Made by a program: the position numbers and the translations under genes. Positions 1-64,000 of a stretch of DNA of 64,000 nt are shown here, piece after piece (within the stretch, counting starts at the first letter, position 1; each line of letters begins with the position of its first letter). A model generated the notes under the pieces. It was not told where the DNA came from. It did no database searches and saw only the letters and a list, made by a program, of their open reading frames with translations. The stretch is from Microbacterium oleivorans (GTDB taxonomy: Bacteria > Actinomycetota > Actinomycetes > Actinomycetales > Microbacteriaceae): positions 1,798,001 through 1,862,000 of the forward strand of contig NZ_CP058316.1 in NCBI RefSeq assembly GCF_013389665.1, written 5' to 3'.

Positions 1-1
1 C

Positions 2-466
2 GTGCCTACGAGAACGCCACCGCCGCCCGCTGACACACACGGACGCCCGCTCGCGCCCGTCGATAATGGGCGGATGGACCCGTGGGAGATGCATGCCTGG
101 TACGCCGAATACCTCGAGGCCTGCAACCGCCACGACCTCGACGCCATCCGCTCGTTCGTCGATCCGGACGTGCGGCGAGCGCACCTGCCGGGTGGGATCG
201 ACGCCTGGATGACGGGCGTCGTGGAGGTGCTCGATGCGTTTCCCGACTGGCAGGTGCGCCGCATCCAGCTCGTCGCGGAGGACGACCGCATCGCGGCCCA
301 CGTGCGCGCGAGCGGCACGCACACCGGCGCCTTCCGCGGCATCCGGCCCACCCGTCGGCACGTCAACGTCGCAGAGTTCTCATTCCTGCGGCTGGCGGGC
401 GGGCGCATCGCCGAGTTCGCCGGCACGACCGATCACGCCGCGCTGCTCGCGCAGCTGAGCGACTGA
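2..466 (+). CDS. SnoaL-like / NTF2-fold ester cyclase family protein
   Basis: This 154-residue protein has the NTF2/SnoaL-like fold pattern: an N-terminal helix (YLEACNRHDLDAIRSFV, about residues 36-52), then alternating strands that include HVRASGTHTGAF and FSFLRLAGGRIAEF. SnoaL-like proteins are small cyclases, isomerases or binding proteins; the substrate cannot be read from the sequence. The GTG at position 2 is at the window edge, so the frame may continue upstream. The ATG at 74, directly before MDPWEMHAWYAEYLE, is a sensible start and the 24 residues before it are proline-rich and unconserved-looking. The gene lies 18 nt before the DUF1349 gene and the two probably share a transcript. 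Confidence 0.7.
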   Translation: MPTRTPPPPADTHGRPLAPVDNGRMDPWEMHAWYAEYLEACNRHDLDAIRSFVDPDVRRAHLPGGIDAWMTGVVEVLDAFPDWQVRRIQLVAEDDRIAAHVRASGTHTGAFRGIRPTRRHVNVAEFSFLRLAGGRIAEFAGTTDHAALLAQLSD

Positions 467-484
467 CCCGAGAGGAGAACAGGG

Positions 485-1072
485 ATGACAGACACCGACT
501 GGTCGTCCGGCTCATGGACGAACGAGCCCGAGCGGGTCGAACGGGACGGCGACGTCCTGCTCGTGACGGCGCGGGAGGGCAGCGACGCCTGGCGGGTGAC
601 CTCGTACGGCTTCGTCCACGACGACGAGCACGCGCTGCTGGCGCCGATGGCGCCGGGCACCGCTGTCGAGGTCGCGTTCGTGCTCGACTTCTCGGCTCAG
701 TTCGACCAGGCCGGGGTGTTCCTCCGCGTCGACGCCGAGACCTGGATGAAGGCCGGGATCGAGCACAGCGACGGCGCCGACAGCCTGGGCGCGGTCGTCA
801 CCCGCGGGATGTCGGACTGGTCGCTCTCGCCCGTCTCGGATTGGACCGGGCGCACGGTCACGGTGCGCGCGAGCCGGTCGGGCGACGCCGTGACGATCCG
901 CGCGCGTGTCGACGACGGCGACTGGCGCCTGGTGCGCGTCGCCCCGCTCGACCCCGCGGCGACGGTCACCGCGGGACCCTTCTGCTGCGCGCCCACCCGC
1001 GCGGGACTCACGGTTCGCTTCGTGTCGTGGCGGAGTGTTCCCGCCGACGCGTCGCTGCATCCCGAGCACTGA
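485..1072 (+). CDS. DUF1349 (concanavalin A-like) domain protein
   Basis: The 195-residue product matches the DUF1349 pattern. It has a central GVFLRVDAETWMKAGIE strand pair, then a TRGMSDWSLSPV segment and a C-terminal AGPFCCAPTRAGLTVRF segment typical of the family. These proteins adopt a lectin-like jelly roll and resemble the YesU group. A carbohydrate-binding role is usual for the fold but unproven here. No signal peptide is visible, so it is probably cytoplasmic. A good Shine-Dalgarno sequence (GAGAGGAG) sits just before ATG 485. Its last 65 nt overlap the 3' end of the convergent membrane protein gene. Confidence 0.8.
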   Translation: MTDTDWSSGSWTNEPERVERDGDVLLVTAREGSDAWRVTSYGFVHDDEHALLAPMAPGTAVEVAFVLDFSAQFDQAGVFLRVDAETWMKAGIEHSDGADSLGAVVTRGMSDWSLSPVSDWTGRTVTVRASRSGDAVTIRARVDDGDWRLVRVAPLDPAATVTAGPFCCAPTRAGLTVRFVSWRSVPADASLHPEH

Positions 1073-1655
1073 CCCGCCGCATCCACCGGTCGATCCCCGC
1101 CGCGGCCCACACCGCCGCGAGCCCCCCGGCGACGACGATCCCCTGCATCGCCAGTGCGTACCCGCCGGAGGTGACGTTGGCATCGATCAGACGAGGGCCG
1201 ACGACCGGGGGCACTAGGGCGACGACCACGACGAGCCACGACAGCGGATGCCGACCCCGGGCGATCACCCAGCCCCCGACCCCGGCGAGGAGGGCCACGA
1301 ACCCCTGGTCGAGCACGACGGACCACAGCGCGTCGAACTGCGCCAGCTGTCCGCCGCCCCGCAGCAGCCCGAACGTCGCCCAGAGGAAAAGCGTCACGCA
1401 CACGAGCGTGACCCCCGCGACCCGCCGCATGCCGGAGGTCGGCAGCAACGCGCAGGCCGCGACCAGCGTCGCCACGACCAGCAGGAACTGCGCCGCGTCG
1501 ACGAAGGGCGCGTCGTTGGTGATGCTGCCGGCGTAGCTCTCCGACTGCACGATCGCCGACACATCGGTCGCGACGGCCAGGTAGGTACCGAACAGCGCGG
1601 CGACGACGGCCGCCCCGTAGCGCGCTCCGCGATCGGATGCCGGGCCGTGGTCCAT
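1008..1655 (-). CDS. six-TM membrane protein, unknown function
   Basis: The 215-residue product carries about six hydrophobic segments: AAVVAALFGTYLAVATDV, FLLVVATLVAACALL, GVTLVCVTLFLWATFGLL, VLDQGFVALLAGVGGWVIA, WLVVVVALVPPVVG and GIVVAGGLAAVWAAAGI. The tail is basic (RRREHSATTRSEP). I do not recognise a named family. Start choice is supported by a TAATCT -10 box at 1667-1662 followed by six bases and the ATG at 1655, which suggests a leaderless message. A TTGTAG -35 candidate lies 16 nt further out. The gene is divergent from the phosphoesterase, and its last 21 codons run into the 3' end of the DUF1349 gene. Confidence 0.75.
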   Translation of the reverse strand: MDHGPASDRGARYGAAVVAALFGTYLAVATDVSAIVQSESYAGSITNDAPFVDAAQFLLVVATLVAACALLPTSGMRRVAGVTLVCVTLFLWATFGLLRGGGQLAQFDALWSVVLDQGFVALLAGVGGWVIARGRHPLSWLVVVVALVPPVVGPRLIDANVTSGGYALAMQGIVVAGGLAAVWAAAGIDRWMRRVSARDAATRRREHSATTRSEP

Positions 1656-1661
1656 GCTGCG

Positions 1662-1690
1662 AGATTAGTGGGTGAGGACGGGCCTACAAT
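1662..1690. promoter_or_regulatory. overlapping divergent promoters
   Basis: On the minus strand TTGTAG (1689-1684) and TAATCT (1667-1662) are 16 nt apart and serve the membrane protein gene at 1655. On the plus strand TACAAT (1685-1690) is a good -10 for the phosphoesterase at 1727. The two promoters share bases, so firing of one should interfere with the other. Assignment is by motif only. Confidence 0.45.
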
Positions 1691-1726
1691 CGCGAGCAAC
1701 GCTGATCGAGCGAAAGGCGGCGCAGC

Positions 1727-3496
1727 ATGGCCGGGTCGGGTCGCAACGACGCCGCGGGCGATGAGACGGATGCCGCGTGGGCGAGCCGCAAGCCCTCACG
1801 ACGTGACTTCCTGCGTCGCGCCGGCCTCGGCGCCGCGGGCATCGCGGTCGGCGGATCTGCCGGCGCCGCCCTCACCGCGGCGGTCACGGCCCATCCCCCG
1901 GAGTTCGCCCCGCTCGCCGCACGCCATCTGCCGGGCTTCGATCACGTCGTGGTGCTGATGTTCGAGAACCGCAGCTTCGACAATCTGCTCGGTCACCTGT
2001 ACACGGCCGACGAGAAGACCGCCGCCGACTTCGACGGCATCCTGCAGGGTGACTACGCCAACACCGCCCCCGACGGCACGGCCATCCCCGCGCACGTCTA
2101 CGAGGGCGCCACCGACCACGTCATGCAGCAGCCGCAGCCCGATCCCGGCGAGACGTATCCGCACGTGAACACGCAGCTGTTCGGGACCATCGATCCCCCC
2201 GGCAACGCCGACATCGACCGCAACGGCCTGCAGCCGCCCTACAACGCCGCGGCCCCGGGCGCCACGCCCGGGAACGACGGCTTCGTGCGCGACTACGTCG
2301 TGAACTACCGCGCCGCGAAGAAGCGCGAGCCCACCGCCGACGAGTACGCGACGGCGATGGGCGGCTTCTCGCCCGAGATGCTCCCCGTCGTCTCCACCCT
2401 GGCGCGCGAGTTCGCCGTCTACGACCGGTGGTTCGCGGGCGTGCCGTCGCAGACGTTCTGCAACCGCAGCTTCTTCCACGCCTCGACCTCGCACGGGTTC
2501 GTCGTCAACCACACCGGCGACGACTACGACAAGTGGATCGATGCACCGCCGGCCCCGACGATCTTCAACCGCCTCGAGGACGCCGGCCTGACGTGGCGCG
2601 TGTACTACGACGCAACCCAGCTCGTCTCGCTCACCGGCATGCTGCACGCTCCCGTTCTCGAGAAGTACTGGAAGACGAACTTCCGCGTCATGGAGCAGTT
2701 CTTCGAGGATGCCGCGAACGGCACCCTGCCCGACTACGCGTTCATCGAGCCGCGCATGGTCTTCAACCACAACGACATGCATCCGCCGTGGGGAGCGACG
2801 CGCGACGGCGAGCTCGAGCTGCCAGACGGCAGCCGCATCCGCATCGCCAACAGCGCCGACAGCGACGTCCGCGCCGGCGACAAGCTCGCGCAGGACGTCT
2901 ACGACGCGATCCGCACGAGTGCGTCGGGCCCCGGTTCGAACGCCATGAACACCGCGCTCGTCATCACCTTCGATGAGCACGGCGGCACCTTCGACCACGT
3001 CGCCCCGCCGGCCGCGGCCCCGCCCGACGCGAGCGGGCCCGGCGAGATGGGCTTCGCCTTCGACCGCCTCGGGCTGCGCGTGCCGGCGATCGTGGTGAGC
3101 GCCTACACGGCGGCGGGCACCGTCGTGCACGATGAGATGCACCACGGCTCCATCACCAACACGCTGTGCCGCCTGCACGGGCTGCGGCCGCTCACGGTGC
3201 GCGACGAGACGGCGAACCCGATCTTCAACGCGGTGAACCTCACGACGCCGCGGCAGCCCTACACCTGGCCGCAGCCGCAGTCGCTCTACGCTCCGGCGAA
3301 TCCCGAGAAGGGCGCGCACAAGGCGACCGACGAGCGCCACCACAAGCGACCGCTCACCCCGCCGGCGCGCGGACTGCTCGGACTCCTGGCTGCTCGTTTC
3401 GACCCGGGCAGCACGCTGCCCGCGACGTACGGCGAGGCCTACGACGCCCTCGTCGAGCACGGCACCGGCCTGTTCGGCGCCTACGACACCCCCTGA
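1727..3496 (+). CDS. Tat-exported phosphoesterase (phospholipase C / acid phosphatase family)
   Basis: The 589-residue protein starts with a twin-arginine signal (SRRDFLRRAGLGAAGIAVGG, about residues 24-43), so it is folded in the cytoplasm and exported by Tat. The mature part begins with FDHVVVLMFENRSFDNLLGH, the metal-binding N-terminal motif of the PF04185 phosphoesterase family. That family includes bacterial phospholipases C and acid phosphatases. The C-terminal motif ITFDEHGGTFDHVAPP supplies further metal ligands. Length is in the usual 500-700 range. It probably releases phosphate from phosphodiesters or phospholipids outside the cell. AAAGG about nine bases before ATG 1727 is the ribosome binding site. 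No Pho box was recognised. Confidence 0.9.
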   Translation: MAGSGRNDAAGDETDAAWASRKPSRRDFLRRAGLGAAGIAVGGSAGAALTAAVTAHPPEFAPLAARHLPGFDHVVVLMFENRSFDNLLGHLYTADEKTAADFDGILQGDYANTAPDGTAIPAHVYEGATDHVMQQPQPDPGETYPHVNTQLFGTIDPPGNADIDRNGLQPPYNAAAPGATPGNDGFVRDYVVNYRAAKKREPTADEYATAMGGFSPEMLPVVSTLAREFAVYDRWFAGVPSQTFCNRSFFHASTSHGFVVNHTGDDYDKWIDAPPAPTIFNRLEDAGLTWRVYYDATQLVSLTGMLHAPVLEKYWKTNFRVMEQFFEDAANGTLPDYAFIEPRMVFNHNDMHPPWGATRDGELELPDGSRIRIANSADSDVRAGDKLAQDVYDAIRTSASGPGSNAMNTALVITFDEHGGTFDHVAPPAAAPPDASGPGEMGFAFDRLGLRVPAIVVSAYTAAGTVVHDEMHHGSITNTLCRLHGLRPLTVRDETANPIFNAVNLTTPRQPYTWPQPQSLYAPANPEKGAHKATDERHHKRPLTPPARGLLGLLAARFDPGSTLPATYGEAYDALVEHGTGLFGAYDTP

Positions 3497-3499
3497 TCC

Positions 3500-3535
3500 C
3501 CGGCTCCCAGCGTCGAGCACGAGCGGGCGAGCCGG
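3500..3535 (+). terminator. possible terminator hairpin after the phosphoesterase
   Basis: CCGGCTC (3500-3506) and GAGCCGG (3529-3535) form a 7-bp inverted repeat with a 22-nt loop just after the phosphoesterase stop. There is no U tract. It could also be a simple stem in the purL leader. Confidence 0.3.
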
Positions 3536-3589
3536 CCGCGCCAACTAGACTGATCGCGTCCGGCATCCCGAGTCCTGGAGTCCAGCCGC

Positions 3590-5907
<2,318 letters not shown>

Positions 5908-5911
<4 letters not shown>

Positions 5912-6066
5912 CGGGCAGCGACCTCACGCCCCGAGGCGAAGACGACGAGTACGCCGGCTTCGCGCGCGGTCGCTCACGTCGCATGCGCCTGACGGCGTGG
6001 GTCGCGATCGTCGCGCTGATCCTCGTCGGCGGCGGCTCGACGGTCTTCGCGCTCCTCTTCGGCTGA
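5908..6066 (+). CDS. 52-residue single-pass membrane protein coupled to purL
   Basis: ATG 5908 overlaps the purL stop (ATGA), which implies translational coupling. The product is 52 residues: a charged N-terminus ([20 protein letters not shown]) followed by one membrane helix ([24 protein letters not shown]) that ends at the C-terminus. The orientation is probably N-in. Small proteins of this build are often seen behind actinobacterial housekeeping genes, but I know of no assigned function. The ORF is intact and has high GC at third positions, so I regard it as real. Confidence 0.65.
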
Positions 6067-6145
6067 CCCGACGCCGCACGTGCGGGGCTGTGCGGGAGCC
6101 CCGTGTGCGGGAGACGCCGGGCATCGAGGTGCGTAGGCTGAGAGG

Positions 6146-6994
6146 GTGGATCCGATCCTCGCGCTCGTAGCCGAGTGGTGGTGGATCGCACCGGCGGGAG
6201 CCGGGGCGGGCGCCCTCGGTGTGATCGGCCTGCGCCGCGGCCGCCCGTCGCAGCGGCGGCTCGAACTGGACGCCGCGCAGCTCGACGTCCGGCAGGCGCA
6301 GCAGGGTGTCACGCAGGCGCGCGCGCAGCTGAAGGTGGCGCGAGCTGAACTGATGCGCGCCCAAGCCGAGAGGTCCACGCCTCGGGCGACGGCCGGTGCG
6401 ATCCCCGAGGCGCGACGCCGGCTCCAGCTCGCCGAGCGTCAGGCCCGGGCGGCGGTGGCCGACCTGAAGGCGAGGCGGGCGGGGGTGCAGGCGGCACGAG
6501 CGATGATGCCGGCGTCGCGGTCCGAGATCGATCGGATGCCGCTGGCCCGGCTCATGGCCGAGCACGACGAGGTGACCGCACGGTGGATGGAGTACGAGAC
6601 CGATGCCGCCAAGGCGATCGGCTTCCCGATGATGTCCGATGCCCGCTGGCCACCGCTCGAGCTGTTCCTGCGCGAGCATCAGCAGGCCTCATGGCTGCGA
6701 CCCGCGACCCGCGACGCGCGGATCTCCCCCGCCGACTACAGCGCCTACCGTGAGGCCGTGCGGCGCGCGACGCACGCGTTCGACGCAGCCGAACGCGCGG
6801 CCCGCCGCGGCTCGGAACGGGAGCAGCTGCCCCGATCCGACGAGCGCTCGGCCGACTGGACCGAGGTCGCGCACGACCTGTTCGACAACGCGCAGCGCGC
6901 CATCGCCCGTTCGACGGAGATGTGGAACCGGGTGCGCCGTGACCGCGGCCGTCGTGACGACGAGGATCCCCGCACGCACCCGGACGGGAGGTAG
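6146..6994 (+). CDS. membrane-anchored coiled-coil protein, tandem paralogue 1
   Basis: The 282-residue product has one membrane helix at residues 9-29, then a long Ala/Arg/Gln/Glu-rich stretch (about 40-120) likely to form a coiled coil in the cytoplasm. A conserved block follows at 136-221. That block aligns without gaps with residues 90-175 of the next gene at 47 identical positions of 86 (hand count), including RWMEYETDAAK and the FPMMSD element. The family is not one I can name. GTG 6146 is preceded by TAGGCT and six bases, the leaderless pattern. The C-terminus is Arg/Asp-rich. It has its own promoter signal despite lying near the next gene. Confidence 0.75.
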   Translation: MDPILALVAEWWWIAPAGAGAGALGVIGLRRGRPSQRRLELDAAQLDVRQAQQGVTQARAQLKVARAELMRAQAERSTPRATAGAIPEARRRLQLAERQARAAVADLKARRAGVQAARAMMPASRSEIDRMPLARLMAEHDEVTARWMEYETDAAKAIGFPMMSDARWPPLELFLREHQQASWLRPATRDARISPADYSAYREAVRRATHAFDAAERAARRGSEREQLPRSDERSADWTEVAHDLFDNAQRAIARSTEMWNRVRRDRGRRDDEDPRTHPDGR

Positions 6995-7021
6995 CGAGCA
7001 CGCGCTCGCTACGATGGGGCC

Positions 7022-7780
7022 GTGGGCGAATTCTGGGGGGACCTCGCGAGATTCGCCGGGAGCTACTGGTGGCTGATCTTCTTCATCGGGCCCGCCGCCG
7101 GCGGCGCGGCGAAGGCGATCGAGCGGTCCTCGAAGCGCCGACACCAGCGCCGGCTCGAGATCATCCGCGCGAAGGCCGAGGCCAAGGCCATCGCCGTCTC
7201 GGCGCGTGAGGCGGCCGAGGCCGCACAGCCCGGTGCGGCCTCGGCGGCCGACGACGAGGGCTCCGACACCCGCACGCGACTGACCCGCCTGCTCACGGCG
7301 CACGACGAGCTCACGCATCGTTGGCTCGAGTACGAGCTCGACGTGGCGAAGCTCATCGCGTTCCCGGCGATGAGCGACGGTCGCCAGCCGTTGACAGCGG
7401 CCTTCCTCCGCGCGAAGAAGGTCGCCGACGGCCTGCGCCCGCCCTCGTCCGACGCGCGCGTCGGCGCGGCGGATCTGGTCGCGTACCGCGACGCGCTGAC
7501 CGATGCCGAGGTGGCCTTCGACCTGGCGGAGCGCGATGCCCGCCGCCAGCGCGACCACTCGTTCAGCGAGACCGAGCGGCGACGTCTCGACACCGCCAAG
7601 CGACTTCTGAACGTGGCGGTCGACGAGGCGGCCACACCGGCCGAGCGGCGGACGGCTTACGAGCGCGTTCGCGCCGAGCTCGACGGGTTGATCGCGGTGT
7701 CGGACGCCGCGATGGAGCGCCTCGCCGAGAAAGCCGCCCTGCAGCTTCCGCCCGCTCGGCCGCCCGTCTCGCCGACGTGA
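7022..7780 (+). CDS. membrane-anchored protein, tandem paralogue 2
   Basis: The 252-residue paralogue of the preceding gene has an N-terminal membrane segment (YWWLIFFIGPAAGGAA, residues 15-30), a basic helical linker and the shared block at 90-175 (HDELTHRWLEYELDVAK). A C-terminal helical region follows, ending in a proline-rich tail. The upstream linker is shorter than in paralogue 1 and the C-terminus is longer. GTG 7022 follows TACGAT plus six bases, again a leaderless start. Separate promoters for two adjacent paralogues suggest independent control after a local duplication. No function can be assigned. Confidence 0.75.
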   Translation: MGEFWGDLARFAGSYWWLIFFIGPAAGGAAKAIERSSKRRHQRRLEIIRAKAEAKAIAVSAREAAEAAQPGAASAADDEGSDTRTRLTRLLTAHDELTHRWLEYELDVAKLIAFPAMSDGRQPLTAAFLRAKKVADGLRPPSSDARVGAADLVAYRDALTDAEVAFDLAERDARRQRDHSFSETERRRLDTAKRLLNVAVDEAATPAERRTAYERVRAELDGLIAVSDAAMERLAEKAALQLPPARPPVSPT

Positions 7781-7782
7781 AA

Positions 7783-7863
7783 CGGCCGGCGAGAATCGCA
7801 CCCGGCGGCGAGAGTCGATGCGTGGCACCGATTCTCGCGCCGGATGCCGATTCTCACCGGCCG
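7783..7863. terminator. nested inverted repeats between convergent genes
   Basis: The outer arms are 7783-7798 (CGGCCGGCGAGAATCG) and 7848-7863 (CGATTCTCACCGGCCG), 15 of 16 bases complementary. The inner arms are 7802-7817 and 7829-7843 and carry the same GCGAGARTCG core. All four half-units share this core. The position between a plus-strand and a minus-strand gene suggests a bidirectional terminator. No U tract is present. Confidence 0.55.
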
Positions 7864-7877
7864 CACGAGCACTGAGG

Positions 7878-8792
7878 TCAGTCGGTGACGAGACCGTCGA
7901 CCTGCGAGCCGTACTGCTCGAGCCACGCGGTGATGGCCTCCGCCTCGCGGCCCTCGCCGTACTCGTTGACGACCATGTCCTCGAGGGCGCCGTACTGCTC
8001 GTCGTCCAGGACGATCTTGCCGATCAGCTCGGCCGCCTCGGGGTACTCCTCGGCGAAGCCGCCGGTGGCGAGGAAGTGCAGCGCCTCGGTGTCGCCCATC
8101 GCGCCGCGCGGGTCCTCGAGGTCCTTGAGACCGTACTCCTCGTTCGCCCAGAACGGACGCCACGAGGTCACGACGATGTCGCGCTCCGCGGCGATCGCGG
8201 TGTCGAGCTCGGTCAGCATCGCCGCCGTGGACGAGGTGACGAGCTCGTAGGTGCCCTCGAGGCCGTACTCGGGGATCATCGAGTCCTGGGTCTGAGCCGT
8301 CAGGCCCGCGCCGGGCTCGATGCCGTAGATCTGCCCGCCGAAGCGGTCGGCGTTCGCGGCGAGGTCCTCGATCGAGGTGATGTCGACGTACTCGGGGACG
8401 GCGATCGTGAGCTTGGCGTTGTCGTAGTACGCGCCGAGGTCCTCGATCTGGTCGCCGTAGGTCTCCATGTACGACGCGTGGGTGAGCTCGGGCCACGCCG
8501 AGGGGTAGATGTCGACGTCGCCCTGAGCGAGACCGGCGTACAGGGGACCCGCCTCGGTCAGCTCCTGCATCTCGACCGTGTAGCCGATCTTCTCGAGCTG
8601 GTCCTCCAGCAGGTACGCGGTGCTGAGGCCGTCGGTCCAGGAGGGGAGGTAGCCGAGGGTGATGGTGCCGAGGCTGTCTTCGCCCCCGGCTCCGGAGCCG
8701 CCCTCGGTCTGGTTGCCGCTCGCGCAGCCCGCGAGGGTGAGGGACGCCGCGGCGCCGAGCGCCAGCATTCCGGTGAGGTGTCGCTTGTTCAT
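7878..8792 (-). CDS. opuAC: glycine betaine/choline-type ABC substrate-binding lipoprotein
   Basis: The 304-residue lipoprotein has a lipobox LTLAGCAS near residue 24 and belongs to the OpuAC/ProX-type binding protein family. It captures a quaternary-amine osmolyte outside the membrane and delivers it to the permease. Aromatic-rich motifs WPELTHASY and TSWRPFWANEEYGL fit the tryptophan box that binds trimethylammonium groups. The correct start is the ATG at 8792 (MNKRHLTG), not the longer read-through frame. It is the last gene of a three-gene minus-strand operon and ends at a strong inverted repeat. The exact ligand (betaine, proline betaine, choline) is not determined. Confidence 0.88.
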   Translation of the reverse strand: MNKRHLTGMLALGAAASLTLAGCASGNQTEGGSGAGGEDSLGTITLGYLPSWTDGLSTAYLLEDQLEKIGYTVEMQELTEAGPLYAGLAQGDVDIYPSAWPELTHASYMETYGDQIEDLGAYYDNAKLTIAVPEYVDITSIEDLAANADRFGGQIYGIEPGAGLTAQTQDSMIPEYGLEGTYELVTSSTAAMLTELDTAIAAERDIVVTSWRPFWANEEYGLKDLEDPRGAMGDTEALHFLATGGFAEEYPEAAELIGKIVLDDEQYGALEDMVVNEYGEGREAEAITAWLEQYGSQVDGLVTD

Positions 8793-8863
8793 CGTGTGCC
8801 TTCCGTATGGATTCGTTCGTTCCGTATGGGTGGTGGTGCGGAGGGATACGTTCTGGGGGTCGC

Positions 8864-9775
8864 TCAGACGGCCTGGGCGAGACCGCGCTGGGCGGCTGCC
8901 GCGCCCGCCCGGCGGCGGCCGATCTCGCCGAGCAGCGACGAGCGCTGTCCGCGCATGTCGCCGAGCGCCGAGGTGAGGCGGTCGAGGTAGATCGCGAGGA
9001 TCACGACGCTCAGGCCCGCCTCGACGCCGGTGCCGATGTTGACGGTCGACATGGCCTGGACGATCTCCTTGCCGAGGCCGGGCGCGCCGGCGATACCGGC
9101 GATGACGGCCATCGACAGGGCGAGCATGATGACCTGGTTCACGCCGGTCATGATCGTCGGCATGGCCAGCGGCAGCTGCACGCCCCGCAGGATCTGCCCG
9201 GGTGTCGCGCCGAAGGCATGCCCCGCCTCGACGGTCTCGGAGTCGACGCTGCGGATGCCGAGCTCGGTCAGGCGCACACCCGGAGGCAGCGCGAAGATGA
9301 CGGTCGCGACGAGTCCGGGCACGAAGCCGATGCTGAAGAAGACGATCGCGGGGATCAGGTAGACGAAGCCCGGCATGGCCTGCATGAGGTCGAGCACCGG
9401 CTTGAGGATGGCGCTGAAGCGGTCGCTGCGTGCCGCGAGGATGCCCAGGGGCACCGCGATCACGACGGCGATGACGGTCGCGATGAGCACCAGCGCGAGG
9501 GTCTGCATCGCGGTGACCCATTGGCCCACCCCGAGGATGATCGCGAACGACAGCGCCGTGCCGATCGCGAACTTCCACGAGCGCAGCACCCAGCCCAGCA
9601 GCGCGGCGACGACGATCACGACGACGATCGGGGCGTTCAGCAGCAGATCGGCGAGCGAGCCGACGAGCCACCCGACCGCGGTCGAGATGGCTCCGAGGAG
9701 CCAGGAGAGGTTGTCGCGGATCCAGTCGACGGCGACCTCGGCCCACTGGCCGAGCGGGATGCGGAAGCCATCCAT
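8864..9775 (-). CDS. opuAB: glycine betaine ABC transporter permease
   Basis: The 303-residue permease is of the OpuAB/ProW type. It has several membrane helices (for example IVVVIVVAALLGWVL, TLALVLIATVIAVVIAVPLGIL, FVYLIPAIVFFSIGFVPGL) and the ATPase-coupling EAA loop around SETVEAGHAFGATPGQIL. It forms the membrane channel with the ATPase and binding protein of the same operon. The start ATG shares one base with the upstream ATPase stop (TGATG), so the two are translationally coupled. A 71-nt gap separates it from the binding-protein gene. Confidence 0.9.
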   Translation of the reverse strand: MDGFRIPLGQWAEVAVDWIRDNLSWLLGAISTAVGWLVGSLADLLLNAPIVVVIVVAALLGWVLRSWKFAIGTALSFAIILGVGQWVTAMQTLALVLIATVIAVVIAVPLGILAARSDRFSAILKPVLDLMQAMPGFVYLIPAIVFFSIGFVPGLVATVIFALPPGVRLTELGIRSVDSETVEAGHAFGATPGQILRGVQLPLAMPTIMTGVNQVIMLALSMAVIAGIAGAPGLGKEIVQAMSTVNIGTGVEAGLSVVILAIYLDRLTSALGDMRGQRSSLLGEIGRRRAGAAAAQRGLAQAV

Positions 9776-11100
9776 CAGCGCACCTCCTCGTTCTGGGCGG
9801 CCGTGCCGTCGACGGCGGACGCCTCGGCGAGCACCTCGTCGATCGCGGCCTGCGGCATCGGCTGCAGCGGAATGGTGATCTCCTCGGTGGCTCCGGGCCC
9901 GGGGCCGAGGGCCGCGAGCAGCGTGATGCGGGGGATGACGCCGACGAGTCGGCCCTCGTCGTCGGTGACGGCGAGCGGCAGCGGCGATTCGACGGCTGGG
10001 ACGAAGAGGTTCATCAAGACCTCGTCCTGGCTGACGGCCTGCGGCGCGGGCTTGATGACCGAGCCCAGCGATGACTCGCCGCGGCGGACGAGCTTGACGG
10101 CGTCACGGTCGGTGACCACGCCGAGCAGCTTGCGGTCGCGCCCCACGACGTAGGCGGCCGACATGAAGGCATCCCGCATCTGCTTGAGGGCGACGCGAGG
10201 CCCCGCCGACTCGGCGACGACGGGCCGCGGCCGCTCCATGACGTTCGCAGCGGTGAGGACACGGGCGCGGTCGACGTCCTGGACGAACTGCTCGACGTAA
10301 TCGTTCGCCGGGTCGGTCAGGATGTCCTCGGGCGTGCCGATCTGGACGATGCGGCCATCGCGCATGACGGCGATGCGGTCACCGAGGAACATCGCCTCGT
10401 TGAGGTCGTGCGTGATGAAGATGATCGTCTTCTGGAGCTTCTGCTGCAGTTCGAGGAGCTGCTCCTGCATCTCACGGCGGATGAGCGGGTCGAGCGCACT
10501 GAAAGCCTCGTCCATGAGGAGGATGTCGCTGTCGGCGGCGAGCGCGCGGGCGATGCCGACGCGCTGCTGCATTCCTCCGGAGAGCGCCGACGGGAGCTTG
10601 TCGCCCCAGCCGTCGAGCCCGACGAGCGCGAGGATCTCCTCGGCCTTGGCGTGACGCTCGGCCTTGCCGACGCCGCGGAGCTCGAGGGGGTACGCGACGT
10701 TGGCCGCCACGGTGCGGTGGGGCAGCAGTGCGAAGTGCTGGAACACCATCGCGATCCGCTCGCGCCGGATGGCGCGGAGGCGCGCGGGCGCGACGTCGGT
10801 GATGGAGTCGCCCTTCACCGTGATCGTGCCGGACGAGGCGTCGTGCAGTCCGTTGAGCATCCGGATGAGGGTGGACTTGCCCGAGCCGGACAGACCCATG
10901 ATGACGAAGATCTCGCCGGGCTGGACCGCGAACGACGCGTCGATCACGGCGGCCGTCCCGGCGTCGGAGATCTCGCTGCGCTGGGCTCCGTCTCGCAGCT
11001 TCTCGACGACGGCTCTCGGGTTTCGGCCGAACACCTTGTACAGGTTCTTTGCTTCCAGGGCGGGGGAGATCGTTTCCCCCGGAGAAGACGGAGTGGTCAC
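9775..11100 (-). CDS. opuAA: glycine betaine ABC transporter ATPase with CBS domains
   Basis: The 441-residue ATPase has Walker A GLSGSGKST (about residue 70), signature LSGGMQQRVGIA, Walker B ILLMDEAFSALD and a switch His in FITHDLNEAM. After about residue 290 two CBS-like units follow (KQMRDAFMSAAYVVGRDRKL and VLMNLFVPAVESPLPLAV). In OpuA systems the CBS pair senses ionic strength or c-di-AMP and gates transport, so osmotic control at the protein level is likely. The insertion before the P-loop (RNPRAVVEKLRDGAQRSEIS) is typical of OpuAA. Start is GTG 11100 with an AGGTGACCT leader. Confidence 0.92.
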   Translation of the reverse strand: MTTPSSPGETISPALEAKNLYKVFGRNPRAVVEKLRDGAQRSEISDAGTAAVIDASFAVQPGEIFVIMGLSGSGKSTLIRMLNGLHDASSGTITVKGDSITDVAPARLRAIRRERIAMVFQHFALLPHRTVAANVAYPLELRGVGKAERHAKAEEILALVGLDGWGDKLPSALSGGMQQRVGIARALAADSDILLMDEAFSALDPLIRREMQEQLLELQQKLQKTIIFITHDLNEAMFLGDRIAVMRDGRIVQIGTPEDILTDPANDYVEQFVQDVDRARVLTAANVMERPRPVVAESAGPRVALKQMRDAFMSAAYVVGRDRKLLGVVTDRDAVKLVRRGESSLGSVIKPAPQAVSQDEVLMNLFVPAVESPLPLAVTDDEGRLVGVIPRITLLAALGPGPGATEEITIPLQPMPQAAIDEVLAEASAVDGTAAQNEEVR

Positions 11101-11409
11101 AGGTCACCTCGGCAGCCGGTGCAGGGCTGCAGCGGTCACGCCCGGGTGACGACCCCCCGGCGCACGTCTCTCGACGGCGTCTCGGCCGCGAACATAGGGT
11201 TCGCGCGCACGGGCCGCCGACCATACGCTCGCCGGTCTGGCACCCCCAGGGTTTGCCACCAGCGACCGCGGACTGGTCGGGTACGGCCCACCATGGGCCG
11301 AAACAAACGTGTCACGTCTCGGGGGAGGTCGCAAATCGACCCGATGATTTGACCTCCGACCGGCCATTCCGGTATCACGCGCGCGTCGCGACGAGAAAGT
11401 CGGAGGCTC
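11101..11409. other. intergenic region between opuA operon and GntR gene
   Basis: These 309 bases separate the divergent opuA and GntR units. Frames across them look like noise (Arg/Pro-rich, no homology pattern). The only structure found is an inverted repeat: GGAGGTC (11324-11330) plus AAAT (11333-11336), against ATTT (11347-11350) plus GACCTCC (11351-11357). It could be an operator or a stem in the opuA leader. No convincing opuA promoter was identified. Confidence 0.4.
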
Positions 11410-11458
11410 TTGACGTTGGTGCGGTCATGTGGTTAGCTACTCAAGTGACTAACCACAT
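11410..11458 (+). promoter_or_regulatory. GntR-operon promoter with 10-bp perfect palindromic operator
   Basis: TTGACG (11410-11415) and TAGCTA (11434-11439) with an 18-nt spacer form a good promoter. ATGTGGTTAG (11427-11436) and CTAACCACAT (11449-11458) are a perfect inverted repeat around a 12-nt centre, covering the -10 and the start point. A dimeric repressor here would block transcription of its own operon, which is what YtrA-type GntR regulators usually do. Confidence 0.7.
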
Positions 11459-11473
11459 AACCGGGATGGCGAC

Positions 11474-11869
11474 GTGATCGACGAAGGCAGGCCGCTGTTC
11501 CTTCAGATCGCGGAGGAGGTGGAGGACTCCGTGGTCGGCGGCAGTCTCGTCGACGGCGATCGCGCGCCGTCGACGAACGAACTCGCCGCCTTCTACCGCA
11601 TCAATCCCGCGACCGCGGCGAAAGGGATCAACGTGCTCGTCGACAGAGGCATCCTCGTCAAACGCCGGGGCATCGGAATGTTCGTCGCCGACGGAGCTCG
11701 CGCCCGCCTGCGTGACGAGCGCCGCACGGTCTTCGCCGACCGATACATCCAACCGCTGCTCGCCGAAGCCCGCACGCTCGGGCTCACCCCCGACGACCTC
11801 GCCCGGCTCGTACGCGAGCGCGCGGCAGACGAACAGACCGACCACCGCCCCGAAGGGACCGACCGATGA
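11474..11869 (+). CDS. GntR-family regulator, YtrA subfamily
   Basis: The 131-residue protein has the GntR winged-helix (PLFLQIAEEVEDSVVGG through STNELAAFYRINPATAAKGINVLVDRGILVKRRGIGMFV, residues 8-72). A short C-terminal helical tail follows in place of a ligand-binding domain, which defines the YtrA subfamily. Such proteins repress linked ABC exporter genes and are relieved by cell-envelope stress in known cases. It is the first gene of a three-gene operon and overlaps the ATPase gene by 4 nt. Start GTG 11474 lies 15 bases after a palindromic operator, so autoregulation is expected. Confidence 0.9.
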   Translation: MIDEGRPLFLQIAEEVEDSVVGGSLVDGDRAPSTNELAAFYRINPATAAKGINVLVDRGILVKRRGIGMFVADGARARLRDERRTVFADRYIQPLLAEARTLGLTPDDLARLVRERAADEQTDHRPEGTDR

Positions 11870-12768
11870 CCGTCATCGAGGTGAACGACCTCACCAAGCG
11901 CTACCGCGACACACTCGCCCTCGACCGGGTCGATCTGACCTTCGCCGAGAACACCATCTACGGACTGCTCGGCCGCAACGGCGCCGGCAAGACCACCCTG
12001 ATGTCGATCATCACGGGGCAGAACTTCGCCACGACCGGCGACGTCCGGGTATACGGCCAGGCGCCCTTCGAGAACCCTGCGGTGCTGCGTCGCATGTGCT
12101 TCGTTCGCGAGAGCCAGAAGTACCCCGACGACGCGACCCCGCGCCATGCGCTGCGGATGGCGCGGCTGTTCTTCCCCCGATGGGATCAGGCCCTCGCCGA
12201 CGACCTGGTGGCGCAGTTCCGTCTGCCGATGACCAAGGCCATCAAGAAGCTCTCCCGGGGGCAGCTGTCGATGGTCGGGGTCATCATCGGCCTCGCCTCG
12301 CGCGCCGAGCTCACGTTCTTCGACGAGCCGTACCTCGGCCTCGACGCCACGTCGCGCCAGATCTTCTACGACCGGCTGCTCGAGGACTACGCCGAGCACC
12401 CGCGCACCGTGGTGCTCTCCAGCCACCTCATCGACGAGGTCTCGAACCTCATCGAGCGCGTCGTGCTCATCCACCGGGGATCGGTCCTGCTCGATGAGGA
12501 GACCGACGCCGTGCGCGACCGCGCGACCGCCATCATCGGCGACGCCCCCGCGGTCGACGCGTTCACCGCCGGGCGCGATGTCCTGCACCGCGAGCAACTG
12601 GGTCGCGTCGCCAGCGTCACGGTGTTCGGCACCCTGACCGAGGCCGACCGCGCGGGCCTGCGGGACGCCGGGCTCGAGACCTCACCCGTGTCGCTGCAGC
12701 AGCTCGTCGTCCGCCTCACCCAGCAGTCCGCCGACGCCCCGGCATCCTCCGAAGGAGTCCCGCGATGA
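11866..12768 (+). CDS. ABC transporter ATP-binding protein (YtrB-like)
   Basis: The 300-residue ATPase has Walker A LLGRNGAGKTTL near residue 36, a signature KLSRGQLSM in which R replaces the usual second G of LSGGQ, Walker B LTFFDEPYLGLD and switch-region VLSSHLIDEVSN. The C-terminal third (residues 210-300) is an accessory domain as in many CcmA/YtrB-like exporters. It energises the permease encoded next. The gene starts inside the GntR stop and its own stop overlaps the permease start. A role in exporting an antimicrobial or envelope-active compound is inferred from the YtrA-type context. Confidence 0.88.
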   Translation: MTVIEVNDLTKRYRDTLALDRVDLTFAENTIYGLLGRNGAGKTTLMSIITGQNFATTGDVRVYGQAPFENPAVLRRMCFVRESQKYPDDATPRHALRMARLFFPRWDQALADDLVAQFRLPMTKAIKKLSRGQLSMVGVIIGLASRAELTFFDEPYLGLDATSRQIFYDRLLEDYAEHPRTVVLSSHLIDEVSNLIERVVLIHRGSVLLDEETDAVRDRATAIIGDAPAVDAFTAGRDVLHREQLGRVASVTVFGTLTEADRAGLRDAGLETSPVSLQQLVVRLTQQSADAPASSEGVPR

Positions 12769-13466
12769 ACCGCACCCTCAACGTCGCCCGCATGCAGCTG
12801 GTGAACAAGCAGACCTTCGTCTGGGTGCCGGCCCTGGTGCTGCTCGGCGCCCTCGCCGTGACGCTCGCGGCCTACGCCGTCCTGCGCAGCTCGGGTATCG
12901 CCGACGACACCCCGTTCTACGGAGGCGGGGCGCAGGCACCGCTCTGGTACTTCGCGGTCGTGGGGGCCCAGGCGCTCACCTTGACGTTCCCCTTCTCGCA
13001 GGCCATGAGCGTCTCGCGTCGGGAGTTCTTCGCCGGCACGCTGCTGATCGCCCTCGCCACCTCGGCGGCGCTGGCGCTCGCATTCGTCGCCGGCGGCCTC
13101 CTCGAGGAGGCCACCGGCGGCTGGGGCATGGACGGCTACTTCTTCAAGCTCGAGTGGCTGTGGGCGGCGGGGCCGGTGTTCGCCGGCCTGTCCTACCTGG
13201 CGCTGTCGATGCTCTTCTTCGTCATCGGCTTCGCCGGGGCCACGGTGTACAAGAGATTCGGAGCGCTCGCCCTGACGGTCGTGGTCCTCGGCGTCCTCGC
13301 GCTCCTCGTGGGCGCCCTCTGGCTCATCGGCGCCGCCGACGGGTGGCAGACGGTATTCGGGTGGATCGCGGATGCGGGCCCGATCGGCCTCACGGTCGCG
13401 ACCGTCGCGCTCGTCGTGGTGCTGGCCGGCGCGTCCTTCCCGGTTCTGCGCCGCGCCACCCCCTGA
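12765..13466 (+). CDS. ABC transporter permease, six-TM
   Basis: The 233-residue product has about six membrane helices: FVWVPALVLLGALAVTLAAYAVL, YFAVVGAQALTLTFPF, TLLIALATSAALALAFVAGG, LSYLALSMLFFVIGFAGATVY, ALTVVVLGVLALLVGALWLI and LTVATVALVVVLAGASF. It is the membrane partner of the preceding ATPase and overlaps it by 4 nt. The family is poorly conserved in sequence, so the substrate cannot be read. It ends 8 nt before the convergent HisD-like gene, with no room for a conventional terminator. Confidence 0.82.
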   Translation: MNRTLNVARMQLVNKQTFVWVPALVLLGALAVTLAAYAVLRSSGIADDTPFYGGGAQAPLWYFAVVGAQALTLTFPFSQAMSVSRREFFAGTLLIALATSAALALAFVAGGLLEEATGGWGMDGYFFKLEWLWAAGPVFAGLSYLALSMLFFVIGFAGATVYKRFGALALTVVVLGVLALLVGALWLIGAADGWQTVFGWIADAGPIGLTVATVALVVVLAGASFPVLRRATP

Positions 13467-13474
13467 GCGCCCCC

Positions 13475-14797
13475 TCACTCCTGGGCGTAGATGGCCTGCC
13501 GCATCGTCGCCGTCGCGCTGTGGGCCGCCATGCCCTCGGAGTCCGAGATGACCTGCACGGCGTCGGCGAGCTCGGGGGTCGCCGCGCGGCTGATGCGCTG
13601 GTATGTCAGCGGCTTGACGAAGCGCGACACCGAGAGCCCGGCGCTGTGCTTGGCACCGCCGGCGGTCGGGAGCACGTGGTTCGTCCCGGCCATCCCCTTA
13701 TCGGAGTAGGCCACCGTGCTCCACGGTCCGAGGAAGATCGAGCCGTAGTTGCGCAGCCGGTCGTGATACCAGGCGTCGTCGGTCGAGATGACCTCGAGGT
13801 GCTCGGGCGCGAGGTCGTCCATCAGGGCCGCGGCGGTCTCGCGATCGGCCGCGACCGTGACCGATCCGTAGTCCCGCCACGCGGGACCGGCGATGGGCTC
13901 GGTGGCGAGGCCCGCGAGCTGCCGGTCGACCGCGGCGATCACGGCGCGGCCGTGTTCCTCGGAGGTGGTCACGAGGGCGGCGGGCGAGTTCGGCCCGTGC
14001 TCGGCCTGACCCAGCAGGTCGGCGGCGACGATCTCGGGATCGGCGCTCTCGTCGGAGATCACCGCGACCTCCGACGGCCCGGCGAGCAGGTCGATGGCGA
14101 CCGTTCCGAAGAGCTGGCGCTTGGCCTCGGCGACGTAGGCGTTGCCGGCCCCGACGAGCATGTCGACGGGAAGGTCTCCCAGCAGGCCGAACGCCATCGC
14201 GGCGAGGGCCTGGACTCCGCCGAGCACGAACACACGGTCGACGCCCGACAGGTGCGCGGCGTAGACGACCGCGTCGTTCGCGCCGCCGTCGGGCTGGGGC
14301 GGGGTGCAGGCGATCACGGTCGGGACGCCCGCGGCCTTGGCGACGCCCACGGTCATGAACGCACTCGCGGTGAGCGGGAAGCGTCCGGCCGGCAGGTACG
14401 CGCCGACCCGCGAGACCGGGATGTACCGCGCACCGGTGACGAGTCCGGGCACGAGCTCGGTCTCGAAGTCCTTCAGGTGCGAGCGCTGCTCCGCCGCGAA
14501 GGCGCGAGTACGCTCCGATCCGAGCTCGATCGCGGCGCGGAGGTCGGCGGGCAGCCGGTCGCCGCTGGTGGCGATCTGCTCCGCGGACAGCTCGATGTCG
14601 CCGCCGGCGTAGCGGTCGAGCGAGCGGGCGTAGTCGAGCACGGCGTCGATGCCACGGCTCTGGATGTCGGAGAGCATGGCCGAGACGGTCGCGATCACCG
14701 CCGGATCCCGCTGCGCCGCCGGGGCGTCGATCAGCGGGGTCTTCAGGTGGTGGAAGGAACCGTCGAGGCGCTCGAGCAGCGCAGGAGTGAATCGCAT
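13475..14797 (-). CDS. HisD-family dehydrogenase (sulfopropanediol dehydrogenase-like), paralogue 1
   Basis: The 440-residue protein belongs to the HisD family: zinc- and NAD-dependent oxidation of a primary alcohol through the aldehyde to the acid. Visible residues are zinc ligands Q264, H267, D366 and H426, the catalytic pair E332-H333 in APEHLEV, and GNAYVAEAKRQLFG. There are no histidine genes nearby. The sequence style (VSRVGAYLPAGRFPLTASAF, GTNHVLPTAGGAKHSAGLSVSRF) resembles the HpsN branch that oxidises 2,3-dihydroxypropanesulfonate. The true substrate is unknown. It is transcribed divergently from a LysR gene that probably controls it. A homologue lies at 19238. Confidence 0.85.
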   Translation of the reverse strand: MRFTPALLERLDGSFHHLKTPLIDAPAAQRDPAVIATVSAMLSDIQSRGIDAVLDYARSLDRYAGGDIELSAEQIATSGDRLPADLRAAIELGSERTRAFAAEQRSHLKDFETELVPGLVTGARYIPVSRVGAYLPAGRFPLTASAFMTVGVAKAAGVPTVIACTPPQPDGGANDAVVYAAHLSGVDRVFVLGGVQALAAMAFGLLGDLPVDMLVGAGNAYVAEAKRQLFGTVAIDLLAGPSEVAVISDESADPEIVAADLLGQAEHGPNSPAALVTTSEEHGRAVIAAVDRQLAGLATEPIAGPAWRDYGSVTVAADRETAAALMDDLAPEHLEVISTDDAWYHDRLRNYGSIFLGPWSTVAYSDKGMAGTNHVLPTAGGAKHSAGLSVSRFVKPLTYQRISRAATPELADAVQVISDSEGMAAHSATATMRQAIYAQE

Positions 14798-14838
14798 ACC
14801 GGAACGCTAGGGCCGCGCCATCTCCCCCACAAGACCGA

Positions 14839-14869
14839 TGGTCACGATGCTTTCCATAGGCTTTACCAT
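14839..14869. promoter_or_regulatory. LysR/HisD divergent control region
   Basis: The 78-nt gap between the HisD-like and LysR genes holds TACCAT (14864-14869), six bases before the LysR GTG, with GTCACG at 14841-14846 as a weak -35. ATGG at 14839 and CCAT at 14855 flank 12 bases and could be a LysR-type dyad. Low certainty. Confidence 0.35.
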
Positions 14870-14875
14870 TGGCTC

Positions 14876-15802
14876 GTGACGCTCACCCAGTTGAAGGCCT
14901 TCCTCGCCGCCCTCGAGTGCGGCTCGTTCACCGCCGCGGCGGTCGAGCTCGCGACGACGCAGGCCTCGGTGTCGGAGCTCGTCGCCCGGCTCGAGCGCGA
15001 GTTGGGGGTGCGCCTGTTCACCCGCGGCGGTCGCCGACTCGCCCCCACCGAGGCGGCCGTGGCGCTGCGCGGGCACGCCGAGCAGGCCGTGTCGGCGATC
15101 GACAACGGCGTCGAGACCATGCGGGCACTGCACGCCCTCGAGGGCGGCACCTGCACCTTCGGCGTGCTGCGCAACGCTGCGTACTACGACCTCTCCGACC
15201 TCGTGCAGCGCTTCCACGAGCGGCATCCGCGGGTGAAGGTGCGCCTGGTGGGCATCAACTCGGCCCTCGTGGCCCGATCGATCGCCGCCGGTGAGATCGA
15301 GGCCGGGCTGCTCGTGCTCCCGGTCGACGAGGACGGCCTGCGGATCACCCCGCTCTTCCGCGACGAGGTGCTGTACGCCACCGCGCGCCCAGACGGACCG
15401 GCGGAGCCGGTCTCGATCGGGCAGGTGTGCGACGCCAAGCTCGTCCTCTACGACGCCTACGCCGGCTCACAGGACCCGACGCGGCGACAGCTGCTCGAGC
15501 GGGCGCGCCTGGAGGGGCGGGTGATCGACCCGGCGATCGAGGTGGAGAACGTCGAGACGGCCCTCGGCCTGGTCGCATCGGGCGCCGCCGACACCGTGGT
15601 CTCGCGCACCATCGCCGAATCGGCGTCGTTCCCCGCCGGCATCCGGGTCGTGCCCTTCGCCGAACCGCTCTACGACACCATCGCTCTCGCGCAGCGGGAG
15701 GGCGCGTACCTGTCTCCGGCGGCTCGGCGCCTGGCCGAGCTGGCCGAGCGGATGCTGCGCGCACGGATCGCCGTGCACCCGGGGCGCACGGCGATCGAGT
15801 GA
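14876..15802 (+). CDS. LysR-family transcriptional regulator
   Basis: The 308-residue protein has the N-terminal LysR helix-turn-helix (TLTQLKAFLAALECGSFTAAAVELATTQASVSELVARLERELGVRLF). A periplasmic-binding-protein-like effector domain follows from about residue 90 (GTCTFGVLRNAAYY, VLYATARPDG, ALGLVASGAADTVVSRTIAE). It presumably activates or represses the divergent HisD-like gene in response to a substrate or intermediate. GTG 14876 is chosen because it gives the standard LysR N-terminus and follows TACCAT by six bases (leaderless). The longer upstream frame is antisense to the HisD gene. Confidence 0.92.
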   Translation: MTLTQLKAFLAALECGSFTAAAVELATTQASVSELVARLERELGVRLFTRGGRRLAPTEAAVALRGHAEQAVSAIDNGVETMRALHALEGGTCTFGVLRNAAYYDLSDLVQRFHERHPRVKVRLVGINSALVARSIAAGEIEAGLLVLPVDEDGLRITPLFRDEVLYATARPDGPAEPVSIGQVCDAKLVLYDAYAGSQDPTRRQLLERARLEGRVIDPAIEVENVETALGLVASGAADTVVSRTIAESASFPAGIRVVPFAEPLYDTIALAQREGAYLSPAARRLAELAERMLRARIAVHPGRTAIE

Positions 15803-15815
15803 TGTCCGCGAATCC

Positions 15816-16982
15816 TCAGTCGTCCTCCGTCGCGGTGACCATGACGCCCACGGGGGCGAGGTAGCCGTTGGGGTCGATCATCCAGTCGGCGTCGCGCGCG
15901 GCGTCGACGACCTCGGGTGCCCACTCCAAGTAGACCCGGTCGTCGCCGGAGTTGATCACGAGGAGCTCGCCGGCCCCGGACTCCCCCGCGTCGATGCAGC
16001 GGAACGCGCGCCAGGCCCCCGCCGGAACCGAGAACGAGTCGGAGGGATCGAGTTCGACCGTCGTGGCGGGGTCGCCGTTGAGGGTCACCGCCCACCGCCC
16101 GCTCTTGACGAGGAGCGCCTGGTTCTTGTCGTGGCGGTGGCGCAGGATGCCCTCGTCCTCGGCGGCGCGCACCCACGCCATGTTGAACGAGTGCGGCTCG
16201 TGGATGCGCGGCACCTGCCGGCGGTCCTCGGTCATGCCGTAGCCGATCGCCAGGCTGAGCTCGGCGGCGCCGCCGGGCAGGCTCGCGCACAGCAGGGCGT
16301 TCGCACTGTAGACGCGGTCGCCCGGCTGGATGACGCGGCCGCGCATGTCCTCGACCGAGTAGGTGGTGAGCTCGTCGACGTACTTCTGCTGGATCGGCTT
16401 GATCAGCGCGACGTCGTCGGGCAGCACATCGCCCGCGACGGTGTCGATCAGCTGGTTGTCGGCCGTGAGGTGCAGACCGTACGACTCCGCCTCCTTCAGC
16501 ACGGAGGGGCCCCAGATGATGCCGCCCGTCACGTCGCGGCCGAGCACGGTCCAGAGGATGCCGTCATCGGGCCCCTCGTTGGTGAACCCGCGGAAGATCC
16601 ACGTGGGGATCGAGATGATGTCGCCGTCGGTGCTGACGTACTCGCCCTGTTTGCCGTCGATGCCCCATCGGAGACGGAACTCACCGCCGAGGTTGACGAA
16701 GACCTCGGCGGTGAAGTGCAGGTGCAGGTTGTTGGAGATGCCGTTGGGCATACCCGCGGCGCCGGTGTTGAAGCCGTGCTCCTCGGTCAGGTTGATGACC
16801 TGGCCGGCGTTCTGCGACACGCCGCCGCCGATGAACGCGTAGTTCTCCTTGCGGTCCGAACCGGGCGTCCGGCAGTCGATGAACGCGGCGTTGTGCGGCG
16901 CCCAGTCGCTCTTGCGGATGGTCCGGCGGTCGATCTCGGCCCCGTCGACGACGGTGTCGTGGCTCAGTCGATCGGTACTCAT
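15816..16982 (-). CDS. bicupin protein, unknown function
   Basis: The 388-residue protein has two cupin domains. The first carries a perfect cupin-1 motif, G-x5-HLHFTAE-x6-G (around residues 78-99), so it should bind a metal. The second has HRHDKNQALLVKSG, where Q takes the place of the usual Glu ligand. The overall plan resembles quercetinase-like or homogentisate-type bicupins, but I cannot assign a reaction. A dioxygenase, isomerase or lyase are all possible. GGAGGAAG lies about 12 nt before ATG 16982. It follows the double-SnoaL gene by 22 nt in the same operon, under the LacI-type operator at 18042. Confidence 0.75.
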   Translation of the reverse strand: MSTDRLSHDTVVDGAEIDRRTIRKSDWAPHNAAFIDCRTPGSDRKENYAFIGGGVSQNAGQVINLTEEHGFNTGAAGMPNGISNNLHLHFTAEVFVNLGGEFRLRWGIDGKQGEYVSTDGDIISIPTWIFRGFTNEGPDDGILWTVLGRDVTGGIIWGPSVLKEAESYGLHLTADNQLIDTVAGDVLPDDVALIKPIQQKYVDELTTYSVEDMRGRVIQPGDRVYSANALLCASLPGGAAELSLAIGYGMTEDRRQVPRIHEPHSFNMAWVRAAEDEGILRHRHDKNQALLVKSGRWAVTLNGDPATTVELDPSDSFSVPAGAWRAFRCIDAGESGAGELLVINSGDDRVYLEWAPEVVDAARDADWMIDPNGYLAPVGVMVTATEDD

Positions 16983-17004
16983 GATGGTGTTCTTCCTCCG
17001 TGTT

Positions 17005-17985
17005 TCAGTAGATGTTTCCGGGTCCGATGGGCTCGTCTCCGCGCATGCCCGCGATCTGGGCGCGCAGGGCGATGTCGTCCCACAGGCGCACTTCCTTGAC
17101 CAGGGCTCCCTGGTGGAACGTGAACTGCGAGATGCCGAGCACGTCGACCGGCTTGCCGGTGAGCGGCCCGTAGTTCGGGACGCCGTTGTAGGCGCCGACG
17201 AACTTCCAGGTGACCGCGACCCGCAAGCCCGCGTAGCGGACGTCGTAGTTGGTCTGGATGTCGCGGATCTCGAACTGCCCGGCCGGGAACGACTCGAGGA
17301 AGCGCAGCAGCGCCCGTCGGTAGCCCTCGGGCCGGATGACGATGCGGTTGCCGACGGTCAGCAGCACCAGGTCGCGGTGGAAGAACCTTTCGACCTTCTG
17401 CAGGTCGCGGTCGTTCCACACCGTCTGGATCATCTCGATGACCCGCTCGACCTCGGGGCGGTGGTCGTCGGGACGCGGACCGGAGTCGCCGACGGCGATC
17501 GGGTCGACGGGCGCCGGCTCGGTCCACGAGCCGGTGTAGCCGCGGAAGGCCGAGACGCGGGCGAGCTCGTCGAGGTCGACGCCCAGCGCGAGCGCGCCGG
17601 CGAGCGAGTCGCGCACCACCCATTCCTCGACCATGCGTCCCCGACGGTAGAGGCAGTTCGCGATCGTGCGGCTATGCTCCGAGGTCTGCAGGTGGCCCGA
17701 GAGCACGAGGTGCGAGCTGAGGAAGGCTTCGTCCCCACGCGCCTCCCAGATCACGTCCTCGGCCTGGCCGGTGCGGTCAGGGGTCGCCGAAATGCGCATG
17801 AGGGTTCCCTCGATCACCTCGTCGCGCGTGATCGAGGTGCCGTAGGCGCCGTGCACGATCGAGTCGGGCTCGTAGTTCTCGCGGATGAAGCTGATCGACC
17901 GATCCACCCAGATGAGGTCGGTCACCTCCCGGATGAAGTCGTCGGGATCCGCATACGGCTGGTAGGCGACCGGGTCGAGAGGCAC
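17005..17985 (-). CDS. double SnoaL/NTF2-fold protein
   Basis: The 326-residue protein contains two NTF2-like halves. The N-terminal half has FIREVTDLIWVDRSISFIREN, GHLQTSEHSRTIANCLYRRG and RMVEEWVVRD. The C-terminal half has VERVIEMIQTVWNDRDLQKVERFFHRD, FEIRDIQTNYDVRYAGLRVAVTW and HQGALVKEVRLWDDI. Each half would form a small cone-shaped pocket, so it is a likely cyclase, isomerase or dehydratase-type enzyme with an internal duplication. Start GTG 17985 is preferred over an upstream ATG because AAGGAG lies seven bases before it. It heads a two-gene operon with the bicupin. A LacI-type operator lies between the -35 and -10 of its promoter. Confidence 0.75.
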   Translation of the reverse strand: MPLDPVAYQPYADPDDFIREVTDLIWVDRSISFIRENYEPDSIVHGAYGTSITRDEVIEGTLMRISATPDRTGQAEDVIWEARGDEAFLSSHLVLSGHLQTSEHSRTIANCLYRRGRMVEEWVVRDSLAGALALGVDLDELARVSAFRGYTGSWTEPAPVDPIAVGDSGPRPDDHRPEVERVIEMIQTVWNDRDLQKVERFFHRDLVLLTVGNRIVIRPEGYRRALLRFLESFPAGQFEIRDIQTNYDVRYAGLRVAVTWKFVGAYNGVPNYGPLTGKPVDVLGISQFTFHQGALVKEVRLWDDIALRAQIAGMRGDEPIGPGNIY

Positions 17986-18039
17986 TCGGGGCTCCTTAGG
18001 GATGTCGGCGCCGAAGCCGGCGCGGCGTCTGATGCTCGC

Positions 18040-18069
18040 AGTGTATGCGTATGCACAACCACGATGCAA
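18040..18069 (-). promoter_or_regulatory. promoter with LacI-type operator (site a) for SnoaL/cupin operon
   Basis: On the minus strand TTGCAT (18069-18064) and TACACT (18045-18040) are 18 nt apart. Between them sits TGTGCATACGCATACA (18057-18042). Its first 12 bases, TGTGCATACGCA, are identical to the site upstream of the second HisD gene. Repressor binding here would block RNA polymerase directly. Confidence 0.65.
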
Positions 18070-18126
18070 GAGGCGAGGCGGAAGGCGACGACCGCGCGGG
18101 CGTCGCCCGCCGTCGCGACGTGGGCG

Positions 18127-19125
18127 TCAGCGGACGCGCGGCGAGGCGAGGGTGCGACGCTCGACGAAGGTCGTCTCGAACTCCACGTGCGCGTAGTCGA
18201 CCGGCCGCTCCTCGATGCGCTCCACCATCAGGCGGCCGGCCTCCCGCGCCATGCGGACGTAGTCGTAGGCGATCGTCGACAGCTGGATGATGGGCCACGA
18301 CGCGGGCGGGAGGTCGTCGAACCCGATGATCGAGATATCCTCGGGCACGGCGGCGCCCATCCGGCGCGCGGCGTTGAGGGCGCCGTAGGCGACGACGTCG
18401 TTGCCGCAGAAGATGAGCGAGGGTGGCTCAGTCAGGGCGAGGAGCTCGGACGTCGCGGTGTCGCCCGTCTCGGTGTCGAACGGACCGCGGCGGACGTAGT
18501 CGGGGTCCAGCCCGAGACCCCGGGTGCGCAGCGCCGAGCGGAGTGCGAGCTCGCGCGACTGACCGGTGCTCGTGTTCTCGGGCCCGAGAACCGCACCGAT
18601 GCGCTCGTGGCCGATCTCGAGCGCCCGGTCCACCGCGGCCTGGAAGCCCGGCGATGGAGCGACCACCGTCGCGTCGGCGTCGACGTACGCCGCCGTGCGG
18701 TTGAAGTACACGAACGGGAGGCCGCGATCGCGCAGGCGGAGCGGCACGACGGAGTCCACCGTGGTCGTGGCCAGGATGACGCCGTCGAGCCCGTTGGCGA
18801 TGAGGCGCTCGGCGACGGACTCGTCGGTCGTCTCGGTGTGCAGCACCAGCTGATAGCCGCGCGCCTCGAGCTCGCGGTGCAACGGCGCGATGATGTGCGA
18901 GTAGAACTGGTTGCCGAGGTCGGTGACGAGCAGACCGATGCGCCGCGTCCGCCCCGATGAGAGCGCCCGCCCCGCCTCGCTCGGCACATAGCCGAGCAGC
19001 GCGGCGGCTTCGCGCACGCGCTTCTTGGTCTCGTCGGACACCCGGGGGTCGTCACGGAGCGCGCGCGAGACGGTCGGTTGCGAGACTCCGGCGAGCCGAG
19101 CGACATCTCTGCTGGTGACAGCCAT
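18127..19125 (-). CDS. LacI-family transcriptional repressor
   Basis: The 332-residue protein has a LacI DNA-binding domain (TSRDVARLAGVSQPTVSRAL, residues 4-23) with hinge region YVPSEAGRALSSGRTRRIG. A sugar-binding-type effector domain (IGLLVTDLGNQFYSHIIAP through GFDDLPPASWPIIQLSTIAYD) follows. It is the obvious candidate to bind the five TGCATACGTATGCA-like sites in this region. It lies divergent to the HisD/SDR/aldolase operon and just upstream of the SnoaL/cupin operon. A TAGACT -10 at 19167-19162 (minus strand) places its promoter beside operator b, so autoregulation is likely. A nine-G run overlaps its ribosome binding site. Confidence 0.93.
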   Translation of the reverse strand: MAVTSRDVARLAGVSQPTVSRALRDDPRVSDETKKRVREAAALLGYVPSEAGRALSSGRTRRIGLLVTDLGNQFYSHIIAPLHRELEARGYQLVLHTETTDESVAERLIANGLDGVILATTTVDSVVPLRLRDRGLPFVYFNRTAAYVDADATVVAPSPGFQAAVDRALEIGHERIGAVLGPENTSTGQSRELALRSALRTRGLGLDPDYVRRGPFDTETGDTATSELLALTEPPSLIFCGNDVVAYGALNAARRMGAAVPEDISIIGFDDLPPASWPIIQLSTIAYDYVRMAREAGRLMVERIEERPVDYAHVEFETTFVERRTLASPRVR

Positions 19126-19128
19126 GGA

Positions 19129-19137
19129 CCCCCCCCC
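19129..19137. repeat. nine-C homopolymer over the LacI ribosome binding site
   Basis: Nine consecutive C on the plus strand read as nine G on the LacI mRNA, ending three bases before the ATG. It serves as the G-rich Shine-Dalgarno. Runs of this length are prone to slipped-strand length changes, which would shift SD spacing. Confidence 0.7.
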
Positions 19138-19175
19138 TGCAGGCTCGGCGCTACGGCTCGAAGTCTAGCGGAGAC

Positions 19176-19204
19176 TTGACGTTCTGTGCATACGCAGTCA
19201 TAGT
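19176..19204 (+). promoter_or_regulatory. promoter with LacI-type operator (site b) for HisD operon
   Basis: TTGACG (19176-19181) and CATAGT (19199-19204), with a 17-nt spacer, form the promoter. TGCATACGCAGTCA (19187-19200) occupies the spacer. The left half matches the consensus exactly; the right half is degenerate. Confidence 0.65.
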
Positions 19205-19207
19205 GGC

Positions 19208-19221
19208 AACATACGTATGCA
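19208..19221 (+). promoter_or_regulatory. LacI-type operator, site c
   Basis: AACATACGTATGCA matches 12 of 14 bases of the consensus TGCATACGTATGCA. Its centre is 21 bp from that of site b, two helical turns, so two repressor dimers could sit on the same face of the DNA. It lies just downstream of the -10, about 16 bases before the ATG at 19238. Confidence 0.7.
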
Positions 19222-19237
19222 TGGGAAGGATGCACCG

Positions 19238-20554
19238 ATGCCCCTCTACCTGAAGAATGCGCCGACGAAGTCGTTCACCGACACCGCGCAGAGCGACGTC
19301 GCCGCGCGGGTGCGCACGATCATCGACGACATCCGCGGCAACGGCGACGAGGCCGTCGCACGCTACGCGGCCCAGTTCGACCGGTGGGAGGCACCCTTCC
19401 GCCTCGACGACGACCGCATCGACGAGATCATGGCGAGCCTCGATCCGCAGGTGATCGACGACATCCGGTTCGTGCAGGATCAGGTGCGGACCTTCGCCCA
19501 GGCGCAGCGCGACTCGCTCGTCGACATCGAGGTCGAGACGCTTCCGGGCGTCCACCTCGGGCAGAAGCACGTGCCCGTCCAGGCCGCGGGCGCCTACATC
19601 CCCGGCGGCAAGTACCCGCTGACGGCATCCGCCCACATGACCATCATCACCGCGAAGGTCGCCGGCGTGCCCCGCGTGGTCGCCTGCACCCCGCCGATCC
19701 GCGGTGAGATCCCCGCCGCAACGGTCGCCGCGATGAAGCTCGCCGGTGCCGACGAGATCTACATCCTCGGTGGTATCCAGGCCGTCACGGCGATGGCCGT
19801 GGGGACCGAGACGATCGCGCCGGTCAATCTCATCGCCGGCCCCGGCAACGCCTACGTCGCCGAGGCCAAGCGCCAGCTGTTCGGCGAGGTCGGCATCGAC
19901 CTCTTCGCCGGGCCCACCGAGATCCTCATCGTCGCCGACGACGACGCCGATCCGTTCCTCACTGCCGTCGACCTGCTCTCGCAGGCCGAGCACGGTCCGG
20001 AGTCGCCGGCCGTCCTCATCACGACCTCGCGCTCTCTCGGCGAGCGCGTGATGACCCTCGTCGACGAACTCCTCCCGGGGATGTCCACGAGGGATTACGC
20101 CGAGCCGGCCTGGCGGGACTGGGGCCAGGTGATCGTCGTCGACGACCTCGACGAGGCCTACGCCCTCGCCGACACGTTCGCCTTCGAGCACGTGCAGGTC
20201 TTCACGAACGAGCCCCGCGCCGCGCTCGAGAAGATGCACGACTACGGCGCGCTCTTCCTCGGCGAGAACACCTGTGTCTCGTACGGCGACAAGGTGATCG
20301 GCACGAACCACGTGCTGCCCACCCTCGGCGCCGCCCGCTACACCGGCGGGCTCTGGGTGGGCAAGTACCTGCGGACCGTCACCTACCAGGAGATCGTCGA
20401 CCCGGCGTCGTCGGCGCTGCTGGGCGAGGTGTGCGGCCGGGCGGCGCGGGTCGAGCTGTTCGAGGGCCACGCCCGATCGGGCGATGCGCGTGCGTGGCGG
20501 CACGCCGGCACGAGCTTCCCGTGGATCGAGGAGAGCCGGGCGGGCGCGCGGTGA
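19238..20554 (+). CDS. HisD-family dehydrogenase (sulfopropanediol dehydrogenase-like), paralogue 2
   Basis: The 438-residue HisD-family enzyme is a paralogue of the gene at 13475. Zinc ligands Q249, H252, D351 and H411 and the catalytic E317-H318 (AFEHVQV) are all present, as is GNAYVAEAKRQLFGEVG. It should oxidise an alcohol group with NAD to a carboxylate in two steps. HpsN, which makes sulfolactate from dihydroxypropanesulfonate, is the closest described type I recognise. The start is ATG 19238, seven bases after GGGAAGGA, rather than the ATG 21 nt upstream that overlaps operator c. It is the first gene of a three-gene operon, and its stop overlaps the SDR start. Confidence 0.87.
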   Translation: MPLYLKNAPTKSFTDTAQSDVAARVRTIIDDIRGNGDEAVARYAAQFDRWEAPFRLDDDRIDEIMASLDPQVIDDIRFVQDQVRTFAQAQRDSLVDIEVETLPGVHLGQKHVPVQAAGAYIPGGKYPLTASAHMTIITAKVAGVPRVVACTPPIRGEIPAATVAAMKLAGADEIYILGGIQAVTAMAVGTETIAPVNLIAGPGNAYVAEAKRQLFGEVGIDLFAGPTEILIVADDDADPFLTAVDLLSQAEHGPESPAVLITTSRSLGERVMTLVDELLPGMSTRDYAEPAWRDWGQVIVVDDLDEAYALADTFAFEHVQVFTNEPRAALEKMHDYGALFLGENTCVSYGDKVIGTNHVLPTLGAARYTGGLWVGKYLRTVTYQEIVDPASSALLGEVCGRAARVELFEGHARSGDARAWRHAGTSFPWIEESRAGAR

Positions 20555-21309
20555 CCGACCTCTCCGGTCGGATCGCCCTGGTCACCGGCGGCGGGAGCGG
20601 TCTCGGCGCCGCGATCGCAGACGCCCTGCACGGCGCCGGGGCCGAGGTGGTCCTGGTCGGTCGCGACACGACACGGCTCGACGCGGTGGTCGCCCGCCTC
20701 GGCGAGCGCGCGCGGCGGGTGGCCTGCGACGTGTCGGATCCCGCTGCGGTCGAGGGCCTGCGCGACGAGCTCGCCCCCACCGAGGTGTCGATCCTCGTCA
20801 ACAATGCCGGGATCGCCGGTCCCGTCGCGGCGCTGACCGAGGTCACCGCGGCGGATTGGGACGAGGTGTTCGCGGTGAACGTTCGCGGTACCTTCCTCAT
20901 GTGTCGCGCCTTCCTCCCGGGCATGGTCGCGCGGGGAGCGGGCGATGTCATCAACGTCGCGTCGGTGTCGGGCAAGCGCCCGCTGGCGCACCGAACCCCG
21001 TACACGGCCTCGAAGATGGCCGTGCTCGGCCTGACGACCTCGCTCGCGTTCGAGGTCGGTCCTGCCGGGGTGACGGTCAACAGCCTGTCCCCGGGACCCG
21101 TGGCCGGCGACCGCATGGCCCGGAACTTCCGGCTCGAGGCCGAGCGTTCGGGCACCTCGGCCGAGAGCGCCGAGGCGGCCTTCGTCTCGCGATCGGCGCT
21201 GGGCAGGATGGTCACCGCGTCCGAGGTCGGGGCCGCCGTGGTCGCGATGCTGAACATGCCCGGTATGTGCGGCGCCGATGTCGATCTCTCGGCCGGGATG
21301 GTCGCCTGA
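20551..21309 (+). CDS. short-chain dehydrogenase/reductase (SDR)
   Basis: This is a 252-residue classical SDR. The nucleotide-binding TGGGSGLG is at 12-19, NNAG at 84-87, and the active-site S138, Y151 and K155 (YTASK) are present. It interconverts an alcohol and a ketone with NAD(P). GTG 20551 overlaps the HisD stop (GTGA), so the two are co-translated. Pairing of an SDR with an HpsN-like enzyme recalls the hpsO/hpsN pairing in dihydroxypropanesulfonate catabolism, but the aldolase downstream is not part of that pathway. The substrate therefore remains open. Confidence 0.9.
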   Translation: MTDLSGRIALVTGGGSGLGAAIADALHGAGAEVVLVGRDTTRLDAVVARLGERARRVACDVSDPAAVEGLRDELAPTEVSILVNNAGIAGPVAALTEVTAADWDEVFAVNVRGTFLMCRAFLPGMVARGAGDVINVASVSGKRPLAHRTPYTASKMAVLGLTTSLAFEVGPAGVTVNSLSPGPVAGDRMARNFRLEAERSGTSAESAEAAFVSRSALGRMVTASEVGAAVVAMLNMPGMCGADVDLSAGMVA

Positions 21310-22076
21310 TGCCCGCCCCCTCGGCTCCGCCGCGCGGGCCGTCGCTCCGGGCCCGGGCCGACGCCGGCGAGCGTCTGATCGGCGCGCTGCTGCGGATGCC
21401 GGGCGAGGAGCTCGTCGAGATGCTCGCGGTGGCGGACTTCGACTTCGTCCTCATCGACGGCGAGCACGGGCCCGCCGACATCGTGCCCCTCCGCCAGCAC
21501 ATCGCCGTCGCCGCCGCGCACGGGGTGCCCGTGATCGTCCGGGTCGGCGAGGGCGACGCCGGCATGATCCTGCGTGTGCTCGACCAGGGCGCGCAGGGGA
21601 TCCTCGCGCCGCACATCGACGACCCCGCCGGTGCCGCGGCCGTCGTCTCGGCCGCGCATTACCCGCCGGCCGGTACCCGGGGCTTCGCGACCTACAGCCG
21701 GGCCGGGAGATTCGGCGAGACGGATGCCGCGGAGCACCGCGACTGGTATCTGCAGAACACGCTCGTGCTCGGCATGATCGAGTCGCCCGCCGGCGTCGCC
21801 GCGGCCGACGGTATCGCCCGCACGCCGGGGCTCGACGGGATCATGATCGGGCCCGCCGATCTCGCCGCCTCGTCGGGTCCCGACGATCCGTCGGTGGCGG
21901 CCGCGTCCGCGCGGGTGAACCGGGCGGTCGCGGATGCCGGGCGGCTGCGCATGGACATCGTCGGAACGCCCGAGGCGGCGGCAGCAGCGTTCGCGGACGG
22001 CGCGCACCTGGTGGTCTACAACCTCGCCCACTCGCTCATGCGTCATCTGCGCGGGCTGCGCGCGGCCCGCGACTGA
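21309..22076 (+). CDS. HpcH/HpaI-type aldolase
   Basis: The 255-residue class II aldolase of the HpcH/HpaI/GarL group cleaves 2-keto-3-deoxy or 4-hydroxy-2-oxo acids to pyruvate and an aldehyde with a divalent metal. Motifs are FDFVLIDGEHGP (E52, H53), TRGFATYSRAGRFG, GMIESPAGV and GPADLAAS, which hold the metal and catalytic residues of this family. The start ATG shares one base with the SDR stop. It closes the LacI-controlled operon. Its last 41 nt overlap the 3' end of the convergent alpha/beta hydrolase gene. No dehydratase that would make a 2-keto-3-deoxy acid is found nearby. Confidence 0.88.
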   Translation: MPAPSAPPRGPSLRARADAGERLIGALLRMPGEELVEMLAVADFDFVLIDGEHGPADIVPLRQHIAVAAAHGVPVIVRVGEGDAGMILRVLDQGAQGILAPHIDDPAGAAAVVSAAHYPPAGTRGFATYSRAGRFGETDAAEHRDWYLQNTLVLGMIESPAGVAAADGIARTPGLDGIMIGPADLAASSGPDDPSVAAASARVNRAVADAGRLRMDIVGTPEAAAAAFADGAHLVVYNLAHSLMRHLRGLRAARD

Positions 22077-22752
22077 CCGCGCTCCACCACGCACGCACCG
22101 CCGCCCCGACCTCGTCCGGGCGCTCGACCGGCGACAGATGGCCGGCATCGACCGAGACCGGGATGCCGTCGGCCACCGCTGCGAGGATCTCCTCGTGGAA
22201 CGCCGGCGGGCAGAGGACGTCGTCCGAGGCCGAGAGCACGAGGGTCGGCACCCGGACACGGCGCAGTCCCTCGCGCAGGTCGACGCGCGTGCCCTGCAGG
22301 TGCAGCTGCATCGCGAGGGCGCCGGGGGCGGTCTCGGCCCCCATCCGCAGCGTCCGCTCGACCAGGTCGGGGCGCCGTGCCACGACCCCGGGGCCGAGCA
22401 GCGCGCCGAGGATCTCGGCCTGCAGGTCGCGCGGCGCGTCGCCGGCGTCGAGCCGCGCGAGCCACCTCCGCCACGACGCACGCTGCGCGTCGGTCGGCGC
22501 CTTGGCGTTGGTCGAGGCGACGAACAGCCCGCTCACCCGCTCGGGCGCTCGCACGGCGAGCGCCATCGCCACGATCCCACCGAGCGACAGGCCGCCGATG
22601 GCGAAGACCGGAGGCAGTTCGTCCAGCAGCCGCTCGACCTGACGACCCAGATCGTCCTCGGTCAGCTCGGGCGTCCGCGCATCGTCGACGCCGCATCCCG
22701 TCCACAGGTCCGCCGTGCAGTTCATCCCCGGGAGCAGGACGAGCGGGGTCAC
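22036..22752 (-). CDS. alpha/beta hydrolase
   Basis: The 238-residue alpha/beta hydrolase has nucleophile elbow GLSLGG (S56), an acid residue in SASDDVLCPP and a catalytic His in VDAGHLSPVERPDEV. The oxyanion region is LLPGMNC. It could be an esterase or lactonase. Start GTG 22752 follows the permease stop by one base, so it is the last gene of the ABC importer operon and is expected to act on the imported substrate. The frame is convergent with, and overlaps, the aldolase gene. Confidence 0.85.
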   Translation of the reverse strand: MTPLVLLPGMNCTADLWTGCGVDDARTPELTEDDLGRQVERLLDELPPVFAIGGLSLGGIVAMALAVRAPERVSGLFVASTNAKAPTDAQRASWRRWLARLDAGDAPRDLQAEILGALLGPGVVARRPDLVERTLRMGAETAPGALAMQLHLQGTRVDLREGLRRVRVPTLVLSASDDVLCPPAFHEEILAAVADGIPVSVDAGHLSPVERPDEVGAAVRAWWSAVSRGPRAARADDA

Positions 22753-22753
22753 G

Positions 22754-23656
22754 TCAGCCCTTCACCGCCCCGTCGCTGAGCCCGGCCACGAGGTACTTCT
22801 GCGCGATGAACGCGATTACCACCACGGGGATCGTCAGCAGCATCGACGCCGCTCCCGCCTGCTGCAGCATCGGGAGCGTCTGTCCGAGCTGCGTGGCGAT
22901 GAACACGGGCACCGTCTTCGACGACGAGTCGGTCAGCACCAGCGCCGTGAGGTACTCCTGGAAGGCGAAGAGGAAGACGAAGATCCCCGCGGTGAGGATG
23001 CCCGGCCCCATGAGCGGGATCATCACGCGACGCAGCATCCCGATGCGGGTGCAGCCGTCGATCATCGCGGCCTCGTCGAGCTCACGAGGGATCTCGGCGA
23101 AGAAGTTGCGCAGCAGCCAGATCGTGAAGGGCTGGTTGATCGCGACGAGCGCGATCGCCAGGGCGAACGTGGTGTCGTAGATGCCGAGCGCCCGACTGAT
23201 GTCGTACATCGGGAGCACGACCGCGAACCGCGGCAGCGCGCGGAAGATGAGGGCGAGCACCAGGAGCAGCGCCGACACGTAGCTGGGGAAGCGGGACAGC
23301 GCGTAGGCGGCGGGGATCCCGATGATCAGGGCGATGACGGTCGAGACGACGGCCACCACCACGGTGTTGACGAGATAGTCGGCGAAGTAGGTGGTCTGCC
23401 ACAGGTCGACGAAGGCCTGCACCGTGGGCTGGTAGTCCCACAGCACCGGCGGGTTGGCGAACGCGACGTTCGTCGGCTTGGTCACCGACAGCGTCATCCA
23501 GATGAACGGGCTGAGCATCACGACGCACAGGATCGCGAGCAGGATGCCGGTGATCACGGGCGGCCGGCCGAGCCGGCGTCGACGTGCGCGCCCGGTGCCC
23601 TCGATGTCGCCGGTGGTGATGGCGCGTGTGGAGAGGTCGCCGCTGGTGAGCGTCAT
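22754..23656 (-). CDS. sugar-type ABC permease (MalG family)
   Basis: The 300-residue permease has a long charged N-terminus, then about six helices (VITGILLAILCVVMLSPFIWM, TVVVAVVSTVIALIIGIPAAY, LLLVLALIFRALPRFAVVLP). The EAA loop is ELDEAAMIDGCTRIGMLRRVMIPLMGPG, typical of MalG-type carbohydrate importers. It pairs with the MalF-type permease whose gene overlaps it by 4 nt (ATGA at 23653-23656). The operon has no ATPase, so a shared MsiK/UgpC-type ATPase encoded elsewhere must drive it. Confidence 0.92.
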   Translation of the reverse strand: MTLTSGDLSTRAITTGDIEGTGRARRRRLGRPPVITGILLAILCVVMLSPFIWMTLSVTKPTNVAFANPPVLWDYQPTVQAFVDLWQTTYFADYLVNTVVVAVVSTVIALIIGIPAAYALSRFPSYVSALLLVLALIFRALPRFAVVLPMYDISRALGIYDTTFALAIALVAINQPFTIWLLRNFFAEIPRELDEAAMIDGCTRIGMLRRVMIPLMGPGILTAGIFVFLFAFQEYLTALVLTDSSSKTVPVFIATQLGQTLPMLQQAGAASMLLTIPVVVIAFIAQKYLVAGLSDGAVKG

Positions 23657-24525
23657 CGTTCCGCCCTCGCTTCCTGGAAGATGCCGCGGATGAAGGGGAT
23701 GAGCATGACGAGGATGAGGAGGATCGTCAGCACGTTGATGGCGCTGCCGAGTCCGAGGTTCTGCGCCCCGTCGGCGAAGGCCACCGAGTACACGTAGAGC
23801 ATGATCGACTCGTTGCCGATCGCCTGCGCCTGTGGCGAGAGGGGGATGAGGTTGTCGAACATCCGCAGCACGTCCATGATCGAGATGAGCGTGACGAACC
23901 CGATGACCCCGCGGATCGTGGGGATGATGACGTTGAGGTGGGTCTGCACCGCGTTGGCGCCGTCGATCGTCGCCGCCTCGCGCAGCTCGACCGGAACGCC
24001 CTGGAGCCCGGCGAGGATGATGAGCATCGCGAACGGGAGCATGTGCCAGACGGTGTTGGAGATGACCAGCACGGCGTTGGGAACCTGGTCGGTGAACCAG
24101 AGCACCTGCGATCCGCCCAGCAGGCCGATGAACCGGTTGACGACACCGCCGAAGTTGTCGTCGAAGAGCCACGAGTAGGCCACGGCGCCGACCAGGTTGG
24201 GCAGGACGTACGACACGAGCATGATGCCCAGCACGAGGGGGCGCGAAGTCGTCAGGCGGTTCACGCCGGTGGCGATGAGGTAGCCGAGCACGAGCAGGAT
24301 GGTCGTCGTGATGACGGTCACCACGATCGTGAACAGCGCGGCCCGGCCGAAGCGTGCGTCGGTGAGCGCGTCGACGAAGTTCGCCAGGCCGACGAACGTG
24401 CCCGGCGTTCCGTAGCGGACGCTTTCGAAGCTCCACTGGATGGTTCGGATGAGCGGCACGACCAGCAGGCCGGCCATGATGACGAAGCTCGGTGCGAACA
24501 GCAGCCAGAACTCGCGTGCCTTCAT
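23653..24525 (-). CDS. sugar-type ABC permease (MalF family)
   Basis: The 290-residue permease shows six helices starting with FWLLFAPSFVIMAGLLVVPLIRTIQWSFESV, characteristic of UgpA/MalF-like proteins. Its EAA loop is ELREAATIDGANAVQTHLNVIIPTIRG. It forms the heterodimeric channel with the MalG-type partner. A 92-nt spacer with a 12-bp GC-rich hairpin separates it from the binding-protein gene upstream, which probably lets the binding protein be made in excess. Confidence 0.92.
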   Translation of the reverse strand: MKAREFWLLFAPSFVIMAGLLVVPLIRTIQWSFESVRYGTPGTFVGLANFVDALTDARFGRAALFTIVVTVITTTILLVLGYLIATGVNRLTTSRPLVLGIMLVSYVLPNLVGAVAYSWLFDDNFGGVVNRFIGLLGGSQVLWFTDQVPNAVLVISNTVWHMLPFAMLIILAGLQGVPVELREAATIDGANAVQTHLNVIIPTIRGVIGFVTLISIMDVLRMFDNLIPLSPQAQAIGNESIMLYVYSVAFADGAQNLGLGSAINVLTILLILVMLIPFIRGIFQEARAER

Positions 24526-24547
24526 ATCGGGAACTCCCCTCGATCGG

Positions 24548-24577
24548 CCGCGGCCTGGACCTGGATCCAGGCCGCGG
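24548..24577 (-). other. intercistronic hairpin after the binding-protein gene
   Basis: CCGCGGCCTGGA (24548-24559) and TCCAGGCCGCGG (24566-24577) are a perfect 12-bp inverted repeat around a 6-nt loop, 40 nt past the binding-protein stop. It has no U tract. Such stems commonly protect the upstream message from 3' decay or attenuate read-through into the permeases. Confidence 0.65.
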
Positions 24578-24617
24578 TCATCGATGTGTCAGTGCGGTTC
24601 GGTGCGGTGGAGGTGCG

Positions 24618-25925
24618 TCAGCCGACGAAGGCCTCGCCCGCCGCCTGCATCTGGGCCATGCCGTCCTCGACCGAGACGTTGCCCGACAGCACCTGGACGA
24701 GGATCGGACGGATCTCGTTGGTCAGGTCGGCGAGGATGGGCGAGACCACGGGCGGCATCGCCGCGGCGATCGAGTCGTTGGCCGCCTCGCCGTAGGGCGA
24801 GTTCTCTGCCGTGACCATGCCCTCGCGAGCCGGGTAGGCCGCGGGCACCGAGGCGGTCGACGCATCCTCGCTGACGGCGGAGGCCATCATGACGAAGAGC
24901 ATGTCGTGGTCGAGCTTGGTGTTGAACGGGATGGACCAGCCGTCGATCGACAGGCGGTTGTAGGCGTACTCGGCATCGTCGCTGAGCTTGGGCGGGGCGG
25001 CGAAGGCGAACGACTCGGCGAGGTTGCTGTTGGTGTCGAGGGTGAGGTCGTTCATACGGCCCGAGAACATGATCGACATCGCCGCGGTGCCGTTGTACAT
25101 CTGCTGCTGCACCTTGGGCTGGTCGAAGGTCGTGACCTGCGGGTCCATGTAGGGGACGAGGGCCAGCATCCCCTCGAGCGCCTGCTGCGCCTCGGGGGTG
25201 TCGAGGGTGACCTCGCCGGACTCGTCCACGAAGTCCGCGCCGAGGGAGTTCATCGCGGCCTGGAAGCTCGTGGAGACGTCGGATGTCGCGAGCCACGGCA
25301 GGGCGATGGGGTAGGCCATGGTGCCCTCGGCCTGGATCGCCTCGGCGGCGGCGATCATCTCGTCGAACGTGGTGGGGACCTCGAGTCCGAGGTCCTCGAA
25401 GACGTCCGCGCGGTAGGCCATGACGAACATCTGCGCCTGCATCGGCAGGGCGTAGAGCTTGCCGTCGTACGACATGCCGGTGCGCATGGACTCGCTGATC
25501 TCGTTGAGGCCGTACTCGTCGGCGTACTTGTCGAACAGGTCGTCCAGCGGAACCAGCTTCTCGTCGGTGGCGAGCCCCGGGATGACGAAGCCGTAGGTCT
25601 CGACGATGTCGTAGGTGCCCGTGTCGCCCGCGAGCGTTGCGGTGGTCTTGGTCACCTGCCCGCCGAAGTCGATCGGGTCGTGCTTGACGGTGACATCGTC
25701 CTTCGAGCAGCTCGACACCATGGTGTTGGTGAACGGATCGATGGCGGAGGAGTTGTAGGCGAGCACGTTGACCGTGGTCGCCGAATCGGGTGCGGTGTAG
25801 TCGCACGTGACCTCGGTGGCATTCGCGTTCCCCGTGCGGCTGCCGGCGCCGCATCCGGTGAGGGCGAGTGCACCCACGGCCGCCGCGGCGACAAGGGCGA
25901 AAGCGCGCTTCTGAGTGGATGACAT
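24618..25925 (-). CDS. extracellular solute-binding lipoprotein (SBP_bac_1)
   Basis: The 435-residue lipoprotein has signal FALVAAAAVGALALTGCGAG with the lipidated Cys near residue 25. The rest is a family-1 (sugar-type) binding protein, with TVNVLAYNSS, YDIVETYGFVIPGLATDEKLVPLD, MSYDGKLYALPMQAQMFVMAYRADVFEDLGL and YNRLSIDGWSIPFN. The ligand is unknown. ATG 25925 is taken as start; a GTG two codons upstream is possible. No clear Shine-Dalgarno is present. Operator d ends four bases upstream of the GTG, so repressor binding would also block the start of the message. Confidence 0.9.
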   Translation of the reverse strand: MSSTQKRAFALVAAAAVGALALTGCGAGSRTGNANATEVTCDYTAPDSATTVNVLAYNSSAIDPFTNTMVSSCSKDDVTVKHDPIDFGGQVTKTTATLAGDTGTYDIVETYGFVIPGLATDEKLVPLDDLFDKYADEYGLNEISESMRTGMSYDGKLYALPMQAQMFVMAYRADVFEDLGLEVPTTFDEMIAAAEAIQAEGTMAYPIALPWLATSDVSTSFQAAMNSLGADFVDESGEVTLDTPEAQQALEGMLALVPYMDPQVTTFDQPKVQQQMYNGTAAMSIMFSGRMNDLTLDTNSNLAESFAFAAPPKLSDDAEYAYNRLSIDGWSIPFNTKLDHDMLFVMMASAVSEDASTASVPAAYPAREGMVTAENSPYGEAANDSIAAAMPPVVSPILADLTNEIRPILVQVLSGNVSVEDGMAQMQAAGEAFVG

Positions 25926-25933
25926 GGGCACAC

Positions 25934-25947
25934 CGTATACGTATGCA
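25934..25947 (-). promoter_or_regulatory. LacI-type operator, site d
   Basis: CGTATACGTATGCA matches 12 of 14 bases of the consensus TGCATACGTATGCA and has the perfect core TATACGTAT. It lies immediately upstream of the importer binding-protein gene. Confidence 0.7.
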
Positions 25948-26000
25948 TAGCGGTAAGGGAAGACTTACCAGCCAGCACGGTCGGTAACGATCGCGTTTCG

Positions 26001-26014
26001 TGAATACGTATAAG
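26001..26014 (-). promoter_or_regulatory. LacI-type operator, site e
   Basis: TGAATACGTATAAG keeps the palindromic core ATACGTAT and matches 10 of 14 consensus bases. Its centre is 67 bp upstream of site d, a distance that would allow a repression loop. It sits just past the 3' end of the chorismate mutase gene. Confidence 0.55.
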
Positions 26015-26032
26015 TGTTACGGCCGGCGCAGA

Positions 26033-26353
26033 TCAGTCGGCCGCGCGCTCAGGGGCGTCTTCCGACACGTCCTCGGCGGCGATGCGGTGGTGGCGGATGA
26101 CCTCGGCGACGACGAACCCGAACCACTTCTGCGCGAACTCGGGGTCGAGGTCGGCTTCCTCCGCGAGCCGGCGCAGGCGTGCGATCTGGCGCTCCTCGCG
26201 ACCGGGGTCGGATGCCGGCATGCCGTGCTCGGCCTTGAGCTCACCGACCTGCTTGGTGCAACGGAATCGCTCCGCGAGCATGAAGACGAGCGCGGCGTCG
26301 ATGTTGTCGATGCTCGCGCGCAGGCGCTGGAGTTGTGTCGTGGCGTCGGTCAT
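26033..26353 (-). CDS. chorismate mutase, AroQ type
   Basis: The 106-residue all-helical AroQ-type chorismate mutase converts chorismate to prephenate for phenylalanine and tyrosine. The long first helix LRASIDNIDAALVFMLAERF is followed by a CTKQVGELKAEHGMPASDPGREERQIARLR segment with the conserved Lys/Asp/Arg pattern. The end of the protein is VVAEVIRHHR. It is a stand-alone domain with no signal peptide, hence cytoplasmic and not the secreted type. It is divergent from the AI-2E-type permease and precedes the LacI-controlled importer, with no functional link apparent. Confidence 0.9.
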   Translation of the reverse strand: MTDATTQLQRLRASIDNIDAALVFMLAERFRCTKQVGELKAEHGMPASDPGREERQIARLRRLAEEADLDPEFAQKWFGFVVAEVIRHHRIAAEDVSEDAPERAAD

Positions 26354-26441
26354 GGCGGCTCCTCCCCCGCCGACCCTATCGGCTGACAGGGTGCCGCGTT
26401 CTCCCCCTCGGCCACCGCCGGCCGCGGCCTAGAGTGTGACC

Positions 26442-27590
26442 ATGACGAAGCCCCGCCCGAGCACCTCCGCGACCGCGGTCCCCTCCGCTCCGGCAGCCGA
26501 GGTCCCGTCGCGCGACCGACCGGTGTGGGGCGCCCTCTCGCGTCCGTTCGCCGCCGGCTTCTTCCTCGCGCTCGGGGCCCTCGCGGCGATCGTCCTCGGG
26601 CTCGCGATCTCGAGCCTGTCGACGGTGCTGATCTATGTCGCGATCGCCCTCTTCGTGGCCCTCGCGCTCGACCCTGTCGTGAGGTTCCTCATGCGACGGG
26701 GCATCAGCCGCGCGTGGGGCATCGTGATCACCTTCGTCGCCCTCGCGGTCATCATCGTCGGCATCCTGTGGATCGTCCTGCCCCCCGTCGTGCGGCAGAT
26801 CGAGCAGTTCGTGGGCGACGTCCCGACCATCGTGAACGACGTGCTTCGCAGCGACACCGTGCAGTGGGCGGAGGACACGTTCGGCGACAGCCTCAGCGAC
26901 ATCCTCAACGAGGTGCAGAGCTTCGTCACGAACCCGTCGAACATCGCCGCGATCGGCGGCGGTCTGCTGCAGATCGGCGTCGACGTGGTCACGGCCATCT
27001 CCGGGTCGATCATCGTGCTGGTGCTGAGCCTCTACTTCCTCGCGTCGCTCCCCCGCATGAAGAACGCGCTCGTCCGCCTCTCGCCGGCGCGCTCGCGCGC
27101 GACGGTCGCCGACATGACCCGACAGATCACCGAGTCGATCGGCGGCTACCTGTCGGGGATGGTCGTGCTCGCCCTCATGAACGCGGTCTTCGCCTTCATC
27201 GTGCTGACGCTCATCGGCGTGCCCTTCGCCGCGCTGCTCGCGGTGCTGGCCTTCGCCATCACCCTCATCCCGCTCGTGGGAACCGTGATCTTCTGGGTCG
27301 GCGCCTCGGTGATCACGCTCCTGACCAACCCGACGGCCCCGTTGCCCGCGATCATCTTCGCGGGCGTCTACCTCATCTACATGCAGGTCGAGGCATACCT
27401 GCTGACCCCGCGTGTGATGAACCGCACGGTGTCGGTGCCGGGCTCGCTCGTGGTGATCGGCGCGCTCGTCGGCGGAACCCTGCTCGGGCTGCTCGGCGCG
27501 CTGGTCGCCATCCCCGTGACCGCCTCGATCCTGCTGATCGTCAACCAGATCGTCATCCCCCGACAGGACGCCAAGAAGCACCGCACCTGA
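26442..27590 (+). CDS. AI-2E family transporter
   Basis: The 382-residue membrane protein is of the AI-2E/PerM family, with helices such as FAAGFFLALGALAAIVLGLAISSL, VLIYVAIALFVALALDPVV and WGIVITFVALAVIIVGILWIVLPPVV. The signature tail is PLVGTVIFWVGASVITLL plus MQVEAYLLTPRVMNRTVSVPG. Members export AI-2 or act as Na+/H+ antiporters or general permeases, so a quorum-sensing role should not be assumed. ATG 26442 follows TAGAGT (26430-26435) by six bases, the leaderless pattern; the GTG at 26436 is less likely. It converges on the lactonase gene. Confidence 0.9.
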   Translation: MTKPRPSTSATAVPSAPAAEVPSRDRPVWGALSRPFAAGFFLALGALAAIVLGLAISSLSTVLIYVAIALFVALALDPVVRFLMRRGISRAWGIVITFVALAVIIVGILWIVLPPVVRQIEQFVGDVPTIVNDVLRSDTVQWAEDTFGDSLSDILNEVQSFVTNPSNIAAIGGGLLQIGVDVVTAISGSIIVLVLSLYFLASLPRMKNALVRLSPARSRATVADMTRQITESIGGYLSGMVVLALMNAVFAFIVLTLIGVPFAALLAVLAFAITLIPLVGTVIFWVGASVITLLTNPTAPLPAIIFAGVYLIYMQVEAYLLTPRVMNRTVSVPGSLVVIGALVGGTLLGLLGALVAIPVTASILLIVNQIVIPRQDAKKHRT

Positions 27591-27611
27591 GTCGGGTCGG
27601 GTCCGCGCAGA

Positions 27612-28787
27612 TCAGGTGATCGGCAGCAGGCACGTCGGGCTCGGAACCGCGACGCGGTGCCGCACCTTTCCCGGCACGCCGGTGCGGGGGTCGCGGGTCA
27701 TGGACACGAGGTCGTTCGAGTGCTGACCGGCCACGACCAGGGTGTCGCGCACGACGATGTGGTGGCGCGGCCACGAGACCCCCGCGTCGACGAGGGCGAG
27801 CTGCTCGAGCCGGTCACCGGCGCCGCCGACACGCAGCACGCCGAGGGTGTCGCTGCCGCGGACGCCGGCGTAGACCGTCTCGCCGTCGGGGGTCATCGCG
27901 ATCTCGGCGGCGGTGTCGTCGTCGAGCGAACCGACGAGGCCCGTCGCCGACAGCATGCGCCACCGGCCGGCGCGGTCGGCTCCGAGCACGAACACCTCAC
28001 GGGAGAGCTCGGTGAGCACGTAGAGATGGCCGCTCGGATGCCAGAGCGTGTGGCGCGGGCCGCTTCCGAGCGGCAGGGCGACCTCCTGCACCGCTCGCAG
28101 ACCGTGCGGGGTGTCCCGCCAGAACCGCACGAGATCGAGGCCCATGTCCGTCGTGACGATGAGGCCGCCGGGCAGGTGTCGCGCCTGATGCGAGCGCGAT
28201 GGGCGGGGGGTGCCGGCATCCTGATCGGGACCGGGATGCTGCGGCGCAGGCTCCGCCGATCCCGGGACGAGGTGCGCGAACTCGGGACCGGCGGCCTCGC
28301 GCAGCGCCCGCGCGGCGGCGGCGAGGTCGATGTCGCCCTCACCGGCCCCGGACGGGGCGTCGGGACCGTACGGGTCGACCGCGGCGGGGGCGATGACCGG
28401 GTGGGACGGCGCGCCGGCGGCATCCAGCGTCATCCGCACCAGTCGACCGTCGCTCCAACAGCTCGCGACGAGAGACCCGCCGTCGGGCGCCACGGCGATG
28501 TGGCACACGGCCTCGCCCGCCGCGACCGCACGCCCGAGCGGCACCCACGTATCGGGGCCGGTGCGCCGGTAGGCCTGCACCTCACCTCGGAACTCGAGCG
28601 CCGCGTACACGACGTCCGATCGCGGGTGCCGGGCCAGCCACGAGGGCGACGACGCGGTCGCCACCTCGGGGCGCGACGAGAGCTGCCCGTCGGCGGTCGC
28701 GCCGTCGGAGTCGCCGGCGTGCACCAAGCCGATGCCGGATGCCTCCCCCGCCATATCGGCGGTGTAGCCGCCCAGCAGCAGGCGCAT
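27612..28787 (-). CDS. lactonase-family seven-bladed beta-propeller protein
   Basis: The 391-residue protein resembles 6-phosphogluconolactonase (Pgl/YkgB) propellers: GGYTADMAGEASGIGLV at the start, repeated blade motifs (ASSPSWLARHPRSDVVYA, CHIAVAPDGGSLVAS, GPRHTLWHPSGHLYVLTELS, IAMTPDGETVYAGVRGSDTL), and VSWPRHHIVV near the end. The family hydrolyses sugar lactones, but many members are uncharacterised. A Pro/Gly-rich insertion near residues 180-205 (PGSAEPAPQHPGPDQDAG) is unusual. Its ATG lies one base after the purA stop, so it is translated with purA. Confidence 0.85.
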   Translation of the reverse strand: MRLLLGGYTADMAGEASGIGLVHAGDSDGATADGQLSSRPEVATASSPSWLARHPRSDVVYAALEFRGEVQAYRRTGPDTWVPLGRAVAAGEAVCHIAVAPDGGSLVASCWSDGRLVRMTLDAAGAPSHPVIAPAAVDPYGPDAPSGAGEGDIDLAAAARALREAAGPEFAHLVPGSAEPAPQHPGPDQDAGTPRPSRSHQARHLPGGLIVTTDMGLDLVRFWRDTPHGLRAVQEVALPLGSGPRHTLWHPSGHLYVLTELSREVFVLGADRAGRWRMLSATGLVGSLDDDTAAEIAMTPDGETVYAGVRGSDTLGVLRVGGAGDRLEQLALVDAGVSWPRHHIVVRDTLVVAGQHSNDLVSMTRDPRTGVPGKVRHRVAVPSPTCLLPIT

Positions 28788-28788
28788 G

Positions 28789-30075
28789 TCAGTCGACGAG
28801 GTCGTGGCGCACGATCACCGCGTCGCGGGCGGGACCCACACCGATGACCGAGATGCGCGTGCCGCTCATCTTCTCGAGTGCGAGCACGTAGTCCCGAGCC
28901 TCGACCGGCAGCTCCTCGAAGGTGCGGGCGGTCGAGATGTCCTGCTTCCAGCCGGGGAAGTACTCCAGGATCGGCGTGGCGTGGTGGAAGTCGGACTGGT
29001 TGACCGGCACCTCGTCGAACCGCTCGCCGTCGACGTCGTAGGCGACGCAGACCGGGATGCGGTCGAGCCCGGTGAGGATGTCGAGCTTGGTCAGCACGAG
29101 GTCGGTGATGCCGTTGATGCGTGTCGCATACCGCGTGATGGGGGCGTCGTACCAGCCGACACGGCGCGGACGACCGGTGGTGGTCCCGAACTCGAAGCCG
29201 CGCGAACGGAGGAAGTCGCCGTTCTCGTCGAAGAGCTCGGTGGGGAAGGGGCCCGAGCCGACGCGCGTCGTGTAGGCCTTGACGATGCCGACGATGCGAT
29301 CGAGGCGGTTCGGTCCGACGCCCGCGCCCGTCGCGGCACCGCCCGCGGTCGCCGACGACGACGTCACGAACGGGTAGGTGCCGTGGTCGACGTCGAGCAT
29401 CGTGGCCTGACCGCCCTCGAAGACGACGACGTCGCCGGCGTCGAGCGCGTTGCTCAGCAGCAGACCGGTGTCGCACACCATGGGGCGCAGTCGGTCGGCG
29501 TACGACAGCAGGTCCTCGACGATCTCGTCCGCGGTGATCGCGCGGCGGTTGAAGACCTTCACGAGCAGGTGGTTCTTCTGGTCGAGGGCGCCCTCGACCT
29601 TCTGCCGCAGGATGTTCTCGTCGAAGAGATCCTGGACGCGGATGCCGACGCGATTGATCTTGTCGGCGTATGCGGGGCCGATGCCACGACCGGTGGTGCC
29701 GATCTGACGCTTGCCGAGGAAGCGCTCGGTCACCTTGTCGAGGGTGCGGTGATACTGGGTGATCAGGTGCGCGTTGGCGCTGACCCTGAGACGCGAGATG
29801 TCGAGCCCGCGCGCCGACAGCGCCTCGAGCTCGGCGAAGAGCACCTCGAGGTCGACGACGACGCCGTTGCCGATGACGGCGTTGACGCCCGGCGACAGGA
29901 TGCCGCTGGGCAGCAGGTGCAGGGCGTACTTCTCGTCACCGATGACGACGGTGTGCCCGGCGTTGTTGCCGCCGTTGAACTTGACGACCCAGTCGGTGCG
30001 ATCGCCCAACAGGTCGGTGGCCTTGCCCTTGCCCTCGTCGCCCCACTGGACGCCGACGATGACGATTCCCGGCAT
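28789..30075 (-). CDS. purA: adenylosuccinate synthetase
   Basis: PurA joins IMP and aspartate with GTP to make adenylosuccinate, the first committed step to AMP. The 428-residue length is standard. Motifs include [12 protein letters not shown] (GTP-binding, catalytic Asp), [25 protein letters not shown] and [31 protein letters not shown] 30075 is correct because AAAGGGAGA lies just before it; 13 further in-frame residues upstream are spurious. The lactonase gene follows after one base. Confidence 0.97.
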
Positions 30076-30218
30076 GCGGATCTCCCTTTCTGTCGAGGAG
30101 GGATTGCACCCCATCCTATCGACACGGAGTCACCGGCCCGAGGCGCGGACTCCTCGACTGTGTCGGCGTGTGAACGCATCCGGGCCGCGGGCGGGGCGCG
30201 TCTGACTAGCGTGATGCC

Positions 30219-31238
30219 GTGACCGGTCGACTGCGCAAACTCGGATTCCTCCACATCGTGCCGTTCCGCCGGGGCGACCCGGCGACGGGGCTCGAGGAGG
30301 CGCTGGAGCTCTTCTCGTACGGCGAGGAGCTCGGTCTCGACGGCGGCTGGATCCGCACGCGGCACCTGCAGTACGGCGTGCCGTCGTCGGCGGTGTTCCT
30401 CGCCGCGGCCGCGCAGCGCACGCGGCGCATCGACCTCGGCGTCGCGGTGATCCCGACCGTCTACGAGTCGCCGCTGCGGCTGGCCGAAGACCTCGCGACG
30501 GCCGACCTGCTGTCGGGCGGCCGTCTGCAGCCGGGCCTGAGCGTCGGAGCGCCGCGGCTGCCCGACGACGTCGCCGACCGCGTGCTGGGCGAGCGCTGGC
30601 GGGACGAGGACGTCAGCTACGGCCGCATCGAGCGGATCCTCGGGTTCATCCGCGGCGATGCCGTCGATCGGGAGCGCGAGATCGGGCTCGGCGGGGTCAC
30701 CGAGCTCTCCTCAGACCGCGTCGAGCCGCACAGCCCTGGTCTCGCGTCGCGCCTCTGGTACGGCGGCGGGTCGTTGCGCTCGGCGCAGTGGGCCGGTTCG
30801 GCAGGACTCAACCTGCTCGTCAGCAACATCTCGACCGCGGAGGACTCGGAGCTCTTCTCCGAGGTGCAGCGGCAGCAGATCGACCTCTTCCGGTCACGGC
30901 ACCCGCTCGGCGACGCCGCGACGGTCGGCAAGGGCCACGTCATCCTGCCCACCGACAACGCGACCGCCGAGCAGCGCGAGCGCTTCGCCGCCTACGTCGA
31001 GACGCGCACGCCTCGCACGCTCGCGCCGCAGGGACCGGGCCGCACCCTCATCGCCCGCGACATCATCGGCTCGACCGCCGAGATCGTCGACGCCATCGCC
31101 GGCGACGCGGCGTTCACGGCGGTCGACGAGCTTCTGCTCGAACTGCCGTTCTCCTTCAGCGCCGAGGATCAGCGTCACATCGTGCGCGAGCTCGCGACGA
31201 GCATCGGCCCCGCGCTCGGATGGACCCCGAAGGTCTGA
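30219..31238 (+). CDS. LLM-class flavin-dependent monooxygenase
   Basis: The 339-residue luciferase-like (LLM) protein has the TIM-barrel pattern: GFLHIVPFRRGDPATGLEEALELFSYGEELGLDGGWIRTRHL at the N-terminus, then RTRRIDLGVAVIPTVYESPLRLAEDLATADLLSGGRLQPGLSVG. These enzymes use reduced FMN and oxygen, or F420, to oxidise small organic substrates. The substrate is unknown and a flavin reductase would be supplied elsewhere. GTG 30219 follows TAGCGT plus six bases, a leaderless start. It lies 16 nt before the RibD-like reductase and is probably co-transcribed with it. Confidence 0.88.
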   Translation: MTGRLRKLGFLHIVPFRRGDPATGLEEALELFSYGEELGLDGGWIRTRHLQYGVPSSAVFLAAAAQRTRRIDLGVAVIPTVYESPLRLAEDLATADLLSGGRLQPGLSVGAPRLPDDVADRVLGERWRDEDVSYGRIERILGFIRGDAVDREREIGLGGVTELSSDRVEPHSPGLASRLWYGGGSLRSAQWAGSAGLNLLVSNISTAEDSELFSEVQRQQIDLFRSRHPLGDAATVGKGHVILPTDNATAEQRERFAAYVETRTPRTLAPQGPGRTLIARDIIGSTAEIVDAIAGDAAFTAVDELLLELPFSFSAEDQRHIVRELATSIGPALGWTPKV

Positions 31239-31254
31239 GCAGACAGGATGAGGC

Positions 31255-31818
31255 ATGAGACCTCTCCGATACTCGATCAACGTGACCCTCGACGGCTGCT
31301 GCCACCATGAGTCGGGGCTGCCGCCCGATGAGGAGTCGATGGACTTCTGGACGAGGCAGATGGCCGGTGTCGACGCGCTGCTGCTGGGCCGCGTGACCTA
31401 CGAGATGATGGAGGCCGCTTGGCGACGGCCGGCCTCGGGCGAGTGGCCCGAGTGGATGGACGACGCCGAGATCAGGTTCGCGGAAGCGATCGACGGCGCG
31501 CAGAAGTACGTCGTGTCCTCGACGCTCCGCGATCCCGACTGGAACGCCGAGCTGATCTCGGGCGACCCGGAAGCGGCCGTTCGCGCGCTGAAGGCCGAGC
31601 CGGGCGCCGGGCTGTGGGTCGGCGGCGTGGCGCTGCCGACCCAGCTCGCGGAGCTCGGCCTGATCGACGAGTACGAGTTTCTCGTGCATCCCGTGGTCGC
31701 CGGCCGCGGTCCGACGCTGCTCGCGGGCGTGCAGCGGCAGCTCGAGCTCGAATCGGTGCACCGGACGGCGTTCCGATCCGGCGCCGTGGCGACGCGCTAC
31801 CGACCCCGCAGCCGGTGA
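31255..31818 (+). CDS. dihydrofolate reductase-like (RibD C-terminal) protein
   Basis: The 187-residue protein belongs to the DHFR/RibD-C-like family. It has RPLRYSINVTLDGCCHHESG at the N-terminus, VDALLLGRVTYEMMEAAW, KYVVSSTL, and the C-terminal LWVGGVALPTQLAELGLIDEYEFLVHPVVAGRGPTLL that forms the NADPH site. Members reduce pterin- or pyrimidine-like molecules, and many are uncharacterised. ATG 31255 follows a GGATGAGG leader. It follows the LLM gene closely and may act with it. Confidence 0.9.
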   Translation: MRPLRYSINVTLDGCCHHESGLPPDEESMDFWTRQMAGVDALLLGRVTYEMMEAAWRRPASGEWPEWMDDAEIRFAEAIDGAQKYVVSSTLRDPDWNAELISGDPEAAVRALKAEPGAGLWVGGVALPTQLAELGLIDEYEFLVHPVVAGRGPTLLAGVQRQLELESVHRTAFRSGAVATRYRPRSR

Positions 31819-31832
31819 CCTGAAGACGCGTC

Positions 31833-31859
31833 GCGAACTCCTGTTACGACAGGTGTCGC
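31833..31859 (+). terminator. small hairpin after the RibD-like gene
   Basis: CCTGT-TACG-ACAGG (31840-31853) is enclosed by GCGA (31833-31836) and TCGC (31856-31859). It lies in the 92-nt gap before the next LLM gene and may end the LLM/RibD transcript. There is no U tract. Confidence 0.3.
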
Positions 31860-31910
31860 CGGATGACGGGCGGCCTTGGCGGCGCTCGAAGCGGGGCCGA
31901 CAGTGGGGTC

Positions 31911-33086
31911 ATGTCTCACCGCATCCATCTCGCCGTCGCCCTCGAGCGGGCCGGCTGGCACCCCGCTGCGTGGCGTGCGTCCGGCCTCTCGCCGCGCGCG
32001 TTCACGACACCGCGCCACTGGGCCGACCAGGTGCGCCTTCTCGATCGGGCAGGCGTCACCCTCGCGACCATCGAAGACGCCCTCGCCCTGACCGACCGCT
32101 ACGAGGACGCCGCCGATCCCGACCCTCGGCGTCTGCACGGTCGCGTCGACGCGGTCCTGCTCGCCTCGGCGCTCGCGCCGCGCACTCAGCGAATCGGTCT
32201 CGTCCCGACCGTGACGACGACCCACACCGAGCCGTTCCACGTGGCCACCGGCATCCAGACCCTCGACTTCGCGAGCCGTGGTCGCGCCGGCGTGCGCCTC
32301 GTCGTCGGCGGGTCGGCCGCAGAGCGCGCGAACTTCGGGCGCCGGGACGAGCTCGATATCGAGACGGGGTTCCGCGAGGCGGGCGAGGTCGCCGACGCGC
32401 TCGGGCGCCTCTGGGACTCGTGGGAGGACGACGCCATCATCCGGGACGTCGCGACGGGACGCTTCGTCGACGCCGACCGCATCCACAACATCGACGTCGC
32501 GGGCGAGTTCTTCTCGATCACCGGCGCCTCGATCGTGCCCCGCTCACCCCAGGGCCGCCCGATCATCTCCGTGCTCGCGCACCAGACGGTGCCGTTCCGC
32601 CTCGCCGCCGAGCACGCCGACGTCGTCTTCATCACACCGCATGATGCCGCCGCGGCCACCGGCATCCTCGCCGAGCTCGACGGAGCCGCCGCGGGGCTGC
32701 GCCGCTCGCCCGAGCCCCTGCGCGTTTTCGCCGACGTGATCGTCCTCATCGAGGAGACCTCGGCCGCCGCGCACGACGCGCTCGCGCGGCTCGACGAGCT
32801 GGCGGGGGCCGAGTTCCGCTCGGACGCGCGGGTGATCGCGGGCACGGCCGTGGAGGTCGCCGAGCACCTCCGTGGGCTCGCCGAGACCGGCGTCGACGGC
32901 GTGCGGCTGCGTCCCGCCCGACAGCCCGACGACGTCGTCGCGATCGCCGAGCGGCTCGCCCCGCTGCTGCGCGCGACGCGGGTGCTGCGCGACGACGACG
33001 CGGCCACCCTGCGCGGCCGGCTCGGCCTGGCGCGACCCGACAGCCGCTACACCTCCACCCAGACACGAGAGAAGGTCGCCCGGTGA
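31911..33086 (+). CDS. LLM-class flavin-dependent monooxygenase
   Basis: The 391-residue LLM protein has HLAVALERAGWHPAAWRASG at the N-terminus, APRTQRIGLVPTVTTTHTEPFHVATGIQTLDFASRGRAGVRLVVG in the barrel core, and the C-terminal VAEHLRGLAETGVDGVRLRPA. The family oxidises small sulfur- or nitrogen-containing organics with FMNH2. It starts a tightly overlapping three-gene unit with a second LLM and an FAD/NAD(P)-binding protein. ATG 31911 is chosen; GACAGT lies six bases before it and may be a leaderless -10. The 16 upstream in-frame residues lack any conserved pattern. Confidence 0.85.
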   Translation: MSHRIHLAVALERAGWHPAAWRASGLSPRAFTTPRHWADQVRLLDRAGVTLATIEDALALTDRYEDAADPDPRRLHGRVDAVLLASALAPRTQRIGLVPTVTTTHTEPFHVATGIQTLDFASRGRAGVRLVVGGSAAERANFGRRDELDIETGFREAGEVADALGRLWDSWEDDAIIRDVATGRFVDADRIHNIDVAGEFFSITGASIVPRSPQGRPIISVLAHQTVPFRLAAEHADVVFITPHDAAAATGILAELDGAAAGLRRSPEPLRVFADVIVLIEETSAAAHDALARLDELAGAEFRSDARVIAGTAVEVAEHLRGLAETGVDGVRLRPARQPDDVVAIAERLAPLLRATRVLRDDDAATLRGRLGLARPDSRYTSTQTREKVAR

Positions 33087-34408
33087 GCCGTTCGCCCCGA
33101 CAGATCCACCTGGCCGCGCACTTCCCCGGCGTCAACAGCACGACGGTGTGGACCGACCCCGCGTCGGGCAGCCAGATCGACTTCGCCGCCTTCGAGTACT
33201 TCGCCCGCACCGCCGAACGCGGCCTCTTCGACTACGTCTTCCTCGCCGAGGGCCTGCGGTTGCGCGAGCACAAGGGTCGGGTGCACGAGCTCGACGTCCT
33301 CGGCCGACCGAACACCCTCGCCGTCCTGGCCGCTCTCACCGCCGTCACCGACCACGTCGGTCTCGTCGGCACCCTGAGCACGACGTTCAACGAGCCGTAC
33401 GAGCTCGCCCGTCAGCTCGCCTCGCTCGACCACCTGTCGGGCGGCCGGGCCGGATGGAACGCCGTGACGAGTTCGGACGCCTTCCACGGCGCGAACTTCC
33501 GCCGCGGCGGGTTCCTCGCCCACGCCGACCGCTACGAGCGCGCGAAGGAGTTCGCGGCGCTGTCGAAGAAGCTGTGGGACTCGTGGGACGAGGGCGAGGC
33601 GCTGCCCCGCCGCATCCGTCACTCCGGACCCCAGTTCGACGTCGACGCCCGCTTCGATGTCCCACGGTCGCCGCAGGGACGCCCCGTGATCGTGCAGGCC
33701 GGCGATTCCGCCGACGGACGCGACTTCGGGGCCGAGCACGCCGAGGTCATCTTCTCGCTGCACCAGGACTTCGACGCGGCGCGCGTGTTCTACGACGACG
33801 TCAAGGGGCGTCTCGCCGCCTGGGGTCGCGAGGAGGACTCGCTGAAGATCCTGCCGGGGGCGACCTTCGTGATCGGCGACACCGCTGCCGAGGCGCACGA
33901 GCGATCGCGCGAGATCGCGCTGCAGCAGGTGCGGCCGGAGCAGGCGCTGACCTACCTCGAGCAGGTGTGGGGCCGCGACCTCAGCGGCTACGACCCCGAC
34001 GGCCCCCTCCCCGACGTCGAGCCCGACACCGGCGCGGAGACCGCGCGTGGCTGGGCGAACCGGCACGCGGCGGTACAGGCGCGCATCGCATCGCTGCGGG
34101 AGCTGTCCGAGGCCGAGGGCCTGAGCGTGCGCGAGCTCGTCATCCGACTGACGGCGAAGCACACCTTCGTCGGCACCCCGGAGTTCATCGCGGGTGAGAT
34201 CGACCGCTACGTCCAGGAGCGCGCGACCGACGGCTTCACGGTCGTCGGTCACCTGACACCGCACGGTCTCGACGAGTTCGCCACGCGCGTCGTGCCGCTG
34301 CTCCAGGAGCGCGGTTCGTACCGGGACTCGTACGACGAGGGCGCGACGCTCCGCGACCTGCTGGGGCTGCCGGCCGCTGTCCCGGCCGGCGCTGCCGTCG
34401 CGCAGTGA
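33083..34408 (+). CDS. NtaA/SnaA/DszA-type flavin monooxygenase
   Basis: This is a 441-residue LLM protein of the nitrilotriacetate/pristinamycin/dibenzothiophene monooxygenase branch. Typical segments are QIHLAAHFPGVNSTTVWTDP, IDFAAFEYFARTAERGLFDYVFLAEG, GLVGTLSTTFNEPYELARQLASLDHLSGGRAGWNAVTS and SPQGRPVIVQAGDSADGRDF. It uses FMNH2 and O2. GTG 33083 overlaps the upstream LLM stop by 4 nt and its stop overlaps the FAD protein start. The substrate is unknown; organosulfur or amine compounds are usual for this branch. Confidence 0.92.
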   Translation: MSRSPRQIHLAAHFPGVNSTTVWTDPASGSQIDFAAFEYFARTAERGLFDYVFLAEGLRLREHKGRVHELDVLGRPNTLAVLAALTAVTDHVGLVGTLSTTFNEPYELARQLASLDHLSGGRAGWNAVTSSDAFHGANFRRGGFLAHADRYERAKEFAALSKKLWDSWDEGEALPRRIRHSGPQFDVDARFDVPRSPQGRPVIVQAGDSADGRDFGAEHAEVIFSLHQDFDAARVFYDDVKGRLAAWGREEDSLKILPGATFVIGDTAAEAHERSREIALQQVRPEQALTYLEQVWGRDLSGYDPDGPLPDVEPDTGAETARGWANRHAAVQARIASLRELSEAEGLSVRELVIRLTAKHTFVGTPEFIAGEIDRYVQERATDGFTVVGHLTPHGLDEFATRVVPLLQERGSYRDSYDEGATLRDLLGLPAAVPAGAAVAQ

Positions 34409-36324
34409 GCCCGATGGGCGGCGCGGGCGCGGCGAACGTCCGGCGGCTCGTCATCGTCGGAGCCGGACCGCGCGCGATCATGCTCCTCGAGCGGATCGTC
34501 GCGCGGTCCGGCGAGGCGGTCGGCACGTCGGACGCCCGCGCAGTGGGCGCACCGCGCCTGCACGTCGAGCTCATCGACCCGCATCCGCCGGGCGCCGGGC
34601 GCATCTGGCGACGAGCTCAGTCGCCGCTGCTGAAGCTCAACTCGATGGCGCGCGACGTGACGGTCTTCACCGACGACAGCTGCACGATCGACGGTCCGAT
34701 CCGTCCGGGCCCGTCGCTCATCGAGTGGGCCGAGCTCTGGCGCAGCGGCGAGCTGGCCGCGACCGGTCGAGGCATCGAGATCGACGACGAGGTGGCCGCG
34801 GCCGAGGCGCGGGGACTGCGCGGCGACAGCTTCCCCACCCGCCGCCTGCACAGCTATTACCTGGAGTGGTTCTACCGCCGCACGGTCGCCGAGGCGCCTT
34901 CCGGCGTCACGGTGCGCTGGCGCGCCGACACGGTCGCGCGCGTGAGCCCGGAGAACCGCGTGACCCTGGCGAGCGGCCTCGAGCTCGATGCCGACGGCAT
35001 CGTCTACGCACTGGGCCACACCGGTCGCGAACCGGATGCCGCCACCGCGGCGCTCATCGACGCGGCGCGCAGCGAGCGGCTGCAATACGTGCCTCCCGCC
35101 TTCACGGCCGACGCCGACCTCTCGCAGCTCGGCGCAGGCGACGACGTCATCGTGCGCGGCATGGGGCTGGCCGCGGTCGACCTCGTCGTGCTGCTGACGC
35201 AGGGCCGCGGCGGACGCTTCGTCGACGACGACGACGGTGTGCTGCGCTACGTCGCCTCCGGGCGCGAGCCCCGCCTGCACCTCGGGTCGCGCCGAGGCGT
35301 CCCCTACCGTTCGAAGGTGTCTTCGGCGATACAGGGCGACGCGCCCCAGCGCGAGGTGCTGACGGCCGCGGCGATCGCCGAGCTGGTGGCCCGCCCGGGT
35401 CTCATCGACTTCGAGGCCGACGTGTGGCCGCTCATCGCGGGCGAGCTGCTTCACGGCCACTACCGCGAGCTGTTCACGGGCCACCCCGACCGCGTCGTGG
35501 GCGACTGGCCGACGTTCCGCACCGTGCTGCAGTCGCACGCGTGGGACGATCCGGCGCTTCTCGAGGCGATCGCGGCGACGGTGCCCGACCCGCTGGACCG
35601 GTTCGACGTCGCCTCGCTCGACCGCCCGCTGGCCGCTGCGGCCTTCGCCGACCGCGACGACGCGCACGAGCGGGTGCGCGCCCACATCGTCACCGACCTG
35701 CACCTGCGAACGACGCCGGAGCGCAGCGCCGCCCAGGGCGTCTTCCTCGCGGCGCTGCTGTCGTACCTCGCCCTCGCCGACGTCCCCGCCGAACGATGGA
35801 ACGAGCGATCTCGCGCGGTGTCGCTCCCGGTGCGGTGGCACACCTTCTTCAGCTACGTCGCGAGCGGCCCGCCCGCGCACCGCCTGGAGGAATTCCTCGC
35901 GCTCGCGGATGCCGGCGTCCTCCGCTTCCTCGGGCCCGACATCGACGTCCGCGTCGACCCCGGGCGCGGTTTCGTCGCGTCGAGCCCGCGCGTCCCCGGC
36001 GAGACGGTCGCCCGCAGCCTCGTCGACGCGTGGCTACCGGGGTCCGGCGCGGCCCACAGCGACAATCCCGTGCTGCGTGCCCTCGCCCGGCGACAGGGCT
36101 CCGCGGCACGCGTGCTGACCGACGCGGACGGCCGCGTGGTGACGGCGGAGGGCGTGCCGACGGCATCCGTCTTCGCGCTCGGCCCGTTCACGTCGCTGCC
36201 CGAGAGCGGCGCCTTCACCCGCCCGGGGTCGAACGCCCTGTCGATCCGCCAGACGGATCGCACGGCCGGCGCCATCGTCGCCGCTGTCCTCGACGCGGCC
36301 GTGCCGTTGGTTAGGGTAACCTAA
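34405..36324 (+). CDS. large FAD/NAD(P)-binding protein
   Basis: The 639-residue protein begins with a Rossmann dinucleotide fold (RRLVIVGAGPRAIMLLERI, residues 13-31) and matches the FAD-NAD(P)-binding PF13454 type. Further elements are LLKLNSMARDVTVFTDDS, DGIVYALGHTG and VIVRGMGLAAVDLVVLLTQG. The C-terminal part (EFLALADAGVLRFLGPDIDV to FTRPGSNALSIRQTDRTAG) closes the flavin site. It may supply reduced flavin or be an oxidase or monooxygenase itself. It overlaps the LLM gene by 4 nt. Its TAA stop is part of a DtxR/IdeR box for the iron-uptake operon that follows. Confidence 0.85.
   Translation: MSPMGGAGAANVRRLVIVGAGPRAIMLLERIVARSGEAVGTSDARAVGAPRLHVELIDPHPPGAGRIWRRAQSPLLKLNSMARDVTVFTDDSCTIDGPIRPGPSLIEWAELWRSGELAATGRGIEIDDEVAAAEARGLRGDSFPTRRLHSYYLEWFYRRTVAEAPSGVTVRWRADTVARVSPENRVTLASGLELDADGIVYALGHTGREPDAATAALIDAARSERLQYVPPAFTADADLSQLGAGDDVIVRGMGLAAVDLVVLLTQGRGGRFVDDDDGVLRYVASGREPRLHLGSRRGVPYRSKVSSAIQGDAPQREVLTAAAIAELVARPGLIDFEADVWPLIAGELLHGHYRELFTGHPDRVVGDWPTFRTVLQSHAWDDPALLEAIAATVPDPLDRFDVASLDRPLAAAAFADRDDAHERVRAHIVTDLHLRTTPERSAAQGVFLAALLSYLALADVPAERWNERSRAVSLPVRWHTFFSYVASGPPAHRLEEFLALADAGVLRFLGPDIDVRVDPGRGFVASSPRVPGETVARSLVDAWLPGSGAAHSDNPVLRALARRQGSAARVLTDADGRVVTAEGVPTASVFALGPFTSLPESGAFTRPGSNALSIRQTDRTAGAIVAAVLDAAVPLVRVT
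36306..36324 (+). promoter_or_regulatory. DtxR/IdeR-type iron box
   Basis: GTTGGTTAGGGTAACCTAA matches 16 of 19 bases of the DtxR/IdeR consensus TTAGGTTAGGCTAACCTAA, with a nearly palindromic core GGTTAGGGTAACC. The last three bases are the stop codon of the upstream gene. It precedes the siderophore importer by 48 nt, so iron repression is expected. Confidence 0.85.
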
Positions 36325-36372
36325 CGTCCGACCGGGTCGCCGGTCAGACAACCGCCTTCAGCCAGGATCTCC

Positions 36373-37425
36373 ATGCACACTGCTCTCTCCCGTCCCGGGG
36401 GCCGCGTCGCCGCGGTCGTCACTGCCCTCCTCGTCACCGGCGCGAGCCTCGTCGCCTGCTCCGCCCCCGCGGCCCAGAACGCGAGTACGGCCCCCGCCGC
36501 GGACGGGGCCGATGCTGCCGGCTTCCCCGTCACCGTCACGTCCGCGCTGGGCGACGCGGTGATCCCCGAGAAGCCCGAGCGCATCGCGACATGGGGCTGG
36601 TCGGCGCAGGACGCGGTGCTCGCTCTCGGCGTCGTGCCGGTCGCCATGCCTGCCTTCGCCTACGGCGGCGTCGACGGCGTGCTCCCGTGGGATGCCGATG
36701 CGATCGAGGACCTCGGCGGCGAGACGCCGACCCTCCTCACCGGTGGTGACACCGGCGAGCCGAACATCGAGGAGTTCGTGGAGGCCCGACCCGACGTCAT
36801 CCTCGCGCCCTACTCGGGGCTGACGCAGGAGCAGTACGACGCGCTCAGCAAGGTTGCGCCCGTCGTGGCCTACCCCGACCAGCGCTGGGCGACCTCATGG
36901 GAGGACCAGACCGCCATCGTCGGCCAGGCGCTGGGTTTGACGGATGAGGCAGCCGACCTGGTCGCTCAAGTCGACTCCGACATCGCCGACCTCGCCGCGC
37001 AGTATCCGGCGCTCGCAGATACGTCGTTCGCCTATGGAGCGAACAATCAGCCCGAGATCTTCAACGTCTTCCGCGACGACGACCCGCGCGTGCAGCTGCT
37101 CACCCAGCTGGGCATGACGGTCGCCCCCTCGGTCGAAGCGCTCGCTCCCGACGACGACAGCTACTTCTACCAGCTCGGCTTCGAGAACCTGAACACCCTC
37201 GAGTCCGACGTGCTCGTGGCCTACTTCGGCACACAGGCAGACGTCGACGCCTTCGTCGCCGATCCGCTCGTGGCCGCCATGCCGCAGGTGAAGGAGGACC
37301 GCTTCGCCCCGATCGTCGGCGAGTCGTTCGTCATGGCCTCGAGCGCGCCCACGGTGCTGTCGATCCCGTGGATGCTGGACCAGTACGTTCCGCAGCTCGC
37401 CGCCGTCGCCGAGCGTGTCGGCTGA
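36373..37425 (+). CDS. iron-siderophore ABC binding lipoprotein
   Basis: The 350-residue lipoprotein (signal VVTALLVTGASLVACSAP, lipidated Cys near residue 29) belongs to the FepB/FhuD-type class III binding proteins. It shows PVTVTSALGDAVIPEKPERIATWGWSAQDAVLALG, IEEFVEARPDVILAPYSGLTQEQYDALSKVAPVV and the C-terminal VLSIPWMLDQYVPQLA. It captures ferric siderophore and passes it to the FecCD-type permeases encoded next. AGGA lies five bases before ATG 36373. Expression should be repressed by iron through the DtxR box. Its last 11 nt overlap the permease gene inside a strong hairpin. Confidence 0.92.
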   Translation: MHTALSRPGGRVAAVVTALLVTGASLVACSAPAAQNASTAPAADGADAAGFPVTVTSALGDAVIPEKPERIATWGWSAQDAVLALGVVPVAMPAFAYGGVDGVLPWDADAIEDLGGETPTLLTGGDTGEPNIEEFVEARPDVILAPYSGLTQEQYDALSKVAPVVAYPDQRWATSWEDQTAIVGQALGLTDEAADLVAQVDSDIADLAAQYPALADTSFAYGANNQPEIFNVFRDDDPRVQLLTQLGMTVAPSVEALAPDDDSYFYQLGFENLNTLESDVLVAYFGTQADVDAFVADPLVAAMPQVKEDRFAPIVGESFVMASSAPTVLSIPWMLDQYVPQLAAVAERVG

Positions 37426-37433
37426 CACGCTCG
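37410..37433 (+). promoter_or_regulatory. hairpin covering the permease start codon
   Basis: CGAGCGTGTC (37410-37419) and GACACGCTCG (37424-37433) form a perfect 10-bp stem around loop GGCT. The stem holds the GTG start (37415-37417) of the permease and the stop of the binding-protein gene. Ribosomes finishing the binding protein would open it, so permease translation should be coupled and kept low. Confidence 0.65.
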
Positions 37434-38467
37434 CGCTTCCTCGGGGCAGGGGCCGCTCGCCGCGGTCGCTGCCCCGTCGGCGCGTCTGGGCGGGGACCGC
37501 GATCGCGCTCGCGCTCGGGGGCGTCGTCGTCGCGAGCCTCGCGATCGGCACGTCCGAGATCCCTCTCGGCACCGTCTGGCACGCGCTCACGGCCTACGAT
37601 CCCACTGATCCGGAGCACATCGCGATCGTCGAGAAGCGTCTGCCACGGACGATCGTCGGGATCGTCGTCGGCGCCGCGCTCGGGCTGTCGGGCACCATCG
37701 CCCAAGGCGTGACCCGCAACCCGCTCGCCGACCCCGGCATCCTCGGCGTCAACCAGGGCGCGGCCCTCGCGGTCGTCGCAGCCATCACGGTCTTCGGCGC
37801 GACCGGGCCGAGCTCGTATCTCTGGTTCGCGATCGGGGGCGCGGCGGTCGCCGCCGCCATCGTCTGGGTGCTGTCGTCGCGAGGTCGCGACGGGGCCACC
37901 CCCGGCAAGCTGGCGCTCGCGGGAGCGGCCGTGTCGGCGGCGCTGTTCTCGCTCGTGTCGGCGGTGCTCATCGTCAGCCGGGAGGCGCTCGACGCCATGC
38001 GCTTCTGGCAGGTCGGCGCCCTGGCCGGGCGCGGTCTCGACGTGCTCGTTCCGGTGCTGCCGGTCCTGATCGTCGCGGCCGCCGTCGCGCTGGCGTCGGG
38101 TCGGACGCTGAACCTCTTCGCCCTCGGCGATGAGACCGCCGCGGCCCTCGGCCTGCGGGTGAACCGCGCTCGCCTGCTTCTGGCGATCGCGCTGGTCGTG
38201 CTCGCAGCCGGCGCCACGGCGGTCGCGGGTCCCATCGCCTTCGTCGGACTGATCGTGCCGCATGCCGTGCGCAGCATCGCGGGCCCGGACTATCGGTGGA
38301 TCCTGCTCTTCGCAGCACCGACCGCCGCCGTCCTCCTCGTCGCGGCGGATGTCGTCGCCCGGATCGTCGCGCGACCGGGAGAGCTGCAGGTCGGCATCGT
38401 GGTCGCGGCGGTCGGGGCACCGTTCTTCATCGCGCTCGTGCGGCGGGGTCGGATGGCGGGGCTGTGA
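37415..38467 (+). CDS. FecCD-family siderophore ABC permease 1
   Basis: The 350-residue permease is of the BtuC/FecCD family, with about ten helices. Characteristic segments are LGTVWHALTAYDPTDPEH, RLPRTIVGIVVGAALGLSGTIAQGVTRNPLADPGILGVNQGAALAV, AAALGLRVNRARLLLAIALVVLAAGATAVAGPIAFVGLIVPHAVRSIAGPDYR and the C-terminal ELQVGIVVAAVGAPFFIALVRR. The basic N-terminus (RGRGRSPRSLPRRRVW) marks the cytoplasmic side. GTG 37415 overlaps the binding-protein gene by 11 nt and is buried in a hairpin. An alternative start is not apparent. Confidence 0.92.
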   Translation: MSADTLALPRGRGRSPRSLPRRRVWAGTAIALALGGVVVASLAIGTSEIPLGTVWHALTAYDPTDPEHIAIVEKRLPRTIVGIVVGAALGLSGTIAQGVTRNPLADPGILGVNQGAALAVVAAITVFGATGPSSYLWFAIGGAAVAAAIVWVLSSRGRDGATPGKLALAGAAVSAALFSLVSAVLIVSREALDAMRFWQVGALAGRGLDVLVPVLPVLIVAAAVALASGRTLNLFALGDETAAALGLRVNRARLLLAIALVVLAAGATAVAGPIAFVGLIVPHAVRSIAGPDYRWILLFAAPTAAVLLVAADVVARIVARPGELQVGIVVAAVGAPFFIALVRRGRMAGL

Positions 38468-39519
38468 CGCCCGCGACGGGCACGATGCCCGCGGCTCTGA
38501 CTCGACCGCTCCGTCGGGCGTCTGCTCGCCGGGTCGCGATCGTCTCAGCCAGCGCCGCCGTCGCCGTCACCGTCCTGTTCGCCGTGGCCCTGCTGCTGGG
38601 ACCGGCGGCGCTCTCGCCCGCAGAGGTCGTCGAGGCGCTCACGGGCCGCGCCCAGCCGGTCGTCTCGCTCGTCGTCTGGGAGCTCCGGATGCCGCGCGCC
38701 CTCGCTGCCGTCGTCGTCGGCGCCTGCCTCGGCGCCGCGGGGGCCGTCTTCCAATCGGTCCTGCGCAACCCGCTCGCGAGCCCCGACGTGCTGGGGGTCA
38801 CGGCGTCGGCCGGTACCGTCGGCGTGGCCGCCGTGCTCGGCCTCGGTCTCAGCGGCATCGCACTGACCGGTCTCGTCGCGGGCGGGTCGATCGTCGCCGC
38901 GGCGCTCATCGGCGTCCTGGCCTGGAACCGCGGGCTGCACGGCATGAGGCTCATCCTCGTCGGCGTCGGGTTCTCCGCCTTCGCCACGGCGCTGACGGGA
39001 ACCGTGCTGACCCGCGCGGAGATCCGCGACGTGAGCGTCGCGTACACCTGGCTCGTCGGCAGCCTGGGCGGCTCGTCGTGGAGCGTCGTGGGCACGAGCG
39101 GGGTCGTCGCGGTCATCGCGTTCGCCCTGCTCGCTCTGCAGGTGCGGGGGCTGCGCGGGCTCGAACTGGACGACGCGACGGCCGCGGCCCTGGGCGTGCG
39201 GGTGCAGCGGGTCCGCGTCGGTGTGCTGCTCACCGCCGTCGTTCTCGCCGCGATCGCCGTCGGGGCGAGCGGACCGATCGGGTTCGTCGCCCTGATGGCG
39301 CCGCAGATCGCGCGACGCCTCGTGGGGCCGGGGTCGATCTCATTGGTCGCCTCGGCGGCCACCGGCGCCGCCCTCGTCAGCGCGGCCGACCTCGTCGCGC
39401 TGTACGCCGTTCCCGGCATCCCCTTTCCCGTCGGGGTCGTGACGGGAGCGATCGGCGCTCCCTACCTCGCCTGGCTGCTGACGCGTTCCGACCCCGCCCG
39501 CCCGGGAGGCACCCGATGA
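38464..39519 (+). CDS. FecCD-family siderophore ABC permease 2
   Basis: This 351-residue second BtuC/FecCD-type permease has VVWELRMPRALAAVVVGACLGAAGAVFQSVLRNPLASPDVLGVTASAGTVGVA, AAALGVRVQRVRVGVLLTAVVLAAIAVGASGPIGFVALMAPQIARRL and IPFPVGVVTGAIGAPYLAWLL. It pairs with permease 1 as a heterodimer. GTG 38464 overlaps the preceding stop (GTGA), giving the FecCD start; the longer frame upstream is a shadow of permease 1. Its stop overlaps the ATPase start by 4 nt. Confidence 0.92.
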   Translation: MTPATGTMPAALTRPLRRASARRVAIVSASAAVAVTVLFAVALLLGPAALSPAEVVEALTGRAQPVVSLVVWELRMPRALAAVVVGACLGAAGAVFQSVLRNPLASPDVLGVTASAGTVGVAAVLGLGLSGIALTGLVAGGSIVAAALIGVLAWNRGLHGMRLILVGVGFSAFATALTGTVLTRAEIRDVSVAYTWLVGSLGGSSWSVVGTSGVVAVIAFALLALQVRGLRGLELDDATAAALGVRVQRVRVGVLLTAVVLAAIAVGASGPIGFVALMAPQIARRLVGPGSISLVASAATGAALVSAADLVALYAVPGIPFPVGVVTGAIGAPYLAWLLTRSDPARPGGTR

Positions 39520-40319
39520 CCACCGCCGACCACCGACTCAGCGCCGAGGCGATCACGCTCGGCTACGACGGAGCGACCGTCGTGGACGGCCTGTCGCTCG
39601 CCGTGCCGCCCGGGCGGATCACCGTGATCGTCGGGGCGAACGCGTGCGGAAAGTCGACGCTGCTACGGGCTCTCGCCCGGCTGCTCACGCCCACCACGGG
39701 CGCGGTCCTGCTGGACGGCGCCGACATCCGGTCGCGGCCGACCGCGGAGGTGGCGCGCGTGCTGGGGCTGCTGCCGCAGTCGCCGGTCGCGCCGGAACAG
39801 ATCCTGGTGGCCGACCTCATCGCCCGCGGACGGTACCCGCACCAGGGCTGGCTGCGGCGACGCGCATCCGAGGACGACGCGATCGTCGACGCTGCGATGC
39901 GCACGGCGGGCGTCGCCGAGCTCGCCGACCGCTCCGTCGACACCCTCTCGGGCGGTCAGCGGCAGCGCGTCTGGATCGCGATGGCCCTCGCCCAGCAGAC
40001 CGACGTCATGCTGCTCGACGAACCGACGACCTACCTCGACATCAGCCACCAGATCGACGTGCTGGACCTGCTCGTCGATCTCAACCACCAGCGCGGCACC
40101 ACGATCGTGATGGTGCTTCACGAGCTGTCGCTCGCGTGCCGTTACGCCGACCATCTCGTCGCAATGTCGGGCGGGCGCATCGTCGCGGAGGGTGCTCCCG
40201 CCGATGTCGTGACGGCGGACCTCGTGCGCGAGGTCTTCGGCATCGACGCGATCGTCATCCCCGACCCCGCTTCCGGGGCGCCGCTCGTGTCTCCCCTCGG
40301 TCGCCACCACCGCGCCTGA
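39516..40319 (+). CDS. FecE-type siderophore ABC ATPase
   Basis: This is a 267-residue ATPase. Walker A is GANACGKST (about residue 39), in which Ala-Cys replaces the common Gly-Ser pair, as often seen in FecE-like proteins. Signature is [18 protein letters not shown], Walker B is VMLLDEPTTYLD, and the switch is MVLHELSLACRYAD. It energises uptake of the ferric siderophore by the two permeases. The start ATG 39516 sits in an ATGA overlap after CCGGGAGG. This is the last gene of the iron-regulated operon. Confidence 0.93.
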   Translation: MTTADHRLSAEAITLGYDGATVVDGLSLAVPPGRITVIVGANACGKSTLLRALARLLTPTTGAVLLDGADIRSRPTAEVARVLGLLPQSPVAPEQILVADLIARGRYPHQGWLRRRASEDDAIVDAAMRTAGVAELADRSVDTLSGGQRQRVWIAMALAQQTDVMLLDEPTTYLDISHQIDVLDLLVDLNHQRGTTIVMVLHELSLACRYADHLVAMSGGRIVAEGAPADVVTADLVREVFGIDAIVIPDPASGAPLVSPLGRHHRA

Positions 40320-40432
40320 CGACCCGCCGGCGGATGACGCTGCGTGACGGGGTGTGAAGCCGGGTGTCGGGGTCTTCCGCTGTGTGACGGGGGCGCGCGC
40401 CGGCCGAGCCCATGGTCGCGAGCCTGGGACGC

Positions 40433-42058
40433 ATGCCTCTTCTCCGCACCCGTCCCCGCGCGCTCCCGACCGTGCTCCTCGCCGGCGTGGCCGCCGGCAC
40501 CCTCCTCCTCTCCGCCTGCAGCTCGACCACCGCCGGCACGAGTCCCTCGCCGTCCGGCGAGCCGGTCTCGGGCGGCACGCTGACCTTCGCGATCTCCGTC
40601 GACAGCCAGTGCATCGACCCGCAGCAGGTCGGCAACAACGACGCGATCGCGATCGCCCGCCAGACCGTGGCCTCGCTGACGACGCAGGATGCCGAGACGG
40701 GCGAGATCCTGCCGTGGCTCGCCGAGGACTACGAGGTCAACGCCGACGCGACGAGCTTCACGTTCACGCTGCGCGACGGCGCGACCTACGCCGACGGCGC
40801 GCCGATCGACGCCGCCTCGGTGAAGACGAACTTCGAGGCCATCCAGGCGCTCGGCGCGAAGGCCCCGCTCGGGTCGTCGTACCTCGCCGACCTCGCGAGC
40901 ATCGACGTGGTCGACGACGACACCGTGACGATCACGTTCTCGCGCCCGAGCGCGCAGTTCCTGCAGGCGACCTCGACCTTCAGCCTCGGCCTGCTCTCGC
41001 CCGCCACCGCCGCGGTGAGCCAGGCCGACCGCTGCCTCGGCGACTACATCGGCTCGGGCCCGTTCTCGGTCGAGAGCTACACGCCCAACCAGGGCGCGAC
41101 CCTCGTGCGCCGCGAGGGCTATGCCTGGGGCCCCTCGACCAACGAGCACACCGGCGAGGCGTATCTCGACGCGATCGAGTACGTCGTGGTGCCCGAGGCC
41201 GGCAACCGCACCGGCAGCCTGCAGTCGGGGCAGATCGACGCCACGACCGGCATCTCGGCGACCGACGCCGTGCTCTTCGAGGGCGACGGCTTCTGGAGCG
41301 AGAACCGCGCCAACCCCGGCGTCGTCTACAACCTCTACGCGAACCAGTCGACGCCCAAGCTCGCCGACCCCGACGTGCGCCTGGCGATCCAGAAGGGCAT
41401 CGACCGCGAGGAGATCACCGCGACCCTGCTCGGCCCCGACGACAAGCCGGCCGTCTCGCCGCTCGCCTCGTCGACGCCGTACTTCAGCGACCTGAGCGAC
41501 GTGCTCGAGTACGACCCGGACGCCGCGGGCGAGCTGCTCGACGACGCCGGATGGGCGGTCGGTGCCGACGGTATCCGCGAGAAGGACGGCGAGAAGCTCA
41601 GCTTCCTCGTCACCTACTGGCAGTCACCCAAGGAGGTGCTCGAGCTCGTCCAGCAGCAGCTGCGCGAGATCGGCGTCGACCTGCAGCTGAAGTTCGCCAG
41701 CATCGCCGACTCGCAGGCGGCGTCGGCCGACGGCACCTACGACTTCGTCTACGGCAACTTGACCCGCTCCGACCCCGACGTGCTGCGCACCGTCTTCACA
41801 GCCGACAACCCGACCGGCAACACCCGTCGCACGACGCGCACCGCCGTCGACGACCTGCTCGACGAGCAGTCGGCGATCACGGATGCCGCCGAGCGTCAGA
41901 CCGTCGTCGACGAGGCGGCACGCGCGCTCGTCACCGAGGGGATCGCCATCCCGATCTACGAGCTGTCGACCACCATCACCGCGGCCTCGAAGGTGCGGGG
42001 GCTGACGTTCGAGGCGTCGAGCCGGCTCGACTTCTTCGACGCCTGGATCGCCGAGTAA
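40433..42058 (+). CDS. dipeptide/oligopeptide-type ABC binding lipoprotein (SBP_bac_5)
   Basis: The 541-residue family-5 binding lipoprotein has signal [22 protein letters not shown] with the lipidated Cys near residue 30. The body is typical: [94 protein letters not shown] and [17 protein letters not shown]. Peptides, but also opines, nickel or glycosides, are carried by this family. ATG 40433 is preferred; an in-frame ATG at 40412 would add seven residues. It heads an operon with an M20 hydrolase and an LLM monooxygenase, which hints at amide- or peptide-like substrates that are oxidised after import. Confidence 0.9.
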
Positions 42059-42088
42059 GCGCGTCGAACGGACGGGGGACGGATCATC

Positions 42089-43045
42089 ATGTGGCTCACC
42101 TACATCGCGCGACGCGTCGGGCAGGGACTGGTCGTGCTCTGGGCGGCGTACACGATCTCGTTCCTCGTCCTCTACCTGCTCCCGGGCGACGCCGCGGCGT
42201 TGTTCGCGGGCGGTGCCGACCAGGAAGCGGTCGACCCCGAGCTGGTGGCGCGGTTGCGCGCCGAGCTCGGGCTCGATCGTCCCCTGTGGGAGCAGTACCT
42301 CACGGCGCTCGGGCGGGCGCTCGTCGGCGACTTCGGCACCTCGACGCAGACCGGGCGCCCCGCCGCCGACCTGCTCGGCGAGGCGCTGCCTCCGACGCTC
42401 GCCCTGACCGGCTTCGCATTCGTCCTGTCGATCGCCCTCGGCGCGGTCCTCGCCCTCGCGGCCTCGCTCACGCGCACCACGTGGCTGCGCAACCTGCTGT
42501 TCTCGCTTCCGCCGATCGGCGTCTCCATCCCGGTGTTCTGGATCGGCCTCCTGCTGCTGCAGGCGTTCTCGTTCCAGCTGCGCCTGTTCCCGGCGATGGG
42601 CGACGACGGCTTCGTGAGCCTCGTGCTGCCCGCCGTGACGATCGCGATCCCCTCGGGGGCGTTCATCGCCCAGCTGCTCTCGCGCAGCCTGCGCTCGACC
42701 CTCGCGCAGCCCTACGTCGAGGTCGTCCGCGCGAAGGGCGCCGGCGAGGCCCGCGTGCAGTTCGGTCACGCGCTGCGCAACGCCGTCATCCCGACCCTCA
42801 CGATGGGCGGCGTCCTCGTGGGCGGGCTGCTCTCGGGCGCCGTCGTGACCGAGACCGTCTTCTCGCGGCTGGGCATCGGGCGCCTGGTGGTGACCGCCGT
42901 GAACAACCGCGACGTGCCGGTCGTGCAGATCGTGGTGGTGTTCGCCGCCCTCGTCTTCGTCGTAGCCAACCTGCTCGTCGATCTCGTCTACCCGCTCGTC
43001 GACCGTCGCATCACGCTCGCGCGCACGGCGTTCGTCGCCGCCTGA
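42089..43045 (+). CDS. DppB-type ABC permease
   Basis: The 318-residue permease of the DppB/OppB family has an N-terminal helix ([32 protein letters not shown]), [31 protein letters not shown], and the coupling loop [31 protein letters not shown]. It forms the channel with DppC. A GGGGGACGGA leader precedes ATG 42089. It sits second in the nine-gene operon. Confidence 0.94.
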
Positions 43046-43057
43046 GCCGGAGGAATC

Positions 43058-43981
43058 ATGGCCATCACCCTCGACGCCCCCATCCGTCCCGCGGAGCCGA
43101 TCGCACCCGAGCCATCCGGCGGCCCGCGGAGAAGCCATGCCCGCACGGCGCGGACACGCGCCGCACGCGGCATCCGTTCGATCCTCCGCCAGCCCACGCT
43201 CGTGCTCGCCGTCGCGGTGCTCGCCCTGGTCGTGCTGTGGGCCGTGGCGCCGACCTGGTTCACGACGTGGGATCCGATCGAGGGGGTGGCGCGCGACCGG
43301 CTGCAGCCGCCGTCGACCGAGCACGTGTTCGGCACCGACAACCTCGGCCGGGACCTCTTCGCCCGGGTCGTGCACGGCTCGGCCACGTCGCTCGCCGCGA
43401 CGAGCGTCGCGGTCGTCGTCGGGCTCACGGTGGGCTCGGTGTTCGGGCTGCTCGCCGGCTTCCTGCGCGGTCTCGTCGACGACGCGATCATGCGCTTCAT
43501 GGACGTTCTCCTGGCCATCCCGAGCCTGCTGCTCTCGCTCGCCCTCATCACGGCTCTCGGCTTCGGGACGATCAACGTCGCGATCGCGGTCGGGCTCGCG
43601 AGCGTCGCGTCGTTCTCCCGCGTGATGCGCGCCGAGGTGCTGCAGGTCGCGACGGCGGTGTACGTCGAGGCCGCCCGCGTCTCGGGGGTGCGGTGGTACA
43701 CGATCCTCGCCCGCCACGTGCTGCCGAACGCGTCGGGACCGGTCGTCGCCCTGGCCGCACTGGAGTTCGGCGTCATGGTGCTGGCTATCTCGTCGCTGTC
43801 GTTCCTCGGATTCGGGGCACCGCCGCCGACGCCCGAGTGGGGGTCGCTCGTGTCGGGCGGCCGCGACTACCTCGCTGTGGCCTGGTGGCTGACGACGCTC
43901 CCCGGGCTCGTGATCGTCGCCGTCGTGCTCTCGGCCAACCGCATCTCACGCGCTCTCGAACGCAACGGAGGAACCCGATGA
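43058..43981 (+). CDS. DppC-type ABC permease
   Basis: The 307-residue permease is of the DppC/OppC family. It has an Arg-rich cytoplasmic N-terminus, a first helix [22 protein letters not shown], the [19 protein letters not shown] motif diagnostic of the family, and the coupling loop [32 protein letters not shown] precedes ATG 43058. Its stop overlaps the ATPase start by 4 nt. Confidence 0.94.
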
Positions 43982-45627
43982 CCGCTCAGCCCGCCCCCCT
44001 GCTCGAGGTCGATGGACTGGGCGTCTCCTACGTGGTCGACGGTGAGACGCGGCCCGCGGTGACGGACGTCTCGTTCTCGGTCGATCGCGGAGAGGTCGTC
44101 GCCATCGTCGGCGAGTCCGGATCGGGCAAGAGCACGACCGCGCACGCCGTCATCCACCTGCTGGCACGCAACGCTCGCGTCGACGCCGGCACCGTCCGCC
44201 TCGACGGTGAGGACATCACCGGGCTCTCGCCGCGGGCATGGCGCGAGGTGCGCGGCCGCAGGATCGGTCTGATCCCGCAGGATCCGGGCACGAGCCTGAA
44301 CCCGGTGAAGCGCGTGGGCCGGCAGGTCGGCGAGCCGCTCGTGATCCACGGGCTCGCATCGCGCCGCGCTGCCGACCGGCAGGCGGTCGAACTGCTCGGG
44401 CTCGCCGGCATCCCCGAGCCCGAGGCGCGGGCGCAGCAGTTTCCGCACCAGTTCTCGGGCGGAATGCGGCAGCGCGCTCTCATCGCCGCGGCGCTCGCGG
44501 CCGAGCCGCAGCTCGTGATCGCCGACGAGCCTACGAGCGCCCTCGATGTGACGGTGCAGAAGCAGATCCTCGACCACATCGACACGCTCGCCGACACCCT
44601 CGGCACGGCGGTGCTGCTCATCACGCACGATCTCGGCGTGGCCGCCGACCGCGCCGACCGGATCATCGTGATGCAGCACGGACGCATCGTCGAGCAGGGA
44701 CCGGCGAGCGCCGTGCTCGCGGACCCGCAGCATCCGTATACGCGTGCGCTCATCGCCGCGGCGCCGGGCCTGCGGGCCGGGAGACCGGCGCCGCAGGTCG
44801 ACGAGCGGACGGAGCGGAACGAGGAGCGAGCGGTCGAGGAGCACGTGCCGCTCCTCGAGGTGACCCGGCTGCGCAAGGAGTTCACCCTCCCGGGGCGACG
44901 CCGTCTCGTCGCGGTCGACGACGTGTCGTTCACGGTCGGGCGGGCCGAGACCCTCGCCGTCGTGGGCGAGTCAGGTTCGGGCAAGAGCACCACCGCCCGG
45001 CTCGCGCTGCGGCTCGAGCAGCCGACGGCGGGCGGCATCCGCTTCGACGGGGTCGATCTCGTCACCGCCGGACGCGAGCGATTGCGCTCGCTCCGTCGCC
45101 GGTTCCAGCTCGTCTACCAGAGCCCGTACGCGTCGCTCGACCCGCGGTTCACGATCGCGGACGTCATCGACGAGCCGCTGCGCGCGTTCGGTGTCGGCGA
45201 CCGCGCCGCCCGAGCCTCCCGCGTGCGCGAGCTGCTCGATCGCGTCGCGCTCCCCGCCGACACCGCCCGCCGCCGACCCGCCGAGCTGTCGGGCGGGCAG
45301 CGCCAGCGCGTCGCGATCGCCCGCGCCCTGGCGACCGACCCCGACCTCGTCGTCCTCGACGAGGCGGTCTCGGCGCTCGACGTCTCGGTGCAGGCGCAGA
45401 TCCTCGACCTGCTCGTCGAACTGCAGCAGCAGCTGAGGGTGTCCTACCTCTTCATCAGTCACGACCTCGCCGTCGTCCGCGAGATCTCCGACCGCGTCGC
45501 GGTGATGCAGAAGGGCCGCGTGGTCGAGCAGGGGCGGACGGCAGAGGTGCTGACGCGGCCACGCGAGGAGTACACGCGCCGCCTCATCGACGCCATCCCC
45601 GGGCGCGCCCGCGAGGCCGCCGCATGA
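43978..45627 (+). CDS. fused DppD-DppF ABC ATPase
   Basis: The 549-residue protein contains two complete ABC domains in one chain. Domain 1 has Walker [10 protein letters not shown] (about residue 45), signature [15 protein letters not shown] and Walker [13 protein letters not shown]. Domain 2 has Walker [10 protein letters not shown] (about 330), signature [15 protein letters not shown] and Walker [13 protein letters not shown]. Both carry oligopeptide-type C-terminal extensions ([10 protein letters not shown] and [11 protein letters not shown]). A charged linker ([17 protein letters not shown]) joins them. Fused DppDF proteins are common in actinobacteria. ATG 43978 follows GGAGGAA. The longer in-frame reading through upstream genes is spurious. 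Confidence 0.95.
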
Positions 45628-46967
45628 GCGGCGCGCCGGGTCTCGCCGAGCAGACGACCGAGCTGCTGCAGCAGCTGATCCGCAACGCCGCGGTCAACGA
45701 CGGCACCCCCGACTCGGGGCAGGAATGGCGGCAAGTGCGCACGTTGCAGGAGTTCTTCGCCGGCTCCGGCCTCGAGGGCGTCGTCGTCGAGCCGCATCCG
45801 GGACGTCAGTCGCTGATCGTGAGGATCGAGGGCACCGATCCCGGCGCACCCTCGCTCGCGCTCGTCGGGCACACGGACGTCGTTCCGGTGGAGCCGGCGG
45901 GATGGGAACGCGATCCGTTCGCCGCCGAGATCGTCGACGGCGTGCTGTGGGGGCGGGGAGCGATCGACATGCTGAACCTCACCGCGGCCTATGCCGTCGT
46001 CACGCGCGCGCTCGCGACGAGCGGGTTCCGTCCCCGCGGCGACCTCGTCTTCGCGGCGGTCGCCGACGAGGAGAGCGGCAGCAGGTTCGGCGTCGGCTGG
46101 CTCACCGAGCACCGGCTCGACCTGATCGACGCCGACTACGTCCTGACCGAGTCGGGCGGCGCGCACGCCGGCTCGACACCCTCGCTCGGCGTCATGGTCG
46201 GAGAGAAGGGCGGAGCCGGGCGGCTGCTGCGGGCACGGGGCGTGCCGGGCCACGGCTCCGCGCCGTGGGGGGCCCGGAACGCCGGCGTGGTCGCCGCCGA
46301 GGCGGTGACGCGGCTCGCGCGCTTCCGCGGCCGCACGGTCATCACGCCGCAGTGGCGCGCCTACGCCGAGGCCCTCGACCTCGACCCCGACGTGAGCGCG
46401 GCGGTCACCGACCCTGCCCGGTTCTTCGAGGGCGTCGATGCGCTCGGCGAGCTCAACGGGTTCGCGCACGCCTCGACCCATACGACCATCTCGCCGAACG
46501 TGATGCGCGCGGGCGAGAAGGCCAACGTCATCCCCGGCGAGGCGACCGTGCAGCTCGACATCCGCATCCTGCCGGGCGTGACGCGCGACGACGTGCAGGG
46601 CTACCTGCGCGAGGCACTCGGCGATCTGCTCGAGCACATCGAGATCGAGGGCGACTGGTTCGGCGAGTCGACGATCTCGCCGACGGACACCCCGCTGTTC
46701 GCGGCGCTCGGAAGCGCCGTGCGCCGGGCCTACCCGGGCGCGGAGCTGCTCCCGATGCTCGGCATCGGCGGCACCGATGGCCGGTTCTACCGACGCCGCG
46801 GCATCCCGGCCTATGGGTTCGGCGTGCTCAGCGAGCGCTGGGACTACGGCACCTTCCGGCGGCTCTTCCACGGCCACGACGAGCGCATCGACCTCGCCTC
46901 GCTCGACCTCACCGTCCACGCGCTCGACCACGTCGTGCGCACCTTCCACGATCAGGAGAACACATGA
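45624..46967 (+). CDS. M20-family metallohydrolase
   Basis: The 447-residue M20 hydrolase of the ArgE/DapE/carboxypeptidase type has zinc-site motifs [29 protein letters not shown] and, near the end, FHGHDERI. The dimerisation lid contains [13 protein letters not shown]. It cleaves an amide or peptide bond of a small substrate, probably that imported by the ABC system in the same operon. The ATG overlaps the ATPase stop by 4 nt and the stop overlaps the DUF1684 start. A second M20 gene occurs at 58980. Confidence 0.92.
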
Positions 46968-47839
46968 GCACGACGATCGACGACAGCATCCCCGGAGGCA
47001 CCATCGACCGCGCCGCCTTCGGTCGCGACTGGGAGAGCTGGCACCGCGAGCACGAGGCGCGACGCGCCGACGCGCACGGGTTCCTCGCGGTGACGGGGCT
47101 GCACTGGCTCGGCGACACAGCCGTCACGCTGCCCGACGCACCCGGCACGTGGACGCTCGGACCAGACGGGCCGGTGGTGAGCCTGGCCGAGGGCGAGACG
47201 CTCGACCTCGCCGGCGAGACGCTGAGCGGCGAGTACGCCTTCGGCGAGATCCCCGAGCGCGGCGGCGTGAGCCTCGGCTTCACGGACGGCGACGTCGCCG
47301 GAGTGGTGGAGCTCGCGCAGCGAGGCGGCCACACCATCGTGCGCCCGCGGCGGGCCGACCATCCCTTCCTGGCCGCGTACACCGGGACGCCCACGTACGT
47401 CCCGAACCCGCGCTGGCGCGTGGCGGCACGGTTCCGCGCGTTCGACGCTCCTCGCCCGACGGCCGTGGGGGCGGCCGTCGACGGTCTCACGCACGTGTAC
47501 GACGCTCCCGGCGTGCTCGAGTTCGAGTGGCGCGGTGAGACCTTCTCGCTGACCGCCTTCCCCGGACACGGTGCCCCGGGCAGCCTCCTCGTCCTGTTCA
47601 CCGACGCGACGAGCGGGATCACGACGTACGCAGCCAACCGTTCGGTCTCGGTCGCCGCGCCCGATGCCGACGGAGCGACGGTCATCGACTTCAACCGCGC
47701 CGTCAACCTGCCGTGCGCGTACACCGATCACGCGACGTGCCCGCTGCCGCCGTCCGAGAACCGGCTCCCGATCGGGATCGAGGCGGGCGAGAAGACCCCT
47801 CTCGCGCGCGTGATCGCCGGCGCGGAGGTGTCGCCGTGA
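46964..47839 (+). CDS. DUF1684 protein
   Basis: The 291-residue protein matches DUF1684. It shows WESWHREHEARRADAHGFLAVTGLHWL at the N-terminus and the family's hallmark C-terminus DFNRAVNLPCAYTDHATCPLPPSENRLPIGIEAGEK, with conserved Cys residues that could hold a metal. Function is unknown for the family. Gene order (ABC, M20, DUF1684, LLM) and 4-nt overlaps on both sides put it in a metabolic role with the neighbouring hydrolase and monooxygenase. Confidence 0.92.
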   Translation: MSTTIDDSIPGGTIDRAAFGRDWESWHREHEARRADAHGFLAVTGLHWLGDTAVTLPDAPGTWTLGPDGPVVSLAEGETLDLAGETLSGEYAFGEIPERGGVSLGFTDGDVAGVVELAQRGGHTIVRPRRADHPFLAAYTGTPTYVPNPRWRVAARFRAFDAPRPTAVGAAVDGLTHVYDAPGVLEFEWRGETFSLTAFPGHGAPGSLLVLFTDATSGITTYAANRSVSVAAPDADGATVIDFNRAVNLPCAYTDHATCPLPPSENRLPIGIEAGEKTPLARVIAGAEVSP

Positions 47840-48942
47840 AGTTCCAACTGCTCGACATCGTCCCCTATCGCCCCGACCCGATCACGGGACGCCAGGTATC
47901 GCCGGCCGACCGGTTCGCCGAGACCGTCGAGCAGGCGGTCCGAGCCGAGGAGTGGGGGCTCGACGCCGTCGCCGTGGGCGAACGCCACGCGGGCCACTTC
48001 ATCTCGTCGTCGCCGACCGTGCTCCTCGCGGCGATCGCGGCGCGCACAACCCGCATCCGCTTGAACTCGGGTGTCACGGTGCTGTCGGTCCTCGACCCCG
48101 TGCGCGTCGCCGAGGACTACGCGACGATCGATCAGCTCTCGCGCGGACGCCTCGACATCACGATCGGGAAGGGCAACGAAGTCGCTCAGTTCCCGCTCTT
48201 CGGCCTCGACATCGACGATCAGTGGGAGCTGCTGGCCGACAAGTACGCGCTCCTGCGCGAGCTCTGGCGTCGGACGGATGTGACCTGGGCGGGCTCGCCG
48301 TACACGCGATCGCTGGCGGGCGTCACGACGCTCCCCCGCCCGTTCGCGGGAGCGCCACGCGTCTGGCACGGGTCCGCCACCACGCTGTTCTCCGCAGCGT
48401 TGGCCGCGCAGTACGGCGATCCGCTGTTCAGCGCGAACGCCATCCAGCCGCTCGAGAACTACGGCGTGCTCGTCGACCACTACCGTGCCGAGTTCGCCCG
48501 GCACGGGCACGATCCCCGCGGTGCCTTCGTCGGCGCGGGGTCGGGTGCGCTCTTCATCGCCGACACGACCCAGGAGGCCGTCGCGGCGTACGGCCCGGTG
48601 TACAACGCACTGGTCGCGGCGACGAACGTGCCGGGCAACAACACCCCGTTCCGCGACATCGAGCACGCCGTCGCCGAGGGCCCGGCGCTCGTGGGCACAC
48701 CGCAGCAGGTGATCGACAAGATCGCCCGCTTCCACGGCCGGCTGCGGCACGACCTGCAGTCCATCAGCCTGCCCACCACGGTGCCGTTCGCCCGCCAGCT
48801 CGACATCCTGCACCGCTTCGCCACGGAGGTCGCGCCGGTGCTGCGCCGCGAGCTGCCGACGACCCTGTGGACCGACCTCGACCCCGCTTCGGATCGGGCG
48901 GGGGCCGCCGTCGGGAACGATCCCGTCACCGTGCCCGCGTGA
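47836..48942 (+). CDS. LLM-class flavin monooxygenase
   Basis: The 368-residue LLM protein has FQLLDIVPYRPDPITGRQVSPADRFAETVEQAVRAEEWGLDAVAVGERHAGHFISSS as its first barrel units, then ARTTRIRLNSGVTVLSVLDPVRVAEDYATIDQLSRGRLDITIGKG. The end is PALVGTPQQVIDKIARFHGRL. It uses FMNH2 or F420 to oxidise a small molecule, most likely derived from the imported compound. GTG 47836 overlaps the DUF1684 stop (GTGA); the stop overlaps the MFS start. Confidence 0.92.
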   Translation: MKFQLLDIVPYRPDPITGRQVSPADRFAETVEQAVRAEEWGLDAVAVGERHAGHFISSSPTVLLAAIAARTTRIRLNSGVTVLSVLDPVRVAEDYATIDQLSRGRLDITIGKGNEVAQFPLFGLDIDDQWELLADKYALLRELWRRTDVTWAGSPYTRSLAGVTTLPRPFAGAPRVWHGSATTLFSAALAAQYGDPLFSANAIQPLENYGVLVDHYRAEFARHGHDPRGAFVGAGSGALFIADTTQEAVAAYGPVYNALVAATNVPGNNTPFRDIEHAVAEGPALVGTPQQVIDKIARFHGRLRHDLQSISLPTTVPFARQLDILHRFATEVAPVLRRELPTTLWTDLDPASDRAGAAVGNDPVTVPA

Positions 48943-50255
48943 AGCCGCGCGCGGCGCTGTGGGCCTGCCTCGCGGCCGGCTTCGCGACGCTGTTCGACGC
49001 GACCGTCATCACATACGCGGCGCCGGACGTCGCGGCATCCCTCCACGCGTCGACCGCCGGCGTGCAGTGGCTGCTCGCGTCGTTCTCGCTCACCTTCGGC
49101 CTGGGGCTGATCCCCTCCGGCCTGCTGGTCGCGGCCCGGTTCGTTCAGGGTCTCGGGGCCGGTGTCATCAGCGCGCAGGTGCTGGGCACGATCCAAGACC
49201 TGTTCACCGGTGCGGCCCGGTTGCGGGCGCTCGGCGCGTACACGGCGACAGGCGCCCTCGCAGGGCTGCTCGGGCCGGTCGCGGCGGCTCTCGTGTCGGA
49301 TGCCGCGTCGCCAGGCGGCGCCTGGCGCATCGTGCTGCTGATGCCCCTGCCGTTCGTGCTCGCGGCGCTCGCGCTCGGGGCGCGCGGGCTTCCCGGGCCG
49401 GTCCGCGAGGCCCGCCCCGAGAGGCGCCGCGTCGCCCTGGACCTTCCCGGCATCGCACTGCTCTGCGCGATCGTGGTGGCCGTGACCCTGCCCGTCGTCG
49501 AGCCCGGTCTGTCGGGCGGCGCCGGCATCGGGATCGCGGCCGCCGCCGGCGTGCTGTCGCTGGCACTCGTCGGATGGGAGCGTCACTACGGCCGGCAGGG
49601 ACGGCTCCCCCTCTTCGCGCCCGACCTCGTGCGCTCGCGCGGCTTCGTCGCGGGCAACGTCTCGGCGCTGCTGTGGTTCGGCAGCGGAATGGCCTTCGCC
49701 TCGGCGGTGACCCTGTACTTCCTGCAGCGCCCCGGGCTGACGCCCCTCGCGATCGACCTGCTCTTCGCTCCGGGTGCGGTGTCCAGACTCGTGGCCTCCT
49801 TGCTGAGCCAGCATGTGTTCGCCCGGATCGGCACGACGACCGTGTCCCTTGGACTGACGATCCAGCTGCTGCTGTTCGCGACGTTCACGGTCGTCACACC
49901 TCTCGTCGGCGACAGCGCGCTGCTCATGATCGCGGCGGCGGCGCAGATCGGCCTCGGGTTCGCCGGCGGTCTCGTCGAACCGCCGATCCGGGCGCTCACG
50001 CTGGCGTTCGCGTCGCCGCGCCTGCACGGCGTCGCGGCATCCTTCCTGCAGCTCACGCAACGGCTCGCGGCGACGTTTCTCGTCGCCCTCACCACCGGCA
50101 TCCTGCTCACCGCCAGCGGTCAGGCTACGGCCGGCTCGCTGCAGACAGCGGTCGCGGTCTGCTTCGTCGCGAGCGCACTGTCGCTCGCGGCGGCGCTCCA
50201 TCCCGCGCTCCGCGGTCCGGCCGTGACGCCTCACCGTTCCGCCCTCGCCCCCTGA
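48939..50255 (+). CDS. MFS transporter (DHA2-like), lacking TM3 and motif A
   Basis: The 438-residue MFS protein has recognisable TM1 (LWACLAAGFATLFDATVITYAAPDVAASL), TM2 (VQWLLASFSLTFGLGLIPSG) and TM4 with motif B (LLVAARFVQGLGAG), plus later helices. Between TM2 and TM4 the usual loop GDRxGRR (motif A) and the whole of TM3, about 35 residues, are absent. LIPSG runs directly into LLVAARF around 49120. The frame stays open. It may be a recently inactivated pump or a divergent variant with odd topology. GTG 48939 overlaps the LLM stop. It is the last gene of the operon and would be expected to export a product. Confidence 0.85.
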   Translation: MKPRAALWACLAAGFATLFDATVITYAAPDVAASLHASTAGVQWLLASFSLTFGLGLIPSGLLVAARFVQGLGAGVISAQVLGTIQDLFTGAARLRALGAYTATGALAGLLGPVAAALVSDAASPGGAWRIVLLMPLPFVLAALALGARGLPGPVREARPERRRVALDLPGIALLCAIVVAVTLPVVEPGLSGGAGIGIAAAAGVLSLALVGWERHYGRQGRLPLFAPDLVRSRGFVAGNVSALLWFGSGMAFASAVTLYFLQRPGLTPLAIDLLFAPGAVSRLVASLLSQHVFARIGTTTVSLGLTIQLLLFATFTVVTPLVGDSALLMIAAAAQIGLGFAGGLVEPPIRALTLAFASPRLHGVAASFLQLTQRLAATFLVALTTGILLTASGQATAGSLQTAVAVCFVASALSLAAALHPALRGPAVTPHRSALAP

Positions 50256-50270
50256 TCCCCGCATCAGCCC

Positions 50271-50333
50271 GTCGACTCACCAGGAACGGCGGATGCGACG
50301 AAGCCGGGATCCGCCGTTCTGTGGCGAGTCGAC
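50271..50333. terminator. long bidirectional terminator-like hairpin
   Basis: Left arm 50271-50294 (GTCGACTCACCAGGAACGGC and on to 50294) pairs with right arm 50309-50333 over about 23 base pairs, with one mismatch and a small bulge. The loop is 14 nt. It lies between the convergent MFS and molybdoenzyme genes and has no U tract on either side. Confidence 0.65.
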
Positions 50334-50360
50334 GCCGGGGGTAGGAAGAAGGCAGGGCGG

Positions 50361-51974
50361 TCAGGCGCTGACGGTGACGAGGACGCGCTGCCAGCCGCTC
50401 GAGCCGTCGGGTGCGATGGGAGCGCGCTCCTCGACCTGCGTGTCGCCGTTCTTGTTGACGGCGCGCACCTCGACGTAGTGGGTTCCGGCCTCGGCCTGCC
50501 ACTCGAGCACCCACTGCACCCAGGTGTCGGCATTGATCGGAGTCGAGAGCGTGGCGGCCTGCCAGTCGCCGTCGTCGATGCGCACCTCGACGCGGTCGAT
50601 GCCGACCGTCTGCGCCCACGCCATGCCGGCGACGGCGACGGTCCCCGCTGCGACGGGGGTTCCGGTCCGCGGGGTGTCGATGCGGGACGAGAACTTGATC
50701 GGCGCCTCCGCCGCGTAGCCGCGCGGGGTCCAGTACGCCTCGTCGGCCTCGAACGTGGTGACCTTGAGCTCGGTGACCCACTTGGTCGCCGAGACGTAGC
50801 CATACAGCCCGGGCACCACCATGCGCACCGGGAAGCCGTGCTCGAGCGGCAGCGGCTCACCGTTCATCGCGACGGCGAAGATGGCGTCGCGAGAGTCGTC
50901 GGTGAGAGCCTCGAGCGGAGTGGACGCCGTGTAGCCGTCGACGCTCGTCGAGAGCACCATGTCGGCACCCGACTGCGGCCCGGCCATCCGGAGGATGTCG
51001 CGGATGGGCACGCCCTGCCAGATGGCGTTGCCCACGAGGCCGCCGCCGACCTCGTTCGAGACGCAGGTCAAGGTGACGGCGTATTCGTCGAGCCCCATGC
51101 CGACGAGATCGTCGAAGCTCAGCTCGACGCGCTGGTCGACCATGCCGTCGATGACGAGCCGCCACGATGTCGGGTCGACGGAGGGCACGGTCAGAGCAGT
51201 GTCGACGCGGTAGAAGTCGGCGTTCGGGGTGATCAGCGGCGAGATGCCCTCGACGTCGAGCTCGGCGCCCTCGGGGATCGTGACGGTCGAGCGCGGCTCG
51301 GGCAGCGCGAGCTCGCGGCGGAGGGCGTCGATCGAAGCGGTCGTCGCGTTCAGCAGCCGGGCACCGACTCCGACGACGACGGCGGCGAGGCCCACGCCTC
51401 CCGTGGCCAGGAGGAACGAGCGGCGACCGAGTCCGCGCTGGCGGTCCGCGGCGGCGGGCACTGCGGCCTCCTCGTCCGCGGACGGCTTCGGACCGTCCGC
51501 CCAGCGGCGCAGGCGCGTGATGAGGAAGACCAGCACGAATGCCCCGACGAGCATGCCCACGACGGGCGGGACGAACGCGAGGGGGCTGGCGCCGGTGCGG
51601 GTGACGATCGCCGCCGTGGAGAGGACGCCCGCGATTCCGATGACGACGAGCCCGAACGGACGCGCGAAGAACTGCAGCACGCCGGCGACCGCGGCGGCGA
51701 CGACGACCGCGAGGCCCAGGCTCCCCAGCAGCACGATCTTGTCGGCCTCGCCGAACGTCGCGATCGCGAACTCCTTCAGGGGCTGCGGCACGATGTCGAT
51801 GACGAACGCGCCCACCGCGAGGATGGGGCTGCTCTCACGCGCGACCAGGAGCGCGATGAGTTCCGCCACGGCCAGGAACGCCGCCGCGCTGACGATGCCG
51901 GCAAGCGCGCTCCACAGGACCCAGACCCAGCGACGGGCCTTCGCGTGCTTCGCTGGTGCGGTTGATTTCGCCAT
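50361..51974 (-). CDS. membrane-anchored sulfite oxidase-like molybdopterin enzyme
   Basis: The 537-residue protein has five N-terminal membrane helices (residues 16-160), then a twin-arginine-like segment GRRSFLLATGGVGLAA. An oxidised-side molybdopterin domain (about 235-420) and a C-terminal Mo-cofactor dimerisation domain (VAGMAWAQTVGIDRVEVRID) follow. The molybdenum ligand is C304 in VTLTCVSNEVGGGLVGN. Related proteins oxidise sulfite or reduce oxidised methionine or other S- and N-oxides; the substrate here is unknown. With the LLM monooxygenases nearby, a sulfur role is tempting but unproven. GAGAGG precedes ATG 51974. Confidence 0.9.
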   Translation of the reverse strand: MAKSTAPAKHAKARRWVWVLWSALAGIVSAAAFLAVAELIALLVARESSPILAVGAFVIDIVPQPLKEFAIATFGEADKIVLLGSLGLAVVVAAAVAGVLQFFARPFGLVVIGIAGVLSTAAIVTRTGASPLAFVPPVVGMLVGAFVLVFLITRLRRWADGPKPSADEEAAVPAAADRQRGLGRRSFLLATGGVGLAAVVVGVGARLLNATTASIDALRRELALPEPRSTVTIPEGAELDVEGISPLITPNADFYRVDTALTVPSVDPTSWRLVIDGMVDQRVELSFDDLVGMGLDEYAVTLTCVSNEVGGGLVGNAIWQGVPIRDILRMAGPQSGADMVLSTSVDGYTASTPLEALTDDSRDAIFAVAMNGEPLPLEHGFPVRMVVPGLYGYVSATKWVTELKVTTFEADEAYWTPRGYAAEAPIKFSSRIDTPRTGTPVAAGTVAVAGMAWAQTVGIDRVEVRIDDGDWQAATLSTPINADTWVQWVLEWQAEAGTHYVEVRAVNKNGDTQVEERAPIAPDGSSGWQRVLVTVSA

Positions 51975-52086
51975 CGCTGTCGCCTCTCGATCGGCAGATC
52001 ACTCCTACCGTGCCTACTGTGTTCGTCACCGAACCCGCAATGGATGGAAATCTGCGCCGGACGGTGGCGCGGCGCGGGGCGGGGCG

Positions 52087-53136
52087 CTAGAAGGACTTCG
52101 CGAAGCAGCGGGAGAAGGCGTACTCGGTGTAGGGGGCGTAGATCGGGATGGGCGTGTAGCCGAGGCGCTCGTAGAGCACGACGGCGTCGTGCTGGCGATC
52201 GCCGGTCTGCAGGATGACGCGCGCTGCGCCGCGGTCGCGCGCGATGCGCTCGAGCTCGGCGAGCAGCACCCGGCTGGCCCCCAGCCCTCGGGCCCGAGGG
52301 TGCACGAAGACCCGCTTGATCTCGAGGTCGCGGGTGCCGTCGTGCGCGAGGTCTCGCAGCGCGCCGTGGCCGACGGCCGTGCCCGCGGCATCCGTCACGA
52401 GCACGGTCGCGACGATCGTCGACGGGTCGACCGCGAAAGCGCGGGCCGAGCGGGCTGCTGCCTCCGGATCGGCGTCCTCGAAGCGGTCGGCGTACCGCGG
52501 CCCGACCTCGCGGTCCATCTCGGCGCGGAGCGCGCCGGCGCGCGGGTCGTCGTAGTCGACCTCCTCGAGCAGCCACGTCGGCGCCGGGCCCGCGGCGGCG
52601 GGTTCCGCGCTCTGTGCGGGGTCGAGGTCGTAACCGAAAGAGAGCAGCTCGATGAAGCGGCCGGGCTCGACCTCGATCGTGCCCTCGCGGTCGTGCAGGC
52701 GTTGGAATCCGAGCTTCGCGTACAGCGCGTGCGCCGCCGTCATCTCGGGGCCGCTGTTCATCACGACCCGGTGCGATCCGCGCTCGCGGGCGAGGTCGAT
52801 GACATGGCGGGTGAGCGCCTCGCCGATGCCTCGCCCGCGGGCTTCCGGGGCGACCGCGAGCTGGCGGAAGTCGGTTTCGCCGGACAGCGCCACCGCGGCC
52901 AGCGGGCGGTGCGGGCGCGAGACCCAGACCGTGCCGAGGATCTCGCCGCCGCCGTCGACCGCTACCCAAACGTCGCCCTGCCGCACGCGCGTCGCCACGT
53001 CGCGCAGCGATGAGAGGTAGCCGTCCGACAGGCCGGCATAGCTGTGCTCATAGGCTCGCGCGGTGAGGTCGCCGGCACGCTCGAACTCCTCGGTTCGGAC
53101 CAGGCGGATGGTGACGGCTGTCGCGGTTGTGGTCAC
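52087..53136 (-). CDS. double GNAT acetyltransferase
   Basis: The 349-residue protein has two GNAT domains. The first (1-165) has acetyl-CoA motif FRQLAVAPEARGRGIGEALTRHVID and ALYAKLGFQRLH. The second (185-349) has IKRVFVHPRARGLGASRVLLAEL and VLYERLGYTPIP. Both keep the RGxG loop (RGRGIG, RGLGAS), so both may bind acetyl-CoA. Targets are unknown. GTG 53136 follows TAGCGT (53148-53143) by six bases, indicating a leaderless promoter independent of the ABC genes upstream. Confidence 0.9.
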   Translation of the reverse strand: MTTTATAVTIRLVRTEEFERAGDLTARAYEHSYAGLSDGYLSSLRDVATRVRQGDVWVAVDGGGEILGTVWVSRPHRPLAAVALSGETDFRQLAVAPEARGRGIGEALTRHVIDLARERGSHRVVMNSGPEMTAAHALYAKLGFQRLHDREGTIEVEPGRFIELLSFGYDLDPAQSAEPAAAGPAPTWLLEEVDYDDPRAGALRAEMDREVGPRYADRFEDADPEAAARSARAFAVDPSTIVATVLVTDAAGTAVGHGALRDLAHDGTRDLEIKRVFVHPRARGLGASRVLLAELERIARDRGAARVILQTGDRQHDAVVLYERLGYTPIPIYAPYTEYAFSRCFAKSF

Positions 53137-53178
53137 TGCTCGACGCTACCTCTCGACGGGACGGAGTCGCTCCGCGGC

Positions 53179-54171
53179 TCACGACTTCGGCAGGCCCGGA
53201 GGGTTGATCTCGCTCTTCTCGACGCGCTCGGACTCGAGCCCCCACGTCTCGAGCACCTCGTCGTACTGCCCGCCCTCGATGATGGCGTTCAGGGCGATCG
53301 ACACCGGTTCGATCAGTCCGTTGCCCTTCGCCGTCGCGGCGGCGATGTTCGCGGTCTGGGGCCAGCCGCCGGGTACGAGCCCCACGAGCTTCGTGTCGCC
53401 GGTCTCACGGGCCGACCAGGCAGAGGTCGCGTTGGGGCCGAACGTCGCGTCGACACGGCCGGACTGGAGCGCGAGAACGGCTGCGGCGTTGTCGTCGTAG
53501 TACTGCAGCTCGGCCGGCGCCTCGCCGGCGGCTTCGAGCTCCTCGTTCCACGCCAGCAACACCTGCTCCTGGTTGGTGCCCGAGCCGACGACGATCTTCA
53601 GCCCGGAGATGTCGGCAGCCGCCTCGATCTTGTCGATGTCGCTGTCGGCCTTCACGTAGAAGCCGAGCAGATCTTCGCGGTAGCTCGCGAAATCGTAGAG
53701 CTCCTTGCGCTCCTCGGTCACCGTGACGTTGGAGGCGATCAGGTCGTACTTGCCCGACTGGATGCCGAGAGGCCAGTCGGCCCACGCCACGACGACCGGG
53801 TTGTACTCGAGGCCGAGCGCCTCGGCGACGAGCGAGCCGATGTTGGGCTCGGTGCCGGCGGCCTCGGTCTCGCCCTCGGGGATGTAGCCGAGGGGCGGGA
53901 GGTAGGCCGAGTGGGCGACGGTGAGCTTCCCGGCCTCGACAGGGGTGAACCCGCTCGCCTCGAGGGCAGCGACGGCCTCGGCGACGGGCTCGTCGAGGTG
54001 CACCCAGTGGATGTCGTCGGTCGCGACGTTCGCGGTCGTGGCCGCCGGGGCGGCGGCTTCGGCCTCGGCGGGCCGGTTGAGGTTCACCGCGGTGACGATG
54101 CCGCCGACGATCGCGGCGACCGCGACGACGCCGAGTCCGGCGGCGATGCCCTGCTTCTTGCTGATGGCCAT
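53179..54171 (-). CDS. amino-acid-type ABC substrate-binding protein (SBP_bac_3)
   Basis: The 330-residue family-3 binding protein has an N-terminal hydrophobic signal (AAGLGVVAVAAIVGGIVTAVN) without a Cys, so it is an anchored or secreted protein rather than a lipoprotein. The body reads LEASGFTPVEAGKLTVAHSAYLPPLGYIPEG, IGSLVAEALGLEYNPVVVAWADWPLGIQSGKYDLIASNVTVTEERKELYDFASYREDLLGFYV and a C-terminal YDEVLETWGL. It binds a polar amino acid or related compound for the adjacent permease and ATPase. Start ATG 54171 gives a normal signal peptide; only a weak GAGAGA leader is present. Confidence 0.9.
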   Translation of the reverse strand: MAISKKQGIAAGLGVVAVAAIVGGIVTAVNLNRPAEAEAAAPAATTANVATDDIHWVHLDEPVAEAVAALEASGFTPVEAGKLTVAHSAYLPPLGYIPEGETEAAGTEPNIGSLVAEALGLEYNPVVVAWADWPLGIQSGKYDLIASNVTVTEERKELYDFASYREDLLGFYVKADSDIDKIEAAADISGLKIVVGSGTNQEQVLLAWNEELEAAGEAPAELQYYDDNAAAVLALQSGRVDATFGPNATSAWSARETGDTKLVGLVPGGWPQTANIAAATAKGNGLIEPVSIALNAIIEGGQYDEVLETWGLESERVEKSEINPPGLPKS

Positions 54172-54227
54172 GCTGTGGATCTCTCTCGAAAAGGTGGGGT
54201 GCGGGTGGAGTGGAAAAGGGGGAAAGC

Positions 54228-54995
54228 TCAGGCGAGGACCTTGGCGAGGAACTCCTGCACACGCGGATGCTTCGGAGTCACCAGCACCTCGGCGGGCGGG
54301 CCCTGCTCGATGACCCGGCCGCCGTCGAGGAAGACGACGCGGTCGGCGACCTCGCGGGCGAAGCCGATCTCGTGGGTCACGATGATGAGCGTCGTTCCGA
54401 GCTGGGCGAGGTCGCGGATGACGTCGAGCACCTCGCCCACGAGCTCGGGGTCGAGCGCGCTCGTCGGCTCGTCGAACAGGATCACCTTCGGCTTCAGCGC
54501 CAGCGCCCGCGCGATCGCGACGCGCTGCTGCTGCCCGCCCGAGAGCTGCCGCGGGTAGTGACCGGCCTTGTCGCCGAGCCCGACCCGGTCGAGGAGGCCG
54601 AGGGCGAGATCGCGAGCGTCGTCCTTCGACAGGCGGCCGAGGGCGACGGGCGCCTCGGTGACGTTCTCGAGCGCCGTGAGGTGCGGGAAGAGGTTGAAGT
54701 TCTGGAAGACGATGCCGATCTGGGTGCGGCGTTCGAGCACCGCTTTCTCGCGCAGTTCGTAGAGCTTTCCGTTCCGCTGCTCGTATCCGATGAGCTCGCC
54801 GTCGACGGTGACCGAGCCGCGGTCGACCGTCTCGAGATGGTTGATAGTGCGCAGGAGCGTGGACTTGCCCGAGCCGCTGGCGCCGAGGATCGCGACGACC
54901 TCGCCCGGCTCGACGGTGAGGTCGATGCCGCCGAGCACCTCGACACCGCCGTAGCTCTTGTGCACGTTGTGGATCTCGACGAGGCCGCGGGTCAT
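54228..54995 (-). CDS. polar amino acid ABC ATPase
   Basis: The 255-residue ATPase is of the GlnQ/HisP class. Walker A is LGASGSGKST (about residue 38), followed by Q-loop IGIVFQNFNLFPHLTALENV, signature [15 protein letters not shown], Walker [20 protein letters not shown] and switch VTHEIGFAREVADRVVFLDGG. It drives amino acid import. ATG 54995 overlaps the permease stop by 4 nt. Confidence 0.95.
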   Translation of the reverse strand: MTRGLVEIHNVHKSYGGVEVLGGIDLTVEPGEVVAILGASGSGKSTLLRTINHLETVDRGSVTVDGELIGYEQRNGKLYELREKAVLERRTQIGIVFQNFNLFPHLTALENVTEAPVALGRLSKDDARDLALGLLDRVGLGDKAGHYPRQLSGGQQQRVAIARALALKPKVILFDEPTSALDPELVGEVLDVIRDLAQLGTTLIIVTHEIGFAREVADRVVFLDGGRVIEQGPPAEVLVTPKHPRVQEFLAKVLA

Positions 54996-56047
54996 GATTC
55001 TCCTCCGGGGGTGGCACGCGTGCTGACCGGTGGCGCATCGGCCCCCGCGAGCGGGTGGGGTGCAGGCGCGTCGTCGCCCAGCCGCGCCCACTGCACCGCG
55101 ATCCAGTGACGCGCCTTCTGCAGCGGGGTCGGCGGCAGCACCCGCACCGCGCCGCGGGCGTAGTGCCGCTCGATGTAGTACTGCAGGATGCTGAGGACGG
55201 TGGTGATGATCGTGTACCAGACCACCGCGACGAGCAGCAGCGGGATGACGCGACTGTTGCGGTTGTAGATCACCTGCACCGCGTAGAACAGCTCGGGGAT
55301 GGCGATGACGAACAGCACCGAGGTCCCTTTGACGAGCCCGATGACCTCGTTGGTCGCGTTGGGGATGATCGATCGCATCGCCTGCGGCAGAACGATCCGG
55401 CTGAGTCGGCGGCGCGGCGGGATGCCGAGGGCGGCGGCCGCCTCGAGCTGGCCCTGGTCGACCGACAGCAGACCGCCGCGGATGATCTCGGCGGAGTATG
55501 CCGCCTGGTGGAGGCTCAGGCCGAGCACGCCCGCCGCGAAGGCGCTGATGAGCTGGACCGTGGGGAACTCCACGATCCAGAAGTCGGTCGTGAAGGGGGT
55601 GCCGAGTCCGAGCGTCGGGTACAGGTAGCCGAGGTTGTACCAGACGACCAGCTGCACGACCAGGGGGACCGAGCGGAAGAACCAGATGAAGCCCCACGCG
55701 GCGGCGTTCAGCAGCGGCGACTTGGCGAGCCGTGCGAGCGCGAGCACGGTGCCGAGCAGGAATCCGATCGTCGCCGAGACGGCGGTGTAGACCAGGGTGA
55801 GGCCCAGACCCTGCAGCACCGGGTCGGAGAAGAAGTACTGCGCGAAGTAGTCCCACTCGTAGTTCTCGTTCGTCACGAGCGACCACACGAACTGGGCCAC
55901 GACGAACACGACGATCGCGGCGATGGCCCACCGGAACCAGTGCTTGGTGCGGACGACCGGAATGTCGCTCAGGTCGACGCGTGACAGCGATGGAGCGGTG
56001 ACGGCGTCGTCACCGGCTCGATCGACGCGCGGGACGGTGTCGGTCAT
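54992..56047 (-). CDS. polar amino acid ABC permease (HisMQ family)
   Basis: The 351-residue permease has an extended N-terminus (about 45 residues before the first helix WAIAAIVVFVVAQFVWSLVT), then the HisM/GlnP core. This includes GLGLTLVYTAVSATIGFLLGTVLALARL, FFRSVPLVVQLVVWYNLGYLYP, SLHQAAYSAEIIRGGLLSVDQGQLEAAAALG and LPQAMRSIIPNATNEVIGLVKGTSVLFVIA. It is the single permease of the system and probably a homodimer. ATG 56047 follows GAGGAGA by six bases; the longer frame upstream is not needed. It is the first gene of the importer operon. Confidence 0.93.
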   Translation of the reverse strand: MTDTVPRVDRAGDDAVTAPSLSRVDLSDIPVVRTKHWFRWAIAAIVVFVVAQFVWSLVTNENYEWDYFAQYFFSDPVLQGLGLTLVYTAVSATIGFLLGTVLALARLAKSPLLNAAAWGFIWFFRSVPLVVQLVVWYNLGYLYPTLGLGTPFTTDFWIVEFPTVQLISAFAAGVLGLSLHQAAYSAEIIRGGLLSVDQGQLEAAAALGIPPRRRLSRIVLPQAMRSIIPNATNEVIGLVKGTSVLFVIAIPELFYAVQVIYNRNSRVIPLLLVAVVWYTIITTVLSILQYYIERHYARGAVRVLPPTPLQKARHWIAVQWARLGDDAPAPHPLAGADAPPVSTRATPGGES

Positions 56048-56215
56048 GGCGGATCTCCTCGCGAGCGGTGGGGTGCAGCGGATCGACCGACAGTAAGAGG
56101 ATTCGGATGCTCCGGGCGCGGGCGCTCCACACATGCCGAAATGCACCGAGATACGCCGTAACACGGGGGCCGCGGGGCCGGTGGCCGCGCTACGGGCGGG
56201 GCTCTCGCCGGGAAG

Positions 56216-56521
56216 TCAGGCGAGAGCCCGCTGGATGAGTTGGATGGCGTCGCGAAGCACCCCGCGCGCCAACAGGCCGCCCACTGTCAGCGGCCCGGCG
56301 TGGTCGGAGCCGACCGCGGGCAACCGGCTGAGCACCGCTCGGGAGCGCGGCGTCAGCGAGGCGAGCTGCCAGGAGACCTCGGTGTCGAAGGATCCGGGCG
56401 TCTCGAGCTCGCGAGCTTTCGCTGCGTAGGCGGCGGCACCCGCTCAGCACAGCCAGCCGCCCACTCGGCGACGCAGCGCCGATCGGACTCGTCGAGAGAC
56501 TGCGGGGAGAGCACGACTCAT
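56216..56521 (-). pseudogene. small ORF interrupted by an in-frame TGA
   Basis: A minus-strand frame from ATG 56521 to TGA 56218-56216 spans 102 codons and is broken by one TGA at 56446-56444 after 25 residues ending GGWLC. The 75 codons after the break read like real protein (YAAKARELETPGSFDTEVSW, then AVLSRLPAVG and GLLARGVLRDAIQLIQRALA) and nearly all end in G or C. I do not recognise the family. It may be a decayed gene, or two unrelated pieces. Selenocysteine is unlikely: no SECIS-like stem was sought systematically and no sel genes are here. Confidence 0.45.
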
Positions 56522-56586
56522 CGTCCCACTCGGGGAGCACACCGAACAGTGGCGGCATCAGGGGCGGGCTCAACGGGTCGAAAAAC

Positions 56587-58041
56587 TCAGAAGGGTGGTG
56601 GCGCGTCCGGTGGTGCACCGGCGCCTCGGCCGGGTGGACCGGGTGGACGTGGTGGGGCGGCAAGTTCTGGTGTGAAGCAGACCGCGGGGATGGGGACGTC
56701 TTCGCGGTAGACCCGCCCGAGGGGTGAGGTCCACACGAGCACCCCGCCCCCGATCTGCCGGACCTGCCATTTCGTGAATTGCTTCATGGAGTGGTGTCGT
56801 TGGCAGAGGTGGGCGAGGTTGAAGATGTGGGTGTGACCGCCCAGGGCGTGGTCGATGGTGTGGTCGATCTCGCAGCGGATCGCCGCTCTGCGGCATCCGG
56901 GGAACCGGCAGTGCTGGTCGCGGGTCTGCAGCAGTCGCCGCATCGCGGGCAATGGCCGGTAGGCGTCGGTCTCGACCGGGGTGCGGGTGACCGGGTCGAT
57001 GAACATCCGGTCCCATGTCGCCGTCTGTCCGGCGAGTTCCCGGACCGTGTCGGCGTCGACCAGTCCGGTGCCGATCGCTTCTGCGGGGTGTTCGTCGTTG
57101 CCGGTGAGGGTGTCGGCGGTGATCACGACCTGCACTTTCGCGCGGATCGCCCCGAGGGCGCCACGCCCGTCCACCCCGGTGGTGGGGTCGATGACGGGTG
57201 CACCGCCGAGGACGAGGTCGGAGAGCACGTCCGCGCGGAGCTGATCCATCGTCCGGGTGTCGGGCGCCTCGGCAGTACCCTCGCGTGCGGCATCCAGTGC
57301 ACCCGGACCCGCGCCCGCGGCATCCATCGCTCCCACATCCACGCCCGCGGCATCCACTGCACCCGCATCCGCGCCTACGGCATCCGCTCTCGCGTCCTTC
57401 ACGGACTGCGCCATCTGCGTCAACCGGTCGTAGATCCCCGCGGCGATCACCATCGGGATCGTCGCCGACAGATCCGCCATCCCGTCGTGGCCCGGTGACA
57501 ACCGCACGCACCGCCCGGCCGCGGCCTCCCGGTGCCGCTCGGTGAACGATCGGGGGTGCATCCGCTCCGCCAGGTTCTGCAACGCCCCGGCGACGCGTGT
57601 CGCGATGTCCCGCCCGCAAACGACGACCGCGGCCTGATCGAACTGCGGCCGTACCTCCTCTGGCACCACCCGCCCGGCCTTCACGACAACATCGACGTGC
57701 TCCCGGGTGACGAGGCGCTGCTCCCACGCCGCGAACATCGCGGGGTAGTCGTCGACGACCGTCATCGCGTGATCGATCTCCGATTGCACCCGCCGATCCC
57801 CACGCCGCGCGATCCCCGCCGCCTCCGCAGCGACCGACCGCAACTCCATGTCGGAGGCCATGCCCCGCACCCCGCCGCGATGCGCCTCGCGCAGCGCCGA
57901 CCGCCCCAGCTCAGCCAGGGCTCGCACCGAAGCGATCTCCGCAACGTGCGCCAGAGCGAGCGCATCCACGAACCCGGCGATCGCGACGGCGTGGGGCGAC
58001 CCACCCGCAGCCTCGCCACTTTCGATTTGGTTCGCTTGCAT
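56587..58041 (-). CDS. DUF222 / HNH endonuclease family protein
   Basis: The 484-residue protein is of the actinobacterial DUF222-HNH type (13E12-repeat-like). It has an N-terminal helical DUF222 region (residues about 10-240), an Ala/Gly/Asp-rich repeat segment, and a C-terminal HNH nuclease domain with CRFPGCRRAAIRCEIDHTID, GHTHIFNLAHLCQRHHSMKQ and a proline-rich tail. Zinc Cys and the catalytic His-Asn-His are present. Members occur in many copies and their role is unclear (mobile or defence-related). Start ATG 58041 follows GGGAA; upstream frame residues look non-coding. TAGCCT at 58061-58056 is a probable -10. Confidence 0.85.
   Translation of the reverse strand: MQANQIESGEAAGGSPHAVAIAGFVDALALAHVAEIASVRALAELGRSALREAHRGGVRGMASDMELRSVAAEAAGIARRGDRRVQSEIDHAMTVVDDYPAMFAAWEQRLVTREHVDVVVKAGRVVPEEVRPQFDQAAVVVCGRDIATRVAGALQNLAERMHPRSFTERHREAAAGRCVRLSPGHDGMADLSATIPMVIAAGIYDRLTQMAQSVKDARADAVGADAGAVDAAGVDVGAMDAAGAGPGALDAAREGTAEAPDTRTMDQLRADVLSDLVLGGAPVIDPTTGVDGRGALGAIRAKVQVVITADTLTGNDEHPAEAIGTGLVDADTVRELAGQTATWDRMFIDPVTRTPVETDAYRPLPAMRRLLQTRDQHCRFPGCRRAAIRCEIDHTIDHALGGHTHIFNLAHLCQRHHSMKQFTKWQVRQIGGGVLVWTSPLGRVYREDVPIPAVCFTPELAAPPRPPGPPGRGAGAPPDAPPPF
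57289..57392. repeat. 30-bp tandem repeats within the HNH gene
   Basis: Three and a half units beginning GGCATCC start at 57289, 57319, 57349 and 57379, with a strict 30-bp period. They encode 10-residue repeats (DAVGADAGAV, DAAGVDVGAM, DAAGAGPGAL, DAAREG) that link the DUF222 and HNH domains. The period keeps the reading frame, so copy number could vary without frameshift. Confidence 0.8.
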
Positions 58042-58077
58042 GTTCCCATTTTCGCAGGCTACGACGCGATGCGAGTA

Positions 58078-58089
58078 GTACATGTGTAC
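58078..58089 (-). promoter_or_regulatory. palindrome at the HNH gene promoter
   Basis: GTACATGTGTAC is a palindrome with one mismatch pair. It overlaps the expected -35 position relative to TAGCCT at 58061-58056. It could be an operator for a dimeric regulator. Evidence is positional only. Confidence 0.3.
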
Positions 58090-58130
58090 CTTTCTGCAAA
58101 GGTCGCCAAGAGGGCGGTCTGGGGAGGAAT

Positions 58131-58176
58131 CGCCGCACGCCGCACGCCGCACACCGCGCCGCACCGCACGCCGCAC
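58131..58176. repeat. short CGCCGCA tandem repeats
   Basis: Three exact CGCCGCA units (58131-58151) are followed by degenerate copies up to about 58176. They lie in the intergenic space between the GNAT 3' end and the HNH promoter. No coding function is seen. Confidence 0.6.
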
Positions 58177-58210
58177 CACACCGTGCACGCGCGCAGTCCC
58201 CACCCGCGAA

Positions 58211-58966
58211 TCAGGGAACGCGCACCCCCGTGAAGATCGTCCGCCGGCGCAGCTCGAAGCCGAGCTTCTCGTAGCCCGCGATCGCATTCACGTTCGACGC
58301 GGCTGCGTGCATCAGCGCACGGCCTCCGCGCTGCTGGATGTGGAAGGCGATGTCGAGCACGAGGCGGGATGCGAGCCCTCGCCGGCGATAGGCCTCGTCG
58401 GTGGCCACGGCGCTGATCTCGGTCCAGTCGCCGGGGCGGAGGCGCTCTCCGGCCATGGCGACGAGCCGTCCCTCGTGACGGATGCCGATGTAGCGACCGA
58501 GCAGGTGGGTGCGCGGTCGGAACGGGCCCGGGCGGTTCCGTTCGACGAGCGCGAGCATGTCTGCGACATCCGCTTCGCCGAGCTCCACCGCTTCGTCGTC
58601 CGGACGCGGGTGCAGCCGGTCGGTCTCGACGAGCTGCACGCCCGCCCCGCGGAACGTCTCGGCCCACCCGGGGGGAAGCTCCGGCGGGGGCGTGGTCGAG
58701 CCAGCCGCCCCGCCCTCGGCACCACCCGCGGGCTCGGCGGAGCTGATGCTGAACTCGTTGCCCGAGCCCACGACCGCTCTGAGCGAATCCCACACGGCCG
58801 GGTCCCCCCAGGTGCGGACGCCCACGAATCCCGCGACGTCGTCGGGATACCGGCGGACCAGGTCATCGCCGATCGCCAGGTGCGCGTGCGCGCCGACGAG
58901 GGAGTGCCAGGCGGCGTTGTCGCGCACGTCGGCGCCGTCGCGGACCGGGGAGGTGGTGATGGTCAT
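58211..58966 (-). CDS. GNAT acetyltransferase
   Basis: The 251-residue protein has a less conserved N-terminal half (GVRTWGDPAVWDSLRAVVGSGN). A GNAT domain from about residue 120 follows: TEISAVATDEAYRRRGLASRLVLDIAFHIQQRG is the acetyl-CoA site and NAIAGYEKLGFELRRRTIF the closing strand. A Gly/Pro-rich linker (AEPAGGAEGGAAGSTTPP) joins the halves. The target is unknown. The gene follows the M20 gene by 13 nt and is probably its operon partner. Confidence 0.88.
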   Translation of the reverse strand: MTITTSPVRDGADVRDNAAWHSLVGAHAHLAIGDDLVRRYPDDVAGFVGVRTWGDPAVWDSLRAVVGSGNEFSISSAEPAGGAEGGAAGSTTPPPELPPGWAETFRGAGVQLVETDRLHPRPDDEAVELGEADVADMLALVERNRPGPFRPRTHLLGRYIGIRHEGRLVAMAGERLRPGDWTEISAVATDEAYRRRGLASRLVLDIAFHIQQRGGRALMHAAASNVNAIAGYEKLGFELRRRTIFTGVRVP

Positions 58967-58979
58967 GGGGTGGGTCCTC

Positions 58980-60332
58980 TCATGCGTCCCGAAGGATGCG
59001 CTCGGTCACCCGAGCACAGAAGTGCAGCGCGTCGACGGGCACGCGCTCATCGGCTGCGTGGAACTGCGCGAACACGTCGAAGTCAGAAGCAACGCGCAGC
59101 GGCACGAATCCATACCCGCGGATGCCGAGGCGCGCGAAGTGCTTGTTGTCGGTGCTGGCCGGCAGCAGGTAGGGAACGACGACCCCGTCGGCATCCTCCG
59201 CGGCGACCGCCCGCTGCAGCACCTCGATCAGCGGCGCGTCGGGCGGCGCCTCGGTGGCGGACCACCACCGCCCTTCGATCACCTCGGCGTCGTCGCCGAC
59301 GAGCTCTCGCAGCTCGCGCCGCAGCACATCGTCCTGACCGGGAAGCAGCCGGATGTCGAGCAGGGCCGATGCCTCCGCCGGGATGACGTTGACCTTACCG
59401 CCCGCGCGGAGCACGGTGGGTGTCACGGTGTTCCGGGTCGATGCGCCGGCGAGGGTCGCGACGAAGCCGAGCGTCGCCAGGTCCTCCTCCAGCGAGTCGT
59501 CCGAGAACGCCAGGCCCCGCGCGGCGCCGAAGGCTCGGAGGAACGCCTCGAGCGCCGCCGTGCGCACGACGGGGAACCGGTGTCCGCCGATCGCGGCGAC
59601 GGCTCGAGCCAGCCGGACGACCGCGGTGTCGCCCGTCGGTCGCGATCCGTGCCCGGCACGGCCGCGCGCGACGAGGGTCGCACCGGCCACACCCTTCTCG
59701 CTCGCGGCGAGGAGGTAGGCGCGGCGCTCGTGCGCGACCTCGGCACCGCCATCGTCCGCCCGCCCGCCCGGGGCGTCGAGGGGAACCGAGAATCCGCCCA
59801 CCTCGCTCAGCGCCTCCGTCACGCCTTCGAACAGGTCGGGCCGATTGCGCACGAGCCAGTCCGATCCCCAGATGCCGCCGCTCTCCTCGTCGGCGAGGAA
59901 GGCGAGGACGAGATCCCGCCGAGGGACGATGCCCTCGCGGGCGTAGTGGCGCGCGACGGCGAGGACGGTGCCGGCGTAGTCCTTCATGTCGACCGCGCCC
60001 CGGCCGTACAGGTACCCCTCGTGGATCTCGGCGCCGAAGGGCGGGTGGGTCCAATCGGCCTCGGCCACCGGCACGACATCGAGGTGCGCGTGGATCAGCA
60101 GGGCGCCGGCATCCGGATCCGATCCACGGATGCGGGCGACGAGCGACCCGCGGCCCGGCACGGGCTCGATGAGCTCCGACGCGATGCCCGCCTCGGCCAA
60201 TCGGTCGCGCACGTACTGCGCCGCGCGGGTCTCGCCGTCGCCGATCGTCTCGGCGGTACCGGTGTTCACGCTGTCGATGCGGATGAGGTCGCGCACGAAC
60301 TCCAGCGCCTCGCGTTCGAGCTCGGTCGTCAT
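58980..60332 (-). CDS. M20-family metallopeptidase
   Basis: The 450-residue M20 peptidase has metal-site motifs LIHAHLDVVPVAEADWTHPPF, YGRGAVDMKD, AFLADEESGG and a C-terminal His in QFHAADERV. The lid domain holds ARGRAGHGSRPTGD. It is likely a dipeptidase or N-acyl amino acid hydrolase acting in the cytoplasm. ATG 60332 (MTTELEREALEFVRDLIRID) is the proper start; the longer frame is an artefact. It is the upstream gene of an M20-GNAT pair and is a distant homologue of the M20 gene at 45624. Confidence 0.92.
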   Translation of the reverse strand: MTTELEREALEFVRDLIRIDSVNTGTAETIGDGETRAAQYVRDRLAEAGIASELIEPVPGRGSLVARIRGSDPDAGALLIHAHLDVVPVAEADWTHPPFGAEIHEGYLYGRGAVDMKDYAGTVLAVARHYAREGIVPRRDLVLAFLADEESGGIWGSDWLVRNRPDLFEGVTEALSEVGGFSVPLDAPGGRADDGGAEVAHERRAYLLAASEKGVAGATLVARGRAGHGSRPTGDTAVVRLARAVAAIGGHRFPVVRTAALEAFLRAFGAARGLAFSDDSLEEDLATLGFVATLAGASTRNTVTPTVLRAGGKVNVIPAEASALLDIRLLPGQDDVLRRELRELVGDDAEVIEGRWWSATEAPPDAPLIEVLQRAVAAEDADGVVVPYLLPASTDNKHFARLGIRGYGFVPLRVASDFDVFAQFHAADERVPVDALHFCARVTERILRDA

Positions 60333-60450
60333 GACGCTCCTCACCGTCGCGGACGGACGCCGCACCGCGACGTTAACGGCTCGTCGACGACGCGGCACGC
60401 GCGGGCGCCACAAACGTTCACGCGTCCGAGGCGAGCGGTATGGTGCCCAC

Positions 60451-61161
60451 GTGAAGTCCTCGACACAGACGACGGTGTGGTCCTCGCTCCGCCTGGCGAT
60501 GGCGGTCGTCATCATCGCCGCCGTCGTGACGCAGCTGGTCGCATCGCTGACCCGCACGGCCGAAGCCGACGGTGACGTGGCCACCGTGTTCGCGAACTTC
60601 TTCAGCTTCTTCACGATCCTCTCGAACGTGATCGCCGCGGTCGTGCTGGCCATCGCGGGGACGACATCCCTCGTCCGCCCCGGCCGAGAGCAGTCATCGC
60701 TCGGGTTGTCGGCGGCTCTCGCCTGCGCCACCACCTACATGGTGATCACGGGCATCGTCTACAACGCCCTGCTGCGCGGCATCACGCTGCCCCAGGGTTC
60801 CGAGCCGGTGCCGTGGTCGAACGAGGTCCTGCACCTGGTCGCGCCGCTCTTCCTGCTGGTCGACCTGCTGGTCGGCATCCGTCGGCGCGCGCTGCAGTGG
60901 CGCGTCGTGGGCGTCGTCGTGGCGTTCCCGCTGCTGTGGACCGCGTACACGCTGATCCGCGGCCCGCTGGTCACCAACCCGACGTCCGGCGAGCCCTTCT
61001 GGTACCCCTACCCGTTCGTGAACCCCAACAACCCGGGCGGCTGGGGCATGGTGATCGGCTACGTCATCGGCATCGCGGTCGCTTTCGTCGCCGTCGGGCT
61101 CTTCACCGTCTGGGTGACGCGTCGGCGCGCGCACGCGTCACCGATGCGGTCCGCGCCGTGA
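60451..61161 (+). CDS. Pr6Pr-family membrane protein
   Basis: The 236-residue protein has six membrane helices and the Pr6Pr family features: FFSFFTILSNVIAAVVLAI, ATTYMVITGIVYNALLRGI, WSNEVLHLVAPLFLLVDLLV and TLIRGPL with FWYPYPFVNP before the last helix. The function of the family is unknown; the fold is related to FAR-17a/AIG1 serine hydrolases. GTG 60451 follows TATGGT plus six bases (leaderless), with GTTCAC at 60416-60421 as a possible -35. It converges on the truncated aminopeptidase gene. Confidence 0.88.
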   Translation: MKSSTQTTVWSSLRLAMAVVIIAAVVTQLVASLTRTAEADGDVATVFANFFSFFTILSNVIAAVVLAIAGTTSLVRPGREQSSLGLSAALACATTYMVITGIVYNALLRGITLPQGSEPVPWSNEVLHLVAPLFLLVDLLVGIRRRALQWRVVGVVVAFPLLWTAYTLIRGPLVTNPTSGEPFWYPYPFVNPNNPGGWGMVIGYVIGIAVAFVAVGLFTVWVTRRRAHASPMRSAP

Positions 61162-61176
61162 CGGCGGGAATCGGCA

Positions 61177-61917
61177 TCAGACCGGCCGAGTGAGGATCTC
61201 GGCTGCGCCGTCGGTGATGGCGATGGTGTGCTCGCTGTGCGCGGTCAAGCACCCGGTGGAACTCCGGAGCGTCCACCCGTCCCCGTCGGTCACGAGAACA
61301 TCCGTGTCCACCATCGCCCAGGGCTCGATCGCGATCAGCAGCCCGGGCCGCAGCTCGTACCCCCGGCCTCCTCGCCCGGTATTGGGGATGTGAAGGTCGC
61401 CGTGCATGACCGAGCCGATACTGTGCCCGCCGAACTCGGTGTTGATCGAGTAACCGGCGTCCGAGAGCACCGTGCCGATGGCGAGGGAGATGTCGCCGAC
61501 CCGGTTTCCTGGTCGGGCGACCTCGATCGCGGCGGCGAGCGCGCGCTCGGTGGCATCGATGAGGGCGACGGCGTCGGCGTCCCGGCGGATGCCGACGATG
61601 AAGCTGATGGCGGCATCCGCGGCGATGCCGTTCTTGATCACCGCGAGGTCGAGGGTGAGCAGATCGCCGTCCACGAGGCGGTAGTCGCGCGGCATCCCGT
61701 GCAGAACCTCGACGCGGTCGCCGCGGAGGTCTCCGCCGCCGACGCCGCGGCTGCCGACGTGCCGACCACCGTCCCGTCGGCCTGAGCCGGGTCGTCGGCA
61801 TCGCGCGCACCGTCGTCGCCGACGGGCTGTTCGCCGTCCGGGTGACGCTCGGCGCGCGCCGATGCGATCGACGGATGGTCGCGGAATCGGCAGCCGAGTC
61901 GTCATACTGACCCACAT
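61177..61917 (-). pseudogene. N-terminally truncated methionine aminopeptidase-like gene
   Basis: The C-terminal part of this frame, from VEVLHGMP (about residue 69), is type I methionine aminopeptidase. The active-site His in LHGMP, metal ligands in LDLAVIKNGIAAD, GHSIG, IEPWAMV and SEHTIAIT are all kept. About 65 N-terminal residues of the normal protein are missing, replaced by an Arg-rich stretch of low complexity ([20 protein letters not shown]) with no match in any frame. It removes N-terminal Met in intact homologues. Either translation starts inside (ATG 61695), giving a shortened enzyme, or the gene is decaying. The homologous part runs from about 61716 down to 61177. Confidence 0.6.
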
Positions 61918-63421
61918 GGATGCCGTGAACGAATGGTTGTTGACCTGGGGAGATCACCTCTGGACCTGGGCGGTCCTGCCGGTCGTCGTCCTCCTCGGCC
62001 TGTACTTCACCGTCCGTTCCGGGGTCGTGCAATTGCGCATGGTGCCGGAGATGTTCCGCACGCTGACGAACAAGACACCCCTGACCAGCGCCGGCAAACC
62101 CCAATCGGTTTCGGCGTTCCAGGCGTTCACCATCTCGGCGGCGTCTCGTGTCGGCGTGGGCAACATCGCCGGAGTGGGCACGGCCATCGCGGTGGGCGGA
62201 CCCGGCGCGGTCTTCTGGATGTGGACGATGGCCTTCGTCGGAGGCGCCTCGAGCTTCATCGAGTCATCCCTCGCCCAGCTCTACAAGACACGTGACCGCG
62301 ACAGCTTCCGGGGCGGGCCCGCGTATTACATGCAGCGGGGGCTGAAAGCCCGGTGGTTGGGGGTGTGGTTCGCGGTCATCCTGATCATCTGCTTCCCCTT
62401 CGCGTTCAGCTCGCTGCAGGCCAACACGATCGCCGCGACGGTCAGCTCGAGCGTCGGCGGCGACATCGCATGGCTCCCCTGGGCGGTCGGCGTCGGCGTG
62501 GCACTGTTGACCGGCCTCGTGGTGTTCGGCGGCGTCCGCCGCATCGCCTCGGTCACCCAGGTGCTGGTCCCGATCATGGCGCTCGCCTATCTCGTCCTCG
62601 GCATCATCGTCGTGGCCTTGCATCTCGACCGCGTCGGGCCGGTCTTCGTCGAGATCGTCACGTCCGCGTGGGGCTTCAACGAGGTCGTCGGCGCGGCGTT
62701 CGGGTACATCGTGCTGACCGGCATCAAGCGCGGAATGTTCTCGAACGAGGCGGGCCTCGGCTCGGCTCCGAACGCCGGCGCGAGCGCCGCCGTCACCCAC
62801 CCGGTCAAGCAGGGCCTGGTGCAGACCCTCGGCGTCTACTTCGACACATTCCTGGTGTGCTCGATCACGGCGTTCATCATCCTGGTCTCGGTCCCCGATC
62901 TCGCCGGCGCCACCCGCGGCATCGATCTGACCCAGGGTGCGCTCGTCGACACACTCGGCGAGTGGTCGAACATCGCCCTGAGCATCATCATCTTCCTGCT
63001 CGCCTTCTCCTCGATCCTCGGCAACTACTACTACGGCGAGTCGAACATCGAGTTCATCTCGACGAGTCGTGCACTTCTCACCGGCTACCGCGTGCTCGTC
63101 GTGGGCGCGGTCCTGGCAGGTTCGGTCGTCGGTGCCGACCTCGTCTGGAACTTCGCCGACGGGGTGATGGGGCTCATGGCGCTGACCAACCTCATCGCGA
63201 TCGGGCTCCTGTCGGGCATCGCGTTCCGGCTGCTCAAGGACTACTCCGCACAGCGGCGCGAGGGGCTGGACCCGGTCTTCACCCGGGACCGCCTGCCGGG
63301 CGTCACCGGCATCGAGTGCTGGGAGGACGAGCTGACGGTCACCGGTCCGATCGACCTCCCCGTCGCCGCGCGACAGTCCGCGAAGCACCGGGACCGCCTC
63401 ACCTCACGGGACTCGCGCTGA
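61916..63421 (+). CDS. sodium:alanine symporter (AGCS family)
   Basis: This is a 501-residue amino acid/Na+ symporter of the AGCS (AgcS/DagA) family. Diagnostic segments are TISAASRVGVGNIAGVGTAIAVGGPGAVFWMW, RGGPAYYMQRGL, FSSLQANTIA, KRGMFSNEAGLGSAPNAGASAAVTHPVKQG and LLAFSSILGNYYYGESNIEF. About eleven helices span the protein. It imports alanine or glycine with sodium. ATG 61916 is seven bases after CATACT, a likely leaderless start. The 18 in-frame residues before it are not family-like. It overlaps by 2 nt the divergent truncated aminopeptidase frame. Confidence 0.94.
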   Translation: MDAVNEWLLTWGDHLWTWAVLPVVVLLGLYFTVRSGVVQLRMVPEMFRTLTNKTPLTSAGKPQSVSAFQAFTISAASRVGVGNIAGVGTAIAVGGPGAVFWMWTMAFVGGASSFIESSLAQLYKTRDRDSFRGGPAYYMQRGLKARWLGVWFAVILIICFPFAFSSLQANTIAATVSSSVGGDIAWLPWAVGVGVALLTGLVVFGGVRRIASVTQVLVPIMALAYLVLGIIVVALHLDRVGPVFVEIVTSAWGFNEVVGAAFGYIVLTGIKRGMFSNEAGLGSAPNAGASAAVTHPVKQGLVQTLGVYFDTFLVCSITAFIILVSVPDLAGATRGIDLTQGALVDTLGEWSNIALSIIIFLLAFSSILGNYYYGESNIEFISTSRALLTGYRVLVVGAVLAGSVVGADLVWNFADGVMGLMALTNLIAIGLLSGIAFRLLKDYSAQRREGLDPVFTRDRLPGVTGIECWEDELTVTGPIDLPVAARQSAKHRDRLTSRDSR

Positions 63422-63459
63422 ACCCAGTGCAGTCTCATCCGTCGGAGCCGCGGGTGCGG

Positions 63460-63951
63460 TCAGGCCCCGTCGCGCAAGTCGCGGAAGAAGCTGTCGACGT
63501 GGGTTCGCAGGCTTTCTATGCGGCGATCCCGGGCGGCGCCGGCATCGAAGCCCAGGTAGGGCGGCGGGTCGAGCCGGCGCACATTGCGCGAGCATTCGAA
63601 GCCCGCGCACAGGAGCGTCCCGACCGTGTCGCCGGAGCGGCCGGCCTTGCCGGCGCGCTTCGCCGCGAAGAGCACGACCTCGTTCGGCAGCGTGACGTCG
63701 GAGCACCACGAGCACTGCGGCCGCGTGCGCGTACGCTGCTCGGCCTGGCGCAGCTGCAAGCCGACGGCCGCGCCGTCGAGCTCGGCGACGATGAAGCCGA
63801 GCAGCGGCGTCTTGGGGTCACGCCAGCCGTAGTAGTCACGGGTGTCCCAGTCGATGTCACCGAGGCCGGACGGGACGACGAGCGAGCTGCGCTCGCGAAG
63901 CGAGACGTTGATGAATGAGGCGCGGATGGATCTCTCGGTGAGAGCGAACAT
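63460..63951 (-). CDS. FBP-domain treble-clef zinc finger protein
   Basis: The 163-residue protein matches the FBP domain (C-terminal treble-clef zinc finger of fusidic-acid-resistance/EF-G-binding proteins). It has FALTERSIRASFINVSLRE, DWDTRDYYGWRDPKTPLLGFIV, CSWCSD and CAGFECSRNVR. The two Cys pairs should bind zinc. FusB-type members bind EF-G and rescue it from fusidic acid; stand-alone actinobacterial ones are not characterised. ATG 63951 follows AGGACC; ten further in-frame residues upstream are unlikely to be used. Confidence 0.88.
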   Translation of the reverse strand: MFALTERSIRASFINVSLRERSSLVVPSGLGDIDWDTRDYYGWRDPKTPLLGFIVAELDGAAVGLQLRQAEQRTRTRPQCSWCSDVTLPNEVVLFAAKRAGKAGRSGDTVGTLLCAGFECSRNVRRLDPPPYLGFDAGAARDRRIESLRTHVDSFFRDLRDGA

Positions 63952-64000
63952 GGTGGGTCCTGTCTGAGTACGCGTTCGCACGATCGCGGAACCGTCATGA

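What the first reader, a model, noticed from the sequence alone, without database searches (positions are those of the whole stretch)
18040..26014. Five matching LacI-type operators define a three-operon regulon
Sites at 18042-18055 (minus), 19187-19200, 19208-19221, 25934-25947 and 26001-26014 share consensus TGCATACGTATGCA (10 to 12 of 14 matches each, all with ATACGYA). Sites a and b share TGTGCATACGCA exactly. They flank the promoters of SnoaL/cupin, HisD/SDR/aldolase and the ABC importer/hydrolase, and the LacI gene is divergent at the centre. Two pairs have 21-bp and 67-bp spacing, suited to cooperative binding or looping. This is the strongest evidence that these genes form one system.
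Basis: partly seen in the sequence, partly recalled or inferred. Interest (0 to 1): 0.75.

Follow-up and report, generated by a model that had tools for sequence, protein, structure and literature searches.

The report
Conserved sugar-type repressor regulon, substrate unknown
Five matching DNA switches very probably tie a set of uptake and breakdown genes to one neighbouring LacI-family regulator in Microbacterium and some more distant actinobacteria; this is an ordinary kind of local gene control around a breakdown pathway whose substrate is not known.

Summary
The finding holds. All five sites are present as described (12, 11, 12, 12 and 10 of 14). In the window's 3.35 Mb single-contig genome the shared core TGMATACGYA occurs exactly five times, all at these sites. 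In 32 related loci, a site of at least 11/14 lies within 120 nt upstream of SnoaL in 32 of 32, HisD in 32 of 32 and the ABC binding protein in 27 of 27 testable; the other 614 kb of those loci hold two. Among 149 genomes of the genus, core matches average 6.3 with this lacI gene and 1.8 without. Sites b and c lie on a good promoter; a and d overlap likely -10 elements, read by eye. Best reading: a dimeric LacI-family repressor blocks three promoters and probably its own, released by an unknown ligand. The 21-bp pair is close to a published spacing for cooperative dimers; looping over 67 bp is not favoured. In six distant relatives a second HisD-like gene also carries the operator; in the window its relative (13475-14797) lies beside a LysR gene without one. 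Both HisD-like enzymes lack the published His motif of DHPS dehydrogenases and branch apart from histidine-synthesis HisD. New member of a known kind.

The parts
18042..18055 (-). Operator a, TGCATACGCATACA; its last 4 bases form part of the likely -10 (TACACT, 18045-18040) of the SnoaL-cupin operon; likely -35 TTGCAT 18069-18064
   Evidence: identical in 31 of 32 named relatives, L061 differs by one base; promoter read by eye, coordinates checked, not picked by the promoter scan
19176..19204 (+). Promoter of the HisD operon, TTGACG-17-CATAGT
   Evidence: Only promoter-like site in 17950-26100, 9 of 12; shuffles mean 0.5; TTGAC present in 33 of 33 upstream regions
19187..19200 (+). Operator b, in the -35/-10 spacer of the HisD promoter, overlapping the -10 by two bases
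   Evidence: present in 26 of 33 rows (25 plus L038, where a chance match hid it; L038 seen); absent in L054, L057, L059, L060, L061, L063, L066
19208..19221 (+). Operator c, starting 4 nt after the HisD -10, over the expected transcription start
   Evidence: a site of at least 11/14 upstream of HisD in 32 of 32 named relatives
25934..25947 (-). Operator d, with 8 nt between it and the SBP start codon; overlaps a likely -10 (TATACG, 25939-25934)
   Evidence: a site of at least 11/14 upstream of SBP in 27 of 27 testable named relatives; -10 read by eye
26001..26014 (+). Operator e, 67 bp upstream of d, the weakest (10/14)
   Evidence: two sites, 66-68 or 55 bp apart, in 22 of 28 rows with SBP upstream sequence, window included; one site in the other 6
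18127..19125 (-). LacI-family regulator, 332 aa, HTH core GVSQPTVSRAL, hinge RALSSG
   Evidence: Pfam PF00356 and PF13377; HTH core the same in 54 of 54 rows, which include the window and 13 genomes held twice
17005..17984 (-). SnoaL-like protein (GTG start)
   Evidence: Pfam PF07366 over residues 180-310; start chosen by eye from an upstream AAGGAG
15816..16982 (-). Cupin protein, 388 aa, likely bicupin
   Evidence: Cupin_2, two stretches; weak Foldseek matches to bicupins such as quercetinase and oxalate decarboxylase, model pLDDT 63.6
19238..20554 (+). HisD-like dehydrogenase 1
   Evidence: PF00815; PDB best match HpsN 374 bits against 260 for the best HisD; motif GKYPL, no His126 equivalent
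20551..21309 (+). Short-chain dehydrogenase
   Evidence: PF00106
21309..22076 (+). HpcH/HpaI-type aldolase
   Evidence: PF03328
22036..22752 (-). Alpha/beta hydrolase, PcaD-like but below the PcaD cut-off
22754..23656 (-). ABC permease 2
   Evidence: Below the cut-offs of named permeases but related to many
23653..24525 (-). Probable ABC permease 1
   Evidence: ORF, conserved neighbour; not scanned against families
24618..25925 (-). Extracellular sugar-type solute-binding protein
   Evidence: PF01547
13475..14797 (-). HisD-like dehydrogenase 2: no LacI operator here, but one in six distant relatives
14876..15802 (+). LysR-family regulator next to HisD-like 2
   Evidence: PF00126, PF03466; box AATGGTAAA (window 14862-14870, minus) in 24 of 25 intergenic regions

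Best explanation
A local LacI-family regulon. A dimer of the 332-aa LacI-type protein (18127-19125) binds an even palindrome with a CG centre, TGCATACGTATGCA, at five places. Bound at a it covers the likely -10 of SnoaL-cupin; at b and c it sits side by side, two helical turns apart, over the spacer and start point of the HisD-SDR-aldolase promoter; at d it covers the likely -10 of the ABC importer-hydrolase operon, with e as an auxiliary upstream site. RNA polymerase is thus kept off all three promoters. b and c also lie in front of lacI, so the gene probably controls itself. A small molecule, probably an imported sugar-like compound or an early breakdown product, releases the repressor. Shown: the sites, their confinement, their conservation and, for b and c, their position on a promoter. 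Inferred: the promoters at a and d, binding by this protein, repression rather than activation, the inducer, autoregulation and the pathway.
For: Exact core confined to the five sites in the whole genome, 5 of 5. Site of at least 11/14 upstream of SnoaL 32/32, HisD 32/32, SBP 27/27, against LysR 0/24, cupin 0/32, permease 1 0/29, aldolase 0/31, SDR 0/31 and HisD-like 2 1/28 (a cross-hit); 116 sites in 9.7 kb against 2 in 614 kb. Core count per genome 6.27 in 22 lacI-positive (own genome included) against 1.83 in 127 lacI-negative genomes, p = 2e-12; reversed control 2.9 against 2.2, p = 0.07. HTH core unchanged in 54 of 54 rows. Promoter TTGACG-17-CATAGT holds b and ends 4 nt before c. b-c spacing 21 bp in 25 and 22 bp in 1 of the 26 rows that have b; published LacI-family pairs peak at 13, 22 and 32 bp, and even palindromes with a central CG pair are the family norm (PMC4052901, passages and section 9).
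Against: No binding or expression data. Operator b is missing in 7 of 33 rows, all outside Microbacterium-like loci, and the d-e pair is a single site in 6 of 28, so neither pair is obligatory. The -10 elements at a and d are by eye; the scan found only the HisD promoter. With up to 3 mismatches the motif is not enriched genome-wide over its reversed control, 12 against 21 places. Most control regions are coding. The genus comparison shows association with the whole locus, not with lacI alone. In the Lumbricidophila genome (G155) only 1 of 9 core matches lies on the locus contig, since its operators vary. L034, the most diverged LacI of the genus set, shows one site in its 4 kb.
Confidence: 0.9

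Rival explanations
1. The five sites belong to a different regulator encoded elsewhere (another LacI paralogue or a global regulator), and the neighbouring lacI controls something else.
For: LacI paralogues are common in such genomes (general knowledge); some lacI-negative genomes hold several core matches, for example G043 with 8, though its reversed control has 7.
Against: The core is confined to this locus in its own genome and core counts follow this lacI gene. A lacI match lies in 32 of 32 named loci. In 6 of 7 distant genomes 2-4 of the 2-9 core matches lie on the locus contig; in the seventh, G155, 1 of 9.
Confidence: 0.05
2. The protein acts as an activator, or as a looping tetramer like E. 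coli LacI, rather than as a simple dimeric road-block.
For: Two paired-site promoters, with an upstream site e at 66-68 or 55 bp, two classes about one helical turn apart.
Against: Sites b and c lie on core promoter elements, and a and d probably do, which suits repression. The protein aligns to LacI residues 4-332 of 360 and ends there, without the C-terminal tetramerisation helix (role of the helix recalled).
Confidence: 0.12
3. The similarity of the sites is chance or a local repeat family without function.
For: With up to 3 mismatches the genome has 12 places against 21 for the reversed control.
Against: Conservation of position and sequence through distant genomes titled Arthrobacter, Specibacter, Microlunatus, Pseudonocardia and Propionibacteriaceae MAGs, amid otherwise diverged intergenic DNA.
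Confidence: 0.01
4. The regulon serves DHPS (sulfopropanediol) breakdown, its HisD-like enzymes being HpsN.
For: HpsN is the closest solved relative of both, 374 bits each, against 260 and 248 for the best HisD.
Against: The published HpsN motif G-R-Y-A/S-H with sulfonate-binding His126 (PMC11382572, passages) is GKYPL and GRFPL here. None of the genes scanned was matched to a sulfolactate lyase family; SuyAB was not searched for elsewhere in the genome.
Confidence: 0.05

Closest known systems
Local LacI-family regulons described by comparative genomics (Ravcheev et al. 2014, PMC4052901; passages and section 9 seen)
   Same: Even palindrome with CG centre, sites near the start codons of clustered catabolic and transport genes, tandem sites about 22 bp apart, likely autoregulation
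   Different: The pathway is not one named in the passages seen (the rest was not read); c and d have only 16 and 8 nt between site and start codon, closer than the 30-140 bp where over 75% of their sites lie
PurR, CcpA and RbsR-type LacI-family proteins
   Same: Domain order and length; full-length PDB matches with PurR and RbsR
   Different: Scores below the NCBIfam cut-offs of all 17 families listed, for example CytR 185.5 of 436 bits
E. coli LacI
   Same: HTH and sensor domains align
   Different: No C-terminal tetramerisation region (recalled)
HpsN, DHPS-3-dehydrogenase
   Same: Closest solved relative of both HisD-like proteins
   Different: Lacks the His126 motif

Membership tests
LacI-family transcription factor | N-terminal LacI HTH plus periplasmic-binding-like sensor domain | tested here: met
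   PF00356 60.4 bits against cut-off 27; PF13377 100.4 against 26.5
LacI-family local regulon | Even palindromic motif with central CG, upstream of clustered genes, conserved in orthologous loci | tested here: met
   family norm
LacI-family local regulon | The regulator binds the motif and responds to a pathway ligand | not testable with these tools
   Needs gel shift and expression work
Looping LacI tetramer | C-terminal tetramerisation helix | tested here: not met
   Alignment ends at LacI residue 332 of 360, query residue 329 of 332; position of the helix recalled
Named NCBIfam LacI equivalogs (CytR, RbsR, PurR, GntR and others) | Score above the curated cut-off | tested here: not met
   0 of 17 listed families pass
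HpsN (DHPS-3-dehydrogenase) | G-R-Y-A/S-H motif with sulfonate-binding His | tested here: not met
   GKYPL (19238-20554) and GRFPL (13475-14797), alignment
Histidinol dehydrogenase (HisD, histidine synthesis) | Score above the TIGR00069 cut-off | tested here: met
   419.5 and 433.6 bits against 243.8; this model also takes in HisD-like relatives, so it does not settle function
Histidinol dehydrogenase (HisD, histidine synthesis) | Groups with the third, presumed histidine-synthesis copy of the same genomes | tested here: not met
   Both form clades apart from those copies (21 of 24 proteins in the tree, midpoint-rooted)

The most novel reading that the evidence does not exclude
The regulon controls an undescribed catabolic pathway that uses two different HisD-like four-electron dehydrogenases (neither histidinol nor DHPS dehydrogenases) with an HpcH-type aldolase, a bicupin and a SnoaL-like protein. 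In Microbacterium one of these two genes has passed from LacI control, where the operator holds the predicted start codon in 6 of 6 distant relatives tested, to control by a neighbouring LysR-type regulator with its own conserved box.
Probability: 0.45. Interest if true: 0.5.

Novelty: new member of a known kind. Interest (0 to 1): 0.3.

Why it matters
It makes the inducer and substrate of an uncharacterised pathway directly testable: one repressor, one short operator, three promoters and one binding protein. It also ties two HisD-like clades, which score above the cut-off of the histidinol dehydrogenase model, to a catabolic regulon, which warns against that annotation. The split of the regulon between LacI and a possible LysR control in Microbacterium is a small, checkable case of regulatory rewiring.

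Tried and rejected
Looping by a LacI tetramer: considered and not favoured. DHPS breakdown: rejected on the His126 motif. Histidinol dehydrogenase of histidine synthesis: rejected on the tree, although both proteins pass the TIGR00069 cut-off. Structure prediction of the SnoaL-like protein gave pLDDT 53.2 and was not searched; the cupin model (63.6) gave only weak bicupin matches, most TM-scores near 0.3, not used for function. The box between e and d was scanned in the genome: 14 distinct places with up to 3 mismatches, fewer than the reversed control (64), no pattern recognised. Literature: searches (at least 4 of Microbacterium, histidinol dehydrogenase, SnoaL, LacI, gene cluster; histidinol dehydrogenase, LacI, Microbacterium and catabolism, all four) found no paper; one search listed only the HpsN paper and an unrelated fungal genome. 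Only these searches were made on the pathway. The class-wide search for the cupin found it in 5 of 394 genomes, own genome included.

Counts and drops: the named set is 32 loci from one scan with the cupin protein, so it is conditioned on the cupin. SBP upstream sequence was testable in 27 of 32 (not in L048, L060, L061, L064, L065). The HisD tree holds 21 of 24 proteins; three histidine-type copies were lost by my extraction filter. In one search the single HisD-like-2 site of at least 11/14 is, a cross-hit of the query onto HisD in L060. The b-c tally lists one row at 31 bp where the 21-bp site is also present (L036). In one search L038 counted as lacking b because a chance match lay nearer the start; one search shows its b at 21 bp from c.
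Full report
Observation. Against TGCATACGTATGCA they score 12 (a), 11 (b), 12 (c), 12 (d) and 10 (e) of 14, and each holds ATACGYA. In the window only 6 positions reach 10/14, five of them these. The search with up to 3 mismatches gives 4 against 0.50 expected from shuffles.

Genome-wide test. The window is bases 1798001-1862000 of a single 3,350,353-base contig. With up to 2 mismatches there are 3 places, all here; with up to 3 there are 12, of which 4 are here, and the reversed pattern has 21. The core TGMATACGYA, which covers all five sites, occurs 5 times, all at the five sites; the reversed control occurs 6 times. As that core was made from the sites, this shows confinement, not independent discovery.

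Conservation. One scan of named genomes with the cupin protein gave 32 loci, and a search of 149 genomes of the genus with LacI gave 22 at E up to 1e-60, own genome included. The gene order SBP-permease-permease-hydrolase / aldolase-SDR-HisD / LacI-SnoaL-cupin is kept in most loci. Exceptions are loci cut by contig or locus ends, L048 (no transporter genes within the locus), L034 (LacI beside permeases) and L060 (transporter genes further off). In the 32 named loci a site of 11/14 or better lies within 120 nt upstream of SnoaL in 32 of 32, HisD in 32 of 32 and SBP in 27 of 27; upstream of LysR 0 of 24, cupin 0 of 32, permease 1 0 of 29, aldolase 0 of 31, SDR 0 of 31, and HisD-like 2 1 of 28, the last a cross-hit. 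In all, 116 sites fall in 9,737 upstream positions and 2 in the other 614,058. Site a is identical in 31 of 32. Of the 8 genus loci not in the named set, 7 show sites a, b and c. In the genus, 22 lacI-positive genomes hold on average 6.27 core matches against 1.83 in 127 negative ones (Mann-Whitney p = 2e-12), while the reversed control gives 2.9 against 2.2, p = 0.07. The HTH core GVSQPTVSRAL is unchanged in 54 of 54 LacI rows, which stand for 41 genomes with the window's.

Promoter anatomy. The only promoter-like match in 17950-26100 is TTGACG-17-CATAGT at 19176-19204. Site b lies in its spacer and overlaps its -10 by two bases; site c begins 4 nt after it, over the expected start. TTGAC is found in 33 of 33 HisD upstream regions, 33-36 nt before the last CATACG in 32 of 33. 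By eye, site a ends inside a likely -10 (TACACT, conserved) with TTGCAT 18 nt upstream, and site d ends in TATACG, 8 nt before the SBP start codon, which suggests a leaderless message. These last two are inference. Site b is present in 26 of 33 rows, 21 bp from c in 25 and 22 bp in one; the seven without it are the records titled Arthrobacter, Specibacter, Microlunatus, Pseudonocardia, Friedmanniella and Propionibacteriaceae (two). The e-d distance is 66-68 bp in 11 and 55 bp in 11 of 28 rows, with a single site in 6. The two classes differ by about one helical turn.

Mechanism. Published LacI-family motifs are even palindromes, usually with a central CG pair; 72% of the regulators control themselves; paired sites peak at 13, 22 and 32 bp, the latter two read as cooperative dimers (PMC4052901, passages, section 9). 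The present sites fit this. Overlap with core promoter elements makes repression the likely mode. The protein aligns to E. coli LacI up to residue 332 of 360 and stops, so it lacks the region that makes LacI a tetramer (recalled); looping between d and e is therefore not favoured.

An extended regulon. In six distant relatives (records titled Arthrobacter, Specibacter, Microlunatus, Pseudonocardia and two Propionibacteriaceae MAGs) a second HisD-like gene precedes SBP and has its own operator, which contains the gene's predicted start codon in 6 of 6; the seventh, the Friedmanniella MAG, was not tested. In the window the related gene (13475-14797) lies beside a LysR gene, with no motif (best 7 of 14). 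The LysR intergenic region has another conserved box, AATGGTAAA, in 24 of 25 rows, all but L058; that LysR binds it is inference. The tree of 21 HisD-family proteins puts the two HisD-like groups apart from the third copies, presumed to be for histidine synthesis. The copies of the window's genome and of L058's genome branch outside the six others of group 2, so replacement by a diverged copy is as possible as descent with a change of regulator.

What the genes do. Both HisD-like proteins are closest in the PDB to DHPS dehydrogenase HpsN, but the paper's diagnostic G-R-Y-A/S-H, whose His binds the sulfonate (PMC11382572, passages), reads GKYPL and GRFPL here (GRYPL in two relatives of the first). 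With a sugar-type importer, an SDR, an HpcH/HpaI aldolase, a SnoaL-like protein, a cupin and an alpha/beta hydrolase, the set looks like uptake and oxidative breakdown of a sugar-like or plant-derived compound ending in aldol cleavage. This is inference, and the substrate is unknown. None of the cluster's genes that were scanned is an ATPase (permease 1 was not scanned).

Verdict. It is a new member of a well-known kind of control; its interest lies in the unassigned pathway and in the change of control over the second HisD-like gene.

Noticed in passing
window 25954-25967 (minus): Between sites e and d many relatives keep a box like TTAGGCTTCCCTAA (window TAAGTCTTCCCTTA); CTTCCCT is in 21 of 28 SBP upstream regions. 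It may be a -35 region or the site of another regulator.
   Followed up: partly
window 14862-14870 (minus): The LysR/HisD-like-2 intergenic region holds the box AATGGTAAA in 24 of 25 rows, a possible LysR site.
   Followed up: partly
L036 11101-11976; also L048, L050, L058: Between cupin and LysR 20 of 25 relatives have a gap of 828-1256 bases. The four looked at hold a similar ORF, in L036 a carbon-nitrogen hydrolase (PF00795). The window has only 13 bases there.
   Followed up: partly
L102, L103, L104, L105, L106, L107: In six distant relatives the LacI operator contains the predicted start codon of the second HisD-like gene, which suggests a leaderless message.
   Followed up: partly
   Followed up: partly
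L021 (G048:C5:136451-137446): One in-frame TGA is reported within the LacI match, with three operators still present.
   Followed up: no
window 22036-22076: The aldolase and the alpha/beta hydrolase genes overlap tail to tail by 41 bases.
   Followed up: no
window 22754-25925: The importer has two permeases and a binding protein but no ATPase gene was seen in the cluster, so it probably uses one encoded elsewhere.
   Followed up: no
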